Notes: generated from the letters alone by a model not told the origin. A DNA stretch of 57,501 bases from Actinobacteria bacterium HGW-Actinobacteria-7 (GCA_002841275.1 PHET01000022.1:1-57501); one strand, 5' to 3'. Positions 1 to 57,501 are shown, numbered from the stretch's first letter. Program-made: numbers and translations.

Positions 1-86
<86 letters not shown>

Positions 87-251
87 AACTATCACAGACC
101 GAAGTCTGCGGTTCACGAAAGTAGATCCGGTTCTATCCGGAGCGATCCACCTACATCACAAGTGATGCGGTTTGGATCTATTTTTTGTCTTCTCGGTTTG
201 GTCTGTTGTTGACCCTCTCGAAATGACGGGTTCATTTCTTGGCTTGTCACA

Positions 252-269
252 GTATCCGGTTTTCAAGGT
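252..269 (-). promoter_or_regulatory. boxA-like rRNA antitermination element
   Basis: The minus strand reads CCTTGAAAACCGGATACT, close to the CTTTGAAAACT-type boxA found before 16S genes in many Gram-positive bacteria. It lies in the transcribed leader, between the two rrn promoters and the 16S start. boxA RNA is bound by NusB/S10 to prevent premature termination. The assignment rests on sequence resemblance and position only. Confidence 0.45.
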
Positions 270-350
270 TCAAGCTGCGGCGGATTCACCCATTACCCTG
301 CGGTTTCACCCGCCGCGCGCCGCCCGAAACGTTCTTGGCGGCGAGGAGAT

Positions 351-379
351 ACATTAGCGACTCTCCTTCACCGTGTCAA
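351..379 (-). promoter_or_regulatory. rRNA promoter, proximal
   Basis: A perfect -35 TTGACA (374-379) and a -10 TAATGT (351-356) are separated by 17 bp. Transcription would start near 344, giving a leader of about 260 nt before mature 16S. The consensus -35 and the correct spacing, directly upstream of the 16S gene, support this. Confidence 0.7.
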
Positions 380-496
380 CAGGTTTCCGTAAAGATTATC
401 TCGAGTAGTACGAGGTCTTTCCGGCTACCTACGGAGGGCCTACCTCGGCCCTTCGTCAACGCCCCGTTCCAGCAGGCGTCAGCGGCACGAGGGAGT

Positions 497-525
497 ACTC
501 TACACAAACTGTCAGGCATAGGCAA
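497..525 (-). promoter_or_regulatory. rRNA promoter, distal
   Basis: A second promoter-like pair lies 146 bp further upstream: TTGCCT (520-525) and TAGAGT (497-502), spacing 17 bp. Tandem promoters are normal for rrn operons. The remaining bases between 380 and 613 hold no convincing gene, only this element and the hairpin next to tyrS. Confidence 0.5.
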
Positions 526-581
526 GAGACAATCTCGGTTATTCAAGGGCTATTTTTATACCCCGTTTGGAGCATGAAGTA

Positions 582-607
582 CCCTGCAGCGCAAGAGTGG
601 TGCAGGG
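582..607 (-). terminator. Hairpin after tyrS
   Basis: A 7-bp perfect stem CCCTGCA/TGCAGGG with a 12-base loop sits 6 bases past the tyrS stop. It has no clear U-tract on the minus strand, so it is either a weak terminator or an mRNA 3' end stabiliser separating tyrS from the rrn promoters. Confidence 0.35.
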
Positions 608-613
608 GCAGCC

Positions 614-1822
614 TCAGTATCCACTTACCGGACGCGCAAAGCGGCGCTTCCCTACCTGTATCACCATGTTCTCCACGTACGCGCGCGCGAAGTTATACTG
701 GCGTGGCTCAACGGGCTCGCCGTTGATCTTCACGCCTCCGCCGTCGATCAGGCGTCGTCCCTCGGACGACGAAGCTGCCAATCCGAGCTCACTGAGCAGC
801 CAGGGCAGGTGCACTTCATCGGTCAGTTCGACTGCCACCTCAGCGATGTCCTCGGGGGCCTGATGCTGCTTGAACACGCGGTCGAACGCCTCTTCGGCGG
901 AGCTTCCGGATCCCGAAGGGTGGTAGGCCTCAACCACCTCACGTGCCAAACGTCGCTTGAGCGCATTGGGATGCACCGCACCGTCACGCAACTCCGACTC
1001 AAGTGCATCGACTTCCTCAACGGCGAGACCGGTGCACAACCGGTAGTACTTGATCATGAGCGTGTCAGGGATGGACATCACCTTCCCGAACATATCGTCC
1101 GGGCCGTCCGTGAGCCCGATGTAGTTCCCATATGACTTGCTCATCTTCTGAACGCCGTCGGTGCCCTCGAGCAGCGGCAGCGTGAGCGCGACCTGCGGCT
1201 CCATACCTGACTTCTCCATGAGCTCACGCCCTGCGAGCAGGTTGAAGAGCTGATCGGTACCGCCCAGCTCCACATCAGCCTGGATGGCCACAGAGTCATA
1301 GGCCTGCATCACGGGGTAGAGGAACTCGTGCAGGGAGATCGGCTTGCCCTCCGAGTAGCGTTTCGAGAAGTCGTCGCGTTCCAAGATCCGGGCGACAGTG
1401 AACTGGCTGGTGAGCTTCAGTATCTTCTCGAAATCAATCTCGCCGAGCCACTCGGAGTTGCGGCGAAGCTCAGTCTTGTCAGGATCGAGGATCTTGAATG
1501 CCTGATCGATGTAGGTCTCGGCATTCGCCTGGATGGCTTCCAACGTCAAGGGCGGCCTCGTCGTGTTGCGCCCGGACGGGTCGCCGATAAGCGCGGTGAA
1601 GTCGCCAATGATCAGCACGACGATATGACCGAGGTCTTGGAACTGCCGGAGCTTGCGCAATGGCACAGCGTGTCCCAAGTGCAGATCCGGGGCGGTGGGG
1701 TCAACACCCAGCTTCGCGCGCAGTGGCACACCGCGCTCAAGCTTCTTCTTGAGGTCCGCGATGGGGACAACATCGGCAATGCCGCTCTTGATGACGTGCA
1801 GTTGCTCGGTCGGTGAAAGCAC
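614..1822 (-). CDS. tyrS: Tyrosyl-tRNA synthetase
   Basis: Class I aminoacyl-tRNA synthetase that charges tRNA-Tyr with tyrosine in the cytoplasm. The product is 402 residues. It shows the ATP-binding HLGH signature near residues 48-51, the KMSKS loop near 226-230, and a C-terminal S4 RNA-binding domain (LIDGGGVKINGEPV region). The length and N-terminal layout resemble the TyrZ-type branch. The reading frame is open upstream to a GTG at 1852, but a strong GGAGGA lies six bases before the GTG at 1820-1822, so I place the start there. No T-box precedes it, in contrast to pheS in this window. It is divergent from the neighbouring PBP gene and reads toward the rrn operon. Confidence 0.95.
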   Translation of the reverse strand: MLSPTEQLHVIKSGIADVVPIADLKKKLERGVPLRAKLGVDPTAPDLHLGHAVPLRKLRQFQDLGHIVVLIIGDFTALIGDPSGRNTTRPPLTLEAIQANAETYIDQAFKILDPDKTELRRNSEWLGEIDFEKILKLTSQFTVARILERDDFSKRYSEGKPISLHEFLYPVMQAYDSVAIQADVELGGTDQLFNLLAGRELMEKSGMEPQVALTLPLLEGTDGVQKMSKSYGNYIGLTDGPDDMFGKVMSIPDTLMIKYYRLCTGLAVEEVDALESELRDGAVHPNALKRRLAREVVEAYHPSGSGSSAEEAFDRVFKQHQAPEDIAEVAVELTDEVHLPWLLSELGLAASSSEGRRLIDGGGVKINGEPVEPRQYNFARAYVENMVIQVGKRRFARPVSGY

Positions 1823-2021
1823 CGGTGGTCCTCCTCGTGGGGATCGGCGCACCGGTAACGGGGTGGCGACAAGCGCCTTCGCCGGTGGCCGTGGCGTGCG
1901 GTTTGCGTGTCATACTAGCAGAAGCGGGTGGTCGCTCAGCACGCTCCCGCCCCTGTCAAGAACCGCGAAGCAGCTATACGTTGCAGGGCGGAACCCACCG
2001 ATCGCACACGAGGAACCGTAC

Positions 2022-4634
2022 ATGGCCCAGCGCCGCCCAAGAGACACCGGCTCGACACCGCCGCCCAAGCGACGCCCGTCACAACAAGGTAGGCAGACAC
2101 GTTCCGCGAGCGGACAGTCCTCCACCACCCGTGACCGGGCGGGCTCCAACAAGCGCACGACTGCGGGGAGGCCGGCTCCGGCGCGCGCCGGCGGCCACAG
2201 GACGCCTGTAGAACGCAGCCGTGGGTCACGGATTCTCCGAGGCTTCCTGCTCTTCTCACTGCTGGCCGGAGTGGCTCTGGGCATCACTGGATGCGCCATC
2301 TACACCTCGATGGCCCACCAGCTACCCGACCCCGACATCGCCAAAGCCAAAGGCCGCGATCAGACCTCCTATATCTATGACCGTGACGGCAAAGTGCTGG
2401 TCCGGCTCTACGCTGAGGAGAACCGCGTCGACGTACCCCTCAAGCAGATGCCGCTCTACCTGCGGCAGGCCGTTATCGCCACCGAGGACCAGCGCTTCTA
2501 CGAGCACGCGGGCGTTGACCCACTCGGTATCGCCCGAGCCGTCCTCACCGACATCGCCAAGCGCTCGAAAGCGCAAGGTGGTTCGACTATCACCCAGCAA
2601 TACGTGAAACAGGCCTTCGTCACGTCCGAGAAGACGCTTAAGCGCAAGATTCAGGAGGCAATCCTCGCCCAGCGTGTCGAGAAGCGCTACACCAAGGACC
2701 AGATCCTTGAACGGTATCTGAACACCATCTACTTCGGTCACGGGGCCTACGGCGTCGAGGCGGCGGCTCGCGCGTACTTTGGGCACGGGGTCAACAAGCT
2801 CACGGTCGCAGAGGCCGCGATGATTGCAGGCGTCATCAAGTCGCCTGGACGTTACTCGCCGTATCTTGAACCGCAGAACGCCTCGGATAGGCGCGCGACG
2901 GTACTCGCACAGATGCTGTCGGAGGGCTACATCGACAAAAGCGCATACGACGAAGCCCTCGCCGCACCCATCAAACTCGCGGGTATCAAGAGCCGGGCAG
3001 CTCGGGCACCGTATTTCGTGGAATGGATCAAAGAGCAGCTTGTCGAGCAGTTCGGCGAGCGTCGGGTATACCGCGGCGGCCTGAGAGTCCACACCACGCT
3101 CGATCCGGACGCACAGAAGTCGGCAGAAAAGGCGATCGGGTCGATACTCGACAAGAAGGGCGATCCGTCTGCCGCATTGGTGGCGATCAAACCGGGCACC
3201 GGCGAGATAATCGCCATGGTTGGTGGCAAGGACTTCACCGCGCAGCAGTTCAACGTCGCCGTTCAGGGTCGCCGCCAGCCAGGCTCATCATTCAAGCCCT
3301 TCGTGCTAGCAACCGCCCTAGAGCAGGGAATCAACCCTGAGCAGGCCTACAAGAGCGGACCTGTGAAGCTCAGGGTGGGCAGCCAGATCTGGAGTGTGAC
3401 CGGTTCGCACAGCGGTTCAGCGAAGACGATGCGACTGCGCGCCGCCACCGAGCAGTCCGTGAACTCGGTGTTCGCACAGTTGATTCTCGAGGTCGGCGCC
3501 GACAAGGTGGTCGACACGGCCGAGGCCCTCGGCATTCACGAGAAGATAGATCCGGTACCGGCGATCGCCTTGGGTGGACTGAAACATGGGGTCTCCCCAC
3601 TTGAAATGGCGAACGCATACGCCACCCTCGCCGCCGGAGGCAAGAAGGCGACACCCTTCGCGGTGGCCAATGTCACGGGAGCCGATGGAAAGGTCCTCTT
3701 CGAAGGCAAGCCCAAGACCAGTAAGGCAATCGACCCCGCTGTCGCATACCTCACGACCGACATCCTCAGAGGCGTGATCGCTCGAGGAACCGGCACGGCA
3801 GCCCAGATCGGACGGCCCGCTGCGGGCAAGACCGGTACGACGCAGGAGTACCGCGATGCGTGGTTCGTGGGCTACACACCCGATATCGCCACTGCGGTAT
3901 GGGTCGGCTACCCCGACTCGCAACGTGAGATGACCTCGGTTCACGGCATCAAGGTCACCGGTGGTTCCTTCCCCGCGCGAATCTGGGCGCAGTTCATGCG
4001 CGCCGCGCTTGATGGCATCGACGAGCATACGTTCAAGCGACCCACCGGCCTGACCCGGGTCGAGGTCTGCTCCGAATCCGGAGGCCTCGCCACCGAGTTC
4101 TGTCCGAAGCCAGTCTCGGCGCTCGTACTGTCTGAGTACAAGCCCAAGGCGTGTACCGTTCATACGATGCCAGTCGAGGTCGTGGTGCCCAAGCTCGTCG
4201 GAGACACCAAGGTGGACGCGCTTGCGAAGCTGGACAAGCTCAGACTCAAAGCGAAAGTCATAGAGAAGGCGGTGACGGGTGTGGCGGCCGGTGTCATCGC
4301 GCAGCAGGACCCGCCCGCGGGAACGAAGACCAAGGCTGGCGCGACCATCACGCTTATCGTCGCCACGGGCGACGCAGGCTCACCGCCCCCGACCGCCCTG
4401 TTCTCGATTGTGGGCAAGGCCGTCGCCGGGAAGGCTACCAAGCTGGACGGAAGCGACTCCACTGCGAGCATGAACATCATCACGTACTACTGGGAGTTCG
4501 GAGACGGACAAACGGCTGAAGGCCAGAAGGTTACTCACTCCTGGGCGATGCCCGGCAGCTATGAAGTCACGCTTTGGGTGACGGATCAGTCAGGGCAACA
4601 GGGATCTGTGACGCGCGCGATCATGGTGCACTGA
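2022..4634 (+). CDS. Class A penicillin-binding protein with PASTA and PKD domains
   Basis: Bifunctional peptidoglycan glycosyltransferase/transpeptidase of 870 residues. Order of parts: a basic, Pro/Arg-rich cytoplasmic tail of about 70 residues; one transmembrane helix (about 75-97); a GT51 domain with EDQRFYEH (near 153) and GGSTITQQ (near 187); a transpeptidase with the nucleophile motif SSFK (near 422), SVN and KTGT (near 602); one PASTA domain (about 721-785); and a C-terminal PKD domain (about 789-870, with the YYWEFGDG motif). The start ATG has GAGGAA just upstream; the longer open frame from 1653 runs back over tyrS and is not needed. The PKD module on a class A PBP is unusual and may bind wall polysaccharide or protein (inference). 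It converges with the U32 gene, 9 bases apart. Confidence 0.95.
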   Translation: MAQRRPRDTGSTPPPKRRPSQQGRQTRSASGQSSTTRDRAGSNKRTTAGRPAPARAGGHRTPVERSRGSRILRGFLLFSLLAGVALGITGCAIYTSMAHQLPDPDIAKAKGRDQTSYIYDRDGKVLVRLYAEENRVDVPLKQMPLYLRQAVIATEDQRFYEHAGVDPLGIARAVLTDIAKRSKAQGGSTITQQYVKQAFVTSEKTLKRKIQEAILAQRVEKRYTKDQILERYLNTIYFGHGAYGVEAAARAYFGHGVNKLTVAEAAMIAGVIKSPGRYSPYLEPQNASDRRATVLAQMLSEGYIDKSAYDEALAAPIKLAGIKSRAARAPYFVEWIKEQLVEQFGERRVYRGGLRVHTTLDPDAQKSAEKAIGSILDKKGDPSAALVAIKPGTGEIIAMVGGKDFTAQQFNVAVQGRRQPGSSFKPFVLATALEQGINPEQAYKSGPVKLRVGSQIWSVTGSHSGSAKTMRLRAATEQSVNSVFAQLILEVGADKVVDTAEALGIHEKIDPVPAIALGGLKHGVSPLEMANAYATLAAGGKKATPFAVANVTGADGKVLFEGKPKTSKAIDPAVAYLTTDILRGVIARGTGTAAQIGRPAAGKTGTTQEYRDAWFVGYTPDIATAVWVGYPDSQREMTSVHGIKVTGGSFPARIWAQFMRAALDGIDEHTFKRPTGLTRVEVCSESGGLATEFCPKPVSALVLSEYKPKACTVHTMPVEVVVPKLVGDTKVDALAKLDKLRLKAKVIEKAVTGVAAGVIAQQDPPAGTKTKAGATITLIVATGDAGSPPPTALFSIVGKAVAGKATKLDGSDSTASMNIITYYWEFGDGQTAEGQKVTHSWAMPGSYEVTLWVTDQSGQQGSVTRAIMVH

Positions 4635-4643
4635 TCCGCGGCG

Positions 4644-7061
4644 TCAGCCGACGCCGCGGTAGAAGTGCCCAGAGGTTACGCTGCCCTTCTCGGGAGTGAC
4701 CGGGGTCCTGCCCGCGAGAGTGTCCTGGAGCGCCTGCCGCACACGCGCAACCCAGGACGCAGCGGTGTTCGCCGGAACGGTTTCGAGATCCAGCCTGAGG
4801 GCAGATACGCCGCACTCAAGGAGTTCAGGGAGTGCAGCGGTCAGATCCAACGGAACCGCATTGTAGACGTGACTTCTGCCGGTGGGGTCGGTCACGACCG
4901 GAAGCTCATAGCCCTTGCGGTCGCGCAGGTAGCGCGGCTTGGATCTGCGGCTGCATGTATCGCAGCCCTGCTTGCACAGTCCTTCAGCCATCAGCACGCA
5001 GTGCTCGGTGACCATCAGCTCCTGGCGTCCCGATACCGCTACGCCAATCGGAATGACACTCTGTGAAGCGACAGCCTTGATCTGACGCGATGAGAGTTCG
5101 GGCGACAGCCAGACAAACGAGGCTCCCAGATCAGCGAGTTCGGCGACCGCGTGCGCATTCACCGCGTTGAGCGACCAGTGCGCCTCTGCTTCCAAGCCCA
5201 GCTCGGTCGCCTCATCGAGCAGCCCCAACGTGCCTGCCAGAACACGCGGGGAATCCTTCACCTTGTCAAGATACGCACGCGCCTCACGGTCGTGAGCGAC
5301 ACGAGGTAGATACGGTACGACTCCGCGCGGTAGCGGCTCTCCGTCGAGTGCCCAGACCGGTACGTACGCGGACTCACAGCCGGCTTGGATGACAGAGCGC
5401 GCAGCCGCCACCGTCGAGACCGAAGCAACAAGCCGGGGAGCCGGTTCGAGTTCGCGGTATGGACGGGCCAGATAAGGCAGGGGGGGACTCTGGCGCTCGC
5501 GACCGGCCCACGGGGTCAGCAGCGAGCTCTCATAGGCCTCGATGGCTTCTCTACGCACCCGATGCAGAGCCGAGAACCCGATTCCAGCACCCGGAGACAA
5601 CGAGACGTCCCACGAATCAGCGTGATAGGGCGTTCCACCCAAACGGCCGACGTGCTCTACGACATCCTCCATGCTCACAGGCCGAGTGCGGGCCGGTTCG
5701 GCGACCGGTCCAGTGGCAGACCCCGAACGACCCTGCCCGTCAACGACGGTAACGACCACCGGTTCTCCCACCAGGAGGGTCACCGAGAAGATCAGCCCGA
5801 TCCCCTCACCCGACTCCGCGCCCGTGTACATGCGATGGGCCGCCGAGGAGAGCGCCGCGTTGCGAACCCGAAACACACGATCGCCCTTGCCTGCGGGCTT
5901 CTCGGTGGCGATGGTCACTTTGGCCTTGGCGGGGGCCACGCGGAGCGTCTTGCCCTCATGTTTGAACGGACCCACCTTCTGGGCGAACCTGCCACGTGAG
6001 GTCCATACCTCGATCGTGTCCTCTGAATCGAGCGGTTCATCCAGTGCAAGTGCGGCCCGACCGTCCTCATACGACAGGACACGACCAACCGGGACGCCCC
6101 GGTTGTTAGGCCTTGAGTAGCTCATCATGTTGTTGCCGCGCTCATGCGTGAGATACGCGGTCGTGAAGCCCCGCGAGAACGCCTCGTTGAGCACAGCGAG
6201 TTCGCCGTCGCGCGCGGCAAACTCATCGCCCTGCTCCGCCGCGCGGTCAAGAGCCGTCCGATAGACGCCGGTCACCAACGCGACATACTCGGCACTCTTC
6301 ATCCGCCCCTCGATCTTCAGAGCGGCAATTCCGGAGTCGATCAACCGGGGCAGAAGTTCGATTCCCGCCAGGTCCTTGGGTGAGAGCAGATGGACTCCTG
6401 GAGTCTCGATCACGGCCCCGCGATCGTCGAGCAACTCGTAGGGCAGGCGGCACGGCTGCGCACACTGACCACGGTTGGCAGAACGCCCCCCGACCATCGA
6501 GGAGAGCAGACACTGCCCGGAGTAGCAGATACACAGCGCCCCGTGCACGAAGGACTCGACCTCCACGCCAGCCGCCTCGCCGGCGCTTGCCAACGCGGCA
6601 ATCTGCGGTAACGACGTCTCCCTAGCAAGGGTCACCCTCGAAACACCGCGCCGAGCAAGGACCTCCACGGTGCGCGAACTGTGAACGTCAAGTTGCGTTG
6701 ATGCGTGGACACGCACGTGTGGGAGGGTCTCTCGGACCGAACGAAGCAGTCCGAGGTCCTGGACGATTACCGCGTCAACACCCGCAGTCCACGCGGTGTC
6801 GACAAGATCGAGGGCGACATCGAGTTCATCCGGCAGGATGATCACGTTCACAGTCAGGTAGACTCTGGCACCGCGAATGTGCGCGAACCGGCAGGCATCT
6901 GGCAACGTCTCAAGAGTGAAGTTCTCGGCGCTCCGGCGCGCATTGAGCTGGTCCACGCCCAGATACACCGCGTCAGCTCCGGAGCCGACTGCGGCTCTGA
7001 GCGCGTCGGCACTGCCCGCAGGCGCGAGCAGTTCTGGTGTTTGTTTCGTCAAACGGGTCAT
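4644..7061 (-). CDS. U32 family peptidase / RlhA-type rRNA hydroxylation protein
   Basis: Product of 805 residues of the large U32 family that includes RlhA, which is needed for hydroxylation of a 23S rRNA cytidine in E. coli. The N-terminal (beta/alpha)8 domain begins ELLAPAGSADALRAAV. The U32 signature with HGALCICYSGQCLLSS lies near residues 170-190, followed by more cysteines (GQCAQPC), and a further cysteine group (GLCKQGCDTC) lies near 697; together these are likely Fe-S ligands. A middle beta-barrel region of DUF3656 type is expected from the length. The start is the ATG at 7059-7061, which has AAGGA eight bases upstream; the 26 preceding in-frame residues are discarded. It is divergent from the second PBP gene. 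The exact substrate is not proven here. Confidence 0.9.
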   Translation of the reverse strand: MTRLTKQTPELLAPAGSADALRAAVGSGADAVYLGVDQLNARRSAENFTLETLPDACRFAHIRGARVYLTVNVIILPDELDVALDLVDTAWTAGVDAVIVQDLGLLRSVRETLPHVRVHASTQLDVHSSRTVEVLARRGVSRVTLARETSLPQIAALASAGEAAGVEVESFVHGALCICYSGQCLLSSMVGGRSANRGQCAQPCRLPYELLDDRGAVIETPGVHLLSPKDLAGIELLPRLIDSGIAALKIEGRMKSAEYVALVTGVYRTALDRAAEQGDEFAARDGELAVLNEAFSRGFTTAYLTHERGNNMMSYSRPNNRGVPVGRVLSYEDGRAALALDEPLDSEDTIEVWTSRGRFAQKVGPFKHEGKTLRVAPAKAKVTIATEKPAGKGDRVFRVRNAALSSAAHRMYTGAESGEGIGLIFSVTLLVGEPVVVTVVDGQGRSGSATGPVAEPARTRPVSMEDVVEHVGRLGGTPYHADSWDVSLSPGAGIGFSALHRVRREAIEAYESSLLTPWAGRERQSPPLPYLARPYRELEPAPRLVASVSTVAAARSVIQAGCESAYVPVWALDGEPLPRGVVPYLPRVAHDREARAYLDKVKDSPRVLAGTLGLLDEATELGLEAEAHWSLNAVNAHAVAELADLGASFVWLSPELSSRQIKAVASQSVIPIGVAVSGRQELMVTEHCVLMAEGLCKQGCDTCSRRSKPRYLRDRKGYELPVVTDPTGRSHVYNAVPLDLTAALPELLECGVSALRLDLETVPANTAASWVARVRQALQDTLAGRTPVTPEKGSVTSGHFYRGVG

Positions 7062-7174
7062 AGAAGATGTCCTTGCACGGGAACGGCTAGGTGACGGCTT
7101 CGACGCCGATGGCATGTGTTTCGCCGCAATAGGCGACAATGTAACACCAATGGGCCCCAGTCAATCGGAGAGAC

Positions 7175-9364
7175 ATGTCGGCTCGGCGCACAAGAATACG
7201 CAAAAGGCAGACCAGCCGCGGAGGTTTGATCGCGCTGCAGGTTCTTGCCGTCATGCTCGTGCTCATCCTGGGACTCGCAGGAACGGGTGCTCTGGTGGCC
7301 GGTGCGACCGTGAGCAAATGGCTCGAGAACCTGCCCGACTATAACAAACCCGGAGCGTTCGACGTTGCGCAAGCGACTCGGATCTACTCTGCCGACGGGA
7401 AGCTGCTCGCGCGACTCTATCTGGAGAATCGCGAGGTAGTTCCCATCGAGAAAATGTCGCCATACTTGCTGGACGCGATTGTCGCGGTGGAAGACGAGAG
7501 GTTCTACAAGCACCACGGAGTCGACACAGTGGGACTCGGTCGCGCGGTGGTGGTCAATCTCACACAGGGGTTCGGGACCGAAGGCGCATCGACCATCACA
7601 CAGCAGTACATCCGCAACACCATCCTGCTCGATGAGCGTACGCAGATATCCCTTGCTCGCAAGGTGCGAGAAGCGTATCTGGCGATGCAGCTCGAGAAGC
7701 ACTACGACAAGCGTCAGATCCTTGGGATGTATCTGAACGCCATCTACTTCGGTGAGGGCGCGTACGGTGCCCAAGCGGCGTCGCGCACGTACTTCGCGAA
7801 GCCGGCCAGCCAGCTGACTCTGGGAGAGGCGGCCATGTTGGCCGGACTCCCACAGCAGCCCAGCCGGCTCGATCCGTATGAGAACCCTGAGGGCGCGGTG
7901 AGTCGTCGAAACGAAGTGCTCCAGCGCATGCTCAAGAACGGCTACATCACCCAAGCAGAGCTCGACACGGCTGAAGCCGAAGCACTGCATCTCGAGCGAG
8001 CCAAGACCCCCGAAGACGGAATCTACTCGGCCCACTACTTCGTCGCGCATGTGAAGAAGGAACTGCAGGCGAAGTTCAGCCCTGCCGTGGTGTTCAAGGG
8101 CGGATTGGTCGTGCACACGTCGCTCGACACACGGCTGCAGAAGTATGCCGAGGCCGCCGTGAAGAACGCTCTTCCCAACAAGTCGGATCCGCGAGCTGCG
8201 CTCGTCTCTATAGACCCACGCAACGGCTACGTGAAGGCGCTGGTGGGTGGTCGCGACTACCACAAGAGCAAGTTCAACCTCGCGACGCAGGGCAAGCGAC
8301 AGCCGGGATCGTCATTCAAGACGTTCGTGCTTGTAACGGCGCTGGACAAGGGCATGCCTCCGTCATTCAACATCGACTCTTCCTCGCCCGCCTATATCCC
8401 AACCAAGCCAAAACCATGGGTCGTTGGAAACAGCGAGGGCTCAGGACACGGGATGATCTCTCTGGCCTCAGCCACGCACGCATCGGTGAACACAGTCTTC
8501 GCCCGGGTTGCGTGGGAAATCGGCATCAAGAGCGTCGTCAAGACAGCGCACGCCATGGGCATCACGACCAAGATTCCCAACTACCCGTCGGTGGCACTCG
8601 GTGCCGCCAACGTCACACCCTATGAGATGGCTTCGGCATACGGCACCCTCGCGACCGGCGGCATCCATCACGACCCCGTAGTGATCACCAAGGTCGAGGA
8701 CTCAAGCGGCGAGGTCATCTACAAGGCTAAGACCAAGGGCAAGCGCGTTGTTCGCAAGTCGGTGGCTGTCGCCGCGACCAATGTCTTGAAGGGCGTCATC
8801 ACGGGCGGAACTGCAAGGCGAGCGCAGATCGGGCGGCCGGCAGCCGGCAAGACTGGTACCAGCCAGAACTACCGCGACGCGTGGTTCGTTGGCTACACAC
8901 CTCAGCTTGTCACCGCCATATGGGTGGGGCACGCGACAGAACGCACCATCTTCGTACATGGGTCGCATGCATTCGGCGGTACCGTCGCTGCCCCTATCTG
9001 GGCAACCTTCATGAAGAAGGCCCTGAAGGGCCAGAAGATCATGCAGTTCCCCACGGCCAGCAGCCCCCACTACACACCGAGCAAGTTCCACATCCCGATG
9101 AGTCGGCCGCCGAGCACCACCGGCATGACACTCGCCGCGGCCAAGGCGAAACTCAAGGGTTACAAGTTCACCATCGACTACGCCTATTCGAACAAGCCCA
9201 AGGGTACCGTCATAAGCCAGACAGTGAAGGGCAGCACGCTCGTGCTAGTGGTGTCCAAGGGGCCCAAACCTTCGGCCCCGAAGCCACCACCCGTCGACCC
9301 CGGCCCCGTGGATCCGCCCCCCGTCGATCCTCCACCAGACACGACGAGCACCCCGACACCCTAG
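7175..9364 (+). CDS. Class A penicillin-binding protein with PASTA domain
   Basis: Second bifunctional peptidoglycan synthase, 729 residues. Short basic cytoplasmic tail, one transmembrane helix (about 15-40), GT51 domain with EDERFYKHHG (near 106) and GASTITQQ (near 137), transpeptidase with SSFK (near 379), SVN (near 437) and KTGT (near 558), one PASTA domain (about 646-697), and a Pro-rich tail (699-729) with repeated PVDP units. A GGAG motif precedes the ATG. It is clearly a paralogue of the PBP at 2022-4634 but lacks the PKD module. The Pro-rich end is probably a wall-spanning or flexible extension (inference). A strong terminator follows. Confidence 0.95.
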   Translation: MSARRTRIRKRQTSRGGLIALQVLAVMLVLILGLAGTGALVAGATVSKWLENLPDYNKPGAFDVAQATRIYSADGKLLARLYLENREVVPIEKMSPYLLDAIVAVEDERFYKHHGVDTVGLGRAVVVNLTQGFGTEGASTITQQYIRNTILLDERTQISLARKVREAYLAMQLEKHYDKRQILGMYLNAIYFGEGAYGAQAASRTYFAKPASQLTLGEAAMLAGLPQQPSRLDPYENPEGAVSRRNEVLQRMLKNGYITQAELDTAEAEALHLERAKTPEDGIYSAHYFVAHVKKELQAKFSPAVVFKGGLVVHTSLDTRLQKYAEAAVKNALPNKSDPRAALVSIDPRNGYVKALVGGRDYHKSKFNLATQGKRQPGSSFKTFVLVTALDKGMPPSFNIDSSSPAYIPTKPKPWVVGNSEGSGHGMISLASATHASVNTVFARVAWEIGIKSVVKTAHAMGITTKIPNYPSVALGAANVTPYEMASAYGTLATGGIHHDPVVITKVEDSSGEVIYKAKTKGKRVVRKSVAVAATNVLKGVITGGTARRAQIGRPAAGKTGTSQNYRDAWFVGYTPQLVTAIWVGHATERTIFVHGSHAFGGTVAAPIWATFMKKALKGQKIMQFPTASSPHYTPSKFHIPMSRPPSTTGMTLAAAKAKLKGYKFTIDYAYSNKPKGTVISQTVKGSTLVLVVSKGPKPSAPKPPPVDPGPVDPPPVDPPPDTTSTPTP

Positions 9365-9372
9365 AACGCTAC

Positions 9373-9412
9373 AGGAAAGGCCCGCTCCCACTCTCGGGAA
9401 CGGGCCTTTCCT
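9373..9412. terminator. Bidirectional terminator between the PBP and NIF3 genes
   Basis: A perfect 12-bp stem, AGGAAAGGCCCG paired with CGGGCCTTTCCT, encloses a 16-base loop. It lies between two convergent genes and the ends of its arms are A/T-richer, so it can terminate in either direction. Confidence 0.8.
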
Positions 9413-9439
9413 TCGGCTCTCGTCACGAAGCGGTATCGA

Positions 9440-10396
9440 TCAGCTCCGCTTGATGCGCACCATGCCACTCGTGCACCACGTCTGAATCGATCCCACCTTC
9501 TCGATCTGGTCCAACACCAGGTTCATTCCCAGAACATCGCTGGAGATGTGACCGGCAATCACAAGATTGAGCTTGATCTTCTCGGCGTGCTTCTTGTGTT
9601 CCTCCGAGTAGTGCATGCCTACCAGGGTGCCCACGCCAGCCGCAGACAGCCGATCGAGCGCCTCTTTGGGCCCCTCGGTGCCCCCGGTCATGTCAACCAG
9701 AATGCGACCGGCGCGCGCCTCATCGTCACCGACGATGAGTGCGGGCCCGTATCCCTTTCTGGCTCCGTCCGCGTACTCCGGGATCTCGCGAAGCGACTTG
9801 ACGACCTGTTCCAGGGTCATTGCTCCAGCAGCATCCAGGTGCGCTTGAACGAAGCGGTTGACCGAGTTGTCCGCCGGAGTGTGGCACGAGAGCGATGCCA
9901 AGCCGAGTAGTTCTGCTGCCTGGATCGCCCGGTAGTGGTTGACCGGCATGATGTGCCGACGGATCTCCTGTGCGCGTTCGCCGATCAGCGCATCGCCAGC
10001 GGCAATTGAGACACCCTGCGCAGCCCAGAGGTCCGCCTGCATGTACATGACCTCGTGCAGGTTGGCATAGCCCGGGCCCTCAGGGTGGTGGGCGAAGACG
10101 AGATCGATCGGCGCACCCTTCTCACGAAGACGATCTGCGAGCAGGACCTCGGCGGTCTCCATGTCGATCCCCACAAGCATCCCACGAACCTCGGAGTCCG
10201 GATCGCCCGCACAGATACGCGTGTCAGCGTACGGGTTGACCAACTTCTCCTGGTCGAAGAAGTCGCGCTCGCTCTCGTCGAGCTTCCCGAAGGCGCGCTT
10301 GTTCGCAGCGAGCACCCGCTGGATCTCCTCGGCACCTCGGGCGTCGTTGTCGATCCCTGTACGGACACAGATGTCGTAGATGTCTTTCAGCCTCAT
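9440..10396 (-). CDS. NIF3-like (NGG1p-interacting factor 3) family protein
   Basis: Product of 318 residues resembling the bacterial NIF3/DUF34 proteins annotated as NGG1p-interacting factor 3. These are di-metal proteins whose reaction is unsettled; a GTP cyclohydrolase-like role has been proposed for some relatives. Visible features are FAHHPEGPGYANLHEV near residues 100-115, which supplies the conserved metal-binding histidines, and the C-terminal IAGHISSDVLGMN, another conserved His region. GGGGAG lies just before the ATG at 10394-10396, so the 12 upstream residues are discarded. The start overlaps the stop of the glycosylase gene by four bases (ATGA), so the two are translationally coupled. 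Confidence 0.85.
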   Translation of the reverse strand: MRLKDIYDICVRTGIDNDARGAEEIQRVLAANKRAFGKLDESERDFFDQEKLVNPYADTRICAGDPDSEVRGMLVGIDMETAEVLLADRLREKGAPIDLVFAHHPEGPGYANLHEVMYMQADLWAAQGVSIAAGDALIGERAQEIRRHIMPVNHYRAIQAAELLGLASLSCHTPADNSVNRFVQAHLDAAGAMTLEQVVKSLREIPEYADGARKGYGPALIVGDDEARAGRILVDMTGGTEGPKEALDRLSAAGVGTLVGMHYSEEHKKHAEKIKLNLVIAGHISSDVLGMNLVLDQIEKVGSIQTWCTSGMVRIKRS

Positions 10397-11061
10397 GCTC
10401 TCCCCTTCTCTGAGAGTGTCGCACGCGGACAAGGCGCTCCCGTCCGACCGCGCGAAACGAACGTATTTGACTCGAAGTAGAAGCGAAACGGCAACTCATG
10501 CCCTTGGCTGAGCCCGATTCTGCCGCTCGTCGCGATCCCCCCGGCTGCGCGACGTGTGCCAGCATACACCTGGAGATTGCCCTCGCCGAGGGTCGTTCCA
10601 TTGTCAGCGAGATCGATACCCAGGGCCGCAGTGAGCTTGCCCGGGCCGTTGCACAACTCTCTGATCCCACGTCCCGAGCGCCGGCGGGTCATCACATCGA
10701 TGCCCACAAGCGGCTCGATCGCCCGCACGAGTACAGCGCCCGCGACGCCCTCGCTCTCACACACCACGTTGAACATATGATGGTTGCCGTAGGTGAAGTA
10801 GACGTACGACCTCATCGGCGGTCCGTACATCACCGCGTTGCGTGCGGTGATTCCTTTGGTCGCAGCGTGGCTTCCAAGATCATCCGCGCCCAGATACGCC
10901 TCGGTTTCGACGATCCTCCCCGCCGTGACAACATCGCCTGCCGTGCTGCGCAGTACGCAGCCGAGAAGGTCCCGGGCGACATCGCGGGGGTCCCTCTCGT
11001 AGAAGGAAAGCGGCAATGGCCGTGCGCCGGCCAAGTCAGAACCGTCAGTAGACATCTCCAT
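10393..11061 (-). CDS. mpg: 3-methyladenine DNA glycosylase (AAG/Mpg family)
   Basis: Base-excision repair enzyme that removes alkylated purines. About 222 residues, with family motifs DLLGCVL, RIVETEAYLG (catalytic Glu), GPPMRSYVYFTYG and NGPGKLTAALGI. Several ATGs occur at the N-terminus (11070, 11067, 11061, 11055) and none has a good ribosome-binding site. I chose 11061 because a -10-like TACGAT ends about seven bases upstream, which would give a leaderless mRNA, as also seems to occur at murI here. Divergent from the DUF5658 gene and coupled to the NIF3-like gene. Confidence 0.9.
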   Translation of the reverse strand: MEMSTDGSDLAGARPLPLSFYERDPRDVARDLLGCVLRSTAGDVVTAGRIVETEAYLGADDLGSHAATKGITARNAVMYGPPMRSYVYFTYGNHHMFNVVCESEGVAGAVLVRAIEPLVGIDVMTRRRSGRGIRELCNGPGKLTAALGIDLADNGTTLGEGNLQVYAGTRRAAGGIATSGRIGLSQGHELPFRFYFESNTFVSRGRTGAPCPRATLSEKGRA

Positions 11062-11067
11062 GAACAT

Positions 11068-11084
11068 CATCGTAGCGTACGATG
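11068..11084. repeat. Perfect palindrome in the mpg/DUF5658 divergent promoter region
   Basis: CATCGTA-GCG-TACGATG is a perfect 7-3-7 inverted repeat lying exactly between two divergent genes. Each arm also offers a TACGAT -10-like hexamer, one per strand. It could be an operator, or simply two mirrored -10 elements. Confidence 0.45.
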
Positions 11085-11111
11085 GAGTTCTGTGAAGTCG
11101 AGAGGAGCCAG

Positions 11112-11543
11112 ATGAACGACTGGGACGGCGTCGAACGACGTGATGGCATCAAGCGTCGTGTCCGACGCGTCTACCGCTTCGTGGACCGTCGTAGCGGATT
11201 CGATCGGCGCAAGCGCTATCCGATACTCGGTACGATGCGCGACCAGCCGTCGGTGCTCATAGGAGTATTGGTCGTGCTCAACCTGCTGTCTCTCGTGGAC
11301 GGCTACTTCACGGCCGCTGAGCTGGGTTTGGGTATCGCCTCAGAGGGCAATCCTGTGCTTGACGCGCTTGCCCGCCGCAACCCGCTACTCGCAGTGACAT
11401 TGAAGATAGTCGTGCCGCTATTGGTGAGCGCAATGGTCTGGCATGGACGCAAGACACGAGTGATCCTGGGCATGGCGCTTGTGGCGTTGGGCCTGTTCGC
11501 CGCACTGGTCCTCTACCACCTGCGCGGCCTCGGCCTGATCTAG
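11112..11543 (+). CDS. DUF5658-type small membrane protein
   Basis: Product of 143 residues of unknown function that resembles the DUF5658 family. The N-terminal third is rich in paired arginines (VERRDG, VDRRSGFDRRKR), a cytoplasmic pattern common in these proteins. Three hydrophobic segments follow (about 49-70, 91-107 and 113-134). GAGAGGAG stands four bases before the ATG at 11112, preferred over the upstream in-frame ATG at 11082. It stands alone between mpg and argH, converging on argH with 16 bases between stops. No catalytic motif is visible. Confidence 0.7.
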   Translation: MNDWDGVERRDGIKRRVRRVYRFVDRRSGFDRRKRYPILGTMRDQPSVLIGVLVVLNLLSLVDGYFTAAELGLGIASEGNPVLDALARRNPLLAVTLKIVVPLLVSAMVWHGRKTRVILGMALVALGLFAALVLYHLRGLGLI

Positions 11544-11559
11544 ACCCCGAAGAGTGCGC

Positions 11560-12975
11560 CTAGTCAGCGGCTGCCTCGAGCCACGCCTCGTCTGCGGCCA
11601 GTGCGTCTCGCTGCGCTTGGATCTGGGTACGCACGGCGTCGTGACCCGTACCGCCCGCACTGATCCGCCGAGCCACGATTCCGTCGATGTCCACCGCATC
11701 CAGCACGTCCGAACCGAAACGAGCGTCATGCTCGAGGTACTGCTCGGCGGTGAGTTCTTGCAGGTTGAGGCCGTCGCGTTCGCATGCAAGCACGAGTCTC
11801 CCGACCACTTCGTGCGCGTCACGGAAGGGCACGCCTTTTCCGACCAGGTAGTCAGCCAGATCGGTAGCGGCCATGAAGCCACCCTGCGCGCCAGCCAGCA
11901 TTCGATCCGCGTTGACCCGCATCGAATCGAGCATGCCGCTCATCGCCCTCAGGGAGTTCGCGAGGGTATCAATAGCGTCGAAGACGACTTCCTTGTCCTC
12001 CTGCATGTCCTTGTTGTACGCGAGCGGCAAACCCTTCAGTGTGATCAGGAGCGACGCGAGATCGCCAATCACTCGGCCGGTCTTGCCGCGAACAAGCTCC
12101 GCGAAGTCAGGATTCTTCTTCTGGGGCATGATCGAGCTTCCGGTCGAGAACTCGTCGTCCATCGTGACGAATCCGAACTCATCACTGGACCAGATGATGA
12201 GCTCCTCGGCCAGTCGTGAAAGGTGCACCTGGCAGACCGCGCAGGCGTAGGCGATGTCGAGCAGGAAATCCCGATCACTGACCGCATCGAGCGAGTTCTC
12301 GCTCACAGATGCGAATCCCAGCCGACCGGCGACGTATGCGCGATCGAGCGGGAATGTGGTGCCCGCGAGAGCCGCACTGCCGAGCGGTAGCACATCGGCG
12401 GCTTCATACGCGTGCCGTACCCGAGTGAAGTCCCTGGTGAGCATCCACGCGTACGCAAGCATGTGATGACTGAACAGGACCGGTTGGGCCTTCTGCAGAT
12501 GTGTGTATCCCGGCATGACGACGCCGAAGTGCTTCTCGGCCAGACTGAGCGCCGACTGGCGAACGCACTGGATCCTGTAGGCAAGGTCACTCGCCCTGCC
12601 TTTGGCGTACAGGCGAGTGTCGGTGGCAACCTGGTCATTGCGACTGCGCGCCGTGTGCAAACGGGCTCCGGCGGGGCCGATTCGCTCTGTGAGAACCCGT
12701 TCGATCGCCATATGCACGTCTTCATCAGCGATCTGCCACTCGAACTCACCGGCATTGATCTCCCGGTAGATCTCAGAGAGTCCCGACTCGATCGAGTCGG
12801 CATCAGACTCACTGATGACGCCCTGGAGGGCCAACATGCGGGCATGCGCGATGGATCCACGGATATCCTCCGCCCACATGCGCTGATCCACGGGAAGAGA
12901 GGCACCGAACTCAGTCAGGAACTTGCCGGGAGACTTCTCGAAGCGTCCGCCCCACGGACTCTTCGCGTCACTCAT
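11560..12975 (-). CDS. argH: Argininosuccinate lyase
   Basis: Last enzyme of arginine synthesis: splits argininosuccinate into arginine and fumarate. 471 residues, fumarase/aspartase superfamily, with WGGRF at the N-terminus and the superfamily signature GSSIMPQKKNP. AAGGAG lies seven bases before the ATG at 12973-12975; another ATG three bases upstream is less well spaced. The gene is the last of the arg operon, and its start overlaps the end of the small TatA-like gene by eight bases. Confidence 0.95.
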   Translation of the reverse strand: MSDAKSPWGGRFEKSPGKFLTEFGASLPVDQRMWAEDIRGSIAHARMLALQGVISESDADSIESGLSEIYREINAGEFEWQIADEDVHMAIERVLTERIGPAGARLHTARSRNDQVATDTRLYAKGRASDLAYRIQCVRQSALSLAEKHFGVVMPGYTHLQKAQPVLFSHHMLAYAWMLTRDFTRVRHAYEAADVLPLGSAALAGTTFPLDRAYVAGRLGFASVSENSLDAVSDRDFLLDIAYACAVCQVHLSRLAEELIIWSSDEFGFVTMDDEFSTGSSIMPQKKNPDFAELVRGKTGRVIGDLASLLITLKGLPLAYNKDMQEDKEVVFDAIDTLANSLRAMSGMLDSMRVNADRMLAGAQGGFMAATDLADYLVGKGVPFRDAHEVVGRLVLACERDGLNLQELTAEQYLEHDARFGSDVLDAVDIDGIVARRISAGGTGHDAVRTQIQAQRDALAADEAWLEAAAD

Positions 12976-13141
12976 CATCGGGCTCCTTGGGGGTACTGCT
13001 GCCAGCGGCAACATCTGCGGGCGACGGAGGCGACTGGGCACGACGCCGCCCGACTGTGTAGCCGAGCAGAAACGTCAGGACAGGCGCACCGAACAGCAGC
13101 AGCACGATGGCCAGAATGATGAGTATCTCTGTTGCGCCCAT
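12968..13141 (-). CDS. TatA-like single-pass micro-protein
   Basis: A 57-residue frame fits exactly between argG and argH and overlaps argH by eight bases. It begins MGATEILIILAIVLLLFG, a hydrophobic helix with the Phe-Gly hinge seen in TatA/TatE proteins. The helix is followed by a second hydrophobic stretch (PVLTFLLGY), a GRRR cluster and an acidic, Pro/Ser-rich tail ending KEPDDE. The usual amphipathic TatA helix is not evident, so it may not be a working translocase subunit. The ribosome site is weak; the GTG two codons upstream is an alternative start. Known small membrane proteins at this position were not recalled. Coding is supported by the tight fit and overlap, not by homology. Confidence 0.6.
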   Translation of the reverse strand: MGATEILIILAIVLLLFGAPVLTFLLGYTVGRRRAQSPPSPADVAAGSSTPKEPDDE

Positions 13142-13153
13142 GCCCACGTGTGA

Positions 13154-14380
<1,227 letters not shown>

Positions 14381-14446
14381 GAGCTACCTTCCCGTCATCG
14401 GTCCAGGCCGTCCTGAACCAGTTGTTCACAGATGCTTGCGCGGAAA

Positions 14447-14875
14447 CTACGCCCCGCGGAACTTGTCGAGCGTCTCCACGATGCGAGCGCCCTCTTCCTC
14501 GCCCGTCATCACGACAAGAATCGTGTCGTCGCCGGACACGCTGCCGAGAATACCCTCGAGTTCAGCAGCGTCCAAAGCCGCTGCAACACCGGGAGCGGTA
14601 CCGGACTGCGCCTTCACGAGCACGAGATTGCCCGAGCTGCGCACGTCCTTCACAAGATCACGGACCATCCGCTGCAGGTGGAGGTCCTCCGCCAGAACGT
14701 ACACTCCCTCGGGCAGCTTTCGGAGCCCCATCTCGGTGATATCGCGAGAAACGGTGGCCTGGGTGCATTCGAACCCGTGCTCCCTCAGCTGGTCTACGAG
14801 CGACCGCTGAGTACGGATCCTGTCACCGCGTACGATGCGCCGTATCGCCTCTTGCCGTTCGTGCCGCTTTCGCAT
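14447..14875 (-). CDS. argR: Arginine repressor
   Basis: Arginine-responsive hexameric regulator. 142 residues. The N-terminal winged helix-turn-helix contains CTQATVSRDITEMGL, the classic ArgR DNA-reading segment. The C-terminal domain has GTAPGVAAALD and the ILGSVSGDDTILVV core, which form the trimer and bind arginine. GGGAGG lies six bases before the ATG. It is encoded inside the operon that it probably controls, through the palindromes upstream of argC. Confidence 0.95.
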   Translation of the reverse strand: MRKRHERQEAIRRIVRGDRIRTQRSLVDQLREHGFECTQATVSRDITEMGLRKLPEGVYVLAEDLHLQRMVRDLVKDVRSSGNLVLVKAQSGTAPGVAAALDAAELEGILGSVSGDDTILVVMTGEEEGARIVETLDKFRGA

Positions 14876-14905
14876 CTGTTCCCTCCCACCGGATTCCCGC
14901 CCGAC

Positions 14906-15844
14906 TCACCCCAAGACGAGCGAAAGCAGAGCTTTCTGCGCGTGCATGCGATTCTCGGCCTCGTCGTACACGATCGAACACGCATGATCCATGACCTGGT
15001 CGGTCACTTCCTCGCCCCTATGCGCAGGAAGACAGTGCATGAACAGGACATCGGGTGAAGCGTGCGCCAGCAGCCCCTCGTTGATCTGGAAGGGCTGGAA
15101 GGACGCGAGTCTGCTTGCATGCTCCGACTCTTGACCCATGGACGCCCAGGTGTCGGTCGCTATGACGTCCGCACCGCCCACAGCGGCAACCGGATCGATC
15201 CCAACGGAGATTCGACCTCCCGTGCCTTCAGCGATCGCACGAGCCTGGGCCACGATCGACGCATCCGGTTCGAACCCTGAGGGGGTCGCGATGCGCACAT
15301 CCATGCCGGAAAGAGCACCCGCGAGCAGGTACGTGTGTGCCATGTTGTTACCATCGCCGACGTAGGCGAACCGCACTCCGGCGAGCCGCCCCATCCTCTC
15401 TTGGATGGTCTGAAAGTCGGCGAGCCCCTGGCAGGGGTGATGTTCGTCGGTGAGTGCGTTGATCACCGGGACAGAGCAGGCCTCAGCGAACTCTTCGATG
15501 AGTGACTGTGCATACGTCCTGACGACAATGGCGTCGACGTAGCGCTCCATCACCTTGGCGGTGTCGCGCACACTTTCACCTCGCGAGAACGCACCATCGG
15601 GGCCGGTCATGATCAGGGGGTGGGCCCCCAAGCGAACGCAGGCCACCTCGAATGACATTCGAGTACGCATCGATGGCTTCTGTAGCACGATCGCTACGGC
15701 CTTGCCTACCAGCGGGGTGCTGCGCTTGCCCGTCGCCCAGATTCGCTTCTGGGCCGAGGCCACTTCGATGACGTGTAGGAACTCGGCCGGGGTGAAGTCG
15801 GCCAGAGAGAGGAGATCCCGTCCCTTGAATACATCGTTGTTCAC
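14906..15844 (-). CDS. argF: Ornithine carbamoyltransferase
   Basis: Makes citrulline from ornithine and carbamoyl phosphate. 312 residues, with the carbamoyl-phosphate loop SMRTR at 58-62 (Met instead of the common Thr) and the ornithine-side HCLPAHRG motif near the C-terminus. It starts with GTG at 15844, GGAGG seven bases upstream, and overlaps the argD stop by four bases (GTGA). It therefore depends on argD translation. Confidence 0.95.
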   Translation of the reverse strand: MNNDVFKGRDLLSLADFTPAEFLHVIEVASAQKRIWATGKRSTPLVGKAVAIVLQKPSMRTRMSFEVACVRLGAHPLIMTGPDGAFSRGESVRDTAKVMERYVDAIVVRTYAQSLIEEFAEACSVPVINALTDEHHPCQGLADFQTIQERMGRLAGVRFAYVGDGNNMAHTYLLAGALSGMDVRIATPSGFEPDASIVAQARAIAEGTGGRISVGIDPVAAVGGADVIATDTWASMGQESEHASRLASFQPFQINEGLLAHASPDVLFMHCLPAHRGEEVTDQVMDHACSIVYDEAENRMHAQKALLSLVLG

Positions 15845-17046
15845 TGAGCAACCTCCTTGAATGCGTCTTCGAGCGTGGCAAGAAGTGTATCAATCTCCGC
15901 GGTTCCACATACGAGAGGAGGCAGAAAACGCAAAATATCCGCCCCAATGTGGTTCACGACCACCTTCCTGCCCAAAAGCGACGCAGCCACCTGGACGGCA
16001 ACGGGCGAGGCAAGTGAACAGCCGACCATCAGCCCAACGCCCCGCACATCACTGATGGCCCCCGTGCGCTGAGCGAGTTCCAGGAGTGCTTTCCGCAGAT
16101 ACTCTCCGGCAAGCGTGGCTCTCGCTCCGAGATTCTCGGCCTGGAGCGCGGCGACAGTAGCTCGCCCAGCGGCACACACCACCGGACCCCCGCCGAACGT
16201 CGATCCGTGATCGCCGGGCTCGAATGCCGCCGCAACCTCTTCTCTGGCAACGAGTGCCCCCATCGGCAGCCCGTTTGCCATGGACTTGGCCAACGTGACC
16301 ACATCCGGCGTCAGACCGTGTGCCTGATGGGCGAATGCAGGGCCGGTACGGAAGAATCCCGTCTGTACCTCATCGATCATCAGCAGCACACCGTGCTCAC
16401 GGCACAGCGCCTCGGCAGCGCGCAGGTACTCATCACGAGCGGGCCACACACCGCCCTCGCCCTGCACGATCTCCACAAGGAATGCCGCTACGGTCTCGTC
16501 AAGCGCCGACTCGAGGGCCTCTATGTCGTTGAGCGGCACATGGACGAAACCCTGCGGCAGCGGTTCGAACGCTTGCGACTTCCCCGGCTGGCCGTTCGCA
16601 GCCAGGGTCGCCAGCGTCCGGCCATGGAACGAACGGAGCGTGGAGACGACCTTGTAGGCACCGGGCTTGGCGGTGCTCGCCCACTTGCGTGCGAGCTTGA
16701 TTGCCCCCTCGTTGGCTTCGGCCCCCGAGTTCGCGAAGAACACGCGCATCCCGCCACCCAGCAGCCGCACCAGGTCACAAGCCAGCTCAGCCCGATGCTC
16801 CACGTAGTAGAGGTTGCTCACGTGGACGAGCTTGGCCGCCTGCTCGGCAACTGCAGCGGTGACCGCAGGATGGGCGTGCCCCAAGTTGACCGCACCGATA
16901 CCTGAAACGAAGTCGAGGTACTCGGCCCCATCGTCATCGTAGAGCCGCATCCCATCACCGCGGACAAACATCACAGGCTTGCGCGCGTAGGTCCGCATGA
17001 TGCAGGCGGCGTCGTGTGCGTGCGCCGCATCGAAGAGAGTACCCAT
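15841..17046 (-). CDS. argD: Acetylornithine aminotransferase
   Basis: PLP-dependent class III aminotransferase converting N-acetylglutamate semialdehyde to N-acetylornithine. About 401 residues. Visible motifs are FVSGIGAVNLGHAHP, NSGAEANEGAIKLARK, LMIDEVQTGFFRTG and TLAKSMANGLPMGA, with the PLP lysine near 253. The start is the ATG one base after the argB stop; an in-frame GTG at 17058 overlapping argB is the alternative. Confidence 0.94.
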   Translation of the reverse strand: MGTLFDAAHAHDAACIMRTYARKPVMFVRGDGMRLYDDDGAEYLDFVSGIGAVNLGHAHPAVTAAVAEQAAKLVHVSNLYYVEHRAELACDLVRLLGGGMRVFFANSGAEANEGAIKLARKWASTAKPGAYKVVSTLRSFHGRTLATLAANGQPGKSQAFEPLPQGFVHVPLNDIEALESALDETVAAFLVEIVQGEGGVWPARDEYLRAAEALCREHGVLLMIDEVQTGFFRTGPAFAHQAHGLTPDVVTLAKSMANGLPMGALVAREEVAAAFEPGDHGSTFGGGPVVCAAGRATVAALQAENLGARATLAGEYLRKALLELAQRTGAISDVRGVGLMVGCSLASPVAVQVAASLLGRKVVVNHIGADILRFLPPLVCGTAEIDTLLATLEDAFKEVAQ

Positions 17047-17047
17047 G

Positions 17048-17920
17048 CTAGACAACACCCCCCGGCAGGTCCCGAGCGATCATGGTGCCGATTCCCTCAT
17101 CGGTGTAGACCTCAAGCAACAGCGCATGCGGGACGGTCCCGTTCAGGATGTGTGCGCGCCTCACGCCACCCCTGAGGGCGTGCACGCACGCAGCGACCTT
17201 GGGGACCATCCCACCCTCAAGCTCGTCGGAGACGATCATCTCCTCGGCCTGCTCGGGTGTCAGAGCGCTGATCAAGGAGGACTTGTCCGAGAAATCACGA
17301 TACAGACCATCGACGTCAGTTAGGAAGAGACACTTGTCTGCGCTCAAAGCCGCTGCGAGCTGGCCGGCCACAAGATCGGCGTTCACGTTGAAGCTGCCGC
17401 CGTCATCCCCCGCCGCGACTGTCGCCACCACCGGAATGAACCCGTCCTCGATGAGGTTGTCGAGCACCGTGGTATCGATACCGGTCACCTCCCCGACGCG
17501 CCCAAGCCGCTCGTCGCGCATGGTGGCCTGGACCATAGCCCCGTCCTCACCGGACAGTCCCACGGCCAGCCGCCCATGGCTGTTGATTGCGCTGACGAGT
17601 TCCGTGTTCACCTTGCCAACCAGCACCATCTTCACGATCTCCATTGCCTCTGGCGTGGTGACGCGCAGCCCGTCGTAGAACTCGACCGGCATACCCAGTC
17701 GGTTCATGAATCCCGAGATTTCAGGACCTCCCCCGTGGACGACCACCGGGTTGACTCCGACCAGTTTCATCAACACGATGTCGGCGGCCACCTGGTCGCG
17801 CATCTCAGGGTTGGTCATCGCTGCGCCGCCGTACTTGATCACAACGGTGCGTCCCCAAGCATGCTTGATCCACGGCAACGCCTCCATGAGCGTGCTGGCT
17901 TTATCGAGCAAGTGCTTCAT
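17048..17920 (-). CDS. argB: Acetylglutamate kinase
   Basis: Phosphorylates N-acetylglutamate, the committed step. 290 residues of the amino acid kinase fold, with VVIKYGGAAM at the N-terminus, VVVHGGGPEIS for phosphate binding, and a C-terminal LEGGMVPKV segment. GGAAGG precedes the ATG at 17918-17920; the open frame extends ten codons upstream without a ribosome site. It is followed after one base by argD. Arginine feedback through an N-terminal helix is possible, but I cannot judge it from sequence alone. Confidence 0.95.
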   Translation of the reverse strand: MKHLLDKASTLMEALPWIKHAWGRTVVIKYGGAAMTNPEMRDQVAADIVLMKLVGVNPVVVHGGGPEISGFMNRLGMPVEFYDGLRVTTPEAMEIVKMVLVGKVNTELVSAINSHGRLAVGLSGEDGAMVQATMRDERLGRVGEVTGIDTTVLDNLIEDGFIPVVATVAAGDDGGSFNVNADLVAGQLAAALSADKCLFLTDVDGLYRDFSDKSSLISALTPEQAEEMIVSDELEGGMVPKVAACVHALRGGVRRAHILNGTVPHALLLEVYTDEGIGTMIARDLPGGVV

Positions 17921-18010
17921 CTCACACCTTCCAGAAGACAAACGGCGCACCTTCGCGCCCTTAGACGGATCCTCAGCGGTGCGGCTCGTCGCCCGAGAGG
18001 CGCGTGGCCG

Positions 18011-19240
18011 CTAGCTTCGGTACTCGCCGTTGATGCGCACGTATTCGTAGCTCAGATCGCACGTGAGTACGGTGGCTTCGCCGGACCCGAGCCCCAGGGA
18101 GACCTCGATGGTGACTTCGTCACAGTCAAGCGCAGCGAATGCCTCGTCCTCGTCGAACGGCACCGCCCCTCCCCCTCGACAGACCTCGATTCCGGCGAAG
18201 ACGATGCCAAGCAGCCCGGGATCGACGTCCGCACCGGACTTGCCAACCGCCATCGCCACCCGGCCCCAGTTCGCATCGTTTCCGAACAGGGCCGTCTTCA
18301 CCAGGGGAGAGTCCGCGACCGCGAATGCAGCTAGAGTCGCATCCTCATCCGTCGCAGCCCCGGACACGGTGACGACGATGAGCTTGGTGGCGCCTTCGCC
18401 GTCCCGGGCGATCATGCGCGCGAGCTCGGCGCAGACCACTCTCACGGCCTCGGCAAGTAGCGGGTAGGCGTCGTCCTCGGTAGAAATGGATTCGCCACCC
18501 GCTGCCCCGCTGGCCAGAAGAATGAGCGTGTCATTGGTCGACGTATCGGAGTCGACGGTGACCCGGTTGAACGTCGTGTCGCACGCAGCACGCAAGGCGG
18601 CATCGCATGCCTCAGGTGTCAGCGGGGCGTCTGTCGTGAGCACGGACAGCATCGTAGCCATGTTGGGAGCGATCATGCCGCTGCCCTTCGCCATTCCTCC
18701 CACGGTCACCAATCGTCCATCGACTTCGACGGAGACTGCCAACTGCTTGGAAAACGTGTCGGTGGTCATGATCGCTTCAGCGACGTCTGCCCCGTCCCGG
18801 CTGTCGAGCCCCTCGACGAGATCCGGAATCGCCGAGACGATCCTCTCAAGCGGTAGCGGGACTCCGATCACGCCCGTGGAACACACGAGGACTTCTTCCG
18901 GAGCACAGGCAAGCGACTCAGCGACCGCGACCGCCGTAGCCCGGGCGTCATGCTCCCCTTGCGGCCCCGTGCAGGCGTTGGCATTGCCCGCGTTGATGAT
19001 CACCGCGCGGGCGTGGCCCGACGAGACGTGGCGCCGAGACAGCACCACCGGCGCCGCGGCAACCCGGTTGGTAGTGAACACGGCGGCAACAGCGACTGCC
19101 TCCTCGGCACTGATGAGCGCGAGATCGCGCTTCCCATCCCCCTTGAGCCCGCAATGCGTAGCGGCCGCGAAGAAGCCGGCCGCCGCCACCACTCCCCCCT
19201 CGGCGTGGGCGAATCCTGAGGACAGACCGAATCCAGTCAT
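18011..19240 (-). CDS. argJ: Bifunctional ornithine acetyltransferase / N-acetylglutamate synthase
   Basis: Recycles the acetyl group between acetylornithine and glutamate, so no separate argA is required. 409 residues. The self-cleavage site is in KGSGMIAPNMATMLSV, between Ala and Thr near 195; the new N-terminal Thr is the nucleophile. The ATG at 19238-19240 lies two bases past the argC stop; the 39 codons upstream run into argC and are discarded. A 90-base gap with no gene follows before argB. Confidence 0.95.
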   Translation of the reverse strand: MTGFGLSSGFAHAEGGVVAAAGFFAAATHCGLKGDGKRDLALISAEEAVAVAAVFTTNRVAAAPVVLSRRHVSSGHARAVIINAGNANACTGPQGEHDARATAVAVAESLACAPEEVLVCSTGVIGVPLPLERIVSAIPDLVEGLDSRDGADVAEAIMTTDTFSKQLAVSVEVDGRLVTVGGMAKGSGMIAPNMATMLSVLTTDAPLTPEACDAALRAACDTTFNRVTVDSDTSTNDTLILLASGAAGGESISTEDDAYPLLAEAVRVVCAELARMIARDGEGATKLIVVTVSGAATDEDATLAAFAVADSPLVKTALFGNDANWGRVAMAVGKSGADVDPGLLGIVFAGIEVCRGGGAVPFDEDEAFAALDCDEVTIEVSLGLGSGEATVLTCDLSYEYVRINGEYRS

Positions 19241-19242
19241 GA

Positions 19243-20283
19243 TCAGACCACCGGCCCCGGGGTGTCGAGTCCTGTGGTCTCGGGCAGCCCAAGCACTGCG
19301 TTGAGGCACTGGATGGCCTGACCCGCCGCGCCCTTTCCCAGATTGTCGATCGCACATGAGGCGACCAACGTGTTGGTGCGCTCGTCGACGTGCAAGCCGA
19401 TCGACGCACGATTGGTGCCCTTGACCTCGGCTGTCGATGGCATGCTACCGGCCGCATGGACATGCACGAACGGTTCGGCGTGGTAGCGGCCGTGATAGAG
19501 CTCGACGGCCTCCTCGGTGGTGAACCCTTCTTCCACGTCCAAGTACACAGTCGAAAGTAGCCCCCGCGCCAGAGGCATCAGGTGCGGAGTGAACATGACA
19601 CTCAGCTCGTGGCCAGCGGCCAGGCCCAGGACCTGCTCCATCTCCGGTGTATGCCGATGTGAGCCTACCTTGTACGGCATCATGCTCTCATCAGCGCTCA
19701 CGTAGTGAGATGTGCCGGAAAGCGCCCGCCCCGCTCCGGAGAGACCGGACTTGGCATCGACGACTATCCGGGTACCTATGGCGACCCCGGACTCCAGCGC
19801 GGGAAAGGCCGCGAGGGCTGTCGCGGTGGGGTAGCACCCGGGACACGCCACGAGGCGCGCACCGGGGAGCCGTGTACGATCGAACTCCGGAAGCCCATAG
19901 ACAGCATCGGTCAACAGATCCGAGCAGCTGTGCGCCGTCCCATACCATTCTTCATAGACGTCGGCGTCTTTGAGGCGGAAGTCAGCAGAGAGATCGATGA
20001 CCGTGAGCCCGCGCGACAGCAGCTCCGGAACCATCGACATGGCGGCGGTATGCGGGACCGCGAGTAGGACGACGTTCGCGGTTTCGGCTATGGCGTCAAC
20101 TTCGGGGACGACGAATACAGCGTCTGTTGCGCCTTGGAGTGCAGGGTAGACATCGGCGATACGCCGCCCTGCATCGGCACCCGACGTGGTCACACCGAGC
20201 CGAAGCTGCGGATGCGCGATCACCCAGCGCACCGCTTCGATTCCGGCATAGCCGGCAGCACCCACCACCGCGACCTCGACCAC
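19243..20283 (-). CDS. argC: N-acetyl-gamma-glutamyl-phosphate reductase
   Basis: NADPH-dependent reductase, third step of the pathway. 346 residues, with a Rossmann start (VEVAVVGAAGYAGIEAVRW) and the catalytic cysteine in VACPGCYPTATAL near 148. GTG start at 20283 with GGAGG five bases upstream. It is the first gene of the arg operon; the promoter and palindromes listed next lie 42-100 bases upstream. Confidence 0.95.
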   Translation of the reverse strand: MVEVAVVGAAGYAGIEAVRWVIAHPQLRLGVTTSGADAGRRIADVYPALQGATDAVFVVPEVDAIAETANVVLLAVPHTAAMSMVPELLSRGLTVIDLSADFRLKDADVYEEWYGTAHSCSDLLTDAVYGLPEFDRTRLPGARLVACPGCYPTATALAAFPALESGVAIGTRIVVDAKSGLSGAGRALSGTSHYVSADESMMPYKVGSHRHTPEMEQVLGLAAGHELSVMFTPHLMPLARGLLSTVYLDVEEGFTTEEAVELYHGRYHAEPFVHVHAAGSMPSTAEVKGTNRASIGLHVDERTNTLVASCAIDNLGKGAAGQAIQCLNAVLGLPETTGLDTPGPVV

Positions 20284-20332
20284 ACGTGCCTCCGCATCCG
20301 ATGCGCCGACAATCAGCCGACTGAGCGGCGAC

Positions 20333-20360
20333 TATATACGGTCTTGCGTATATATGTCAA
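20333..20360 (-). promoter_or_regulatory. arg operon promoter
   Basis: TTGACA (20355-20360) and TATATA (20333-20338) are spaced by 16 bp on the minus strand. Start would be near 20325, giving a 42-base leader before the argC GTG. Confidence 0.75.
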
Positions 20361-20380
20361 TCAGTATGCATTTCTATGCC
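20344..20380. promoter_or_regulatory. Pair of ARG-box-like operators
   Basis: Two imperfect palindromes lie over and just upstream of the -35: TTGCGTATATATGTCAA (20344-20360) and GTATGCATTTCTATGCC (20364-20380). Their centres are about 20-21 bp apart, the two-turn spacing typical of paired 18-bp ARG boxes. They are A/T-rich islands in GC-rich DNA. Binding of the ArgR encoded in this operon would cover the promoter and repress it when arginine is present (inference from known ArgR systems). Confidence 0.65.
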
Positions 20381-20454
20381 GTTGCCGTGCGTAGCAGATT
20401 GCATTTCCTGTCCATTCATCAAAACGGGGCAATGCAGTCCGCTCCGCGCGACTG

Positions 20455-22872
20455 TCAGCCTCGTAGTTCACCGCCAACCGCACCCAGCACCTTGCGCACA
20501 AGCTTGGCGTGAGCGCCTTCCACCTCTTCGGTGGTCAGCGTGCGATCCTGCGCTCGGTACATCAGCGAGAACGCCATGGACTTCTTGCCCGACTCAACGC
20601 CCTTGCCGCGATACACATCGAAGAGACGAGCACTTTCGAGCAGCTTTCCTCCGGCTGCGTTGATCGCCTGCGCTATGCGCTCTGCGGAAACACCTTCATC
20701 CACGACCACGGCTATGTCGTGCTCCACACCGGGGAATCGGGCCGGCTCGACAAACGTACGGGCCGGCTTGGCGGCCCGGATGAGACGGGCCAGATCGAGC
20801 TCGAATGCGACCACCGGCGCGTCGGCCTCGAAACGCTCCAGCACCACCGGGTGCACCTCACCCAGCCATCCGACCACCTCGCCGCCGACGAGGACATCCG
20901 ACGCGCGGCCCGGCTGCAGCCATGGATGTTCGACCGCTCGAACCTTGAAGCGATCGAATGCCATCTCGCGAGCCAGACTCTCGACAATCCCCTTGCCATC
21001 GAAGAAGTCGAGCGACATCACTCGATCATTCCACTCGGTAGGATGCCAGGAACCCACCATCACGGCTGCCAGCATCGTGTGCTCTCTAGGCTGCTTGCGG
21101 CCGGTCGAGGTCGTGAACACCGAACCAATCTCATAGAGATGAACGTCGTTCACACCGCGACGCTGGTTGTACGACACGCTGCGAAGCAGACCCGGCAGAA
21201 TCGACTGACGCAGGACGGCCTGCTCCCCGGACATCGGGTTGAGCAGCTCAACAGCCAGCTCTCCGGCGGCCGATGCCATATCGCACTTCTCGGCATCGCC
21301 CGGATCGGAGAACGCGTAGGTCATCGTCTCGTTCAAGCCGGCGGCCCGCATGATCGCACCTATCCGCTCGCGCCACCGCTGCTCGGGAGTCAGCGCACCG
21401 GCACGGCCCCGGCCCGCCGGTAGCGTCGCTTCGACCCGCTCCATCCCCCAGATTCGAAGAACCTCTTCGATCAGATCGATCTCACGTTCAAGGTCCGGAC
21501 GGAAGCTTGGAACGTCGACATCGAGACGATCGGCATGTACGGCGACTTCGCACCCCAGGGTCGTGAGGATTGCGGCGGCTTCTTCGGCAGCTATCGGGAC
21601 GCCGACGATCTGCAGAAGTCGCGAGAGACGGAGCGACAGACGGACCGACTCGAGCGGGCGTGCGTAGGCATCCACCACACCCGGCGCCACCTCGCCGCCG
21701 GCGACCTCGGCCATGAGCTGCGCTGCACGATCGACCGCAGCGATGCACGCGGTACGATCGACTGTGCGCTCGAAACGCAGTGACGCCTCAGAGATCAGCG
21801 CAAGGGAGCGGGACGTACGACTGATCGATTCCGGGTCGAAGCAGGCGGACTCCAGCAGAACGTTCACGGTCGACTCCGAAACCTCCGTCGCCTCCCCGCC
21901 CATCACGCCGGCTAGTGCGACCGGCCCGGTGGGGTCGCAGATGACAAGCGTTGTCTCGCTCAGTTCCCGCCGAGCCCCGTCGAGGGTGGTCAGATGCTCG
22001 CCTGACTGTGCCCGCCGGACACTGATAGCCGCGAGACCATCATCTCCGGCCGCCAGCGTGTCAAGATCGAACGCGTGCAGCGGCTGTCCCAGCTCGAAGA
22101 GGACGTAGTTCGTGATGTCCACGACGTTGTTGATGGGACGAGCCCCGGCGGCCGTGACCTTCTCGGCAAGCCACTGAGGCGACGGGCCGATCTTCACATT
22201 TCGAATGATGCGGGCTGTGTATCGAGGGCACAGCTCGGGGTCGACGATTTCGACGCTGCAGCTACTCATGGCGGGCACTCCGGCCTCAGCCGGGGTGGAA
22301 GCGGGGACCTTCGCCTCGTGCCCAAGTACCGCACCGATCTCGCGAGCAACGCCAGCCATCGACAGACAGTCCGGGCGGTTGGGCGTGACCTCGAGCTCGA
22401 TGATGATGTCCGAGAGGCCCTGATACTGGGCGAAGGCCATTCCAACGGGAGCATCGGCGGGTAGGATCAGCAGACCGTCATGGTCCTCGCCCAGACCAAG
22501 CTCGCGGGCCGAGCAGTTCATGCCTTCGCTGACCACACCGCGCAGTTTCGCCTTCTTGATCTCGAAACCACCCGGGAGCACCGCACCCACGAGCGCGACC
22601 GGCACCTTGTCACCCGCTTCGAAGTTCTGAGCGCCGCACACGATGGTGCGAGGAGTGCCGTCTCCGACATCTACGGTGGTCACCCACAGTTTGTCGGCCT
22701 CGGGGTGCTTGGTCTTCTCGGCGATAAGCCCTACCACGACGTTATCCAGCGCCTCACCCGAAGTGTGGACCGCTTCGACGGCAGTGCCGGTCATGTCGAG
22801 CAGGTCCACCAGCTCGGGTATGGACTTGTCGACGGTCACGAGTTCGCGGAGCCATTTCATCGAAACACGCAT
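20455..22872 (-). CDS. pheT: Phenylalanyl-tRNA synthetase beta chain
   Basis: Large subunit of the alpha2-beta2 enzyme. 805 residues: an EMAP-II-like tRNA-binding domain (about 40-150), the B3/B4 editing domain, B5, a catalytic-like core with LNPMSGEQAVLRQSILPGLL, and a C-terminal ferredoxin-fold anticodon-binding domain with FPGVEHDIAVVVDEGV. Start at ATG 22872 with AGAGGA upstream; the internal ATG four codons later is also possible. It follows pheS by 35 bases and shares its T-box. Confidence 0.96.
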   Translation of the reverse strand: MRVSMKWLRELVTVDKSIPELVDLLDMTGTAVEAVHTSGEALDNVVVGLIAEKTKHPEADKLWVTTVDVGDGTPRTIVCGAQNFEAGDKVPVALVGAVLPGGFEIKKAKLRGVVSEGMNCSARELGLGEDHDGLLILPADAPVGMAFAQYQGLSDIIIELEVTPNRPDCLSMAGVAREIGAVLGHEAKVPASTPAEAGVPAMSSCSVEIVDPELCPRYTARIIRNVKIGPSPQWLAEKVTAAGARPINNVVDITNYVLFELGQPLHAFDLDTLAAGDDGLAAISVRRAQSGEHLTTLDGARRELSETTLVICDPTGPVALAGVMGGEATEVSESTVNVLLESACFDPESISRTSRSLALISEASLRFERTVDRTACIAAVDRAAQLMAEVAGGEVAPGVVDAYARPLESVRLSLRLSRLLQIVGVPIAAEEAAAILTTLGCEVAVHADRLDVDVPSFRPDLEREIDLIEEVLRIWGMERVEATLPAGRGRAGALTPEQRWRERIGAIMRAAGLNETMTYAFSDPGDAEKCDMASAAGELAVELLNPMSGEQAVLRQSILPGLLRSVSYNQRRGVNDVHLYEIGSVFTTSTGRKQPREHTMLAAVMVGSWHPTEWNDRVMSLDFFDGKGIVESLAREMAFDRFKVRAVEHPWLQPGRASDVLVGGEVVGWLGEVHPVVLERFEADAPVVAFELDLARLIRAAKPARTFVEPARFPGVEHDIAVVVDEGVSAERIAQAINAAGGKLLESARLFDVYRGKGVESGKKSMAFSLMYRAQDRTLTTEEVEGAHAKLVRKVLGAVGGELRG

Positions 22873-22907
22873 CTGTTGTCAGCGTCCTCTCGGGTCGCGG
22901 TGGGTCA

Positions 22908-23969
22908 CTAGAACTGACGGAGGAAACGCATGTCGCCTTCGACGAGCATGCGGAGATCGGGCACGTTGTACTTGAGCGCGGCGATGCGCTCGACACCCAG
23001 TCCGAACGCGAATCCTGTGTAGCGCTCTGGGTCTATGCCGACGTGCCCGAAGACATTGGGGTCGACCATGCCGCAACCCAGAATCTCGAGCCATCCGCTG
23101 TTCTTGCAGAAGCGGCAGCCCTCGCCATTGCAGATGCCGCACGACACGTCGACTTCGGCCGAGGGCTCGGTGAATGGGAAGAAGTGGGGCCGGAACCTCG
23201 TGCGACGGTCAGGTCCGAAGATCTCGCGAACCAGATGATCGAGCGTGCCCTTCAGATCCGCGAACGTGATGCCCTCGTCGACGACCAGTCCCTCGATCTG
23301 GGTGAACTGCGGCAGGTGACTGGGATCGGCGATATCTCGGCGATAGACCTTCCCCGGAGCCAACACGTAGACCGGCGGTTCAGCGTTCTCGAGCGTACGC
23401 ACCTGTACGGGCGACGTGTGAGTGCGGAGCAGTACGCCGGACGGCTCGGGACCATCGAACTGGTCACCCGACAGATCGCGGACGTAGAACGTGTCCGTGG
23501 CCGCACGAGCAGGATGCTGGGGCGGATGGTTCAGGGCCGTGAAGTTGTAGTACTCGAGTTCGACTTCGGGACCCTCGGCAATCTGGTATCCCAAGCCCAC
23601 GAAGATGTCGGTGATCTCGGCGGCGATCCTATTGATGAGATGTCGAGTTCCCAGTGGGTGCTTGCGACCGGGAAGCGTCACGTCGACCACATCCGCCGAG
23701 ATTCGCGCCTGCATGTCTGCGGCCGACAACTCGGACTTGCGGGCCTCCAGCGCCGACTCAAGGGCCTCGCGGACTTCATTGGCGGTCTTGCCCACGGCGG
23801 GACGCTCTTCCGGCGACAAAGTGCCCAGTCCCCTGAGCACACCGGTGAGCGAGCCCTTCTTACCGAGATAGGCGACGCGCACGCCATCCAACTCCGTCAG
23901 ATCGGATGCGGCCATGATGGCAGCGAGCCCCTGGGACTGCTGTTCTTTCAACTGTTCGACGACACTCAT
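22908..23969 (-). CDS. pheS: Phenylalanyl-tRNA synthetase alpha chain
   Basis: Catalytic subunit for Phe-tRNA synthesis, 353 residues. N-terminal coiled-coil arm (MSVVEQLKEQQSQGLAAIM), class II motif 2 with FTQIEGLVVDEG, and motif 3 FGLGVERIAALKYNVPDLR. A CGIC...CRFC cysteine group is present before motif 3, as in many bacterial PheS. AAAGGA precedes the ATG at 23967-23969; the longer frame upstream is T-box sequence, not protein. Confidence 0.96.
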   Translation of the reverse strand: MSVVEQLKEQQSQGLAAIMAASDLTELDGVRVAYLGKKGSLTGVLRGLGTLSPEERPAVGKTANEVREALESALEARKSELSAADMQARISADVVDVTLPGRKHPLGTRHLINRIAAEITDIFVGLGYQIAEGPEVELEYYNFTALNHPPQHPARAATDTFYVRDLSGDQFDGPEPSGVLLRTHTSPVQVRTLENAEPPVYVLAPGKVYRRDIADPSHLPQFTQIEGLVVDEGITFADLKGTLDHLVREIFGPDRRTRFRPHFFPFTEPSAEVDVSCGICNGEGCRFCKNSGWLEILGCGMVDPNVFGHVGIDPERYTGFAFGLGVERIAALKYNVPDLRMLVEGDMRFLRQF

Positions 23970-24005
23970 GTGTCTGCGGTCCTTTCGTCGTAGCCCCAAA
24001 CAGAA

Positions 24006-24058
24006 GGGAGCCGGTCCTCCGCCCCTGGATTGTTCCCAAGGACGGAAGACCAGCTCCC
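24006..24058 (-). terminator. T-box-controlled terminator
   Basis: The minus strand forms GGGAGCTGGTCTTCCGTCC paired with GGCGGAGGACCGGCTCCC (a few mismatches), followed by TTCTGTTT. Its 5' arm overlaps the T-box antiterminator sequence, so the two structures are mutually exclusive. Confidence 0.85.
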
Positions 24059-24290
24059 GCGGTACCACCTCGGTTGGTTCGCACACATGCGAACCCCCTC
24101 ATTGCGCGTCGACGTCGACTTCTCTGCGCAGTGCATGACTTCTCGTGCCACGCTGTCCCGATATCGGTAGGAACCGGCTCGCCTACAGGGCACCTGTCGC
24201 GCCGTTCAGCTAGCAGCTGATGGAGTGAACCGCGTCCAGCCCGACCGTTCGGCCCTTCCAGTCTCTGGGGCCCTTCCCTGGTCGGCGGGG
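24006..24290 (-). ncRNA. T-box riboswitch (Phe) controlling pheST
   Basis: The minus-strand leader of pheS contains the T-box core CCGAGGTGGTACCGCGGG (near 24059-24076), which base-pairs with the end of uncharged tRNA. An AGAGACTGG element suits the Stem I base, and a candidate specifier TTC (24227-24229, within CGGTTCACTCC) matches the Phe codon. A terminator stem follows at 24006-24058. Uncharged tRNA-Phe should stabilise the antiterminator and turn on pheST. The outer boundary near 24290 is approximate. Confidence 0.9.
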
Positions 24291-24312
24291 CTCGTGCAAC
24301 GCGCCGTCTCCG

Positions 24313-24735
24313 TCATAGCCTCGCACTATGTGGTTGAGCAGGTAGTGTATCGCAGCGCCCGCCGCCCCGCCACCGATGCAGGAGTCCACCGAACGGGATG
24401 ACTCGAACCACCCTGCCACGCACGTGCGTGGCCGCTGTGGGGTTGAGATCCGCAACAGGATTCGCATCACCGCGCGTCCAGACACGGCCGTTTGGATCCG
24501 CGTGAACCACACGATGGAGCACCAGCGTCGCACCAGGCCTCAGGAGCGCGATATCACCGCGGCGCAGAGGCGCGGACTTGGCAACCACCACGACGTCGCC
24601 TTGCACGAGCGCCGGGAGCATGGATCCACCGGAGACCCACGCGACGCTGTAGTTACGCAAGGCCAAGACGCCCAGAAGCGCGAGGAGTCCGTAGGCCACG
24701 ATCAGCGGTGCGACGTGTTTCAGATGCTCTCGCAT
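24313..24735 (-). CDS. SipW-like signal peptidase I (S26B type)
   Basis: Membrane signal peptidase of 140 residues. One N-terminal transmembrane helix (about 8-27), catalytic serine in SGGSMLPAL (Ser38), and histidine in VLHRVVHAD (His74) in place of the lysine of ordinary bacterial enzymes, with a GDAN motif (90). This is the ER/SipW branch, whose members often process biofilm matrix proteins. Its ATG overlaps the stop of the upstream TasA-like gene (TGATG), so the two are coupled and the neighbour is the probable substrate. Confidence 0.85.
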   Translation of the reverse strand: MREHLKHVAPLIVAYGLLALLGVLALRNYSVAWVSGGSMLPALVQGDVVVVAKSAPLRRGDIALLRPGATLVLHRVVHADPNGRVWTRGDANPVADLNPTAATHVRGRVVRVIPFGGLLHRWRGGGRCDTLPAQPHSARL

Positions 24736-25220
24736 CAGTGAACCTGTTCCGCGTCGATGTAGAGCGACATCTTCACGTAGTCGTCAGACAGCGTGTTGCC
24801 GGCGTCAGCGGGCAGCCCGACCTCGAAACGCAACTCGCCCCGTGCACCAGGGGCAAGCCTCAGTGCGGCCGTACGCATCGCTGACATCTTGCCGTTGTAC
24901 AGCTCGGAGTCCCCGCATGTCACACGACACGTCAACGCCTCGTAGAACTCGGTGATACCGGCCTTCTTGGATGACGTGACAACCACATCGCACGGGAGCG
25001 TGCCCGAGTTCATCACAGTCATCGGCCGCGTGGTGGTCACGCCGGGTGCCAACGCGTCAATCGAGAGCGGTGCGCTGGTCGGCTCGGACGATACAGCCAC
25101 CGTCCCGCCGCGAATCACTGAATCCGGCACCTGCACCTGAGTGGTGAAGTACGCGCCTGCCGCGCCGACACCCAGTGCGAGCACCGCTCCTACCATGGTG
25201 GTGATTACTCTTCTGATCAT
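24735..25220 (-). CDS. TasA/camelysin-like secreted protein
   Basis: Secreted protein of 161 residues. The N-terminus (MIRRVITTMVGAVLALGVG, then AAGAYFTTQ) is a signal peptide of the SipW-substrate type, with a cleavage site expected near residue 23. The mature part begins with a TasA/CalY-like region (VIRGGTVAVSS) and continues as a small beta domain with three cysteines (77, 98, 102). GGAGG precedes the ATG at 25218-25220. It may form surface fibres or attach to the wall, but it is shorter than TasA and no second fibre gene is nearby. Function is inferred from family and the coupled peptidase. Confidence 0.75.
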   Translation of the reverse strand: MIRRVITTMVGAVLALGVGAAGAYFTTQVQVPDSVIRGGTVAVSSEPTSAPLSIDALAPGVTTTRPMTVMNSGTLPCDVVVTSSKKAGITEFYEALTCRVTCGDSELYNGKMSAMRTAALRLAPGARGELRFEVGLPADAGNTLSDDYVKMSLYIDAEQVH

Positions 25221-25319
25221 CTTGCCCTCCTCATGAATCCTGACCGCCGAGGGGTAGCGGTGACTTGTCCGAATGGTCGACCGGTGGCGCCGCCCGGCCA
25301 GTGTCGAGCGTACCTCGGA

Positions 25320-25349
25320 GCGCTTACCACGCACTTACGCTGCGCTTAC
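25320..25349. repeat. Three direct repeats with 11-bp period
   Basis: GCGCTTAC (25320), GCACTTAC (25331) and GCGCTTAC (25342) repeat with an exact 11-bp step, about 100-130 bp upstream of the TasA-like start. Helical phasing of a short direct repeat is typical of binding sites for OmpR/PhoP-family regulators, which contact one face of DNA. No regulator gene lies nearby. Confidence 0.6.
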
Positions 25350-25392
25350 CTGGGCCCGCGCCTCCATGACATCGCGTTTGGCCCCACACGCA

Positions 25393-25420
25393 CGAAGGCC
25401 CCGCATCAGCGAGGCCTTCG
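25393..25420 (-). terminator. Hairpin after rplT
   Basis: CGAAGGCC and GGCCTTCG arms enclose a smaller CGC/GCG stem. It lies 23 bases beyond the rplT stop. There is no clear U-tract, so it is a modest terminator candidate for the infC-rpmI-rplT operon. Confidence 0.5.
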
Positions 25421-25442
25421 AGTACGTCTATGCAGGGCTCTG

Positions 25443-25799
25443 CTAGGCGAGCGCCTTCTTGGCAAGTTCGGTGAGCTTGGTGAACGCGGCCGCATCGGTG
25501 ATGGCGAGGTCCGAGAGCACCTTGCGGTCGAGCGTGATCTCGGCCTTCTTGAGACCGTTCATGAACGCCGAGTAGGACAGCCCGTTCAGACGAGCCGCCG
25601 CGTTGATACGCGTGATCCAGAGTCGGCGAATCTCACGCTTCTTGTTGCGACGGTCGCGATACGCATACTGCATCGAGTGCTGCGTCTGCTCCTTTGCCGC
25701 CTTGTAGCTGCGGCTCTTCGCGCCGTAATAGCCCTTCGCACGCTCGAGGACGGTACGGCGCTTCTTCTTGGCGCCTACTGCGCGCTTTATGCGAGGCAT
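25443..25799 (-). CDS. rplT: 50S ribosomal protein L20
   Basis: Ribosomal protein of 118 residues, the usual length, beginning [15 protein letters not shown], with the conserved [19 protein letters not shown]. It binds 23S rRNA early in assembly and in Bacillus and E. coli also represses its own operon. AAGGAG precedes the ATG. It is the last gene of infC-rpmI-rplT. Confidence 0.98.
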
Positions 25800-25841
25800 A
25801 ATCGATCACTCCTTGCTTGATTTCGAGGGGAAAGGCTTCGG

Positions 25842-26039
25842 CTACTTGAGTCCGAGCTTCTTCATGATTACCGGGGTGTCGCAGGCCGCGACCTCGGTCT
25901 CCTGACGGAAACCACGCTTGCGCTTAGGCGACTTCTTCTCAAGGATGTGGCTCTTGAACGCTTTGCCGCGCATGACCTTGCCGGTTCCAGTAAGCCGGAA
26001 CCGCTTTGCGGTCCCCTTGTGGGTCTTCTGCTTGGGCAT
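25842..26039 (-). CDS. rpmI: 50S ribosomal protein L35
   Basis: 65 residues, [20 protein letters not shown], a standard L35 in length and sequence. GGGAGG lies ten bases before the ATG. It sits between infC and rplT in the conserved order. Confidence 0.98.
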
Positions 26040-26054
26040 ACTCGCAGTGCCTCC

Positions 26055-26633
26055 CTATTCGGTCTCAGCCGCAACTTCAGCGGCCTCGGGTTCGTCTTCT
26101 TTGGCCGCCTTCTCGGGGGCCTTCTTGAGCGGAGCAAGCAGCATATGCATGTTGCGTCCCTCAAGCTTGGGCTGGGTCTCGATGATCGCCAGTTCGGCGA
26201 GCTCTCCAGCCAACCTTTCAAGGATGTTCAACCCGAGTTCGGGGTGGGCCATCTCTCGGCCACGGAACATGATCGTGACCTTCACCTTCGCACCTGCATC
26301 GAGGAATCGCAGGATGTGCTTCTTCTTGGTCTCGTAGTCATGCTTGTCGACCTTGGGACGGAACTTCATCTCTTTGATCTCGATCTTCGACTGGTTCTTG
26401 CGCGCAGCCTTCTCTTTCATCGACTGCTCGTACTTGAACTTGCCGAAGTCCATGATCTTGCACACCGGCGGATCAGCGGTGGGTGCGATCTCAACGAGAT
26501 CGAATCCCTGCTCGTCTGCGATCCTCAGGGCATCGGTCATTGCAAAGATGCCCAGCTGGCTGCCGTCAAACCCGATCAAGCGGCAGCTCGACGCGCGAAT
26601 GCGGTCGTTAAGCCTGTACTCAGTGCTGCTGAT
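26055..26633 (-). CDS. infC: Translation initiation factor IF-3 (ATC start)
   Basis: Binds the 30S subunit, prevents premature 50S joining and checks the start codon. 192 residues: N-domain with YRLNDRIRAS and VRLI-type core (CRLIGFDGSQLGI), a linker with KIMDFGKFKYEQ, a C-domain with MKFRPKVDKHDYETKKKH, and an Ala/Glu-rich tail. GGAGGTGA stands about nine bases before ATC at 26631-26633, followed by codons for SSTEYRLND. I therefore place the start at ATC; rare starts (ATT, ATC, ATA) are characteristic of infC, because IF-3 discriminates against them and so controls itself. An ATG in frame exists only 68 codons upstream, across a terminator, and is not credible. Confidence 0.92.
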   Translation of the reverse strand: MSSTEYRLNDRIRASSCRLIGFDGSQLGIFAMTDALRIADEQGFDLVEIAPTADPPVCKIMDFGKFKYEQSMKEKAARKNQSKIEIKEMKFRPKVDKHDYETKKKHILRFLDAGAKVKVTIMFRGREMAHPELGLNILERLAGELAELAIIETQPKLEGRNMHMLLAPLKKAPEKAAKEDEPEAAEVAAETE

Positions 26634-26691
26634 AGGCAGCTCACCTCCATGTCGATCCTTCGAACGGCCCGAGCCGCCCTGACAAAACAAA

Positions 26692-26720
26692 ACTCCCGCG
26701 GCATCAAGGCCGACGGGAGT
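26692..26720 (-). terminator. Attenuator-like terminator in the infC leader
   Basis: The minus strand forms ACTCCCG-T-CGGC paired with GCCGCGGGAGT (11 bp, one bulge), followed at once by TTTTGTTTTG. This is a classic intrinsic terminator, lying 59 bases before the IF-3 start and about 155 bases after a probable promoter. It should stop most transcription unless relieved, as in r-protein leader control; L20 is the likely effector by analogy only. Confidence 0.8.
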
Positions 26721-26881
26721 ACGCAACAGCCAGAAGGGTACGCCACGACGGTTCGCGGCGGGCGCTTCGGCTCTCTCAGTCGACCAGGCAGCAACCTTCA
26801 TGGCGCCGCGGTGGTGGGGACCTTCATTCTCGCTCAATTACTAGCGGGGTCCCGCTTGTACGATATTCGGTTAGCCGTCGC

Positions 26882-26910
26882 AGTATAGCGACGGGCGCGC
26901 CCGGGCGCAA
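26882..26910 (-). promoter_or_regulatory. infC operon promoter
   Basis: TTGCGC (26905-26910) and TATACT (26882-26887) are spaced by 17 bp, 13 bases beyond the thrS stop. The start near 26875 gives a leader of about 240 nt before infC, containing the terminator above. The leader has no other convincing gene. Confidence 0.6.
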
Positions 26911-26922
26911 ATCGCCGTCGTA

Positions 26923-28836
26923 CTACGGCTTCTGCGCCAGAACCTTCTCGGCGAACTCCGATACACCCATGGCACCTATGTCGCCTTCGGTACGATCCCG
27001 AACACCCACCGTGTCGGTCTCGATCTCCTTGTCGCCCACCACAAGCATGTAGGGGACCTTCGACTGCTGGGCCTTGGCGATCTTGACCCGCATCGGCTCG
27101 CTGTCCGAGACGACCTCGGCGCGCACGCCCGCTGCGTTCAACCGCTTGGCCACCGCCTCGCACTGGTCGATGTGCCGGTCCGAGATCGGGATGACCGCAG
27201 CTTGTACCGGCGCGAGCCAGACCGGAAACGCCCCGGCGTAGTGCTCGATCAGGATGCCGAAAAAGCGCTCCATCGAACCCAGGATCGTCCGGTGGAGCAT
27301 GTACGGCTGTGCCTCGGTGTTGTCTGCTGTGCGATACGTGAGGCCGAAGCGCTGAGGAAGGTTGAAGTCGACCTGGATGGTCGCTGTCTGCCAGGTACGG
27401 CCGATAGCGTCCTTGAGTTTGATGTCGATCTTGGGGCCGTAGAACGCTCCGTCGCCCTCGTTGATCTCGAAGGGGACGCCGCGCTCCTTGAGCGCCACTA
27501 TGAGTGCGTCGGTCGAGATGTCCCAGAACTCCTGATCGCCGATCGACTTCTCGGGTCGGGTCGAGACCTCAGCCGAGTACTCGAACCCAAAGACACCGAC
27601 CACGTAGTCGACAAGTTCGAGCATGCCGATGACCTCGTCATGCACCTGCTCGGGAGTGCAGAAGATGTGCGCATCGTCTTGCGTGAAGCTGCGAGCCCGC
27701 ATCAGGCCATGGACCACACCCGAGAGCTCGTGTCGGTAGACGGTCCCGAACTCGAACAGCCGGAACGGCAGATCGCGGTAGCTCTTGAGCGAATCTCCGT
27801 AGATCATCAGGTGACCCGGGCAGTTCATCGGCTTGATGCCGTATTCGCTGGTCTTGCCGTCGCCTTCATCGACCTCGAAGAAGTACATGTTCTCGCGGTA
27901 GTTCTCATAGTGACCCGAGATCTTCCACACATCGGCCTTGTAGATGTGCGGCGTGATGGCCTCGACGTAGCCGCGTTCGTAGAGCACGCCGCGGAGCCAC
28001 TCCTGCAGCAGACGCAACACTCGGGCGCCCTTGGGGTGGTAGAGCGGCAGTCCTGCGCCCGCCTCCTCGTGGAAACTGAACAGGTCGAGCTCCTTGCCCA
28101 GCTTGCGATGATCGCGCTTCTCGGCCTGTTCGATGCGGTTGAGATAGGCATCGAGATCCTTCTGCGTGAACCAGACGGTTCCGTAGATGCGCTGCAGCAT
28201 GGGGTTGTCCGAGTTGCCGCGCCAGTACGCTCCGGCGATCTTCGTGAGCTTGAAGGCGCCGAGCCGGGCCGTCGAAGGCACGTGCGGGCCGCGACACAGG
28301 TCGGTGAAGAACCCCTGCGTGTAGGTCGAGATGACCTCTCCCTCCGGAAGCTCGCTGATCAGCTCTCGCTTGAACGGCTGCTCCTCGAAGGCGTCCCACG
28401 CCTCAAGCTTATCCAGTTCGGTCCGCTTGAAGGTCTTGTCCTCGGCAACGATCTGGCGCATGCGCTCTTCGATCGCTTCGAGATCCTCGGGGGTGAAGCT
28501 GCGCCCGATCTCCATGTCGTAGTAGAAGCCGTCTTCAATCGAAGGCCCAATGCCGAACTTCGCAAGCGGGAAGAGCTCCTTGACCGCCTCGGCCATCACA
28601 TGCGCCGTCGAATGCCGCAGGATGTCGAGTGCCTCGGTTGAGCGGTCCGTGATGATTTCGACGCCGACGCCATCCGACAGAACAGCGCTCACGTCCACAA
28701 GCCGGCCATCGAGCTTGCCCGCCAGGGCGGCCTGCGCCAGGCGAGGACCGATTGCAGCCGCCAGATCGTAGACCGTCGAGCCCTCGGGGAGGGTCTTCTG
28801 GGTTCCATCGGGCAGCTTGACCGCGATCTCAGACAT
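26923..28836 (-). CDS. thrS: Threonyl-tRNA synthetase
   Basis: Charges tRNA-Thr. 637 residues: TGS domain (1-65), editing domain with the metal HSTAHVMAEAV motif, class II catalytic core with KPMNCPGHLMIYGDSLKSYRDLPFR and RARSFTQDDAHIFC, and a C-terminal anticodon-binding domain. GAGAGG precedes the ATG at 28834-28836. No T-box is seen in its short upstream gap. Confidence 0.97.
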   Translation of the reverse strand: MSEIAVKLPDGTQKTLPEGSTVYDLAAAIGPRLAQAALAGKLDGRLVDVSAVLSDGVGVEIITDRSTEALDILRHSTAHVMAEAVKELFPLAKFGIGPSIEDGFYYDMEIGRSFTPEDLEAIEERMRQIVAEDKTFKRTELDKLEAWDAFEEQPFKRELISELPEGEVISTYTQGFFTDLCRGPHVPSTARLGAFKLTKIAGAYWRGNSDNPMLQRIYGTVWFTQKDLDAYLNRIEQAEKRDHRKLGKELDLFSFHEEAGAGLPLYHPKGARVLRLLQEWLRGVLYERGYVEAITPHIYKADVWKISGHYENYRENMYFFEVDEGDGKTSEYGIKPMNCPGHLMIYGDSLKSYRDLPFRLFEFGTVYRHELSGVVHGLMRARSFTQDDAHIFCTPEQVHDEVIGMLELVDYVVGVFGFEYSAEVSTRPEKSIGDQEFWDISTDALIVALKERGVPFEINEGDGAFYGPKIDIKLKDAIGRTWQTATIQVDFNLPQRFGLTYRTADNTEAQPYMLHRTILGSMERFFGILIEHYAGAFPVWLAPVQAAVIPISDRHIDQCEAVAKRLNAAGVRAEVVSDSEPMRVKIAKAQQSKVPYMLVVGDKEIETDTVGVRDRTEGDIGAMGVSEFAEKVLAQKP

Positions 28837-28862
28837 CTCGTACCTCTCTTGGCTAGCGCGAA

Positions 28863-28886
28863 CCGCCCCGCACGGCGGCGGGGCGG
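28863..28886 (-). terminator. GC-rich hairpin between the zinc-ribbon gene and thrS
   Basis: A perfect 9-bp stem, CCGCCCCGC with GCGGGGCGG, and a six-base loop lie between two minus-strand genes. Without a U-tract it is a weak terminator or mRNA-stabilising stem. Confidence 0.45.
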
Positions 28887-28924
28887 ACGGTGAAGTGTCA
28901 ACGACTCCTACGAGAGACGATTCC

Positions 28925-29359
28925 CTACTGCTTGGTTTTGCAGTACGGGCACACACTCCAGTTGAGCTTGAGCGCCTTGCCGCACTCCACGCACGGCTTG
29001 CGCAGCTTCTTCATGCAGTAGGGGCAGATAAGGAAATCCTTCTCGACCGGCTTGTAGCATGCCGAGCAGGTCTCGTAGTCCTTTGCGAGGCTCGCCTCTT
29101 TGGCACGAATCTCAAGATCGCGCTCACGCGCATCTGCGACGAACTCAGGCGGTCGAACGACAAGATAGATAATCCAACCGGCAAAGGGGAACACGAGTGC
29201 GGCCATTGCCCAGAACCAGCCCATGGCGCCACGGCGATTGGCGTCGCGCCACACCCAGAAGACAATCGCAATGTCGATGACCACGAAGAACAGTGAGCAA
29301 AGGTTCCGCGTGAGCAGGAACTCCGGGCTCTTCAGAATCGGATCGAGAAGCTCGCCCAT
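28925..29359 (-). CDS. Membrane protein with C-terminal double zinc ribbon
   Basis: Product of 144 residues. Two transmembrane helices (about 18-37 and 44-65) resemble a phospholipase D-nuclease N-terminal/PLDc_N-like membrane module. A charged linker (about 72-92) and a zinc-ribbon array with four CxxC pairs (CSAC, CPYC, CVEC, CPYC) follow. The function is unknown; such rubredoxin-like double ribbons often mediate protein or nucleic acid contacts. The second ATG (29357-29359) is better spaced from GGGAG than the first. Its own promoter is upstream. Confidence 0.7.
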   Translation of the reverse strand: MGELLDPILKSPEFLLTRNLCSLFFVVIDIAIVFWVWRDANRRGAMGWFWAMAALVFPFAGWIIYLVVRPPEFVADARERDLEIRAKEASLAKDYETCSACYKPVEKDFLICPYCMKKLRKPCVECGKALKLNWSVCPYCKTKQ

Positions 29360-29407
29360 CATCTCCCTTTCGAGACTGTCATATCGACGCCATTGACATA
29401 CGTGCGG

Positions 29408-29416
29408 ATTCTACCA
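29408..29416 (-). promoter_or_regulatory. Extended -10 promoter of the zinc-ribbon gene
   Basis: TGGTAGAAT on the minus strand is an extended -10 (TGn followed by TAGAAT) about 50 bases before the start codon. No good -35 is present, which is acceptable for this promoter class. Confidence 0.45.
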
Positions 29417-29444
29417 GAGTGCCGTCGCAGCCAGTCCGACACAG

Positions 29445-30830
29445 CTACGCCGTTACTGAAGCGTCGCGAAGCGCCGCCCGAGCCTGACCGGCGCTCGTCA
29501 ACGAGCCAGTGACAACCAGGCCCACGACCGCGGATGGGGACGCCGCCAGTTCGACTGCGGCCTGTGCCACTGTGTCCAGAACCAAAGGCCGCACTCCGGT
29601 GACTTCGAAGACGATTCGCGCGAGGTCGCTCGCAGGCAGCGCGCGTGGCGATTCCGGAGTGGCGACGGCAAATGCGTCGGCGGCCGGTGCGAGCGCCTCC
29701 ACGATGCCACGAGCGTCCTTGTCGGACAGAACGCCCAGAAGTACAAGGGGGTGCCCGCCCGATTCCGCCCAGGCGTCCGAGATCGCTGCTGCGAGGACCG
29801 CCGCCGCTTGGGGATTGTGCGACCCGTCCACCACGATGGGGGGCTCGTCGCGAAGCAGCTCGAAACGACCGGGCAGTGGGACGCCTGCCAGCGCGGCCCG
29901 CAACCACGTGGGCTTCAGCGCGCGTCCAAGCGCGGCCTCCGCAGCGGCCACTGCGGTAGCCACGTTTGCAGCCTGGTATGCCGGCGCCCGTAAACTGAGA
30001 TCCGCGTACAGCTCGTGCACGCCTGACACCTCAAGTGACAACAGGCCACCGGGCGAGGTCGGCAGACTCTGTATCGTGAACCGAACGGTGAGGCCCTCAG
30101 CGACCGGCGAGGGTGTATCCATCGCCCGCACAGCACGCGCGTGCGTGCCCGCTTCCTGCACGCGATCGAGGAACAGCCGCTCGAGCCCCACGGTACCGGG
30201 ACCAAGAATCGGTGCGGAAGCGGGACGGATGATCGCGGCCTTCTCGGCGGCGATGGCCTCGAGCGTGTCACCCAGCACATGCATGTGGTCGAGTCCGACA
30301 CCCGTGATCACGGCGACGGCGGGCGACACGACACTGGTCGCGTCCCACCTGCCTCCCATTCCCACCTCGAGCACCGCAGTGTCGACTCCCCGCTGGCCGA
30401 AATGCCACAGCGCAGCCGCCGTTAGAAGCTCGAACTCGGTCGCCCCCGCGGGAATACCCGGTTCGGTCTCGCCCCACAGGGCCCGCGCAGTGTCGATTGC
30501 GACACCAACTGCCTGAGCGAACTCCTCATCGGTGGCCACAGCGCCGTCGACTTCCATGCGCTCCGGATAGCGTTCCAGCTCGGGACTGGTGTAGAGCCCG
30601 GTCACCCGGCCGTGTGCTGAAAGCACAGCCGCGGTCATCCTGGCAGTAGACGACTTGCCGTTGGTGCCGGTCACCTGGACTACCGAGAAGGTGTCCTGTG
30701 GTCGACCCAGCGCTTCACACAGCGCGCTGATCGGCTCAAGCGACAGGTTCATCCCGAACTTCAGCACACGTGAGAGCACGTCGGTTGCCTCGGCGTAGCT
30801 CCAAGGGCGTGGCCACTCACAACCTGACAT
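29445..30830 (-). CDS. folC: Folylpolyglutamate synthase / dihydrofolate synthase
   Basis: Adds glutamate to folates. 461 residues of the Mur ligase family, with the P-loop VTGTNGKSS near 54-62, AVLEVGMGGRWDATSVV, a GLDHMHVLGDTLEAIAAEKA segment with the conserved His, and a C-terminal VDGSHNPQAAAVLA motif. AGGA precedes the ATG at 30830. It follows valS by eight bases, a common pairing in Gram-positive bacteria. Confidence 0.95.
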   Translation of the reverse strand: MSGCEWPRPWSYAEATDVLSRVLKFGMNLSLEPISALCEALGRPQDTFSVVQVTGTNGKSSTARMTAAVLSAHGRVTGLYTSPELERYPERMEVDGAVATDEEFAQAVGVAIDTARALWGETEPGIPAGATEFELLTAAALWHFGQRGVDTAVLEVGMGGRWDATSVVSPAVAVITGVGLDHMHVLGDTLEAIAAEKAAIIRPASAPILGPGTVGLERLFLDRVQEAGTHARAVRAMDTPSPVAEGLTVRFTIQSLPTSPGGLLSLEVSGVHELYADLSLRAPAYQAANVATAVAAAEAALGRALKPTWLRAALAGVPLPGRFELLRDEPPIVVDGSHNPQAAAVLAAAISDAWAESGGHPLVLLGVLSDKDARGIVEALAPAADAFAVATPESPRALPASDLARIVFEVTGVRPLVLDTVAQAAVELAASPSAVVGLVVTGSLTSAGQARAALRDASVTA

Positions 30831-30838
30831 CTGCCGTC

Positions 30839-33493
30839 CTAGTCGAGATCGGCGAGCTGGGCTTGCACGAGCGCCAGCTCCTCGGCGAGTTCAGCCGCCT
30901 TGGCCCGGTCCTTGGAAATGATCTCAGCCGAAGCCTTGGCCAGGAAGCCTTCGTTGGAGAGCTTGCGATTGAACTTCTCGAGCTCTGCGGAGAGCTTCTC
31001 GGCCTCTTTGGCAAGACGAAGCGCCTCGGCCTCGAAGTCCACGAGTCCCTCGAGCGGGATATAGACCTCCATACCCGAGGCGATCACCGTCGCCGAATGC
31101 GCCGGCTTGCTCGCCGCAACACCGGCTGTGAACGTCGAGACGCCCGCAAGCGACGCCATCTGTCCGAACTCGTTGTCCACCCACTGCCGCTCGGAGTCCC
31201 CTTGCGTCTTGAAGACGACCTGGAGAGACTGCTTGACCGGCAGCTTGTAGCGCGAGCGCACGGCCCTGATACCGGTGACGATCTCGATGATCCGCGCGAT
31301 CGACCGCTCAGCTCCGTCATCGGCGAACGACGCCAGCGCCACACCGTCAGGCCAGCTCGCCACCATGAGCGACGGAGCCTTCTCTACACCAGCGAGCGGA
31401 AGGTTGCGCCAGATTTCCTCGGTCACGAACGGCATGATGGGGTGGAGCAACCGAAGCGCGTTGTCGAGCACGTAGACAAGTATCCTCTGAACACTCGCGC
31501 GTGCTTCGCCACCCTCGTGGAGTCGGCCCTTGGCCAGCTCGATGTACCAGTCGCAGTACTCGTTCCAGAAGAAGTCGTAGAGCGAACGCGCCACTTCGCC
31601 GAACTCGTAGGTGTCGAGCCCCTCAGATACGCGCGCCGAAAGTGCCGCAAGCCGAGAGAGTATCCATCGGTCCGCTACGGTGTGAGCCACCGGCTCGCCG
31701 GGCTCGTAGTCGTCGAGATTCATCAAGACGAATCGGCTGGCGTTCCAGATCTTGTTGGCGAAATTGCGGCTCGAGACGAGCTTCTCCTCGCTGAACTTCA
31801 GGTCCTGAGCGCCGGTGACCTGGAGCATCAGGCCAAAACGCATTCCATCGGCTCCGTAGTGCTCCATCAGGTCGAGCGGATCTACGCCGGTGCCCAGAGA
31901 CTTGCTCATGCGCTTGCCCTCGGCGTTGAAGACGGTGGGATGGATGATCACGTCATCAAACGGCACTTTGCCATCAAGGAAATACATGCCGCTCATCACC
32001 ATGCGCGCCACCCAGAGGAACAGGATGTCGCGAGCGGTAGAGAGCACGCTGGTCGGATAGAAATAGTCAACGCGCGGGTCCGGCTCCGGCCACCCGAACG
32101 TCGCGAACGGCCACAGCTGGCTTGAGAACCACGTGTCTAGCACGTCCTCGTCCTGACGGATCGCCGAGGAGCCACAGGCCGAGCAGCTCTTCACATCTTC
32201 AACGCTGGCCACCATGGCGCCACATGCATCGCAGTAGAAGACCGGGATGCGATGTCCCCACCACAGCTGCCGCGAGATACACCAGTCCCTGATGTTCTCC
32301 ATCCAGTGGAAGTAGACGTTCTCCCAACGCTTGGGATGGAACGTGACCCGGCCGTCGCGGACGGCCTCTATCGCCGGCGCCGCAAGCGGCTTCATATCGA
32401 CGAACCACTGGTCCGAAAGCCACGGCTCGATGATGGTATGACAGCGATAGCAGTGGCCGACCGAGTGGACGTGATCGTCGATCTTGACGAGCAGCCCCTG
32501 GGCGTCGAGATCGGCTACTACCTTCTTGCGTGCCTCGAACCTGTCGAGACCGGCATAGGCACCGCCCTCGGCGGCGATGGTCGCATCGGCGTTCATGACG
32601 TTGATCTTGGCGCAATCGTGACGTTCGCCGATCTCGAAGTCATTGGGGTCGTGAGCCGGCGTGACCTTGACGGCGCCTGATCCGAACGACGGATCGACGT
32701 AGCTGTCCGCGACGATGGGTATCTCTCGACCCACAAGCGGCAACACTACTGTTGCCCCCACCAGCGCGCGGTATCGTTCGTCATCGGGGTGCACGGCGAT
32801 GCATGTGTCCCCGAGCATCGTCTCCGGACGCGTGGTGGCGACAATCACGTGATCGATTCCCGCGACCGGCTCCTTCAACGGGTAGCGCAGGTGCCACAGA
32901 TGGGAATCGACGTCCTCGTGCTCGACCTCTATGTCCGAGAGGGCTGTCGAGCACCGGGGGCACCAGTTGATGATGCGCTTGCCTCGGTAGATGAGCCCCT
33001 GGTTGAACCACTCCACGAACACCTTACGGACCGCAGCCTGGTAGCTGGGATCCATGGTGAACCACTCGTCGCTGTAGTCGCACGAACAGCCCATCGCCTT
33101 GAGCTGGCCGATGATCGTCGAGCCATGCTCGTGACGCCACTCCCAGCACGCATCAACGAACGCCTCGCGGCCGACATCGTCGCGGCTCTTGCCTTCGGCC
33201 GCCAGCTTCTGCTCCACCTTGTTCTGAGTGGCGATGCCGGCATGGTCCGTGCCAACCACCCAACGGGTCGGACGACCCGTCATACGTGAGCGCCGGACGA
33301 CGACGTCCTGGATCGTGTTGTTGAGCGCATGCCCCATATGAAGCGAGCCCGTGACGTTGGGCGGCGGGATGACCACCGAATACGGACGAACTCCCTCGAT
33401 CGGGGTGGCGGAGAAGTAGTTCCCTTTGACCCAGGACTCGAAGATCGGACCTTCTACCACTTTGGGATCGTAGGAGGATGACATCTGGCTCAC
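30839..33493 (-). CDS. valS: Valyl-tRNA synthetase
   Basis: Charges tRNA-Val. 884 residues: HMGH signature in NVTGSLHMGHALN (near 50), CP1 editing domain, KRMSKSLGTGVDP loop, anticodon-binding domain, and a C-terminal coiled coil (about 815-884). The start is GTG at 33493 with AAGGGG seven bases upstream; an ATG three codons later is possible. No T-box was found upstream. Confidence 0.97.
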   Translation of the reverse strand: MSQMSSSYDPKVVEGPIFESWVKGNYFSATPIEGVRPYSVVIPPPNVTGSLHMGHALNNTIQDVVVRRSRMTGRPTRWVVGTDHAGIATQNKVEQKLAAEGKSRDDVGREAFVDACWEWRHEHGSTIIGQLKAMGCSCDYSDEWFTMDPSYQAAVRKVFVEWFNQGLIYRGKRIINWCPRCSTALSDIEVEHEDVDSHLWHLRYPLKEPVAGIDHVIVATTRPETMLGDTCIAVHPDDERYRALVGATVVLPLVGREIPIVADSYVDPSFGSGAVKVTPAHDPNDFEIGERHDCAKINVMNADATIAAEGGAYAGLDRFEARKKVVADLDAQGLLVKIDDHVHSVGHCYRCHTIIEPWLSDQWFVDMKPLAAPAIEAVRDGRVTFHPKRWENVYFHWMENIRDWCISRQLWWGHRIPVFYCDACGAMVASVEDVKSCSACGSSAIRQDEDVLDTWFSSQLWPFATFGWPEPDPRVDYFYPTSVLSTARDILFLWVARMVMSGMYFLDGKVPFDDVIIHPTVFNAEGKRMSKSLGTGVDPLDLMEHYGADGMRFGLMLQVTGAQDLKFSEEKLVSSRNFANKIWNASRFVLMNLDDYEPGEPVAHTVADRWILSRLAALSARVSEGLDTYEFGEVARSLYDFFWNEYCDWYIELAKGRLHEGGEARASVQRILVYVLDNALRLLHPIMPFVTEEIWRNLPLAGVEKAPSLMVASWPDGVALASFADDGAERSIARIIEIVTGIRAVRSRYKLPVKQSLQVVFKTQGDSERQWVDNEFGQMASLAGVSTFTAGVAASKPAHSATVIASGMEVYIPLEGLVDFEAEALRLAKEAEKLSAELEKFNRKLSNEGFLAKASAEIISKDRAKAAELAEELALVQAQLADLD

Positions 33494-33542
33494 AGGGGTG
33501 CCCCTTCATGGACGATTCGCGCAACGTCGTATCGGTATTCGG

Positions 33543-33551
33543 ATTCTAACA
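33543..33551 (-). promoter_or_regulatory. Extended -10 promoter of valS
   Basis: The minus strand has TGTTAGAAT, an extended -10, about 50 bases before the valS GTG. This is the same TGn-TAGAAT form seen upstream of the zinc-ribbon gene. No clear -35 is present. Confidence 0.45.
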
Positions 33552-33639
33552 GCCGACACCGCTCGAGCAGGACTTCCACGCTAGATTCCCGAATAATTGA
33601 CGGTCCGCCTCTGCCATCAACCCAGCCGGGTTGGGAGGT

Positions 33640-33668
33640 TTGCTTACAGTAAGTTCCAACTCTATAGT
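33640..33668 (+). promoter_or_regulatory. Promoter of the small four-cysteine gene
   Basis: TTGCTT (33640-33645) and TATAGT (33663-33668) are spaced by exactly 17 bp. Transcription would start near 33675, about 53 bases before the ATG at 33728. This is one of the clearest promoters in the window. Confidence 0.65.
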
Positions 33669-33727
33669 GGCGCAGGGGGTTCTTGAGGTGTCCGAGGCAG
33701 ACAAGCAGAGACGGGGAGACTCACGCT

Positions 33728-33943
33728 ATGGCTGACTGTGAACTGATCGAGAAATGCATCTTCTTCAACGACAAGATGAGCGACATGCCCACGATGGCCG
33801 ACTTGTACAAGAAGCGCTATTGCCGTACCGACAGTAGCGCCTGCGCGCGCTTTGGGGTGTTCAGGGCGCTGGGACGGGAGAATGTCCCCGCCGACCTCTA
33901 TCCCAACGACGCTGAGCGCGCTGCCGCCATCTTGTCTGTGTAG
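33728..33943 (+). CDS. Small conserved four-cysteine protein, unknown function
   Basis: Product of 71 residues starting MADCELIEKCIFFNDKMSD. Four cysteines fall in two pairs, C4/C10 near the start and a YC...SSAC pair near 36 and 43, suggesting a metal or Fe-S site (inference). I recall similar small proteins in other anaerobic bacteria but cannot name the family. GGGGAG lies nine bases before the ATG. It stands alone with its own promoter and terminator, divergent from valS and convergent with clpX, so the context gives no functional hint. Confidence 0.75.
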   Translation: MADCELIEKCIFFNDKMSDMPTMADLYKKRYCRTDSSACARFGVFRALGRENVPADLYPNDAERAAAILSV

Positions 33944-33968
33944 ATCGCGGGACTCTTCCACAACGCAG

Positions 33969-33996
33969 ATCAGGCCACCCCAGCGGGTGGCCTGAT
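33969..33996. terminator. Bidirectional terminator before clpX
   Basis: Perfect 12-bp stem ATCAGGCCACCC with GGGTGGCCTGAT, loop CAGC, between convergent genes. The plus side continues TGTCTCTGG; the minus side continues CTGCGTTG. It is a strong stem with a poor U-tract. Confidence 0.75.
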
Positions 33997-34032
33997 TGTC
34001 TCTGGTATCCATTTCAGAACCGCCGCGACGTA

Positions 34033-35310
34033 TCAGGCAGAAGCCTCTTCGGCCGCGCCGCGCCTGACCAGCGTGGGCGCAACCCCTGAATCGACCGACT
34101 CTGCGGTCACCACGACTTCCTCGATATCCGACACACTCGGCAGCTCGTACATGGTATCGAGCAGTATCCCCTCGCAGATGGAGCGGAGACCGCGAGCACC
34201 AGTACCGTGCTTGATCGCATGTCGGGCTATCGCAGTCAACGATTCTTCGGTGAATCTCAGCTTGGCGCCCTCGAGATCGAAGAGGCGCTGGTACTGCTTG
34301 ACCAGTGCGTTCTTGGGCTCGGTGAGTATCTTCACCAGATCATCTTCGGTGAGTTCCGAGACGTTCGTGACCACTGGCAGGCGACCCACGAACTCCGGAA
34401 TCATTCCAAAGCGGTTGAGGTCCTCAGGGAGGACCTGCGACAGCAACGCGCCAGCAGAGTCGCGTGACGGGTCTGACAGCTCTGCCGAGAAGCCCACGCC
34501 CTTCTTGCCGATGCGGTTCGCAATAATCGTGTCCAGGCCGACAAACGCGCCGCCCAGGATGAACAGGATGTTGGTCGTGTCGATCTTGATGAGCTCCTGC
34601 TGAGGATGCTTCCGGCCGCCCTGAGGGGGCACTGAAGCCTCCGTCCCCTCCAGGATCTTCAACAGCGCCTGCTGGACGCCCTCACCGGACACGTCTCGGG
34701 TGATCGACAGGTTCTCGGCCTTGCGCGCCACCTTATCGATCTCATCGATGTAGATGATTCCGACTTCGGCACGCGCCGTATCGAAATCCGCCGCCGTGAT
34801 CAGTTTGAGCAGTATGTTCTCAACATCCTCACCGACGTAGCCAGCCTCTGTGAGGGCGGTCGCGTCGGCGATAGCGAACGGTACCTTAAGCACGCGTGCA
34901 AGCGTCTGAGCAAGCAGGGTCTTGCCGCACCCCGTGGGTCCGAGCAGGAGTATGTTGCTCTTGGCCAGCTCCACCTCATCATCGTGAACTCCGGCAGGCA
35001 ACGTCACGCGCTTGTAGTGGTTGTACACCGCTACCGAGAGTACCTTCTTGGCTAGCTCCTGGCCGATCACATAGCCGTCAAGCGCCTCATGGATCTCCAT
35101 GGGCGTGGGCAGATCCTCAAGGACCGGGACCGCGGCTGCGGCGTCCTCGGCGAGCTCGTCTTCCACGATGTCATTGCAGAGCTCGATGCATTCGTCGCAG
35201 ATATAGACCCCGGGGCCCGCGATCAACTTGCGGACATGACGCTGCCCTTTGCCGCAGAACGAGCATTTCAGCTGCTCAGGTCCTTGGCCATCTGCGCTGC
35301 GCGGAGTCAC
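34033..35310 (-). CDS. clpX: ATP-dependent Clp protease ATP-binding subunit ClpX
   Basis: AAA+ unfoldase that feeds substrates to ClpP. 425 residues: N-terminal zinc-binding domain (CSFCGKGQ and CDECIELC), Walker [13 protein letters not shown], pore loop GYVG, Walker [11 protein letters not shown], and arginine-finger region ([10 protein letters not shown]). GTG start at 35310 with AAGG upstream. It follows clpP by one base; tig-clpP-clpX is the classic order. Confidence 0.97.
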
Positions 35311-35311
35311 G

Positions 35312-35926
35312 TTACTCGCCTTCCGCCGTTTTGCGGCTCTCGAGCACTTCGTCTACCAGCCCGTAGGCCTTTGCCTCATCGGCCATCATGATGTTGTCAC
35401 GCTCGGTGTCCAGATGAATCTTCTCAACAGTCTGGCCCGTGTGACGCGCCAGAATCTCGTCGAGTTGGTTGCGCATGCGCAGCATCTCTTTGGCCTGGAT
35501 CTCGATATCGGTCACCTGACCCTGCGTGCCGCCCCAAGGCTGGTGAATGAGCACTCGGGAGTGAGGAAGTGCGAAGCGCTTGCCTGGCGCGCCAGCCGCA
35601 AGAAGCACCGCGCCCATGCTCGCGCACTGACCGATGCAGATCGTCGACACCTTCGGCTTGATGAACTGCATGGTGTCGTAGATGGCCAGACCGTCGGTGA
35701 CCGATCCGCCCGGTGAGTTGATGTAGAGGTTGATGTCCTTCTCGGGATCCGCGCTCTCGAGGTGCAAGAGCTGCGCGATGACGAGATTGGCAACATGGTC
35801 GTCGATTGCGCTACCGAGGAATATGACCCGCTCGTTCAGGAGGCGGGAGTAGATGTCGAAGCTACGCTCGCCTCGGCTGGTCTGCTCGATGACGATAGGT
35901 ACCAATGCGTTGATGTCTGAGAGCAT
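35312..35926 (-). CDS. clpP: ATP-dependent Clp protease proteolytic subunit
   Basis: Serine protease forming the tetradecameric chamber used by ClpX. 204 residues, with the nucleophile in [12 protein letters not shown] (Ser103), His128 in VLIHQPWGG, and Asp in HLDTERD. GAGGAG precedes the ATG. It sits between tig and clpX in one transcript. Confidence 0.97.
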
Positions 35927-35929
35927 GTA

Positions 35930-37342
35930 CTACTCCTCGCTCGCGGCGACGTCGTCTGCGGTCTTCTTCGCCGTCTTCTCAGCCGCAGGCTTCTTCTTGG
36001 CCGACTTCTTGTCCTCAGCCGAATCATCAGCGGCGGAAGTCTCCTCGACAGTGACTTCGGCATTGTCGAGCAACCACTTGACCGCTTTACGGTGCATGAT
36101 CTGCTCGGTGACCACGGCCATCAGGCCGAGCTCTTCCCAACGCTTCCGAGCATCTTCGACCGACGTACCGGTCGCGTCGGCGATCTCGTTGAGCTCGGCG
36201 TCAAGATCCTCGGCCGAAACGGCCATGCCGAGTTCGCGGCAGAGGGCCTCAAGCGCAAGGTCCTCGCGGACGGACTGCTCGCCCTGGACACGGATGTCCG
36301 CCTCAAGCGTGTCCATATCGATCCCCGTGGCAGTCAGGTATTCCTCAACCGGAATCTCACGGGTCTCGAGCATCGACAGGAAGTCCCGCATCATGGTGCT
36401 CTGACGCGATTCGATCATCGCATCGGGCACGTCGCCCACCAGACGGCTGGCGACCAGCTCGCGAACGCGACGCTCCTTCTCGCGATCGTGGTCTGTGGCC
36501 TTCTGAAGATCGAGCCGATTCTTGAGATCTGTGATCATCTCCTCGACCGAATCGAACCCGCCCAGGTTCGCCGCGAACTCCTCGTCGATCTCCGGCAGCT
36601 TCTTTGCCTTGATCTCGTGGATGGTCACGTGGAAGCCGGCCTTCTTGCCAACGAAGTCGGCATTGGAGGACGTCTCGGGAATGACGAACTCGATGTCGCG
36701 CTCTTCGCCAGGCTTGGCACCGATGATTCCGGTGTCGAACTCAGTGGGCATGAGGCCGCGACTCATCTCATAGAGGTACTTGTCGACCTCGTTACCTTCG
36801 TAGGACTCTCCGTCAACCGTACCGACGAAGGAGAGGAGTACGAAGTCGTCGACCTCGATGCCACGGTCCTCGACCGGCTCGAGGCTCGCGAAGCGCTCGC
36901 GTGCGACGGTGAGCTGTGCATCGATCTCGGCCTGCGTGGCCTCCTTGGCAGGCAGGGCCACCGAGAAGTCCTTGGCGCTCGAAAGCGTGAGGTCGGGCCG
37001 AACCTCGATGTCAGCAGTGTAGGTGTACGGCTGGCCGGGCTCGACGTTCTCGAGTCCCTCCATCTCCGGTGAGACGATCGGACGCAGCGCCTCAACGTCG
37101 AGTGCCACCGGATACGACGTGTTGACGACGTCCTCTGTGGCCTCGGTCATCACGTAGTCATGGCCGACCATCGTGTCGATCATGGGGCGAGGAGCCTTCC
37201 CGGGACGGAACCCTGGAATACGGACCTGCTTGGCAACGGCCTTGTACGTGCGGGCGATCGACTCATCGACCAGCTCGGCAGGAACGGTGACGGTGAGCTT
37301 TACCTTGGTGCCTTCAAGCCGCTCGACTGAAGTGGTCAGCAC
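35930..37342 (-). CDS. tig: Trigger factor
   Basis: Ribosome-bound chaperone and prolyl isomerase. 470 residues. The ribosome-docking GFRPGKAPRPMI lies near 44-55, an FKBP-type PPIase domain near 155-240, and an extended C-terminal chaperone domain follows, ending in a Lys/Ala/Glu-rich tail (about 430-470). GTG start at 37342 with AAGGA eight bases upstream. First gene of the tig-clpP-clpX group. Confidence 0.96.
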   Translation of the reverse strand: MLTTSVERLEGTKVKLTVTVPAELVDESIARTYKAVAKQVRIPGFRPGKAPRPMIDTMVGHDYVMTEATEDVVNTSYPVALDVEALRPIVSPEMEGLENVEPGQPYTYTADIEVRPDLTLSSAKDFSVALPAKEATQAEIDAQLTVARERFASLEPVEDRGIEVDDFVLLSFVGTVDGESYEGNEVDKYLYEMSRGLMPTEFDTGIIGAKPGEERDIEFVIPETSSNADFVGKKAGFHVTIHEIKAKKLPEIDEEFAANLGGFDSVEEMITDLKNRLDLQKATDHDREKERRVRELVASRLVGDVPDAMIESRQSTMMRDFLSMLETREIPVEEYLTATGIDMDTLEADIRVQGEQSVREDLALEALCRELGMAVSAEDLDAELNEIADATGTSVEDARKRWEELGLMAVVTEQIMHRKAVKWLLDNAEVTVEETSAADDSAEDKKSAKKKPAAEKTAKKTADDVAASEE

Positions 37343-37398
37343 AGTGGATTCCTTTCACGATAGTTCGTCATGCCGGTGCCGGCCGGCCTAGTCTACTG

Positions 37399-37483
37399 TG
37401 GTGCGGGCGAGAGGACTCGAACCTCCATGAGTTGCCTCACCGGGACCTAAACCCGGCGCGTCTGCCAGTTCCGCCACGCCCGC
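37399..37483 (-). tRNA. tRNA-Leu (UAG)
   Basis: 85 nt including encoded CCA. Acceptor GCGGGCG with CGCCCGC, anticodon loop TTTAGGT (anticodon TAG), and a long variable arm typical of tRNA-Leu. Confidence 0.95.
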
Positions 37484-37507
37484 GAAAAAGCAGCTTCATA
37501 TCATAAC

Positions 37508-37536
37508 AAAAGGCCGAGGCTTTTTCGCCCCGGCCT
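37508..37536 (-). terminator. Terminator between tRNA-Lys and tRNA-Leu
   Basis: AGGCCG paired with CGGCCT plus an inner GGC/GCC stem with one mismatch; the minus strand continues TTTTGTTATG. It terminates the tRNA-Lys transcript. Confidence 0.7.
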
Positions 37537-37547
37537 CTTATGCTCGA

Positions 37548-37623
<76 letters not shown>

Positions 37624-37637
37624 AAACGCAAGGCGTA

Positions 37638-37665
37638 ATTGTACCCACTCGCCGTCAGAATGCAA
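37638..37665 (-). promoter_or_regulatory. tRNA-Lys promoter
   Basis: TTGCAT (37660-37665), 16-bp spacer, TACAAT (37638-37643). The predicted start is eight to nine bases before the mature 5' end. Confidence 0.65.
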
Positions 37666-37693
37666 GGGGCGCCCGAAAGCCGCCCAAAACCAA

Positions 37694-37721
37694 CAGTGAC
37701 CCGCCGGGTGGCGAGTCACTG
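37694..37721 (-). terminator. Terminator after tRNA-His
   Basis: Near-perfect inverted repeat CAGTGAC-C-CGCC with GGCG-A-GTCACTG around a GGGT loop, followed on the minus strand by TTGGTTTTGG. Confidence 0.65.
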
Positions 37722-37731
37722 TAGAACCTTC

Positions 37732-37809
37732 TGGGGTGGGTAACGGGACTTGAACCCGCGGCCTTCGGAGCCACAGTCCGACGCTCTAACCAACTGAGCT
37801 ACACCCACC
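37732..37809 (-). tRNA. tRNA-His (GUG)
   Basis: 78 nt including the extra 5' G(-1) that pairs with C73, and encoded CCA. Anticodon GTG; acceptor GTGGGTG with TACCCAC. Confidence 0.95.
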
Positions 37810-37819
37810 GTGAGTGGCT

Positions 37820-37896
37820 TGGCACGCCCGGAGGGATTCGAACCCCCGACCTAGAGATTAGAAGTCTCCCGCTCTATCCAACTGAGCTACGGGCGC
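37820..37896 (-). tRNA. tRNA-Arg (UCU)
   Basis: 77 nt with encoded CCA. Acceptor GCGCCCG with CGGGCGT (one G-T pair), anticodon loop CTTCTAA giving anticodon TCT. Confidence 0.95.
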
Positions 37897-37936
37897 ATAA
37901 AAGACGTCTTCTATAGGCTGTGTGCCGCGAAGCGGT

Positions 37937-37966
37937 ACGGTACCTTCTGGTGACGTCGATTGTCAA
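37937..37966 (-). promoter_or_regulatory. Promoter candidate for tRNA-Arg and tRNA-His
   Basis: Perfect TTGACA (37961-37966) directly abuts the tRNA-Gly 3' end; an 18-bp spacer leads to TACCGT (37937-37942), a weak -10. Confidence 0.45.
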
Positions 37967-38042
37967 TGGAGCGGCCGACGGGACTCGAACCCGCAACAGT
38001 CAGCTTGGAAGGCTGATGCTCTACCAATTGAACTACGGCCGC
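37967..38042 (-). tRNA. tRNA-Gly (UCC)
   Basis: 76 nt with encoded CCA. Acceptor GCGGCCG/CGGCCGC, anticodon loop CTTCCAA giving TCC. Confidence 0.96.
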
Positions 38043-38047
38043 ACGTC

Positions 38048-38124
38048 TGGTCGGGCTGACAGGATTCGAACCTGCGACCCTCTGCTCCCAAAGCAGATGC
38101 GCTACCAAGCTGCGCTACAGCCCG
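38048..38124 (-). tRNA. tRNA-Pro (UGG)
   Basis: 77 nt with encoded CCA. Acceptor CGGGCTG/CAGCCCG, anticodon loop TTTGGGA giving TGG. Only five bases separate it from tRNA-Gly, so the two are probably cotranscribed. Confidence 0.96.
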
Positions 38125-38143
38125 AGCCTATCAAGCGAGGAAC

Positions 38144-38149
38144 AGTATA
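38144..38149 (-). promoter_or_regulatory. -10 element for tRNA-Pro/Gly
   Basis: TATACT on the minus strand lies 19 bases before the tRNA-Pro 5' end. No good -35 is seen. Confidence 0.4.
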
Positions 38150-38168
38150 GCGTGTGATTCCAGAAGCG

Positions 38169-38777
38169 CTACAGTCCGTTCAGTAACTCCCTGAGCGCAT
38201 CCAGTGCCGCACCCCGATGGCTGATTCGGTTCTTCTCGGCCAAGCTGAGTTCGGCCATGCTCTTTCCAGGCACGGCGAGCGGCAGGAACAACGGGTCATA
38301 ACCGAATCCTTTGTCGCCCCGCGGCTCGAATCCTATCCGACCCTCACACGCACCCGAGGCGACCGTCTCGGTGCCGTCCTGTGCGATGAGCACGATCGAG
38401 CAGCGGAAGCGTGCGGCGCGGTCCGCCTCGGGCACACCCTCCAGCACCGTAAGCAAGCGTTGGTTGTTCTGGCCATCAGTCGCACACGGTCCCGAGTACC
38501 GGCTCGAGAAGACGCCGGGCTCGCCATCGAGGGCGTCGACCTCGAGCCCAGAATCGTCAGCCAGGGCCGCCATGCCGAAACGCTCGTGCGCTGCGACGGC
38601 CTTGATCCTAGCGTTTTCCTGAAACGTCGCTCCGTCCTCTTCTGGTGACGGCCACGAATCGTCCAGCTCGCTTGCCGAGACGAACCTCCAACCGGATGAG
38701 CCGAGAGCGGACCTGATCTCCGACAACTTGCCCGCATTGCCAGTCGCGACCACGACGGTGAGCGCGTCAGAATCCAT
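38169..38777 (-). CDS. rdgB: dITP/XTP pyrophosphatase (Ham1/RdgB)
   Basis: Removes non-canonical purine nucleoside triphosphates from the pool. 202 residues, with TVVVATGNAGKLSEI at the N-terminus, ALADDSGLEVDALDGEPGVFSSRY and GFGYDPLF. The ATG at 38775-38777 overlaps the end of rph by 11 bases; the 50 upstream residues read into rph and are discarded. Last gene of murI-MBL-rph-rdgB. Confidence 0.95.
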   Translation of the reverse strand: MDSDALTVVVATGNAGKLSEIRSALGSSGWRFVSASELDDSWPSPEEDGATFQENARIKAVAAHERFGMAALADDSGLEVDALDGEPGVFSSRYSGPCATDGQNNQRLLTVLEGVPEADRAARFRCSIVLIAQDGTETVASGACEGRIGFEPRGDKGFGYDPLFLPLAVPGKSMAELSLAEKNRISHRGAALDALRELLNGL

Positions 38778-39504
38778 AGCTCTGCAGTTCTCCGTCGATG
38801 ACAGCACGCTGGACTTCGAGCAGCTTGCCGATTCCGGATCCCGCAAGATCGAGCAGCGCATCAAGACGCGCCCGGTCGAATGGCGTCTGTTCACCGGTGC
38901 CTTGAACCTCGATGTAGCGACCTTCATTGTCCATGACCACGTTCATATCGACCTCCGCGACCGAGTCCTCTGAGTACGCAAGGTCGAGCAGCAGGCCGCC
39001 GTCCACCAGGCCGACGCTCGTCGCGGCGACTTGGCCAAGGAGCGGAACCGACGCGATCTTTCCCGAATCGCGCCATGCGATGAGCGCGTCGTGTACGGCA
39101 AGCCATGCGCCGGTGATAGCCGCGCAGCGCGTTCCGCCGTCAGCCTGGATCACATCGCAATCGACGGTGAGCGTGGACTCCCCCATCGCGGCCATGTCGA
39201 CCACCGTGCGGAGAGACCGACCGATAAGGCGCTGGATCTCGTGGGTCCGTCCTTTAGGGCCGCTCATCTCACGACGTGAGCGTGTATGAGTGGACGCGGG
39301 CAGCATAGAGTACTCCGCGGTAACCCAACCCATGCCTGAGCCACGACGCCAAGAGGAGACGCCCTCTTCGATGGAGGCGGCGCACAAGACCCGCGTGTCG
39401 CCCAACTCGAAGATACAGCTCCCCATGGAATGCTTGAGGTAGTTCCGCGTGACGCGTACCGGGCGCAACTCAGTGGCGCCCCGTCCATCCAGTCGTCCTA
39501 TCAC
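38767..39504 (-). CDS. rph: Ribonuclease PH
   Basis: Phosphorolytic 3'-5' exoribonuclease that trims tRNA 3' ends. 245 residues, with VLCAASIEEGVSSWRRGSG, GWVTAEYSMLP and SRREMSGPKGRTHEIQRLIG. GTG start at 39504, AAAGGGG upstream, overlapping the MBL stop by four bases (GTGA). Confidence 0.96.
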   Translation of the reverse strand: MIGRLDGRGATELRPVRVTRNYLKHSMGSCIFELGDTRVLCAASIEEGVSSWRRGSGMGWVTAEYSMLPASTHTRSRREMSGPKGRTHEIQRLIGRSLRTVVDMAAMGESTLTVDCDVIQADGGTRCAAITGAWLAVHDALIAWRDSGKIASVPLLGQVAATSVGLVDGGLLLDLAYSEDSVAEVDMNVVMDNEGRYIEVQGTGEQTPFDRARLDALLDLAGSGIGKLLEVQRAVIDGELQSYGF

Positions 39505-40268
39505 GAAGGTGTCCCCTTTCGAGTGACTTCGAAGCTGTCCAGTTCTCTTGCCACGGTAACCGGCCCGGCGAACGCGCTCTGAGCCACCGCGGCCATCCGT
39601 GTGCGGTCATTGGTCGGCCACACGTGTACCAGCACCAGCCGCCCAGCTCCGGCTTCAAGCGCCAGCGCGCCTGCCTGTGCAGCCGTCATATGCGGCGAAG
39701 CACCGGCGTACGGCTCCGGCAAGGTCGCCTCGGCCAGCATCAGATCAGCCCCCCGGGCGGCCGCGACCACCCACGGCCCCGGGGCCGTATCAGCTGTGTA
39801 GCAGAGCCGCACGCCATCTGCCTGCGCGACAAGCGCGAAGGTGGGCTCGGTGTGGTTGACCGCATACGGGGTCACCGTCATCGCGCCAATGTGGACCGGC
39901 TCGCGGTCGCGCAGCTCAGTGAGCTCGAACGCCTCACGGAACTGGGCAGCCCCCCGCTCCGAGAGCAGCCCTTGCATCCGCTGGAACAATCCAGTGGGCA
40001 TGAAGAGCGGCATGCGCTCAAGCGGACCTTCCGGCGCATACCGCAACATCGCCTGCATCGAGTACAGATCGACGTAGTGATCGGGATGGTTGTGAGTGAT
40101 GAACACCGCGTCGAGCCGGTAGGGGTCCGCGACCTTGTACAGGTTCGACAGCACACCGTTTCCGCAATCGAACAAGACGCGGCCGCCGTCGCACTCGACG
40201 AGATGCCCCGAACAGGCCTCCCCTGCTCCGGCGTGGCTGGCCGCCGAGCCCAATACCGTCACGCGCAT
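39501..40268 (-). CDS. Metallo-beta-lactamase-fold hydrolase (RNase Z-like)
   Basis: Product of 255 residues. The metal motif THNHPDHY supplies His59, His61, Asp63 and His64; further ligands are likely in VNHTEP, YTADTAPGP and HVWP. The layout resembles RNase Z-type or cyclic nucleotide phosphodiesterase-like MBL proteins, but it lacks clear RNase Z exosite motifs, so I leave the substrate open. It is translationally coupled between murI (10-base overlap) and rph. The link to rph would suit a tRNA 3' processing role (inference). Confidence 0.8.
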   Translation of the reverse strand: MRVTVLGSAASHAGAGEACSGHLVECDGGRVLFDCGNGVLSNLYKVADPYRLDAVFITHNHPDHYVDLYSMQAMLRYAPEGPLERMPLFMPTGLFQRMQGLLSERGAAQFREAFELTELRDREPVHIGAMTVTPYAVNHTEPTFALVAQADGVRLCYTADTAPGPWVVAAARGADLMLAEATLPEPYAGASPHMTAAQAGALALEAGAGRLVLVHVWPTNDRTRMAAVAQSAFAGPVTVARELDSFEVTRKGTPS

Positions 40269-41182
40269 GCTGTCTCCTCGGTAGGGCCTGCGCTGAGCGC
40301 GAGTGATGCCGACGGCGAGAGTACCTCGAGCTCTTCGAGGGGCACTTGCTCCACCGCCCCCAACGGCGAACCGAAGACCCGCGATCCGAGGCGTTCGAAC
40401 TCCGTCGTGTCCCCGGTCGTTGCAAACCGCCGTACAACCGGACCGTTGGCCTGTGAGAACTGCCCCCGCCGCTCAAGTGTCTCCGCCACCTCGCGAGCGG
40501 TCTCCTCGGCCGAACTGATGATATGAACTCGCACACCCATGACCTGGCCGATCGCTGCTGAGAGCAACGGAAAGTGTGTGCATCCCAAGATCAACGAATC
40601 GACATCGTTGCGCTTGAGCGGGTCGAGGTAGTCTCGCGCCAGCTCGTAGAAGGAGGGGCGAATGAACACGTCGCTCGCTGATGCCAACAGGTCCTCAACC
40701 GGCCCCACGTCTCTGCGCAGACCTTCCTCCACGATGTCGACGAAGCGCGGAGTGGCCGCCGAGAAGACCGTGACTCCCGCGTCGAGTGCGCGTACTGCCC
40801 GGCTGTATGCGCCGCTCTCAATGGTGCCCACGGTCCCGATCACGCCGACCCGCCGATTGCGGGTCGCCATCACTGCGGCCCGCGCGCCAGGCTCGACGAC
40901 ACCCAGCACCGGAACGGAGAAGACCTGCTGCGCCAGAGAGAGGGCCGCGGCCGTCGCCGTGTTGCACGCGATCACAATCAACTTCACGTTCTGGGATTCA
41001 AGCCACGAGCCGATCTCAACAACGAAACGGCGTACCTCTGCGAGGTCCTTGGGACCGTACGGGCAGCGAGCCGTGTCGCCGAGATAGACCAGCGGTTCGT
41101 CCGGAAGCACACGCGCGATCTCGCGTGCGACCGTGAGTCCCCCCAGGCCGGAATCGAATATGCCGATAGCAGCCGGTTCCAT
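40259..41182 (-). CDS. murI: Glutamate racemase
   Basis: Makes D-glutamate for peptidoglycan. 307 residues, with GIFDSGLGGLTVA, YLGDTARCPYG, the first catalytic Cys in VIACNTATAAAL and the second in LILGCTHFPLL. The sequence TATACTTGGAGC directly precedes the ATG, so a -10 element lies only six bases away and the mRNA may be leaderless. First gene of a four-gene operon. The C-terminus extends about 40 residues past the usual fold end. Confidence 0.95.
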   Translation of the reverse strand: MEPAAIGIFDSGLGGLTVAREIARVLPDEPLVYLGDTARCPYGPKDLAEVRRFVVEIGSWLESQNVKLIVIACNTATAAALSLAQQVFSVPVLGVVEPGARAAVMATRNRRVGVIGTVGTIESGAYSRAVRALDAGVTVFSAATPRFVDIVEEGLRRDVGPVEDLLASASDVFIRPSFYELARDYLDPLKRNDVDSLILGCTHFPLLSAAIGQVMGVRVHIISSAEETAREVAETLERRGQFSQANGPVVRRFATTGDTTEFERLGSRVFGSPLGAVEQVPLEELEVLSPSASLALSAGPTEETACA

Positions 41183-41188
41183 GCTCCA

Positions 41189-41224
41189 AGTATACCGCTA
41201 TGTGGGCGCTCAACTGCCTATACT
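41189..41224. promoter_or_regulatory. Divergent -10 elements for murI and the hydrogenase protease
   Basis: TATACT occurs on each strand (minus 41189-41194, plus 41219-41224), each ending six bases before an ATG. This geometry predicts leaderless transcripts in both directions. -35 elements are poor. Confidence 0.5.
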
Positions 41225-41230
41225 GCTCTT

Positions 41231-41680
41231 ATGGCCAACGCATTGATCATATGCATCGGGAACGTGGCGCGGGGCGACGACGGGGTCGCACACGCCGTCG
41301 GCTCGCGATTGTCAGCGACCACGATGGACGGCGTCGTCGTACTGAGTGCAGTGGACCTCGACGTCGCCATGGCGTTCGATGTAGCCCACGCCGACCTGTT
41401 CGTGGTCGTCGACGCGCAACGGCGCACAGAACCACCTGTGGTGATCGAGCCGATCCCTATCGGCTCCTCCGGCCGGGCGACCGGGCACGGGATGGACGCA
41501 CCTACGTTGCTGGCGCTCGCGTCAAGCCTGTACGACCGCGCGCCCAGCCGTGCATTGATAGTGAGCGTGGCCGCTCCGGTGATGGGACACGGAGTGGGAC
41601 TCTCGCCTGTGGCAGAGGCCGCCTGCGAAGAGGCGACCTCTGTGGTCATCGATGTGATTGCCGCAGAACCCCACGCGTAG
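41231..41680 (+). CDS. [NiFe] hydrogenase maturation protease
   Basis: Peptidase M52 (HycI/HyaD/FrcD type) that clips the C-terminal extension from the hydrogenase large subunit after nickel insertion. 149 residues, beginning ALIICIGNVARGDDGVAHAV, the family's GN....DDG signature; a conserved acidic residue in FVVVDAQRR and the His in PVMGHGVGLSP are candidate nickel ligands. No ribosome site; a TATACT -10 lies six bases before the ATG. It ends one base from the convergent hydrogenase operon, whose large subunit is its likely substrate. Confidence 0.85.
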   Translation: MANALIICIGNVARGDDGVAHAVGSRLSATTMDGVVVLSAVDLDVAMAFDVAHADLFVVVDAQRRTEPPVVIEPIPIGSSGRATGHGMDAPTLLALASSLYDRAPSRALIVSVAAPVMGHGVGLSPVAEAACEEATSVVIDVIAAEPHA

Positions 41681-41681
41681 A

Positions 41682-41924
41682 TCAGGCCACGAGCCGGCAC
41701 CATTGGTCGGCAGTCTCTATGGCTCCCGCGGTGCCCCACATGTCCTTCACCCGCTGGTCGTCGCAGACCGCCTTGGCAAGGCGGTGGAACTCGTCTGCAG
41801 ACAGGTCCATCGTGGGTATGCCCAGGCTGTTGCTGGCCGCCGCGAGCACCATCATGGCCATCGCCTTACCGAAGCTGGATTCCAGCTTCGCACGGAGTTC
41901 GTCGAGAGCTTGAGCCGTGCTCAC
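41682..41924 (-). CDS. Small protein of unknown function in the hydrogenase operon
   Basis: 80 residues, last gene of the operon. GTG start adjoins the stop of the large-subunit gene, so it is surely translated with it. Mostly helical, with AMAMMVLAAASNSLGIP and a C-terminal KAVCDDQRVKDMWGTAGAI segment containing Cys and Trp. It has no membrane helix or metal motif. It is probably an accessory or structural subunit of the hydrogenase, but I do not recognise the family. Confidence 0.7.
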   Translation of the reverse strand: MSTAQALDELRAKLESSFGKAMAMMVLAAASNSLGIPTMDLSADEFHRLAKAVCDDQRVKDMWGTAGAIETADQWCRLVA

Positions 41925-43340
41925 CTAGCTCACCACCCTCTCCGCGATCACCGTTCCACCTGAGTCCACCAGGCTGACGGCGAGCGGCATCCGCCCGATC
42001 TCATGGGTCGCGCAGCTGAGACACGGATCATGGGCACGGATGCCAAGTTCCATATGACGTATGGTCTCCTCGGCCAGCGCATCATCGCGCGCCGCACCAC
42101 GGACCGAGTCGAGAACCGCGCGGTCGAGAGACGCTACGTTGTGCGTTGTTGCAACTATGAGATTGGCTCTGGTGACCTTGCCTACCGGGTCCGCCTCATA
42201 GTGGTGGATGAGCGTGCCTCTGGGGGCCTCGACAGCTGCGATGCCGACTCCCGGATCACCACGATCGACCTTCACTCGGACGTGGCTGGAAGTGATCTCG
42301 TCGTCTTCAAGCAGCGTGATCATCTGCTCGACCGCGGCTACCAGCTCGATCATGCGCGCATGGTGGAACGCCAGAACGGCGTGTACTGGGCGGGGGTAGG
42401 CCTGACGGTACTCCTCGAGCAGGCCCTGCGAGAGCGGCCCCGGCATCGAATCGACGATGTTGAGGCGCGCCAGGGGGCCTACGCGATAGGAGCCTTCCTG
42501 AGTGCCGAACGCCTTGAGGTAGGGCTTGTTCGCGTAGCTGCCTTCGAGATGCTCCTCGGCGATGTGGGCTGCGTACTCAGCCACATCGAACTGCATCGCA
42601 GGAGCGCCGTCCGGTGATATGACGTGGATCGATCCGTCATAGATGGAGAACTCGGAGCCGCGCACCTGCGCCATGTTGTACACGGGACGATCGGAGTAGC
42701 CAGGGTACTTGTCAACGAGCCGTGCTGTACTCGCCGCGGCCAACCCGCACGCAGACACTGCGTCCGCGAGCATGCCCTTTGCAAGCCCGAGCAGTTCAGC
42801 GCGCTGCTCGGCGTCGATTCCGCGGCTCATGCCACCAGGGATACAGGCGACCGGATGGCTCGTGCGACCTCCGATGACCTCAACTATCCTCTGGCCGGCG
42901 CGCCGCAGTGCAATCGCCTGACGTGCGAGATCCGGTCTCGCCTCAATGACCCCAAGGATGTCTCTGCTGGCCGCCCCATCGCCTGTCAGGAAGTCCGGAC
43001 CGGCAAGGAAGAAGAAGTGCAGCGCATGGTCTTGGGCGAACCCACCCAGATGCATGACCTCTCGGAGCATATGGGCCGCCCGCGGAATCTCCACGTGATA
43101 CAGCGCGTCGACCGCTTTGACAGCCGCCATGTGGTGAGACACCGGACAGACGCCACAGATGCGACTGGTGATCAGCGGCATCTCCCATACCATGCGTCCC
43201 TCGAGCATCTTCTCGAACCCGCGGAACTCAACGACTTCGAAATGTGCATCGGATACGAGCCCTGCGTCATCAAGGAAGAGCGACACACGCCCGTGCCCCT
43301 CGATTCGCTTCACAGCCGGAAGGGTGATGATCTCAGACAT
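41925..43340 (-). CDS. Group 3-type [NiFe] hydrogenase large subunit (MvhA-like)
   Basis: Catalytic subunit, 471 residues. The N-terminal nickel ligands are in RICGVCPVSHH near 60-70 and the C-terminal ones in DPCLSCATH, followed by a 25-residue tail (ending AERVVS) that the M52 protease should remove. The N-terminus VKRIEGHGRVSL is typical. AAGGAGG precedes the ATG at 43338-43340, overlapping the small-subunit stop by eight bases. Soluble: no membrane anchor. H2 oxidation or evolution cannot be told from sequence. Confidence 0.92.
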   Translation of the reverse strand: MSEIITLPAVKRIEGHGRVSLFLDDAGLVSDAHFEVVEFRGFEKMLEGRMVWEMPLITSRICGVCPVSHHMAAVKAVDALYHVEIPRAAHMLREVMHLGGFAQDHALHFFFLAGPDFLTGDGAASRDILGVIEARPDLARQAIALRRAGQRIVEVIGGRTSHPVACIPGGMSRGIDAEQRAELLGLAKGMLADAVSACGLAAASTARLVDKYPGYSDRPVYNMAQVRGSEFSIYDGSIHVISPDGAPAMQFDVAEYAAHIAEEHLEGSYANKPYLKAFGTQEGSYRVGPLARLNIVDSMPGPLSQGLLEEYRQAYPRPVHAVLAFHHARMIELVAAVEQMITLLEDDEITSSHVRVKVDRGDPGVGIAAVEAPRGTLIHHYEADPVGKVTRANLIVATTHNVASLDRAVLDSVRGAARDDALAEETIRHMELGIRAHDPCLSCATHEIGRMPLAVSLVDSGGTVIAERVVS

Positions 43341-44220
43341 CGTCGCCTCCTTCATGATCGAAGATAGTGGGAAACACCGATACCGGCAGGGAGAACCGAT
43401 AGCCCGTGCCGATCAGGTCCTCCATGTACATGAGAGCGCCCGCAGGGAGAACAGCGGCCAGCGCGTCAATCGTCTTTCCGCCTTGCTCGAACTCGAGACG
43501 GCTCGGTCCCGCACAACCACGGCATGGAACGTTGGCCGCCGTGCACTTCGCACCGCATCCCTCTCGAGTCATGGGTCCCATGCACAGGACTCCCTGTTCG
43601 AGCAGGCAGATCACCGGATCGATGGTCTCGAGCTCCATCAGCGCGAATACGCCGTCAGACACGAACTCCTGCGAATGCTCGAGCATCGCCCGCTTCTCCC
43701 GATGGCACTCGTCACAGAGATTGCGCCGGGGCGGATTGTACGGAGTGTTGTTCACCGCAGCGAGCAGCGCCTCGACTATCTGGCCCGTTTCTGGTGCGCA
43801 TCCGGGGACGCTCATGTCGACCAATATGACGTCACTCACCGGCCTGACACGGTCCTCGAGCACCGGTAGCCGGGAGGATTTCGAATCGGCCCCGAAAGCC
43901 GCCTTCTTCACATCCGACAGGCGGCTCAGGTTGCGAAGACCGCCGATCCCGCCCAGAACCGCGCAGGAGCCGACCGCGACCACGATGGTCGCGGCCTTTC
44001 GCGCCGCTTCGGCCCGACGTCGGTCCTCTTCGTTGGCGATGGCGCCTTCCACCATGACGACATCGACCTGCGACGGAATCTCTGCTTCACCGGAGAACGG
44101 AGAATGTACCAGATCCACTAGGGCCAGCACGTCCAAGAGCCCCTCATGCGAGTCGAGAAGCGAGACGTGACATCCTTCGCACCCGCTGAGCGCTATCGTG
44201 GCGAGAGTAGGCTTGCTCAT
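43333..44220 (-). CDS. [NiFe] hydrogenase small subunit (MvhG-like)
   Basis: 295 residues, Fe-S electron-transfer partner of the large subunit. Proximal cluster ligands are in SGCEGCHVS (C14, C17), GSCAVLGG and GCAPETGQ; further cysteines in NLCDECHREKR, GVLCMGPMTREGCGAKC and CRGCAGPSR fit two more clusters. There is no Tat signal, consistent with a cytoplasmic group 3 enzyme. The start overlaps the HdrA-MvhD stop by four bases. Confidence 0.92.
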   Translation of the reverse strand: MSKPTLATIALSGCEGCHVSLLDSHEGLLDVLALVDLVHSPFSGEAEIPSQVDVVMVEGAIANEEDRRRAEAARKAATIVVAVGSCAVLGGIGGLRNLSRLSDVKKAAFGADSKSSRLPVLEDRVRPVSDVILVDMSVPGCAPETGQIVEALLAAVNNTPYNPPRRNLCDECHREKRAMLEHSQEFVSDGVFALMELETIDPVICLLEQGVLCMGPMTREGCGAKCTAANVPCRGCAGPSRLEFEQGGKTIDALAAVLPAGALMYMEDLIGTGYRFSLPVSVFPTIFDHEGGDDV

Positions 44221-45824
44221 TGCGCACCTCCTCGCCCGTTGGTGAGCGTGCCGAGGGTCGCATACACCCCTTCGATCGATTCGATGAACCGTTCGCCTTC
44301 GAACGGCGAGATGTCCACGATGCGAAGCCGGGCATCGTCCATTCCGCGCGACCTCAGAACCGCACGCAGAAGGTTGATACGCCGATCCATATCAAGGTTC
44401 CCAATCAGGTTGTGACAGTGCCCTTCTCGGCATCGATACACACAGACGCCATCGAACCCGACCTTGAAAGCCTCGAGCACGTAGAGGGTGTCCAGCCGAC
44501 CGCCACAAGGAATCCGCAAGGGCATGAACGACGCCGGGTAGCCCTCGTTACGCTGTGCGACCGCCTGGGCAGCACTGTCTGCGGCCGGATAGCCGCACCC
44601 TCCGCACAGGAAACCGAGTACCTTGTCGCCCTCGGCCTCGACCGTCGCCAGCTCGCGCACGGCGGCAAGCAGATAGTCATGGGGAGCGCTGACGATATCT
44701 CGCGCCCCGACGGGACAGCTGACAACGCACTTGCCACACCCACGGCAGCGTCGGATGTCGACATGAGACATCCCGTCGTCGCCGATGGAACAGGCGCCGA
44801 AGGCACAGGTCCTCACACAGGTGGCGCAGCCGCCGCACAGGCTCTCGTCGACGGCGGACACGTCCTGATAGTGCATCACGCTTTCCTGTTCGAGCCGCAG
44901 GACGAGCGCGAGTGCCGCTGAGTCGGCGGCGGCGACCTTGTCCCGCTCAAGCGCATCGGCACGGCGGATCGGCACCACCATGATGCCGGGGTCCACGGTC
45001 TCGGCCGGATGAGTGAACGGATCGATCGAGCGAGCGAAACCGTCGTCGTCGACGTCGACCTTGAAGTGAGTCCGCAGCTCGTCCACCCACTCGGTGTGGT
45101 CGGGGCGAGCCAGCAGCAATCCTCCAACCCGATAGCTCGAACGGCCCTGCGGCGACTCGAGCGTGATCGAATAGTCGCCGAGCCAACCCTCGCCGTCGAC
45201 CAAACGAGCATCATCGATCACCTGGGCGTTGGGATGGCCGATCACGTACCCGGACGTCGCGCGCATCTGGTTCGCACGCCCAGCGCGAGAACCGCCGTCA
45301 AGGCGGTCCGCAAGGATCACGCTGTAGCCGAGCCGTAGCAGTCTCTGAGCTGCGACCACCGCCTCCACTGTGATTCCCAGGATCATCACCGCGTGGCGCG
45401 GTTCGATGTGCACGCCCGCGATTTCCGGGGCCATCGTGGCCCGCATGGCCGCTACCTTCACGATGGCCGCTGCCTTCCGAGTGGCGCCCTCTGAGTCATC
45501 CGGATGGGCCAGCCCAACCTGCTCGAGCACGTTGGCTGCAACGATGCGATTGGGATTGACCCCGGCAGCCTCCAAACGGTCCTGCAAGGCGTGAGCCGAG
45601 AGGGACCGCGTGTAGTGCTCATGCGAGTGCCCTGCGAGTACGACCGCGTCAATCTCGGCGTTTGCGACATCCTTAATCATGCGGTCAACCACTGCAGGTT
45701 CGAAGAAGTCGTCAACCACCCTCACGACTGCTGCTGACTCCTCGATGCCTGCAAGCGCCCGTTCGATGTCGATGACACCGTCGAAAGCTCCGCTGCACCG
45801 GGAGAAGTAGACGGCGAGCGCCAT
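44217..45824 (-). CDS. HdrA-like protein fused to MvhD, with degenerate flavin site
   Basis: Electron-transfer partner of the hydrogenase, 535 residues. The N-terminal part (1-320) follows the HdrA plan: VYFSRCSGAFDGVIDI, a Cys-poor version of the HdrA start; AVVLAGHSHEH; and a Rossmann-like strand AVMILGITVEAVVAAQRLL. In true HdrA that strand reads as a GxGxxG FAD site; here the glycines are gone (GITVEA, 150-155). Two [4Fe-4S] ferredoxin motifs follow (C330-C340 and C360-C370). The C-terminal MvhD domain (about 400-495) has LCGGCGYP, C440, C461, C465 and C470. AAGGGG precedes the ATG. First gene of the operon; no hdrB or hdrC is nearby. Confidence 0.85.
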   Translation of the reverse strand: MALAVYFSRCSGAFDGVIDIERALAGIEESAAVVRVVDDFFEPAVVDRMIKDVANAEIDAVVLAGHSHEHYTRSLSAHALQDRLEAAGVNPNRIVAANVLEQVGLAHPDDSEGATRKAAAIVKVAAMRATMAPEIAGVHIEPRHAVMILGITVEAVVAAQRLLRLGYSVILADRLDGGSRAGRANQMRATSGYVIGHPNAQVIDDARLVDGEGWLGDYSITLESPQGRSSYRVGGLLLARPDHTEWVDELRTHFKVDVDDDGFARSIDPFTHPAETVDPGIMVVPIRRADALERDKVAAADSAALALVLRLEQESVMHYQDVSAVDESLCGGCATCVRTCAFGACSIGDDGMSHVDIRRCRGCGKCVVSCPVGARDIVSAPHDYLLAAVRELATVEAEGDKVLGFLCGGCGYPAADSAAQAVAQRNEGYPASFMPLRIPCGGRLDTLYVLEAFKVGFDGVCVYRCREGHCHNLIGNLDMDRRINLLRAVLRSRGMDDARLRIVDISPFEGERFIESIEGVYATLGTLTNGRGGAQ

Positions 45825-45901
45825 ATGCTTACCCCTTATGCCGGTTTGATGTGCGAGCGCCCGTCTCTGCCGGGAGACTTGGAAAGCGCTGCCATACCTG
45901 G

Positions 45902-45929
45902 ATATCGAGCTGTTCCCCATGCGACTTTA
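45902..45929 (-). promoter_or_regulatory. Possible sigma-28/FliA-type promoter of the hydrogenase operon
   Basis: The minus strand reads TAAA, 16 bases, then CTCGATAT. FliA/WhiG promoters follow TAAA-N15/16-GCCGATAA. Five to six of the eight -10 bases fit, including CGATA. It lies 78 bases upstream of the HdrA-like start and beyond the cheB stop. No good housekeeping promoter was found in the 197-base gap. A chance match is possible. Confidence 0.35.
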
Positions 45930-46021
45930 GAGCAAGCAGGGCTCGATTTCCGAGAAACCGTCAAACGGGTTACTTGAAGCGTCGAACGGTGGCTCTTCTT
46001 ACGCCACATGAACCGTTGGGC

Positions 46022-47077
46022 TCAGCCCACGACCAGCCGTTCGATTGCGTCGGCGATCACCCCGAGCGGCAAGACACGCTCAACAGCGCCGATCTCAATC
46101 GCGGCCTTGGGCATCCCGAAGACGGTGCACGTCGCTTCGTCCTGGGCGATCGTCGCCGCTCCCTTGTTTCGCAGCAGCTTCAGGCCCTCCGCCCCATCGG
46201 CGCCCATGCCCGTGAGCAGGACCCCTATCGCGCGCTTGCCGTGGCTTCGCGACACCGAGTCAAAGAGTGTGTCCGCACTGGGAATGTAGAGTTGCCCGCT
46301 GCCGGGGGGCTGAAGGCGCGTGATTCCACCGTCCATGACCATGTTGGTGCCAGTAGGGGCGAAATAGGCCACCCCCGGCAGAACCTTGCCACCGTCAACA
46401 GCCGCCTCCACCGTGATCTTGCACCCAGAGTTCAGCCAACTCACCAAGCCGGGGATGAATCCGTCAGCGATGTGCTGAGCAATGACTATTGGCACAGAGA
46501 AGTCGGCAGGCAACCGGCCCAGTACCTCAAGCAGCGCCGACGGACCTCCGGTCGACGATCCTATGGCCACCAAGTTCCTCATCGAATCGGGAGCTTCATC
46601 GGACAGATGGGCTTCGGGCGTGTAGGACTTCTTGCCCCGTATGTGAGTGATCACGCGCACGCTCGAAAGAAGCTTGACCTTGCGAATCACTTCTCTACCG
46701 ATGCGATCCAGATCGGCCCAATCACGCGGTTCCGGCTTCTTGATGACTTCCAATGCACCGAGTTCCATCGCATCGAACGCACGACCCATGCCCTCACCAT
46801 GCACAGAGGAGGACACGACGAGGATGGGCGTGGGGTTAAACGCCATGATCCGCTCGGTAGCACCCAAGCCATCCAGCTTGGGCATGTGTATGTCCATCGT
46901 CACGAGATTCGGGCGAAGCCGTTCGACCATCTCGACAGCTTCGATGCCGTCAGCCGCTTGCCCTACCACCTCGATTGCGGGGTCGCTCTCGAGGATTTGG
47001 ACGAGCATCTCACGCGCGACCAGAGAATCATCCGCGATGACGACCCGAATCCTGCTCTCGTTTTGGTTTGAGCGCAC
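46022..47077 (-). CDS. cheB: Chemotaxis protein-glutamate methylesterase/deamidase
   Basis: Removes receptor methyl groups and deamidates glutamines. 351 residues: receiver domain with phospho-acceptor Asp62 in TMDIHMPKLDG, linker, and catalytic domain with Ser175 (GSSTGGPS), His202 (AQHIADG) and Asp294 (GMGADGAEG). GTG start at 47077, GGCGGG upstream, eight bases past the cheA stop. Last gene of the chemosensory operon. Confidence 0.95.
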   Translation of the reverse strand: MRSNQNESRIRVVIADDSLVAREMLVQILESDPAIEVVGQAADGIEAVEMVERLRPNLVTMDIHMPKLDGLGATERIMAFNPTPILVVSSSVHGEGMGRAFDAMELGALEVIKKPEPRDWADLDRIGREVIRKVKLLSSVRVITHIRGKKSYTPEAHLSDEAPDSMRNLVAIGSSTGGPSALLEVLGRLPADFSVPIVIAQHIADGFIPGLVSWLNSGCKITVEAAVDGGKVLPGVAYFAPTGTNMVMDGGITRLQPPGSGQLYIPSADTLFDSVSRSHGKRAIGVLLTGMGADGAEGLKLLRNKGAATIAQDEATCTVFGMPKAAIEIGAVERVLPLGVIADAIERLVVG

Positions 47078-47085
47078 TGTCCCGC

Positions 47086-49431
47086 CTAGCGAATCAGTTG
47101 CTCGACGGTGTCAAGCAAGGTGTCTTGGTTGAACACGGACTTGGTGATGTAGGCATCCGCGCCCGCCTCGATGCCCTCGGCCTTCTCTTCGTCGCGCTCC
47201 AGTGAGGTCACGATGATCACGGGGATGCCCGCAAGCGTCGGATCAGACTTGATCGCCTTGGTCAGCTCGAATCCGGTCATGTTGGGCATCTGGACGTCGG
47301 TGACCACGGCATCGACCTTGAGCCCTTCCCTCAGCCGAGTAAGCCCCATCGCGCCGTCGACCGCCGTCTCGACGTTGTAGCCAGCCGCCTCGAAGATCGA
47401 CCGCTCGAGTTCACGGGTCGTGAAGGAGTCCTCGCAGATAAGAATCTTGCGCGGCCCTTCTCGGTCGGTACGCTGGACCGGCCCCATACGCTGACCGGAT
47501 CGGGTACGAGCATTGGTCATAAGGTCAGGGACGTTGAGGATCGGGACCACTTCTCCCGCACCCAGAATGGTGACGCCGGCGACGTTGTCTATCTTCTTGA
47601 GATGATTGCCAAGCGGCTTGATGACGATCTGCTGCTCACCTACGAGCGCATCCACCATGAAGCCCATTCGATGGCCGGAGTATCCGATGGTCACGATCGG
47701 CACCTTCGAGCCCTCATAGCCGTGTTCGGGCACACCGAGAATGTCCGAGAGCTTGACGAGCGGCACAGTGCGCCTCTGCCGACGAATCACCTCGCGACCT
47801 TCGACTTTGAGGATATCGCTCGGGTTAGCACGCAGGGTCTCTTCTATCGACCCGGTCGGCAGCGCGAAGACCTGTCCGCCGGTACGCAGCATAAGGGCGC
47901 GGATTATGGCCAAGGTGAGGGGTATGGTCAGTTTGAAGTGTGTGCCCTTGCCGATCTCCGACTCGACATCGAGCGAACCCTTGAGCTTCTCGACGACGAA
48001 CTCCCGAACGACATCCATCCCGACGCCGCGCCCGGATATCTCGGTGATGATCGCTGCCGTCGAGAACCCCGCCTCGAAGATGAGGTACATCGCCTCGCGA
48101 GGCGACATCGCGGATGCCTCGGCCTGCGATATGTAGCCCTTTCGCACGGCAGAGGCGAGTACCTTGTCAGGGTCGATCCCGGCACCGTCATCGCGGATCT
48201 CGATGATGATACGGTCGCCCTCCTGACGCGCGCCCATCCAGATGGTGCCCTGGGCGGGCTTGCCCATCTTCACGCGGGTCTCAGGATCCTCGATGCCATG
48301 ATCGACCGCGTTGCGCATGATGTGCACGAGCGGATCGTTGATCTCCTCCAGCACCTTCTTGTCGAGTTCGGTCTCGCCGCCCTCGATGACCAGATTGATG
48401 TCCTTCTTGAACTGCTTTGCCAGATCGCGAATCGCTCGAGGGAACGACTGGAAGATTGTGTTTGCAGGCAGCATGCGCAGACGCATACCCTGCTCCTGCA
48501 GGTCCTTGACCACGAGCGACGTGCGGCTGACATCCTCGGTGTGGTCCTTCACGAACTTTGAAACCGAACGCCTGTGATCGCCAAGGGCCGTGTCGAGGAG
48601 GTTGATGTCCTCCTCCAGCGCATCCAAGCCGTCTTCGCCACCGACTGCGGCCAGCACGGCCTTGACCCTGAGCCATGCTTGCCAGATGTCGTTAGTCTCT
48701 CCCAGCAGCGCTCGTGTCTCGTTGGCGCGCTGTTCCGCCTTGATCTGAGAGATCACGACCTCGCTGATCAGGTTGAGGAGGCTGTCCACCTGGGTGGTCT
48801 TGATCCTGATCGTCGCCTGGACCTTGCTCTTGAGCTCAGCCTCCGGCTTCACGGACCCGGGCTCGTGTGCGGCGACGTCAGGAGCGGGAACCACTACAAC
48901 CGCAGCGGACTCTTCGGGCACGGGCTCCGCGGCCTCCGCTTTCGATGCTTTCTTGGTTCGCTTCTTGGCTGGCTTGGCCGCCGGTACCGCCTGAGTCGAC
49001 TGTTCAGCACTTGCAGCAGCCTGCGCGACGACTGGTGAGCCTCCACCTTCGGCGACCGCGGTCAGACGGTTCTGCAGGCCCTGGAGGTCCAGCACCCCGC
49101 CCTCGTTCACGCCCTTGTTGTCTGCCAGAAAAACGATGGCATCAAGCGCTTCGAAGAAGAAATCGGTCATCTTGGGCGTGTAGGCCATCTCGCCATCGCG
49201 GATCTTGACCATGATGTCTTCGAGCCGGTGGGCGACGTCCGCTATCTCGATGAGCCCGACCATGCGAGAGCTGCCCTTTATGGTGTGCGCATCACGCATC
49301 ATCTGATCGATGAGCTCCCGGTTGCCTGGGTCGGCCTCCAGCATGATGACGCCCTCGTTGAGCCGCTGGAGAAGGTCCTGCGCCTCTTCTTGGAACTTCC
49401 CTATGAATGCACTGCGGTCGAACTCGACCAT
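47086..49431 (-). CDS. cheA: Hybrid chemotaxis histidine kinase CheA with receiver
   Basis: 781 residues: HPt domain with phospho-accepting His49 in DAHTIKGSSRM; an Ala/Lys/Pro-rich linker (about 130-205); a P3 dimerisation region enlarged by a helical insert; HATPase domain with NAVDHGIEDPETR and GRGVGMDVVREFVEK-type motifs; a CheW-like domain; and a C-terminal receiver (about 660-781) with Asp712 in VVTDVQMPNMTG. GGAAGG is spaced for the second ATG (49429-49431), not the first. The fused receiver is typical of CheA proteins controlling pili or other non-flagellar outputs. Confidence 0.94.
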   Translation of the reverse strand: MVEFDRSAFIGKFQEEAQDLLQRLNEGVIMLEADPGNRELIDQMMRDAHTIKGSSRMVGLIEIADVAHRLEDIMVKIRDGEMAYTPKMTDFFFEALDAIVFLADNKGVNEGGVLDLQGLQNRLTAVAEGGGSPVVAQAAASAEQSTQAVPAAKPAKKRTKKASKAEAAEPVPEESAAVVVVPAPDVAAHEPGSVKPEAELKSKVQATIRIKTTQVDSLLNLISEVVISQIKAEQRANETRALLGETNDIWQAWLRVKAVLAAVGGEDGLDALEEDINLLDTALGDHRRSVSKFVKDHTEDVSRTSLVVKDLQEQGMRLRMLPANTIFQSFPRAIRDLAKQFKKDINLVIEGGETELDKKVLEEINDPLVHIMRNAVDHGIEDPETRVKMGKPAQGTIWMGARQEGDRIIIEIRDDGAGIDPDKVLASAVRKGYISQAEASAMSPREAMYLIFEAGFSTAAIITEISGRGVGMDVVREFVVEKLKGSLDVESEIGKGTHFKLTIPLTLAIIRALMLRTGGQVFALPTGSIEETLRANPSDILKVEGREVIRRQRRTVPLVKLSDILGVPEHGYEGSKVPIVTIGYSGHRMGFMVDALVGEQQIVIKPLGNHLKKIDNVAGVTILGAGEVVPILNVPDLMTNARTRSGQRMGPVQRTDREGPRKILICEDSFTTRELERSIFEAAGYNVETAVDGAMGLTRLREGLKVDAVVTDVQMPNMTGFELTKAIKSDPTLAGIPVIIVTSLERDEEKAEGIEAGADAYITKSVFNQDTLLDTVEQLIR

Positions 49432-49467
49432 CGGCATACCTTCCTGTTCGCGGCGACAGCCTCGCGC

Positions 49468-50694
49468 CTACGCTCCGTCGATGATCGTGAACGCCGAACC
49501 GACTTGGCTCGACTCGCGTGCCATGGCCGAGAGGGCCTCCGCGGATTGTGCGACCTGACGCGATCCCGCGGCCGTCTGCTGCGCGACCGCAGCAACTTCT
49601 CTCATGGCCTTGACCACCTGGTCTGTGGCCGACTTCTGCTGCTGTGTTGCCGCCGAGATCTCCTTGGCGGCGATGGTGGTCTGCTCGACCATCTCAAGAA
49701 TCTGATCGAGGGACTCACCGGTGACATTTGCGAGGTCGACACCGCTCTGTACTTGGCGTATCTCCTGCTCGGTCGACATGACCAACTCGTTTGCCGCCGT
49801 CTGGATCTCCGACATGATCGTCCCGATCTCCGTGGTCGAATCGACAACGGACTCGGCGAGCTTGCGGATCTCGATAGCCACGACCGAGAAGCCCTTGCCG
49901 GCCTCGCCGGCACGGGCGGCTTCAATCGCAGCGTTGAGTGCCAGAATCTTGGTCTGATCGGCAATGCTGTTGATTATCGACAGTACCTGGCCGATCTGCT
50001 GGCTGCGCTCGCCAAGCGCAAGGATCTTGTTCGCACTCGACTGCGTGCGCACCTTGATGCTCTCCATGGCGCTGAGGGTGTTCATGACGGCCTGCTGACC
50101 AGACTCGGCATTGTTCAGCGAGGCCTCCGCCATCGACACCACCTGATCAGCGTTCTCGGCAATCTGACGGTAGGTGCTCGCGAGCTCCTCCATCGTCGCA
50201 GTGGTCTCCGAGATCGACGCGGCCTGCTGGGCCGAACCCGAGGCCTGCTGCTCTGTGGCCGAGAGGATATCGTTGGACGACTGCTGCAGTCGCCTCGAGG
50301 ACTCCTGTGTCTGGCGAATGAGATACACGATCAGATCAAGCATCTGGTTGTAGGACGCGGCGAGCACCCCGATCTCGTCATTACCCCGGACGATCGCCTT
50401 GCGGCCGATCTCGCCCTGGCACGCCGCGCGAACCGACTCAACCACTTCCTGCAAGGGGCCCATGAAGCGCTTGCCCAGACTGAACAGTATGAATACCCAG
50501 GTGATCAGAAGTGCTGCGCCAACACCCATCACGATGCCGATATCGAGAATGAGGTTCGGGGTATTCTTGAGTTCGTCAGCGAACACCACCCACAGGTTGA
50601 TGTAGATGATTCCCTGGTAGACGATCTGAACGAGCAAAGTGACGAAGATCAGCCGATACAGCAGGTTGTTCTTGAAGAGCTTGAAGATTCCCAT
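49468..50694 (-). CDS. Methyl-accepting chemotaxis protein without a sensor domain
   Basis: 408 residues. Two transmembrane helices (about 11-37 and 49-73) are joined by only about 11 residues outside, so there is no room for a ligand-binding domain. A HAMP domain (74-125) and a signalling domain (130-408) follow, with the hairpin tip [20 protein letters not shown]. No C-terminal CheR-tethering pentapeptide. AGGAGT precedes the ATG. It probably senses the membrane, redox state or a partner protein (inference). Confidence 0.92.
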
Positions 50695-50717
50695 GGAGTG
50701 ACTCCTACTTTCTGCGC

Positions 50718-51281
50718 CTAACTGCGTCCGCCAGTGACGACCGGCTCCAACATCCGTTCGGTATTGATGAGTCCCACCATTGCCTCGCCCACGTGGACCG
50801 AGCCGGAGATGAACTCGGCCTGGGCACGATCGATTATGCTCACCGGTGGTTCGATGTCCTCACTTGCGACCTCTGCGATATCACCGATCTCGTCGACGAC
50901 GAGCGCCGTGGCCACATCGCCCTTGATGATCACAATGGCGGGGGGCCGCACCTCGCCTTCGAGTTCGATGAAGCCCAACTTCATCAGTTTCGCCGGATCG
51001 GTGATCGACAGAATCTCGCCCCGCACATTGACCACGCCTTGAATGTAGTCCGGGACGCAGGGCACCGAGGTCATGCGGTACTCCTGGAATATCTCGCGAA
51101 CCTCGGAGACCCGAACCGCATACCACTCCTCACCGATTCTGAAGAGCAACAACGAAATGCGGTCGGTGACCTCCTCCTCGGCGGACTCACGAGCAAGCGA
51201 GTCAGCTCTACGCGCCAGGATCTCCTCGGCCTTCTCGGCCAGAGACATCGTGCGCTCGGTCTCAGTATTGAAGTCCGACAT
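50718..51281 (-). CDS. cheW: CheW-domain coupling protein with helical N-terminal extension
   Basis: Couples receptor to CheA. 187 residues: a charged helical extension (1-40) rich in Glu/Arg precedes a CheW fold with [38 protein letters not shown] and [19 protein letters not shown] precedes the ATG. The tandem second cheW lies just upstream, one base away. Confidence 0.9.
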
Positions 51282-51282
51282 G

Positions 51283-51774
51283 TCACCATCCCCCGGCTGT
51301 CAGAGTCTCACCGAGCAGTTGATCGATATCGAGCAGATAGATCAGTCCGTCGTCCATCCGAGCCACGCCAAGCATCTTGGACGCGAGTGCGTGCATGGCA
51401 GGCGGGTCCTGAAGACAGCCCCCGGGAAGCTCGATGACGTCTTGGACCTCGTCGGCGACAAGCGCGACGAGTTGTTCGCGGATTCTGCAGATAATCATCG
51501 GAGTATCGAGAGTGAAGTCCTGCACCGTCATCGCCAGAAGACGCCGCAGGTCGACGACCGGAATGACGCGCCCTCGCAGATTGACCATCCCGACCACGCT
51601 TGAGCCTGCGCCGGGAACCTCAGCGAACGCGACGATCTGCTGAATCTCCTGAACCCTGTCGATGGGCAGGGCGTAGCGCTGCCCTCCAAGGAAGAACGCG
51701 ACGGCTCGGCCCGTGTACAAGCTCGAAGCTTCAGCAGGCGCCTCATTGCCAGTCATGTTTGCATCTTCGACCAC
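51283..51774 (-). CDS. cheW: CheW-domain coupling protein
   Basis: 163 residues: VAFFLGGQRYALPIDRVQEI, VPGAGSSVVGMVNLRGRVIPVV and LVALVADEVQDVIEL form a standard CheW fold, ending with YLLDIDQLLGE. GAGGAG stands four bases before GTG at 51772-51774, seven bases past the GspE-like stop. The downstream ATG at 51754-51756 lacks a good ribosome site. Much of the longer open frame upstream is antisense noise within the GspE-like gene. Confidence 0.9.
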   Translation of the reverse strand: MVEDANMTGNEAPAEASSLYTGRAVAFFLGGQRYALPIDRVQEIQQIVAFAEVPGAGSSVVGMVNLRGRVIPVVDLRRLLAMTVQDFTLDTPMIICRIREQLVALVADEVQDVIELPGGCLQDPPAMHALASKMLGVARMDDGLIYLLDIDQLLGETLTAGGW

Positions 51775-51782
51775 GTTACTCC

Positions 51783-53606
51783 TCACTGAGCGAATCGCAG
51801 AACACGGTCCAACTCTTCGGGGCTGACCGTTCCTTCTTTGACCTTGGCGAGCCCCGAGGCGACCATGGAACGCATGCCCGACGCACGGGCGGCCATCTCG
51901 ATGTCCGCGACGCTTCCACCCCGGCCGATTGCCGCCCGCACCGGCTCTGTAAACGGCAGCACCTCGAATACCCCGGTGGCTCCGACATAGCCGGACTTGC
52001 CGCAGTTCGGACAACCGGTTCCCCGACGGGCCGACATAGCGGCGTCGGCGCCCGGAATCCGGGCGAGTAGCGGGCTGCGCTCTTCGACCGAGCAGTTGGG
52101 GCAATTCGTACGAACAACCCGCTGACCCACGCCCAGTGTCAGAGCGCTGGACAACGACACTGGTTCGGCGCCCAGATCCAGCATCCGCCGCACCGCGGAC
52201 ACGATATCTCCGCCAGCGAACGTCGCAACAACGAGCTTTCCCATGCCGGCTGCTTCGATCGCGAGATGCACGTCCTCGACAGTCTGAAGCGAATCGATGG
52301 CCATGACGTCGGTGTCTTGGCGCATGCCTGCTGCGAAGTAGCCTGACGCATTGATCGGCTGTCCAGGGCTGACAAGCACTTGGGCCACAGCCGGAATCTC
52401 GTACTCGATCGAGCGCTCTACCGAGTACACCGTCTTGCCGACCTGCGCGGCGTGATGCAACAGCGAGTAGTAGGTGGTCGACCGACCACCTGTTACCGGT
52501 GCCGCTATCAGGAGTATGCCCCTGCCTCGCTCGACCATCGCATACAGAGCACGGCTCTCGGCCTCGGCCATTCCCAGTTCCGGAAGTGACCGTGGCTGGG
52601 GCTTCGCAGGTGAGATTGAGATCACAAGACGCTGGCCTGACAGGGTCAGGACCGACGACAGCGTGAGAACGAGCGACTTCCCGCCGATCTCTGCATGGAT
52701 TCGACCCAGCACCGGACGGCCCGAGGACACTCCCCCCAGCTTCGCATAGGACTTGAACCCCTCGATCAGCGGCAGCTGCATCGACAACGGCGCGGAGGCT
52801 ATCTTCTCGAGTCGGCCTTTGAGGCGGAACACAAGGAAGAAGTCTGTCTTGTAGGGCAGAAGGTGTATTCGGCTTGCGCCACGGCTGACAGCCAGTTCCA
52901 GGATATCCGAGACAAGAACGGCCACCTTGCGCTCGTCGGCAACAGCCAGCACATCCAAGTCGACCGTGGGGGCGCCTGCGGGGGCGATCGCAGCCACGAC
53001 CTGCTCCACAGTCTGCGGGGCACGCTGCGAGCCTTCAGCATCCTCGGCACCGGGCGCCTCGATAACGAGTGGTGTCTCATCCCCCAACTCGAAGAAGTCC
53101 CCGGCCGATATCTCTATCTCATCGGATTGCAGCTCAACGGCAGGCGATACCGCACCCTCAGTACCCGGGAAGTACTGCTCGATTGCCGCGCGGACCGCAT
53201 CCGGCTCTGCGAGAACCGCATCCATCGAAACACCGAGTTCGGCCCCGACCGCGTCGAGAATGAACACGTCGACCGGATCGCCGATCGCGACGGTCAGCGT
53301 GCCCTCGATCTCGAAGAGCGGCAGAATCGCACGGCTGTGGGCGACTGCGGCGGGAACGATCTCAAGAGCCTCATCATCCGGCGCGTAGCTCGCCAAGTCG
53401 ACCCTTGGGAATCCCAGTTCGACTTCGAGCGCGTTGGCGAGTTGATCGGGTCGGACGAGTCCTCGGTCGACGAGTGCCCGACCCGCCTGACCCTCGTCCG
53501 GTGCATCCGCCAACGCCGACGCGACCTGGTCGGCGGTCACCAGACTCGCGCCAACAAGCGCATCCAGTACGCGAGCAGCTATGGTTGAAAGCTCAGACAT
53601 CTGCAC
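51783..53606 (-). CDS. GspE/PilB-like protein with degenerate ATPase motifs
   Basis: 607 residues. N-terminal MshEN/T2SSE_N-like domain (about 8-140) with GQAGRALVDRGLVRPDQLAN, a partial match to the c-di-GMP-binding repeat. A low-complexity acidic linker (150-215) and a GspE core follow. The core has lost catalytic residues: Walker A reads APVTGGRSTT (369-378), with Lys replaced by Arg375; the Asp-box has GASRIHL with Arg246; the Walker B region reads AIDSLQTVED where GEIRD is expected; the His-box reads VATFAGGD. The C-terminal zinc motif is intact (C502, C505, C532, C535). The fold is probably retained and ATP hydrolysis lost. GTG start at 53606; the ATG two codons on is possible. Inside the chemosensory operon. 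Confidence 0.85.
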   Translation of the reverse strand: MQMSELSTIAARVLDALVGASLVTADQVASALADAPDEGQAGRALVDRGLVRPDQLANALEVELGFPRVDLASYAPDDEALEIVPAAVAHSRAILPLFEIEGTLTVAIGDPVDVFILDAVGAELGVSMDAVLAEPDAVRAAIEQYFPGTEGAVSPAVELQSDEIEISAGDFFELGDETPLVIEAPGAEDAEGSQRAPQTVEQVVAAIAPAGAPTVDLDVLAVADERKVAVLVSDILELAVSRGASRIHLLPYKTDFFLVFRLKGRLEKIASAPLSMQLPLIEGFKSYAKLGGVSSGRPVLGRIHAEIGGKSLVLTLSSVLTLSGQRLVISISPAKPQPRSLPELGMAEAESRALYAMVERGRGILLIAAPVTGGRSTTYYSLLHHAAQVGKTVYSVERSIEYEIPAVAQVLVSPGQPINASGYFAAGMRQDTDVMAIDSLQTVEDVHLAIEAAGMGKLVVATFAGGDIVSAVRRMLDLGAEPVSLSSALTLGVGQRVVRTNCPNCSVEERSPLLARIPGADAAMSARRGTGCPNCGKSGYVGATGVFEVLPFTEPVRAAIGRGGSVADIEMAARASGMRSMVASGLAKVKEGTVSPEELDRVLRFAQ

Positions 53607-53618
53607 GCATCTCCGCGT

Positions 53619-53999
53619 TTACCCTTGGACCTTGGAGAGCTCCTCGGCCACAGCTGACAGCAACTTCTCGGGCTCGACCGGTTTGGTCAGGTACTGGTTC
53701 GCACCAGTCCTTATGCCCGTTGCCATCGCCTGCTCCTCGGTCTTCGCCGTGAGCATGATGATGGGTATGCTCTTGTACTTCTGGTCAAACTTGAGCAAGC
53801 GACAGACTCGGTAGCCGTCAAGCTTCGGAAGCATGACGTCGAGCAGTATCAGATCGGGCATTTCGCTGCGGGCCGTCTCAAGCGCCTCTGCGCCGTCGGT
53901 GGCTGTGATGACCTCGTAGCCCCCAGCCAGGAGAATGGCCTTGATCATCTCCAAGATGGTAGGGCTGTCATCAACCGCGAGGATTCGCGCTGTGGCCAT
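53619..53999 (-). CDS. Single-domain response regulator (CheY/PilG-like)
   Basis: 126-residue receiver with Asp54 in LILLDVMLPKLDGYR, acidic pair ILAVDDSP, LTAKTEEQ and conserved Lys in YLTKPVE. No output domain. GGGGAG lies eight bases before the ATG at 53997-53999. Likely the diffusible phosphate acceptor of CheA in this operon. Confidence 0.92.
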   Translation of the reverse strand: MATARILAVDDSPTILEMIKAILLAGGYEVITATDGAEALETARSEMPDLILLDVMLPKLDGYRVCRLLKFDQKYKSIPIIMLTAKTEEQAMATGIRTGANQYLTKPVEPEKLLSAVAEELSKVQG

Positions 54000-54068
54000 G
54001 CGGATAACTCCCCTCATCCCGAACGCGTCATGACAGATTATCGCCCTCTCAGCAGGGCATCTTGAGTG

Positions 54069-55577
54069 CTAGCTGAGCTTGCCACACTCTATCAGACTAC
54101 GCTCACAGGTCTTGGCTAACAGATCCGGTCTAAAACCACCCAGAAACGCCGTCCACGAACCCTCGGGTTTGGCGTGCAGTGCACGCAGTGTGTTCTCATA
54201 GTCCCTACATGCTTCGGCGGTCTCACCTCGCTGACGGTGGATGTTGGCTACCGCGAAGTGCCCGAGCACGAAGTCCCTGTCTATGTACACCGTACGCTTG
54301 AACTCCGCTAGCGCTGCATCGGAGTCGCCTTGCTGCTGGTAGATGACCCCCAGAACGTAGCGAGCACCGGCCGTCAGCGGGTATTTCTTGAGCACCGTAT
54401 CGGCCTGAGCCGCAGCCTCTTCGAGCCGCCCTAGATCCGCGTAGGCGAACGCAGCGGTCAGATGGGCCTCCACGTTCTCGGAATCCATCCCGAGCGCCGC
54501 CTTCGCGAACTCGAGTGCATCTTCTGCGCGCGCATCTTCGAGCGCCGCATGCGCCTTGGCCACCAGCTGTGCCGCAGGGTTCTTCGCCGGTTCGGGTACC
54601 GAGAACTCCTTGAGCCGGCTGCGGCGCTCCTTCTGCCCACTGGCCGTGGCACCTTCGCGCAGCCGATCGGCGACTGTCGGGCGCTTGCCCCGCTGGGCCA
54701 CCACATCATCGAAGGACAGCGCGCGCTTGGCCTGGGGCTTTCGGTACAGAAACACGCCGTCAATCTCCACGACCTCGAACTTGTCGGATATCGACGTGAG
54801 CGTCTCGGAATGACCGATGAACAGATACCCGCCCGGGTTGAGGGCCTCGTAGAATCGATCCACTACCCGACGAGTGGACTCGTACTTGAAGTAGATAGTC
54901 ACGTTGCGACAGAAGATGACATCCCAGCCGCTCATCAGCGCAAGCGGGTAGGGCTCCTTGATCAGGTTGTGAAAGTGGAAGGAACACTTGTCTCTGACCC
55001 GCTGCACGGGACGATAGCCTTCCGGCACCACGTCAAACCAGCGCGAGAGTACCTGCTTCTGGAGATTCACCACCCCGCGGTCGGGGTAGACGGCCCTGCG
55101 GGCCCGCTCAAGCGCTTGCGTCGAGACGTCTGTGCCGACGACCTCAAGACTCTGACCGGTGGCCTCCAACGCCGAATCCAGTAGGGTCATCGCAATCGTG
55201 TAGGGCTCCTCTCCGGTCGAGCAACCAGCCGACCAGACCCTGAACTTCCGAGAAGCAGTAGGGGAACGTCCGTCGATGATCTCCGGAATGACCTTGTCTC
55301 GTAGCGCGTCGAACTGCGCGGGAAACCGAAAGAAGCTCGTCTCGTTGATCGTGACGAGGTTCATGAGTTCCTTGAACTCGTCCTCGTCGTTGGAGAGAAG
55401 TCGGAAGTAGTCGTGATAGTCGGTGAATCCGAATCCAGTCGCCCTGGTCACCAGGGAGATCCGCAGGGAGTCGATCTTCATCTCCTCCATGTAGATGCCT
55501 GAGTGCTTGTGGATCCAGTCCCTGAACAGCTCGAATTCCTCGGTGGTCAGGTCCTTTCTCAGAGCATCTTGGCTCAT
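54069..55577 (-). CDS. cheR: CheR methyltransferase with C-terminal TPR repeats
   Basis: Methylates receptor glutamates using SAM. 502 residues: N-terminal helical domain, NETSFFRFPAQFD (78-90), SAM motif RVWSAGCSTGEEPYTIA (113-129), FCRNVTIYF, then a disordered linker and at least three TPR-like repeats from about 350 (AHLTAAFAYADLGRLEEAAA, GVIYQQQGDSDAALAEFKR, ANIHRQRGETAEACRDYEN). TPRs may tether it to the array, as in several alternative chemosensory systems. The start is the ATG five bases past the DUF4388 stop. Confidence 0.93.
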   Translation of the reverse strand: MSQDALRKDLTTEEFELFRDWIHKHSGIYMEEMKIDSLRISLVTRATGFGFTDYHDYFRLLSNDEDEFKELMNLVTINETSFFRFPAQFDALRDKVIPEIIDGRSPTASRKFRVWSAGCSTGEEPYTIAMTLLDSALEATGQSLEVVGTDVSTQALERARRAVYPDRGVVNLQKQVLSRWFDVVPEGYRPVQRVRDKCSFHFHNLIKEPYPLALMSGWDVIFCRNVTIYFKYESTRRVVDRFYEALNPGGYLFIGHSETLTSISDKFEVVEIDGVFLYRKPQAKRALSFDDVVAQRGKRPTVADRLREGATASGQKERRSRLKEFSVPEPAKNPAAQLVAKAHAALEDARAEDALEFAKAALGMDSENVEAHLTAAFAYADLGRLEEAAAQADTVLKKYPLTAGARYVLGVIYQQQGDSDAALAEFKRTVYIDRDFVLGHFAVANIHRQRGETAEACRDYENTLRALHAKPEGSWTAFLGGFRPDLLAKTCERSLIECGKLS

Positions 55578-55579
55578 CG

Positions 55580-56329
55580 CTACACGTCTGCCAGAGGCTC
55601 GCCCGCAGGTCCAACCTTGGTGATAAGCCCTCCCGCGTACATCCCATACAGGATGCGAGCCGTCTCGAAATCGCTGTAGCCGGTCATCTCGACCAACTCG
55701 GCGACGCTGCGACCGCCGTGAAGGAAGCACAGGAGCATCCACTCGCGTGGCTTGAGATGTATGTCCGTGGACTTGGTACCCGGGGCTCCTGCCATCGCAA
55801 ACCGGGTGTCGAGTGAAGGAATCTTCTCGCGGATCCTGTTCCACATCTCGAGTCGCTTGCCCGCATCGGACATCGCCGTGTCAACAGGTACCGCGATTCC
55901 GATGTCGGCGTCCCCGCATGGCTCGTCCGGCTGGAACCTAAGCTCACCATCTTCGAGACGCAGAAGGTCAAACAGCGCGCTCGAGACCTGTTCGAGTACG
56001 AATCCCTCCAGAACCGTGGCCTCGAGGTAGCCCTCGTCAACAAGAATCTGACCGAGCTTGCGTGTCGCCTTGTCGCGCTTCTGGATCTTCATCAGTCCCT
56101 GGGCCTGGCGAAGCTGCTTCTCTGAGATGACCCCGGCACGCACCAGCCGCTTGCCAGCGGCCTCCCCCGTCCCGGCAGGACTCGCGAAACAGACCCGGCC
56201 TTCTCGGAAACAGACAATCCCTTTGGTCACGCCATTGTCGACGTGGAGCACGCCCGTCTTCGACCCTGTCGAAAGCAGCCTGAACATGTCAGCTAGGGAG
56301 AATTCTTTGAGGTTACCCTCCAGAGCCAC
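55580..56329 (-). CDS. DUF4388 (PATAN-like) protein with MshEN-like repeats
   Basis: 249 residues. N-terminal DUF4388 domain (1-55: VALEGNLKEFSLADMFRLLS, KTGVLHVDNG, GIVCFREGRVCFAS). Two 24-residue elements follow (57-80 and 91-114); the second, KLGQILVDEG with L107, V111 and Q114, nearly matches the MshEN c-di-GMP-binding consensus RLGxxLxxxGx6LxxxLxxQ. A C-terminal winged-helix-like part (187-245) follows. GTG start at 56327-56329 with GGGAGG six bases upstream. DUF4388 proteins accompany two-component and motility systems; it leads this operon. Confidence 0.8.
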   Translation of the reverse strand: MALEGNLKEFSLADMFRLLSTGSKTGVLHVDNGVTKGIVCFREGRVCFASPAGTGEAAGKRLVRAGVISEKQLRQAQGLMKIQKRDKATRKLGQILVDEGYLEATVLEGFVLEQVSSALFDLLRLEDGELRFQPDEPCGDADIGIAVPVDTAMSDAGKRLEMWNRIREKIPSLDTRFAMAGAPGTKSTDIHLKPREWMLLCFLHGGRSVAELVEMTGYSDFETARILYGMYAGGLITKVGPAGEPLADV

Positions 56330-56409
56330 GCAGTACCTCCCAGCCACGATCATTCGCTTCGACAGCGCGACCAAACAGCACGATTGAACCGCTCGCCGCG
56401 CACCGCCAC

Positions 56410-56437
56410 ATCCTAGCACGCAACACGGTGTCCTCAA
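56410..56437 (-). promoter_or_regulatory. Promoter of the chemosensory operon
   Basis: TTGAGG (56432-56437), 16-bp spacer, TAGGAT (56410-56415). Start near 56403 gives a leader of about 75 bases before the DUF4388 GTG. Confidence 0.5.
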
Positions 56438-56585
56438 AGAAGCTCGGACAACGGCGCACAGTGCGCGAGCGACCTGCGCCACCTGCGGGAACATGCCCAT
56501 CCGCCGACCCTTCACGATGAGGTCCGAGCGAGGTTGGACGCGAGCGAGCGACGGTACTACGCTTCGTCCGGGAGAGGAGACTGTC

Positions 56586-57269
56586 GTGCGCAGACCGTTG
56601 CTCTGGATGTTCATCGCGGTTTCGGCTTTGGCGGCACTCGTGCTGCTGGGGCGGCCTGCCCGCCAACCCGAATCTCTCGACGCACTCGCAAGCGACGCTG
56701 AACCGGACAACGGCCCGGTAGCAAAGGTCTCGGCTGCCCCCGTCATTCCCGCGACCGCCAGCCAACCGCTGCCCACTGATCGAGACCCGCTGCCGGAAGT
56801 GCTCGTGGACCCCGCGCTCCGAATCGAGAAGTCGAAGCGGCGGCTCACCGTGTACTCCGACGGTGTACCAGTCAAAGGCTATCGGATAGCCCTGGGCCGA
56901 CAGCCGGTGGGCGATAAGGAGCAGGAGGGCGATAACAGGACGCCTGAAGGCGAGTTCTACGTGTGCTCGAAGAACTCGAACTCCGCCTACCACCTGGCCC
57001 TCGGTCTGTCCTATCCCAACGAGGAAGACGCCGATCGAGGTCTCGAGTCGCACCTGATCACCAAGCGCGAGCATCGGGCCATCACCGCTGCCATCCATCG
57101 CATGCAGCGGCCTCCCTGGAGTACCGCGCTGGGCGGCGAGATCATGATCCATGGCTCGGGGGCGACCCGCGGCGACTGGACCCGGGGCTGTGTCGCATTG
57201 GACGACTGCGACATCGATGAGCTGTTCACCGCGGTGCCGTTGGGAACTCCCATCGAGATCATCCCGTGA
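56586..57269 (+). CDS. L,D-transpeptidase (YkuD family), membrane-anchored
   Basis: Cross-links peptidoglycan through 3-3 bonds, or attaches proteins to it. 227 residues: N-terminal transmembrane anchor (about 5-20), a Pro/Ala-rich linker (30-75), and a YkuD domain with RRLTVYSDGVPVKGYRIALG and the catalytic region EIMIHGSGATRGDWTRGCVA, where His and Cys (in RGCVAL) match the family motif. GTG start at 56586 with GGAG six bases upstream. It links with the two PBPs in this window as wall enzymes, but is not co-transcribed with them. Confidence 0.88.
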   Translation: MRRPLLWMFIAVSALAALVLLGRPARQPESLDALASDAEPDNGPVAKVSAAPVIPATASQPLPTDRDPLPEVLVDPALRIEKSKRRLTVYSDGVPVKGYRIALGRQPVGDKEQEGDNRTPEGEFYVCSKNSNSAYHLALGLSYPNEEDADRGLESHLITKREHRAITAAIHRMQRPPWSTALGGEIMIHGSGATRGDWTRGCVALDDCDIDELFTAVPLGTPIEIIP

Positions 57270-57278
57270 GCGAATCGG

Positions 57279-57501
57279 CTACTTGCCGAACTTGCCGGTG
57301 ACGTGTTCGATCTCAAGACAGAGCGCCGAGAAGCCCCCGATTCTCTGTTCCAGAGTCCACGAACGGGAAGACCAGTACTCAGCCGGATCGGTCTCCAGAT
57401 GATTGACCAGCGCGTGGATCGCAACGAGCTTCTCGGCCTCATCGGTCACGCGCCGTATCGTGCCGCTGATCACCAGCGACTCGAATGGATGCTCGCACTC
57501 A
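57279..57501 (-). CDS. Pyridoxamine 5'-phosphate oxidase-type flavin protein (partial)
   Basis: C-terminal piece of about 73 residues; the gene runs off the right edge. ESLVISGTIRRVTDEAEKLV followed by ALVNHLETDP resembles the FMN split-barrel family that includes NimA-type nitroreductases. The stop lies nine bases past the transpeptidase stop, so the two converge. Exact family cannot be fixed from the fragment. Confidence 0.65.
   Translation of the reverse strand, partial: ECEHPFESLVISGTIRRVTDEAEKLVAIHALVNHLETDPAEYWSSRSWTLEQRIGGFSALCLEIEHVTGKFGK

Follow-up and report, generated by a model that had tools for sequence, protein, structure and literature searches.

The window analysed here, a stretch of 57,501 nt from Actinobacteria bacterium HGW-Actinobacteria-7, carried nine co-directional genes on the minus strand at 46022-56329, with intergenic gaps of no more than about 50 bp. 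Their order was DUF4388/PATAN protein, CheR with TPRs, CheY, a PilB homologue with degenerate catalytic motifs (referred to below as pseudo-PilB), CheW, CheW, MCP, CheA-REC and CheB (Table 1). An earlier note had placed the operon at 51783-56329. This covers the first four genes, but the end at 51783 was wrong, as the operon continues to CheB at 46022.

Table 1. Genes and sequence elements of the operon
Feature	Position	Strand	Remarks
DUF4388/PATAN protein, 249 aa	55580..56329	-	GTG start; PF14332, 1e-26
DUF4388 insertion segment	55961..56161	-	motif II at residues 91-114 (55988-56059); hhalign 98% to PilB MshEN_N
CheR methyltransferase with C-terminal TPRs	54069..55577	-	PF01739, 1e-54; TPR matches
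Single-domain receiver (CheY-like)	53619..54017	-	PF00072, 7e-30; phospho-acceptor and switch residues intact
Pseudo-PilB, full-length PilB/GspE homologue, 607 aa	51783..53606	-	alternative ATG start at 53600
Degenerate MshEN_N region of pseudo-PilB, residues 9-63	53418..53582	-	hhalign 97.7-98% to PilB MshEN_N
Walker A remnant PVTGGRST of pseudo-PilB, residues 370-377	52476..52499	-	Lys replaced by Arg375; context APVTGGRST
Walker B remnant DSLQT of pseudo-PilB, residues 438-442	52281..52295	-	in place of GEIRD
Zinc tetracysteine C502/C505/C532/C535 of pseudo-PilB	52002..52103	-	kept in 55/55
CheW 1	51283..51756	-	PF01584, 3e-32; start codon inferred, ATG 51756
CheW 2	50718..51281	-	PF01584, 7e-28
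Chemoreceptor	49468..50694	-	PF00015, PF00672 (HAMP and MCP signalling domain)
CheA-REC hybrid kinase	47086..49437	-	Hpt, dimerisation, HATPase, CheW and receiver domains
CheB methylesterase	46022..47077	-	PF01339, 5e-58; active-site motifs intact

The operon encodes a chemosensory set of MCP, CheW, CheA, CheR, CheB and CheY with catalytic residues. The CheA-receiver hybrid recognised in the earlier note was confirmed: it possessed the Hpt His, the kinase domain and the C-terminal receiver, and its His and Asp motifs were intact. The chemoreceptor showed two transmembrane helices (hydrophobic segments 11-30 and 45-75) and a short loop in place of a sensor domain; two hydrophobic segments were present in 42 of 44 orthologues. 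Just past the operon, at 43333-45920, lay genes for an HdrA-like protein and a hydrogenase small subunit, an arrangement seen in roughly eight further genomes of this order. A gene for a YkuD-type L,D-transpeptidase (56493-57269) was divergent from the operon and occurred near it in few relatives only.

Pseudo-PilB matched the profiles PF00437 (residues 224-601, 2e-54) and PF05157 (residues 64-151, 2e-16), and its best match in the PDB was PilB of Geobacter (4e-69). An AlphaFold2 model (pLDDT 83.5) displayed the full PilB architecture, with no disorder outside the extreme N-terminus and a linker of 60 residues, and Foldseek related the model to PilB, PilF and GspE with a probability of 1.0. 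The N-domain, N2, the C-terminal domain and the zinc site are all kept. Domain order, fold and zinc tetracysteine are thus common to pseudo-PilB and the ordinary PilB, GspE and MshE ATPases (PF00437), from which it differs in the absence of the catalytic residues and the replacement of the MshEN ligand residues.

All ATP-handling motifs are lost from pseudo-PilB across the whole order, a group of piliated anaerobes that record titles assign to the Anaerosomatales (Coriobacteriia); the public labels of the homologous contigs read Coriobacteriia, Coriobacteriaceae, Anaerosomatales or, more broadly, Actinomycetota. Among 56 aligned sequences, the position of the Walker A Lys was occupied by Arg (29), Ala (16), Ser (7), Gly (3) or Cys (1), and by Lys in none. 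At the position of the Walker B Glu we found Gly (28), Ser (18), Pro (5), Ala (3) or Thr (2), and nowhere the catalytic residue. The Asp box of the window copy read VERSIE, with the Asp replaced, and its His box ATFAGG; the His of the latter was absent from every aligned pseudo-PilB. All 22 ordinary PilBs of the class that served as controls kept GKS/T, GE(I/V)RD and HTN. Arg375, DSLQT, the altered Asp and His boxes and the kept zinc cysteines had all been read correctly in the earlier note.

It might be thought that pseudo-PilB is still an ATPase in which Arg375 replaces the Walker A Lys, since Arg is the commonest residue at this position and Asp438 is invariant in the alignment. This is very improbable: in the remaining 27 sequences the position is taken by Ala, Ser, Gly or Cys, and neither the Walker B Glu nor the Asp and His boxes survive. 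Arg375 as a functional substitute for Lys was rejected because Arg occurs in just 29 of the 56 sequences.

Of 69 genomes of the order, 58 possessed the operon with pseudo-PilB, the window's genome among them. Gene order was constant in the 58 loci as far as the contigs reach; 43 contained all nine genes and the remainder stop at a contig edge. Genomes without the operon also lacked the CheA orthologue or held only operon fragments at contig edges (G012, G029 and G049). Some genomes of the order possessed pilB without the operon, which indicates that the operon is accessory to piliation. The pseudo-PilBs were monophyletic (support 100/100), and in close pairs dN/dS of the gene was mostly 0.06-0.13, with a single pair at 0.24, and resembled that of CheA. 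The slowest-evolving genes of the operon were those for the receiver, with dN/dS of about 0.01-0.04, and for the DUF4388 protein.

The loss of the motifs in all 56 sequences, the fixed operon order and the low dN/dS lead us to conclude that pseudo-PilB is a pseudoenzyme maintained by strong selection. The earlier note had come to the same view, and the loss of the Walker A Lys and Walker B Glu is indeed conserved in homologues beside che genes (58 loci, 56 sequences). A decayed local copy without function would account for the lost motifs and for nothing else; its probability is practically negligible given order-wide retention, the fixed position in the operon, open frames and the dN/dS values, and local decay was rejected on the grounds of order-wide conservation and dN/dS.

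Comparison with ordinary PilBs revealed how pseudo-PilB has been remodelled. At 102 positions that are invariant in PilB, the pseudo-PilBs kept the residue in 43 (in at least 90% of sequences), had exchanged it for a different but itself conserved residue in 17, and were variable in 42. The retained positions include Q409, R474, Q495, R496, R499 and the zinc site; divergence is strong in the N-domain and N2. A protein of this kind could be an output decoy that enters PilB hexamers or occupies PilC or PilM and thereby inhibits or paces the real motors under the control of CheY and PATAN. The complete PilB fold and the 43 kept positions are consistent with such a role, and interactions between pilus ATPases have been reported by two-hybrid analysis (PMC11656802). 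The divergence of the N-domain and N2 argues against it, however, and the 17 conserved swaps favour new partners over mimicry, so that we regard a decoy as somewhat unlikely.

When 84,980 species genomes were scanned, pseudo-PilB appeared in Coriobacteriia only, apart from one unrelated Sphingomonas fragment; because the patterns used were strict, distant members could escape, as did two that were recovered when a profile was run against 396 genomes from the whole phylum. Both (G323 and G385) belong to another actinobacterial class and contain the nine-gene operon in unchanged order, in G385 as far as the contig extends. Their PilB-like proteins have the P-loops APHNSGKT and GPVHAGKT and the Walker B Glu in DEIKE and DEIRS, while the His box is absent. 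In G323, relatives of the genes for the HdrA-like protein and the hydrogenase small subunit precede the operon. A third genome of this class, G312, possessed a che operon composed of CheW, CheA-REC, a substrate-binding protein, an MCP with an extracellular domain, CheB, CheR, a receiver and, as its last gene, a PilB with all motifs intact.

The number of PilB-invariant positions kept, out of 102, was 93 in G312, 54 in G323, 48 in G385 and, as stated above, 43 in the pseudo-PilBs. In a phylogenetic tree, a branch with support 98/96 separated all chemosensory PilBs from 25 pilus PilBs; the outgroup sequences form long branches, so the inner branching order is unsure. Pseudo-PilB descends from a chemosensory-operon PilB that retains its P-loop in another class. 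Since the operon PilBs of G323, G385 and G312 are partly or fully intact, catalysis was lost after recruitment into the che operon. The earlier note had taken homologues with intact Walker A and B at this locus as a sign of a local decayed copy. Such homologues do occur outside the class, but they reveal ancestry followed by order-wide loss. Evolution thus seems to have made a signalling component out of a motor.

The receptors also differ between these operons: the extracellular part is almost nil where the operon PilB is degenerate, as against G312 with its intact PilB. In the latter (L243:13127-15748) the gene for a phosphonate-type binding protein adjoins that for the receptor with its extracellular domain.

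The first gene of the operon encodes a protein whose orthologues in the order showed a mean column identity of 81%. In its AlphaFold2 model (pLDDT 87) a four-helix insertion spans residues 58-123 (helices 58-64, 70-85, 92-98 and 104-123). When this insertion was compared by hhalign with the MshEN_N bundle of ordinary PilBs, the probability was 98% and the score 67-77; the highest scores among 30 column shuffles and four unrelated domains were 17.9 and 11.7, respectively. A Foldseek search of the PDB with the whole model gave nothing significant, with no MshEN among the matches listed, and the link between the so-called alpha-clip of PATAN and MshEN_N therefore rests on profile-profile comparison. 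By this measure the alpha-clip is, at least in this lineage, a predicted MshEN_N module. Our literature search, which covered work outside subscription journals, found no paper on a PATAN-MshEN link.

MshEN-like elements had been proposed in the earlier note for both the DUF4388 protein and pseudo-PilB. For the former this held: residues 91-114 agreed with the c-di-GMP consensus at 8 of 11 positions, a score reached by 44 of 20,000 shuffles of that protein. Among 53 relatives, motif II scored 9/11 in 44, with the Arg present in 46 and the Gln in 50, and motif I scored 9-10/11 in 46. Motif I had its Gln in 47, but its Arg was replaced by Ser, likewise in 47, and the spacer was 10 rather than 5. 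The window's copy was among the poorest, with the Leu and Gln of motif I replaced as well. Binding of c-di-GMP by the DUF4388 protein is, on these motifs, possible. In pseudo-PilB the motif at residues 12-63 was much poorer than had been claimed: Ala35 replaces one Gln in 46 sequences, Glu63 the other in 45, and the Arg of motif II is replaced by Ser, Thr, His or another residue. Ligand binding by MshEN requires Arg and Gln in both 24-residue motifs (PMC5013675), and in GSPII-A of Thermus PilF these same three positions, the two Gln and the Arg of motif II, had to be restored before binding appeared (PMC12002112).

The operon might nevertheless serve to read c-di-GMP through the MshEN of pseudo-PilB, the DUF4388 protein or both, with the CheA pathway as readout. 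The 23 GGDEF domains of the window's genome and the two MshEN-type motifs with conserved Gln in the DUF4388 relatives would suit such a function. Against it stand A35, E63 and the missing motif II Arg of pseudo-PilB, at positions whose replacement stops binding by GSPII-A (PMC12002112), as well as the substituted Arg and longer spacer of the DUF4388 relatives and the further losses in the window copy. We consider it unlikely. Coupling to a chemosensory pathway, one half of what the earlier note had suggested, is supported by the conserved operon and by the fact that genomes without it, contig-edge fragments aside, have no CheA orthologue either. The other half, pseudo-PilB as a c-di-GMP reader, is not supported, as the loss of both Gln and the motif II Arg disfavours canonical binding by this protein.

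The window's genome (2.5 Mb, 100% complete) encoded three ordinary PilBs and two further pilus-ATPase-like (PilT-like) matches. FlhA was absent from it, so the organism probably has no flagellum. Cultured Anaerosomatales are non-motile rods with many pili, one species being piliated only with ferrihydrite (PMC9686372). Within the window no pil genes adjoin the operon. Elsewhere in the genome, a type IV pilus cluster (L146:8215-19436, corresponding to G000:C14:54215-65436) contained a second DUF4388 protein of 772 aa between two pilB genes. Genes for a roadblock (MglB-like) protein and an MglA-like small GTPase were located between the same two pilB genes; the set of roadblock, DUF4388 and GTPase resembles the myxobacterial polarity module, here in a Gram-positive-type bacterium. 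The DUF4388 proteins of such clusters (L150-L179) carried two MshEN-type motifs in their helical insertion, the best motif scoring 9/11 in 28 of 28. The third pilB was isolated beside deoB (L147:8291-9961, G000:C16), and its first MshEN motif scored 11/11. Judged by this motif, its product is the best candidate for a c-di-GMP receptor among the PilBs of the genome.

The closest experimental precedent is found in Myxococcus xanthus, where PilB functions upstream of the proteins of the Dif chemosensory system; signalling is constitutive in a mutant of the Walker A Lys that binds less nucleotide, whereas in a Walker B Glu mutant ATP is still bound and the signal is not active (PMC5544727). Both systems associate a PilB-fold protein with an MCP-CheW-CheA array, and both residues tested in M. 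xanthus are absent from pseudo-PilB. They differ in that the PilB of M. xanthus is a working motor encoded in the pil cluster, while here a separate, naturally dead PilB lies inside the che operon. In Synechocystis, PATAN regulators from chemosensory operons bind PilB1 (PMC7690835, PMC10519157, PMC12288463). The Pix/Tax systems and the present operon have in common MCP-CheW-CheA, PATAN and CheY modules directed at a PilB fold; PATAN and CheY are fused in Synechocystis, where PilB1 is active and encoded elsewhere, whereas the present operon has a gene for each of the two modules and encodes pseudo-PilB as well.

The gene content also recalls the Frz-type set of M. xanthus, which comprises two CheW, a CheA-receiver hybrid, a CheR with TPRs, CheB and one MCP, all of which have counterparts here. 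The Frz receptor is cytoplasmic, however, whereas that of the operon has two transmembrane helices, and to our knowledge frz contains neither PilB nor PATAN. With Pil-Chp of Pseudomonas the likeness would lie in the chemosensory control of type IV pili; that operon is not known to include a PATAN protein or a homologue of the pilus ATPases. Our search of literature outside subscription journals found no report of a pseudo-ATPase of pili encoded among che genes. The components are each known; a dead PilB fixed in a che operon, with a series leading from live to dead, is not found in the literature searched.

In view of the PATAN-PilB1 and PilB-Dif precedents we propose that the operon specifies a chemosensory pathway directed at type IV pili, and that one PilB copy, after duplication, turned into a catalytically dead subunit dedicated to signalling. 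We give this reading a probability of about one half. In its favour are the conserved operon, the full PilB fold, the second DUF4388 protein in the type IV pilus cluster and the piliated hosts. Against it count the distance of the operon from pil genes in the window and the genomes of the order in which pilB occurs without the operon. Pseudo-PilB, from the loss of its motifs, would be locked in the nucleotide-free (apo) shape and might act between receptor array and pilus, as a subunit that faces the pilus and serves in signalling or docking. It would present its PilB surface to PilB partners such as proteins of the pilus base, the operon's PATAN protein or real PilB subunits, and relay the state of pilus or surface to the receptor-CheW-CheA array; alternatively, the signal may run out of the array. 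A receptor with almost no extracellular domain would suit an intracellular input. The CheY and PATAN outputs would then act on the real pilus motors encoded in the type IV pilus cluster.

A fuller version of this proposal, to which we commit ourselves slightly less, is that a motor ATPase joined the che operon and, having lost catalysis across the order, became a fixed apo-state signalling subunit, and that the alpha-clip of PATAN is an MshEN_N module. If so, PATAN may contact PilB by imitating its N-domain.

Chemosensory systems with alternative cellular functions exist, and the operon could control a non-pilus output, for example a polysaccharide or a second messenger, with pseudo-PilB as a general scaffold. 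Dif of M. xanthus controls exopolysaccharide (PMC5544727), and in several genomes the operon has HdrA-like and hydrogenase genes as neighbours. The PilB ancestry, the PATAN and CheR-TPR content and the pili-rich, flagellum-free hosts nevertheless favour pili and make such an output distinctly unlikely.

The pilus-directed pathway proposed here bears on how the state of the pilus reaches the chemosensory array, and would join both in one conserved operon. Pseudo-PilB is a natural counterpart of the Walker-dead PilB mutant that revealed PilB signalling in Myxococcus, and comparison along the graded series of intact, partly degenerate and dead proteins can separate the ATPase and signalling roles of PilB. 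The proposed relation of the PATAN insertion to MshEN_N is relevant also to the PATAN regulators of cyanobacteria and myxobacteria.

A second chemosensory system was encoded in the window's genome (L149 and L244, G000:C28). It included CheC, CheD and a GGDEF protein, with a PilT gene nearby, and its receptor was without a recognisable ligand domain.
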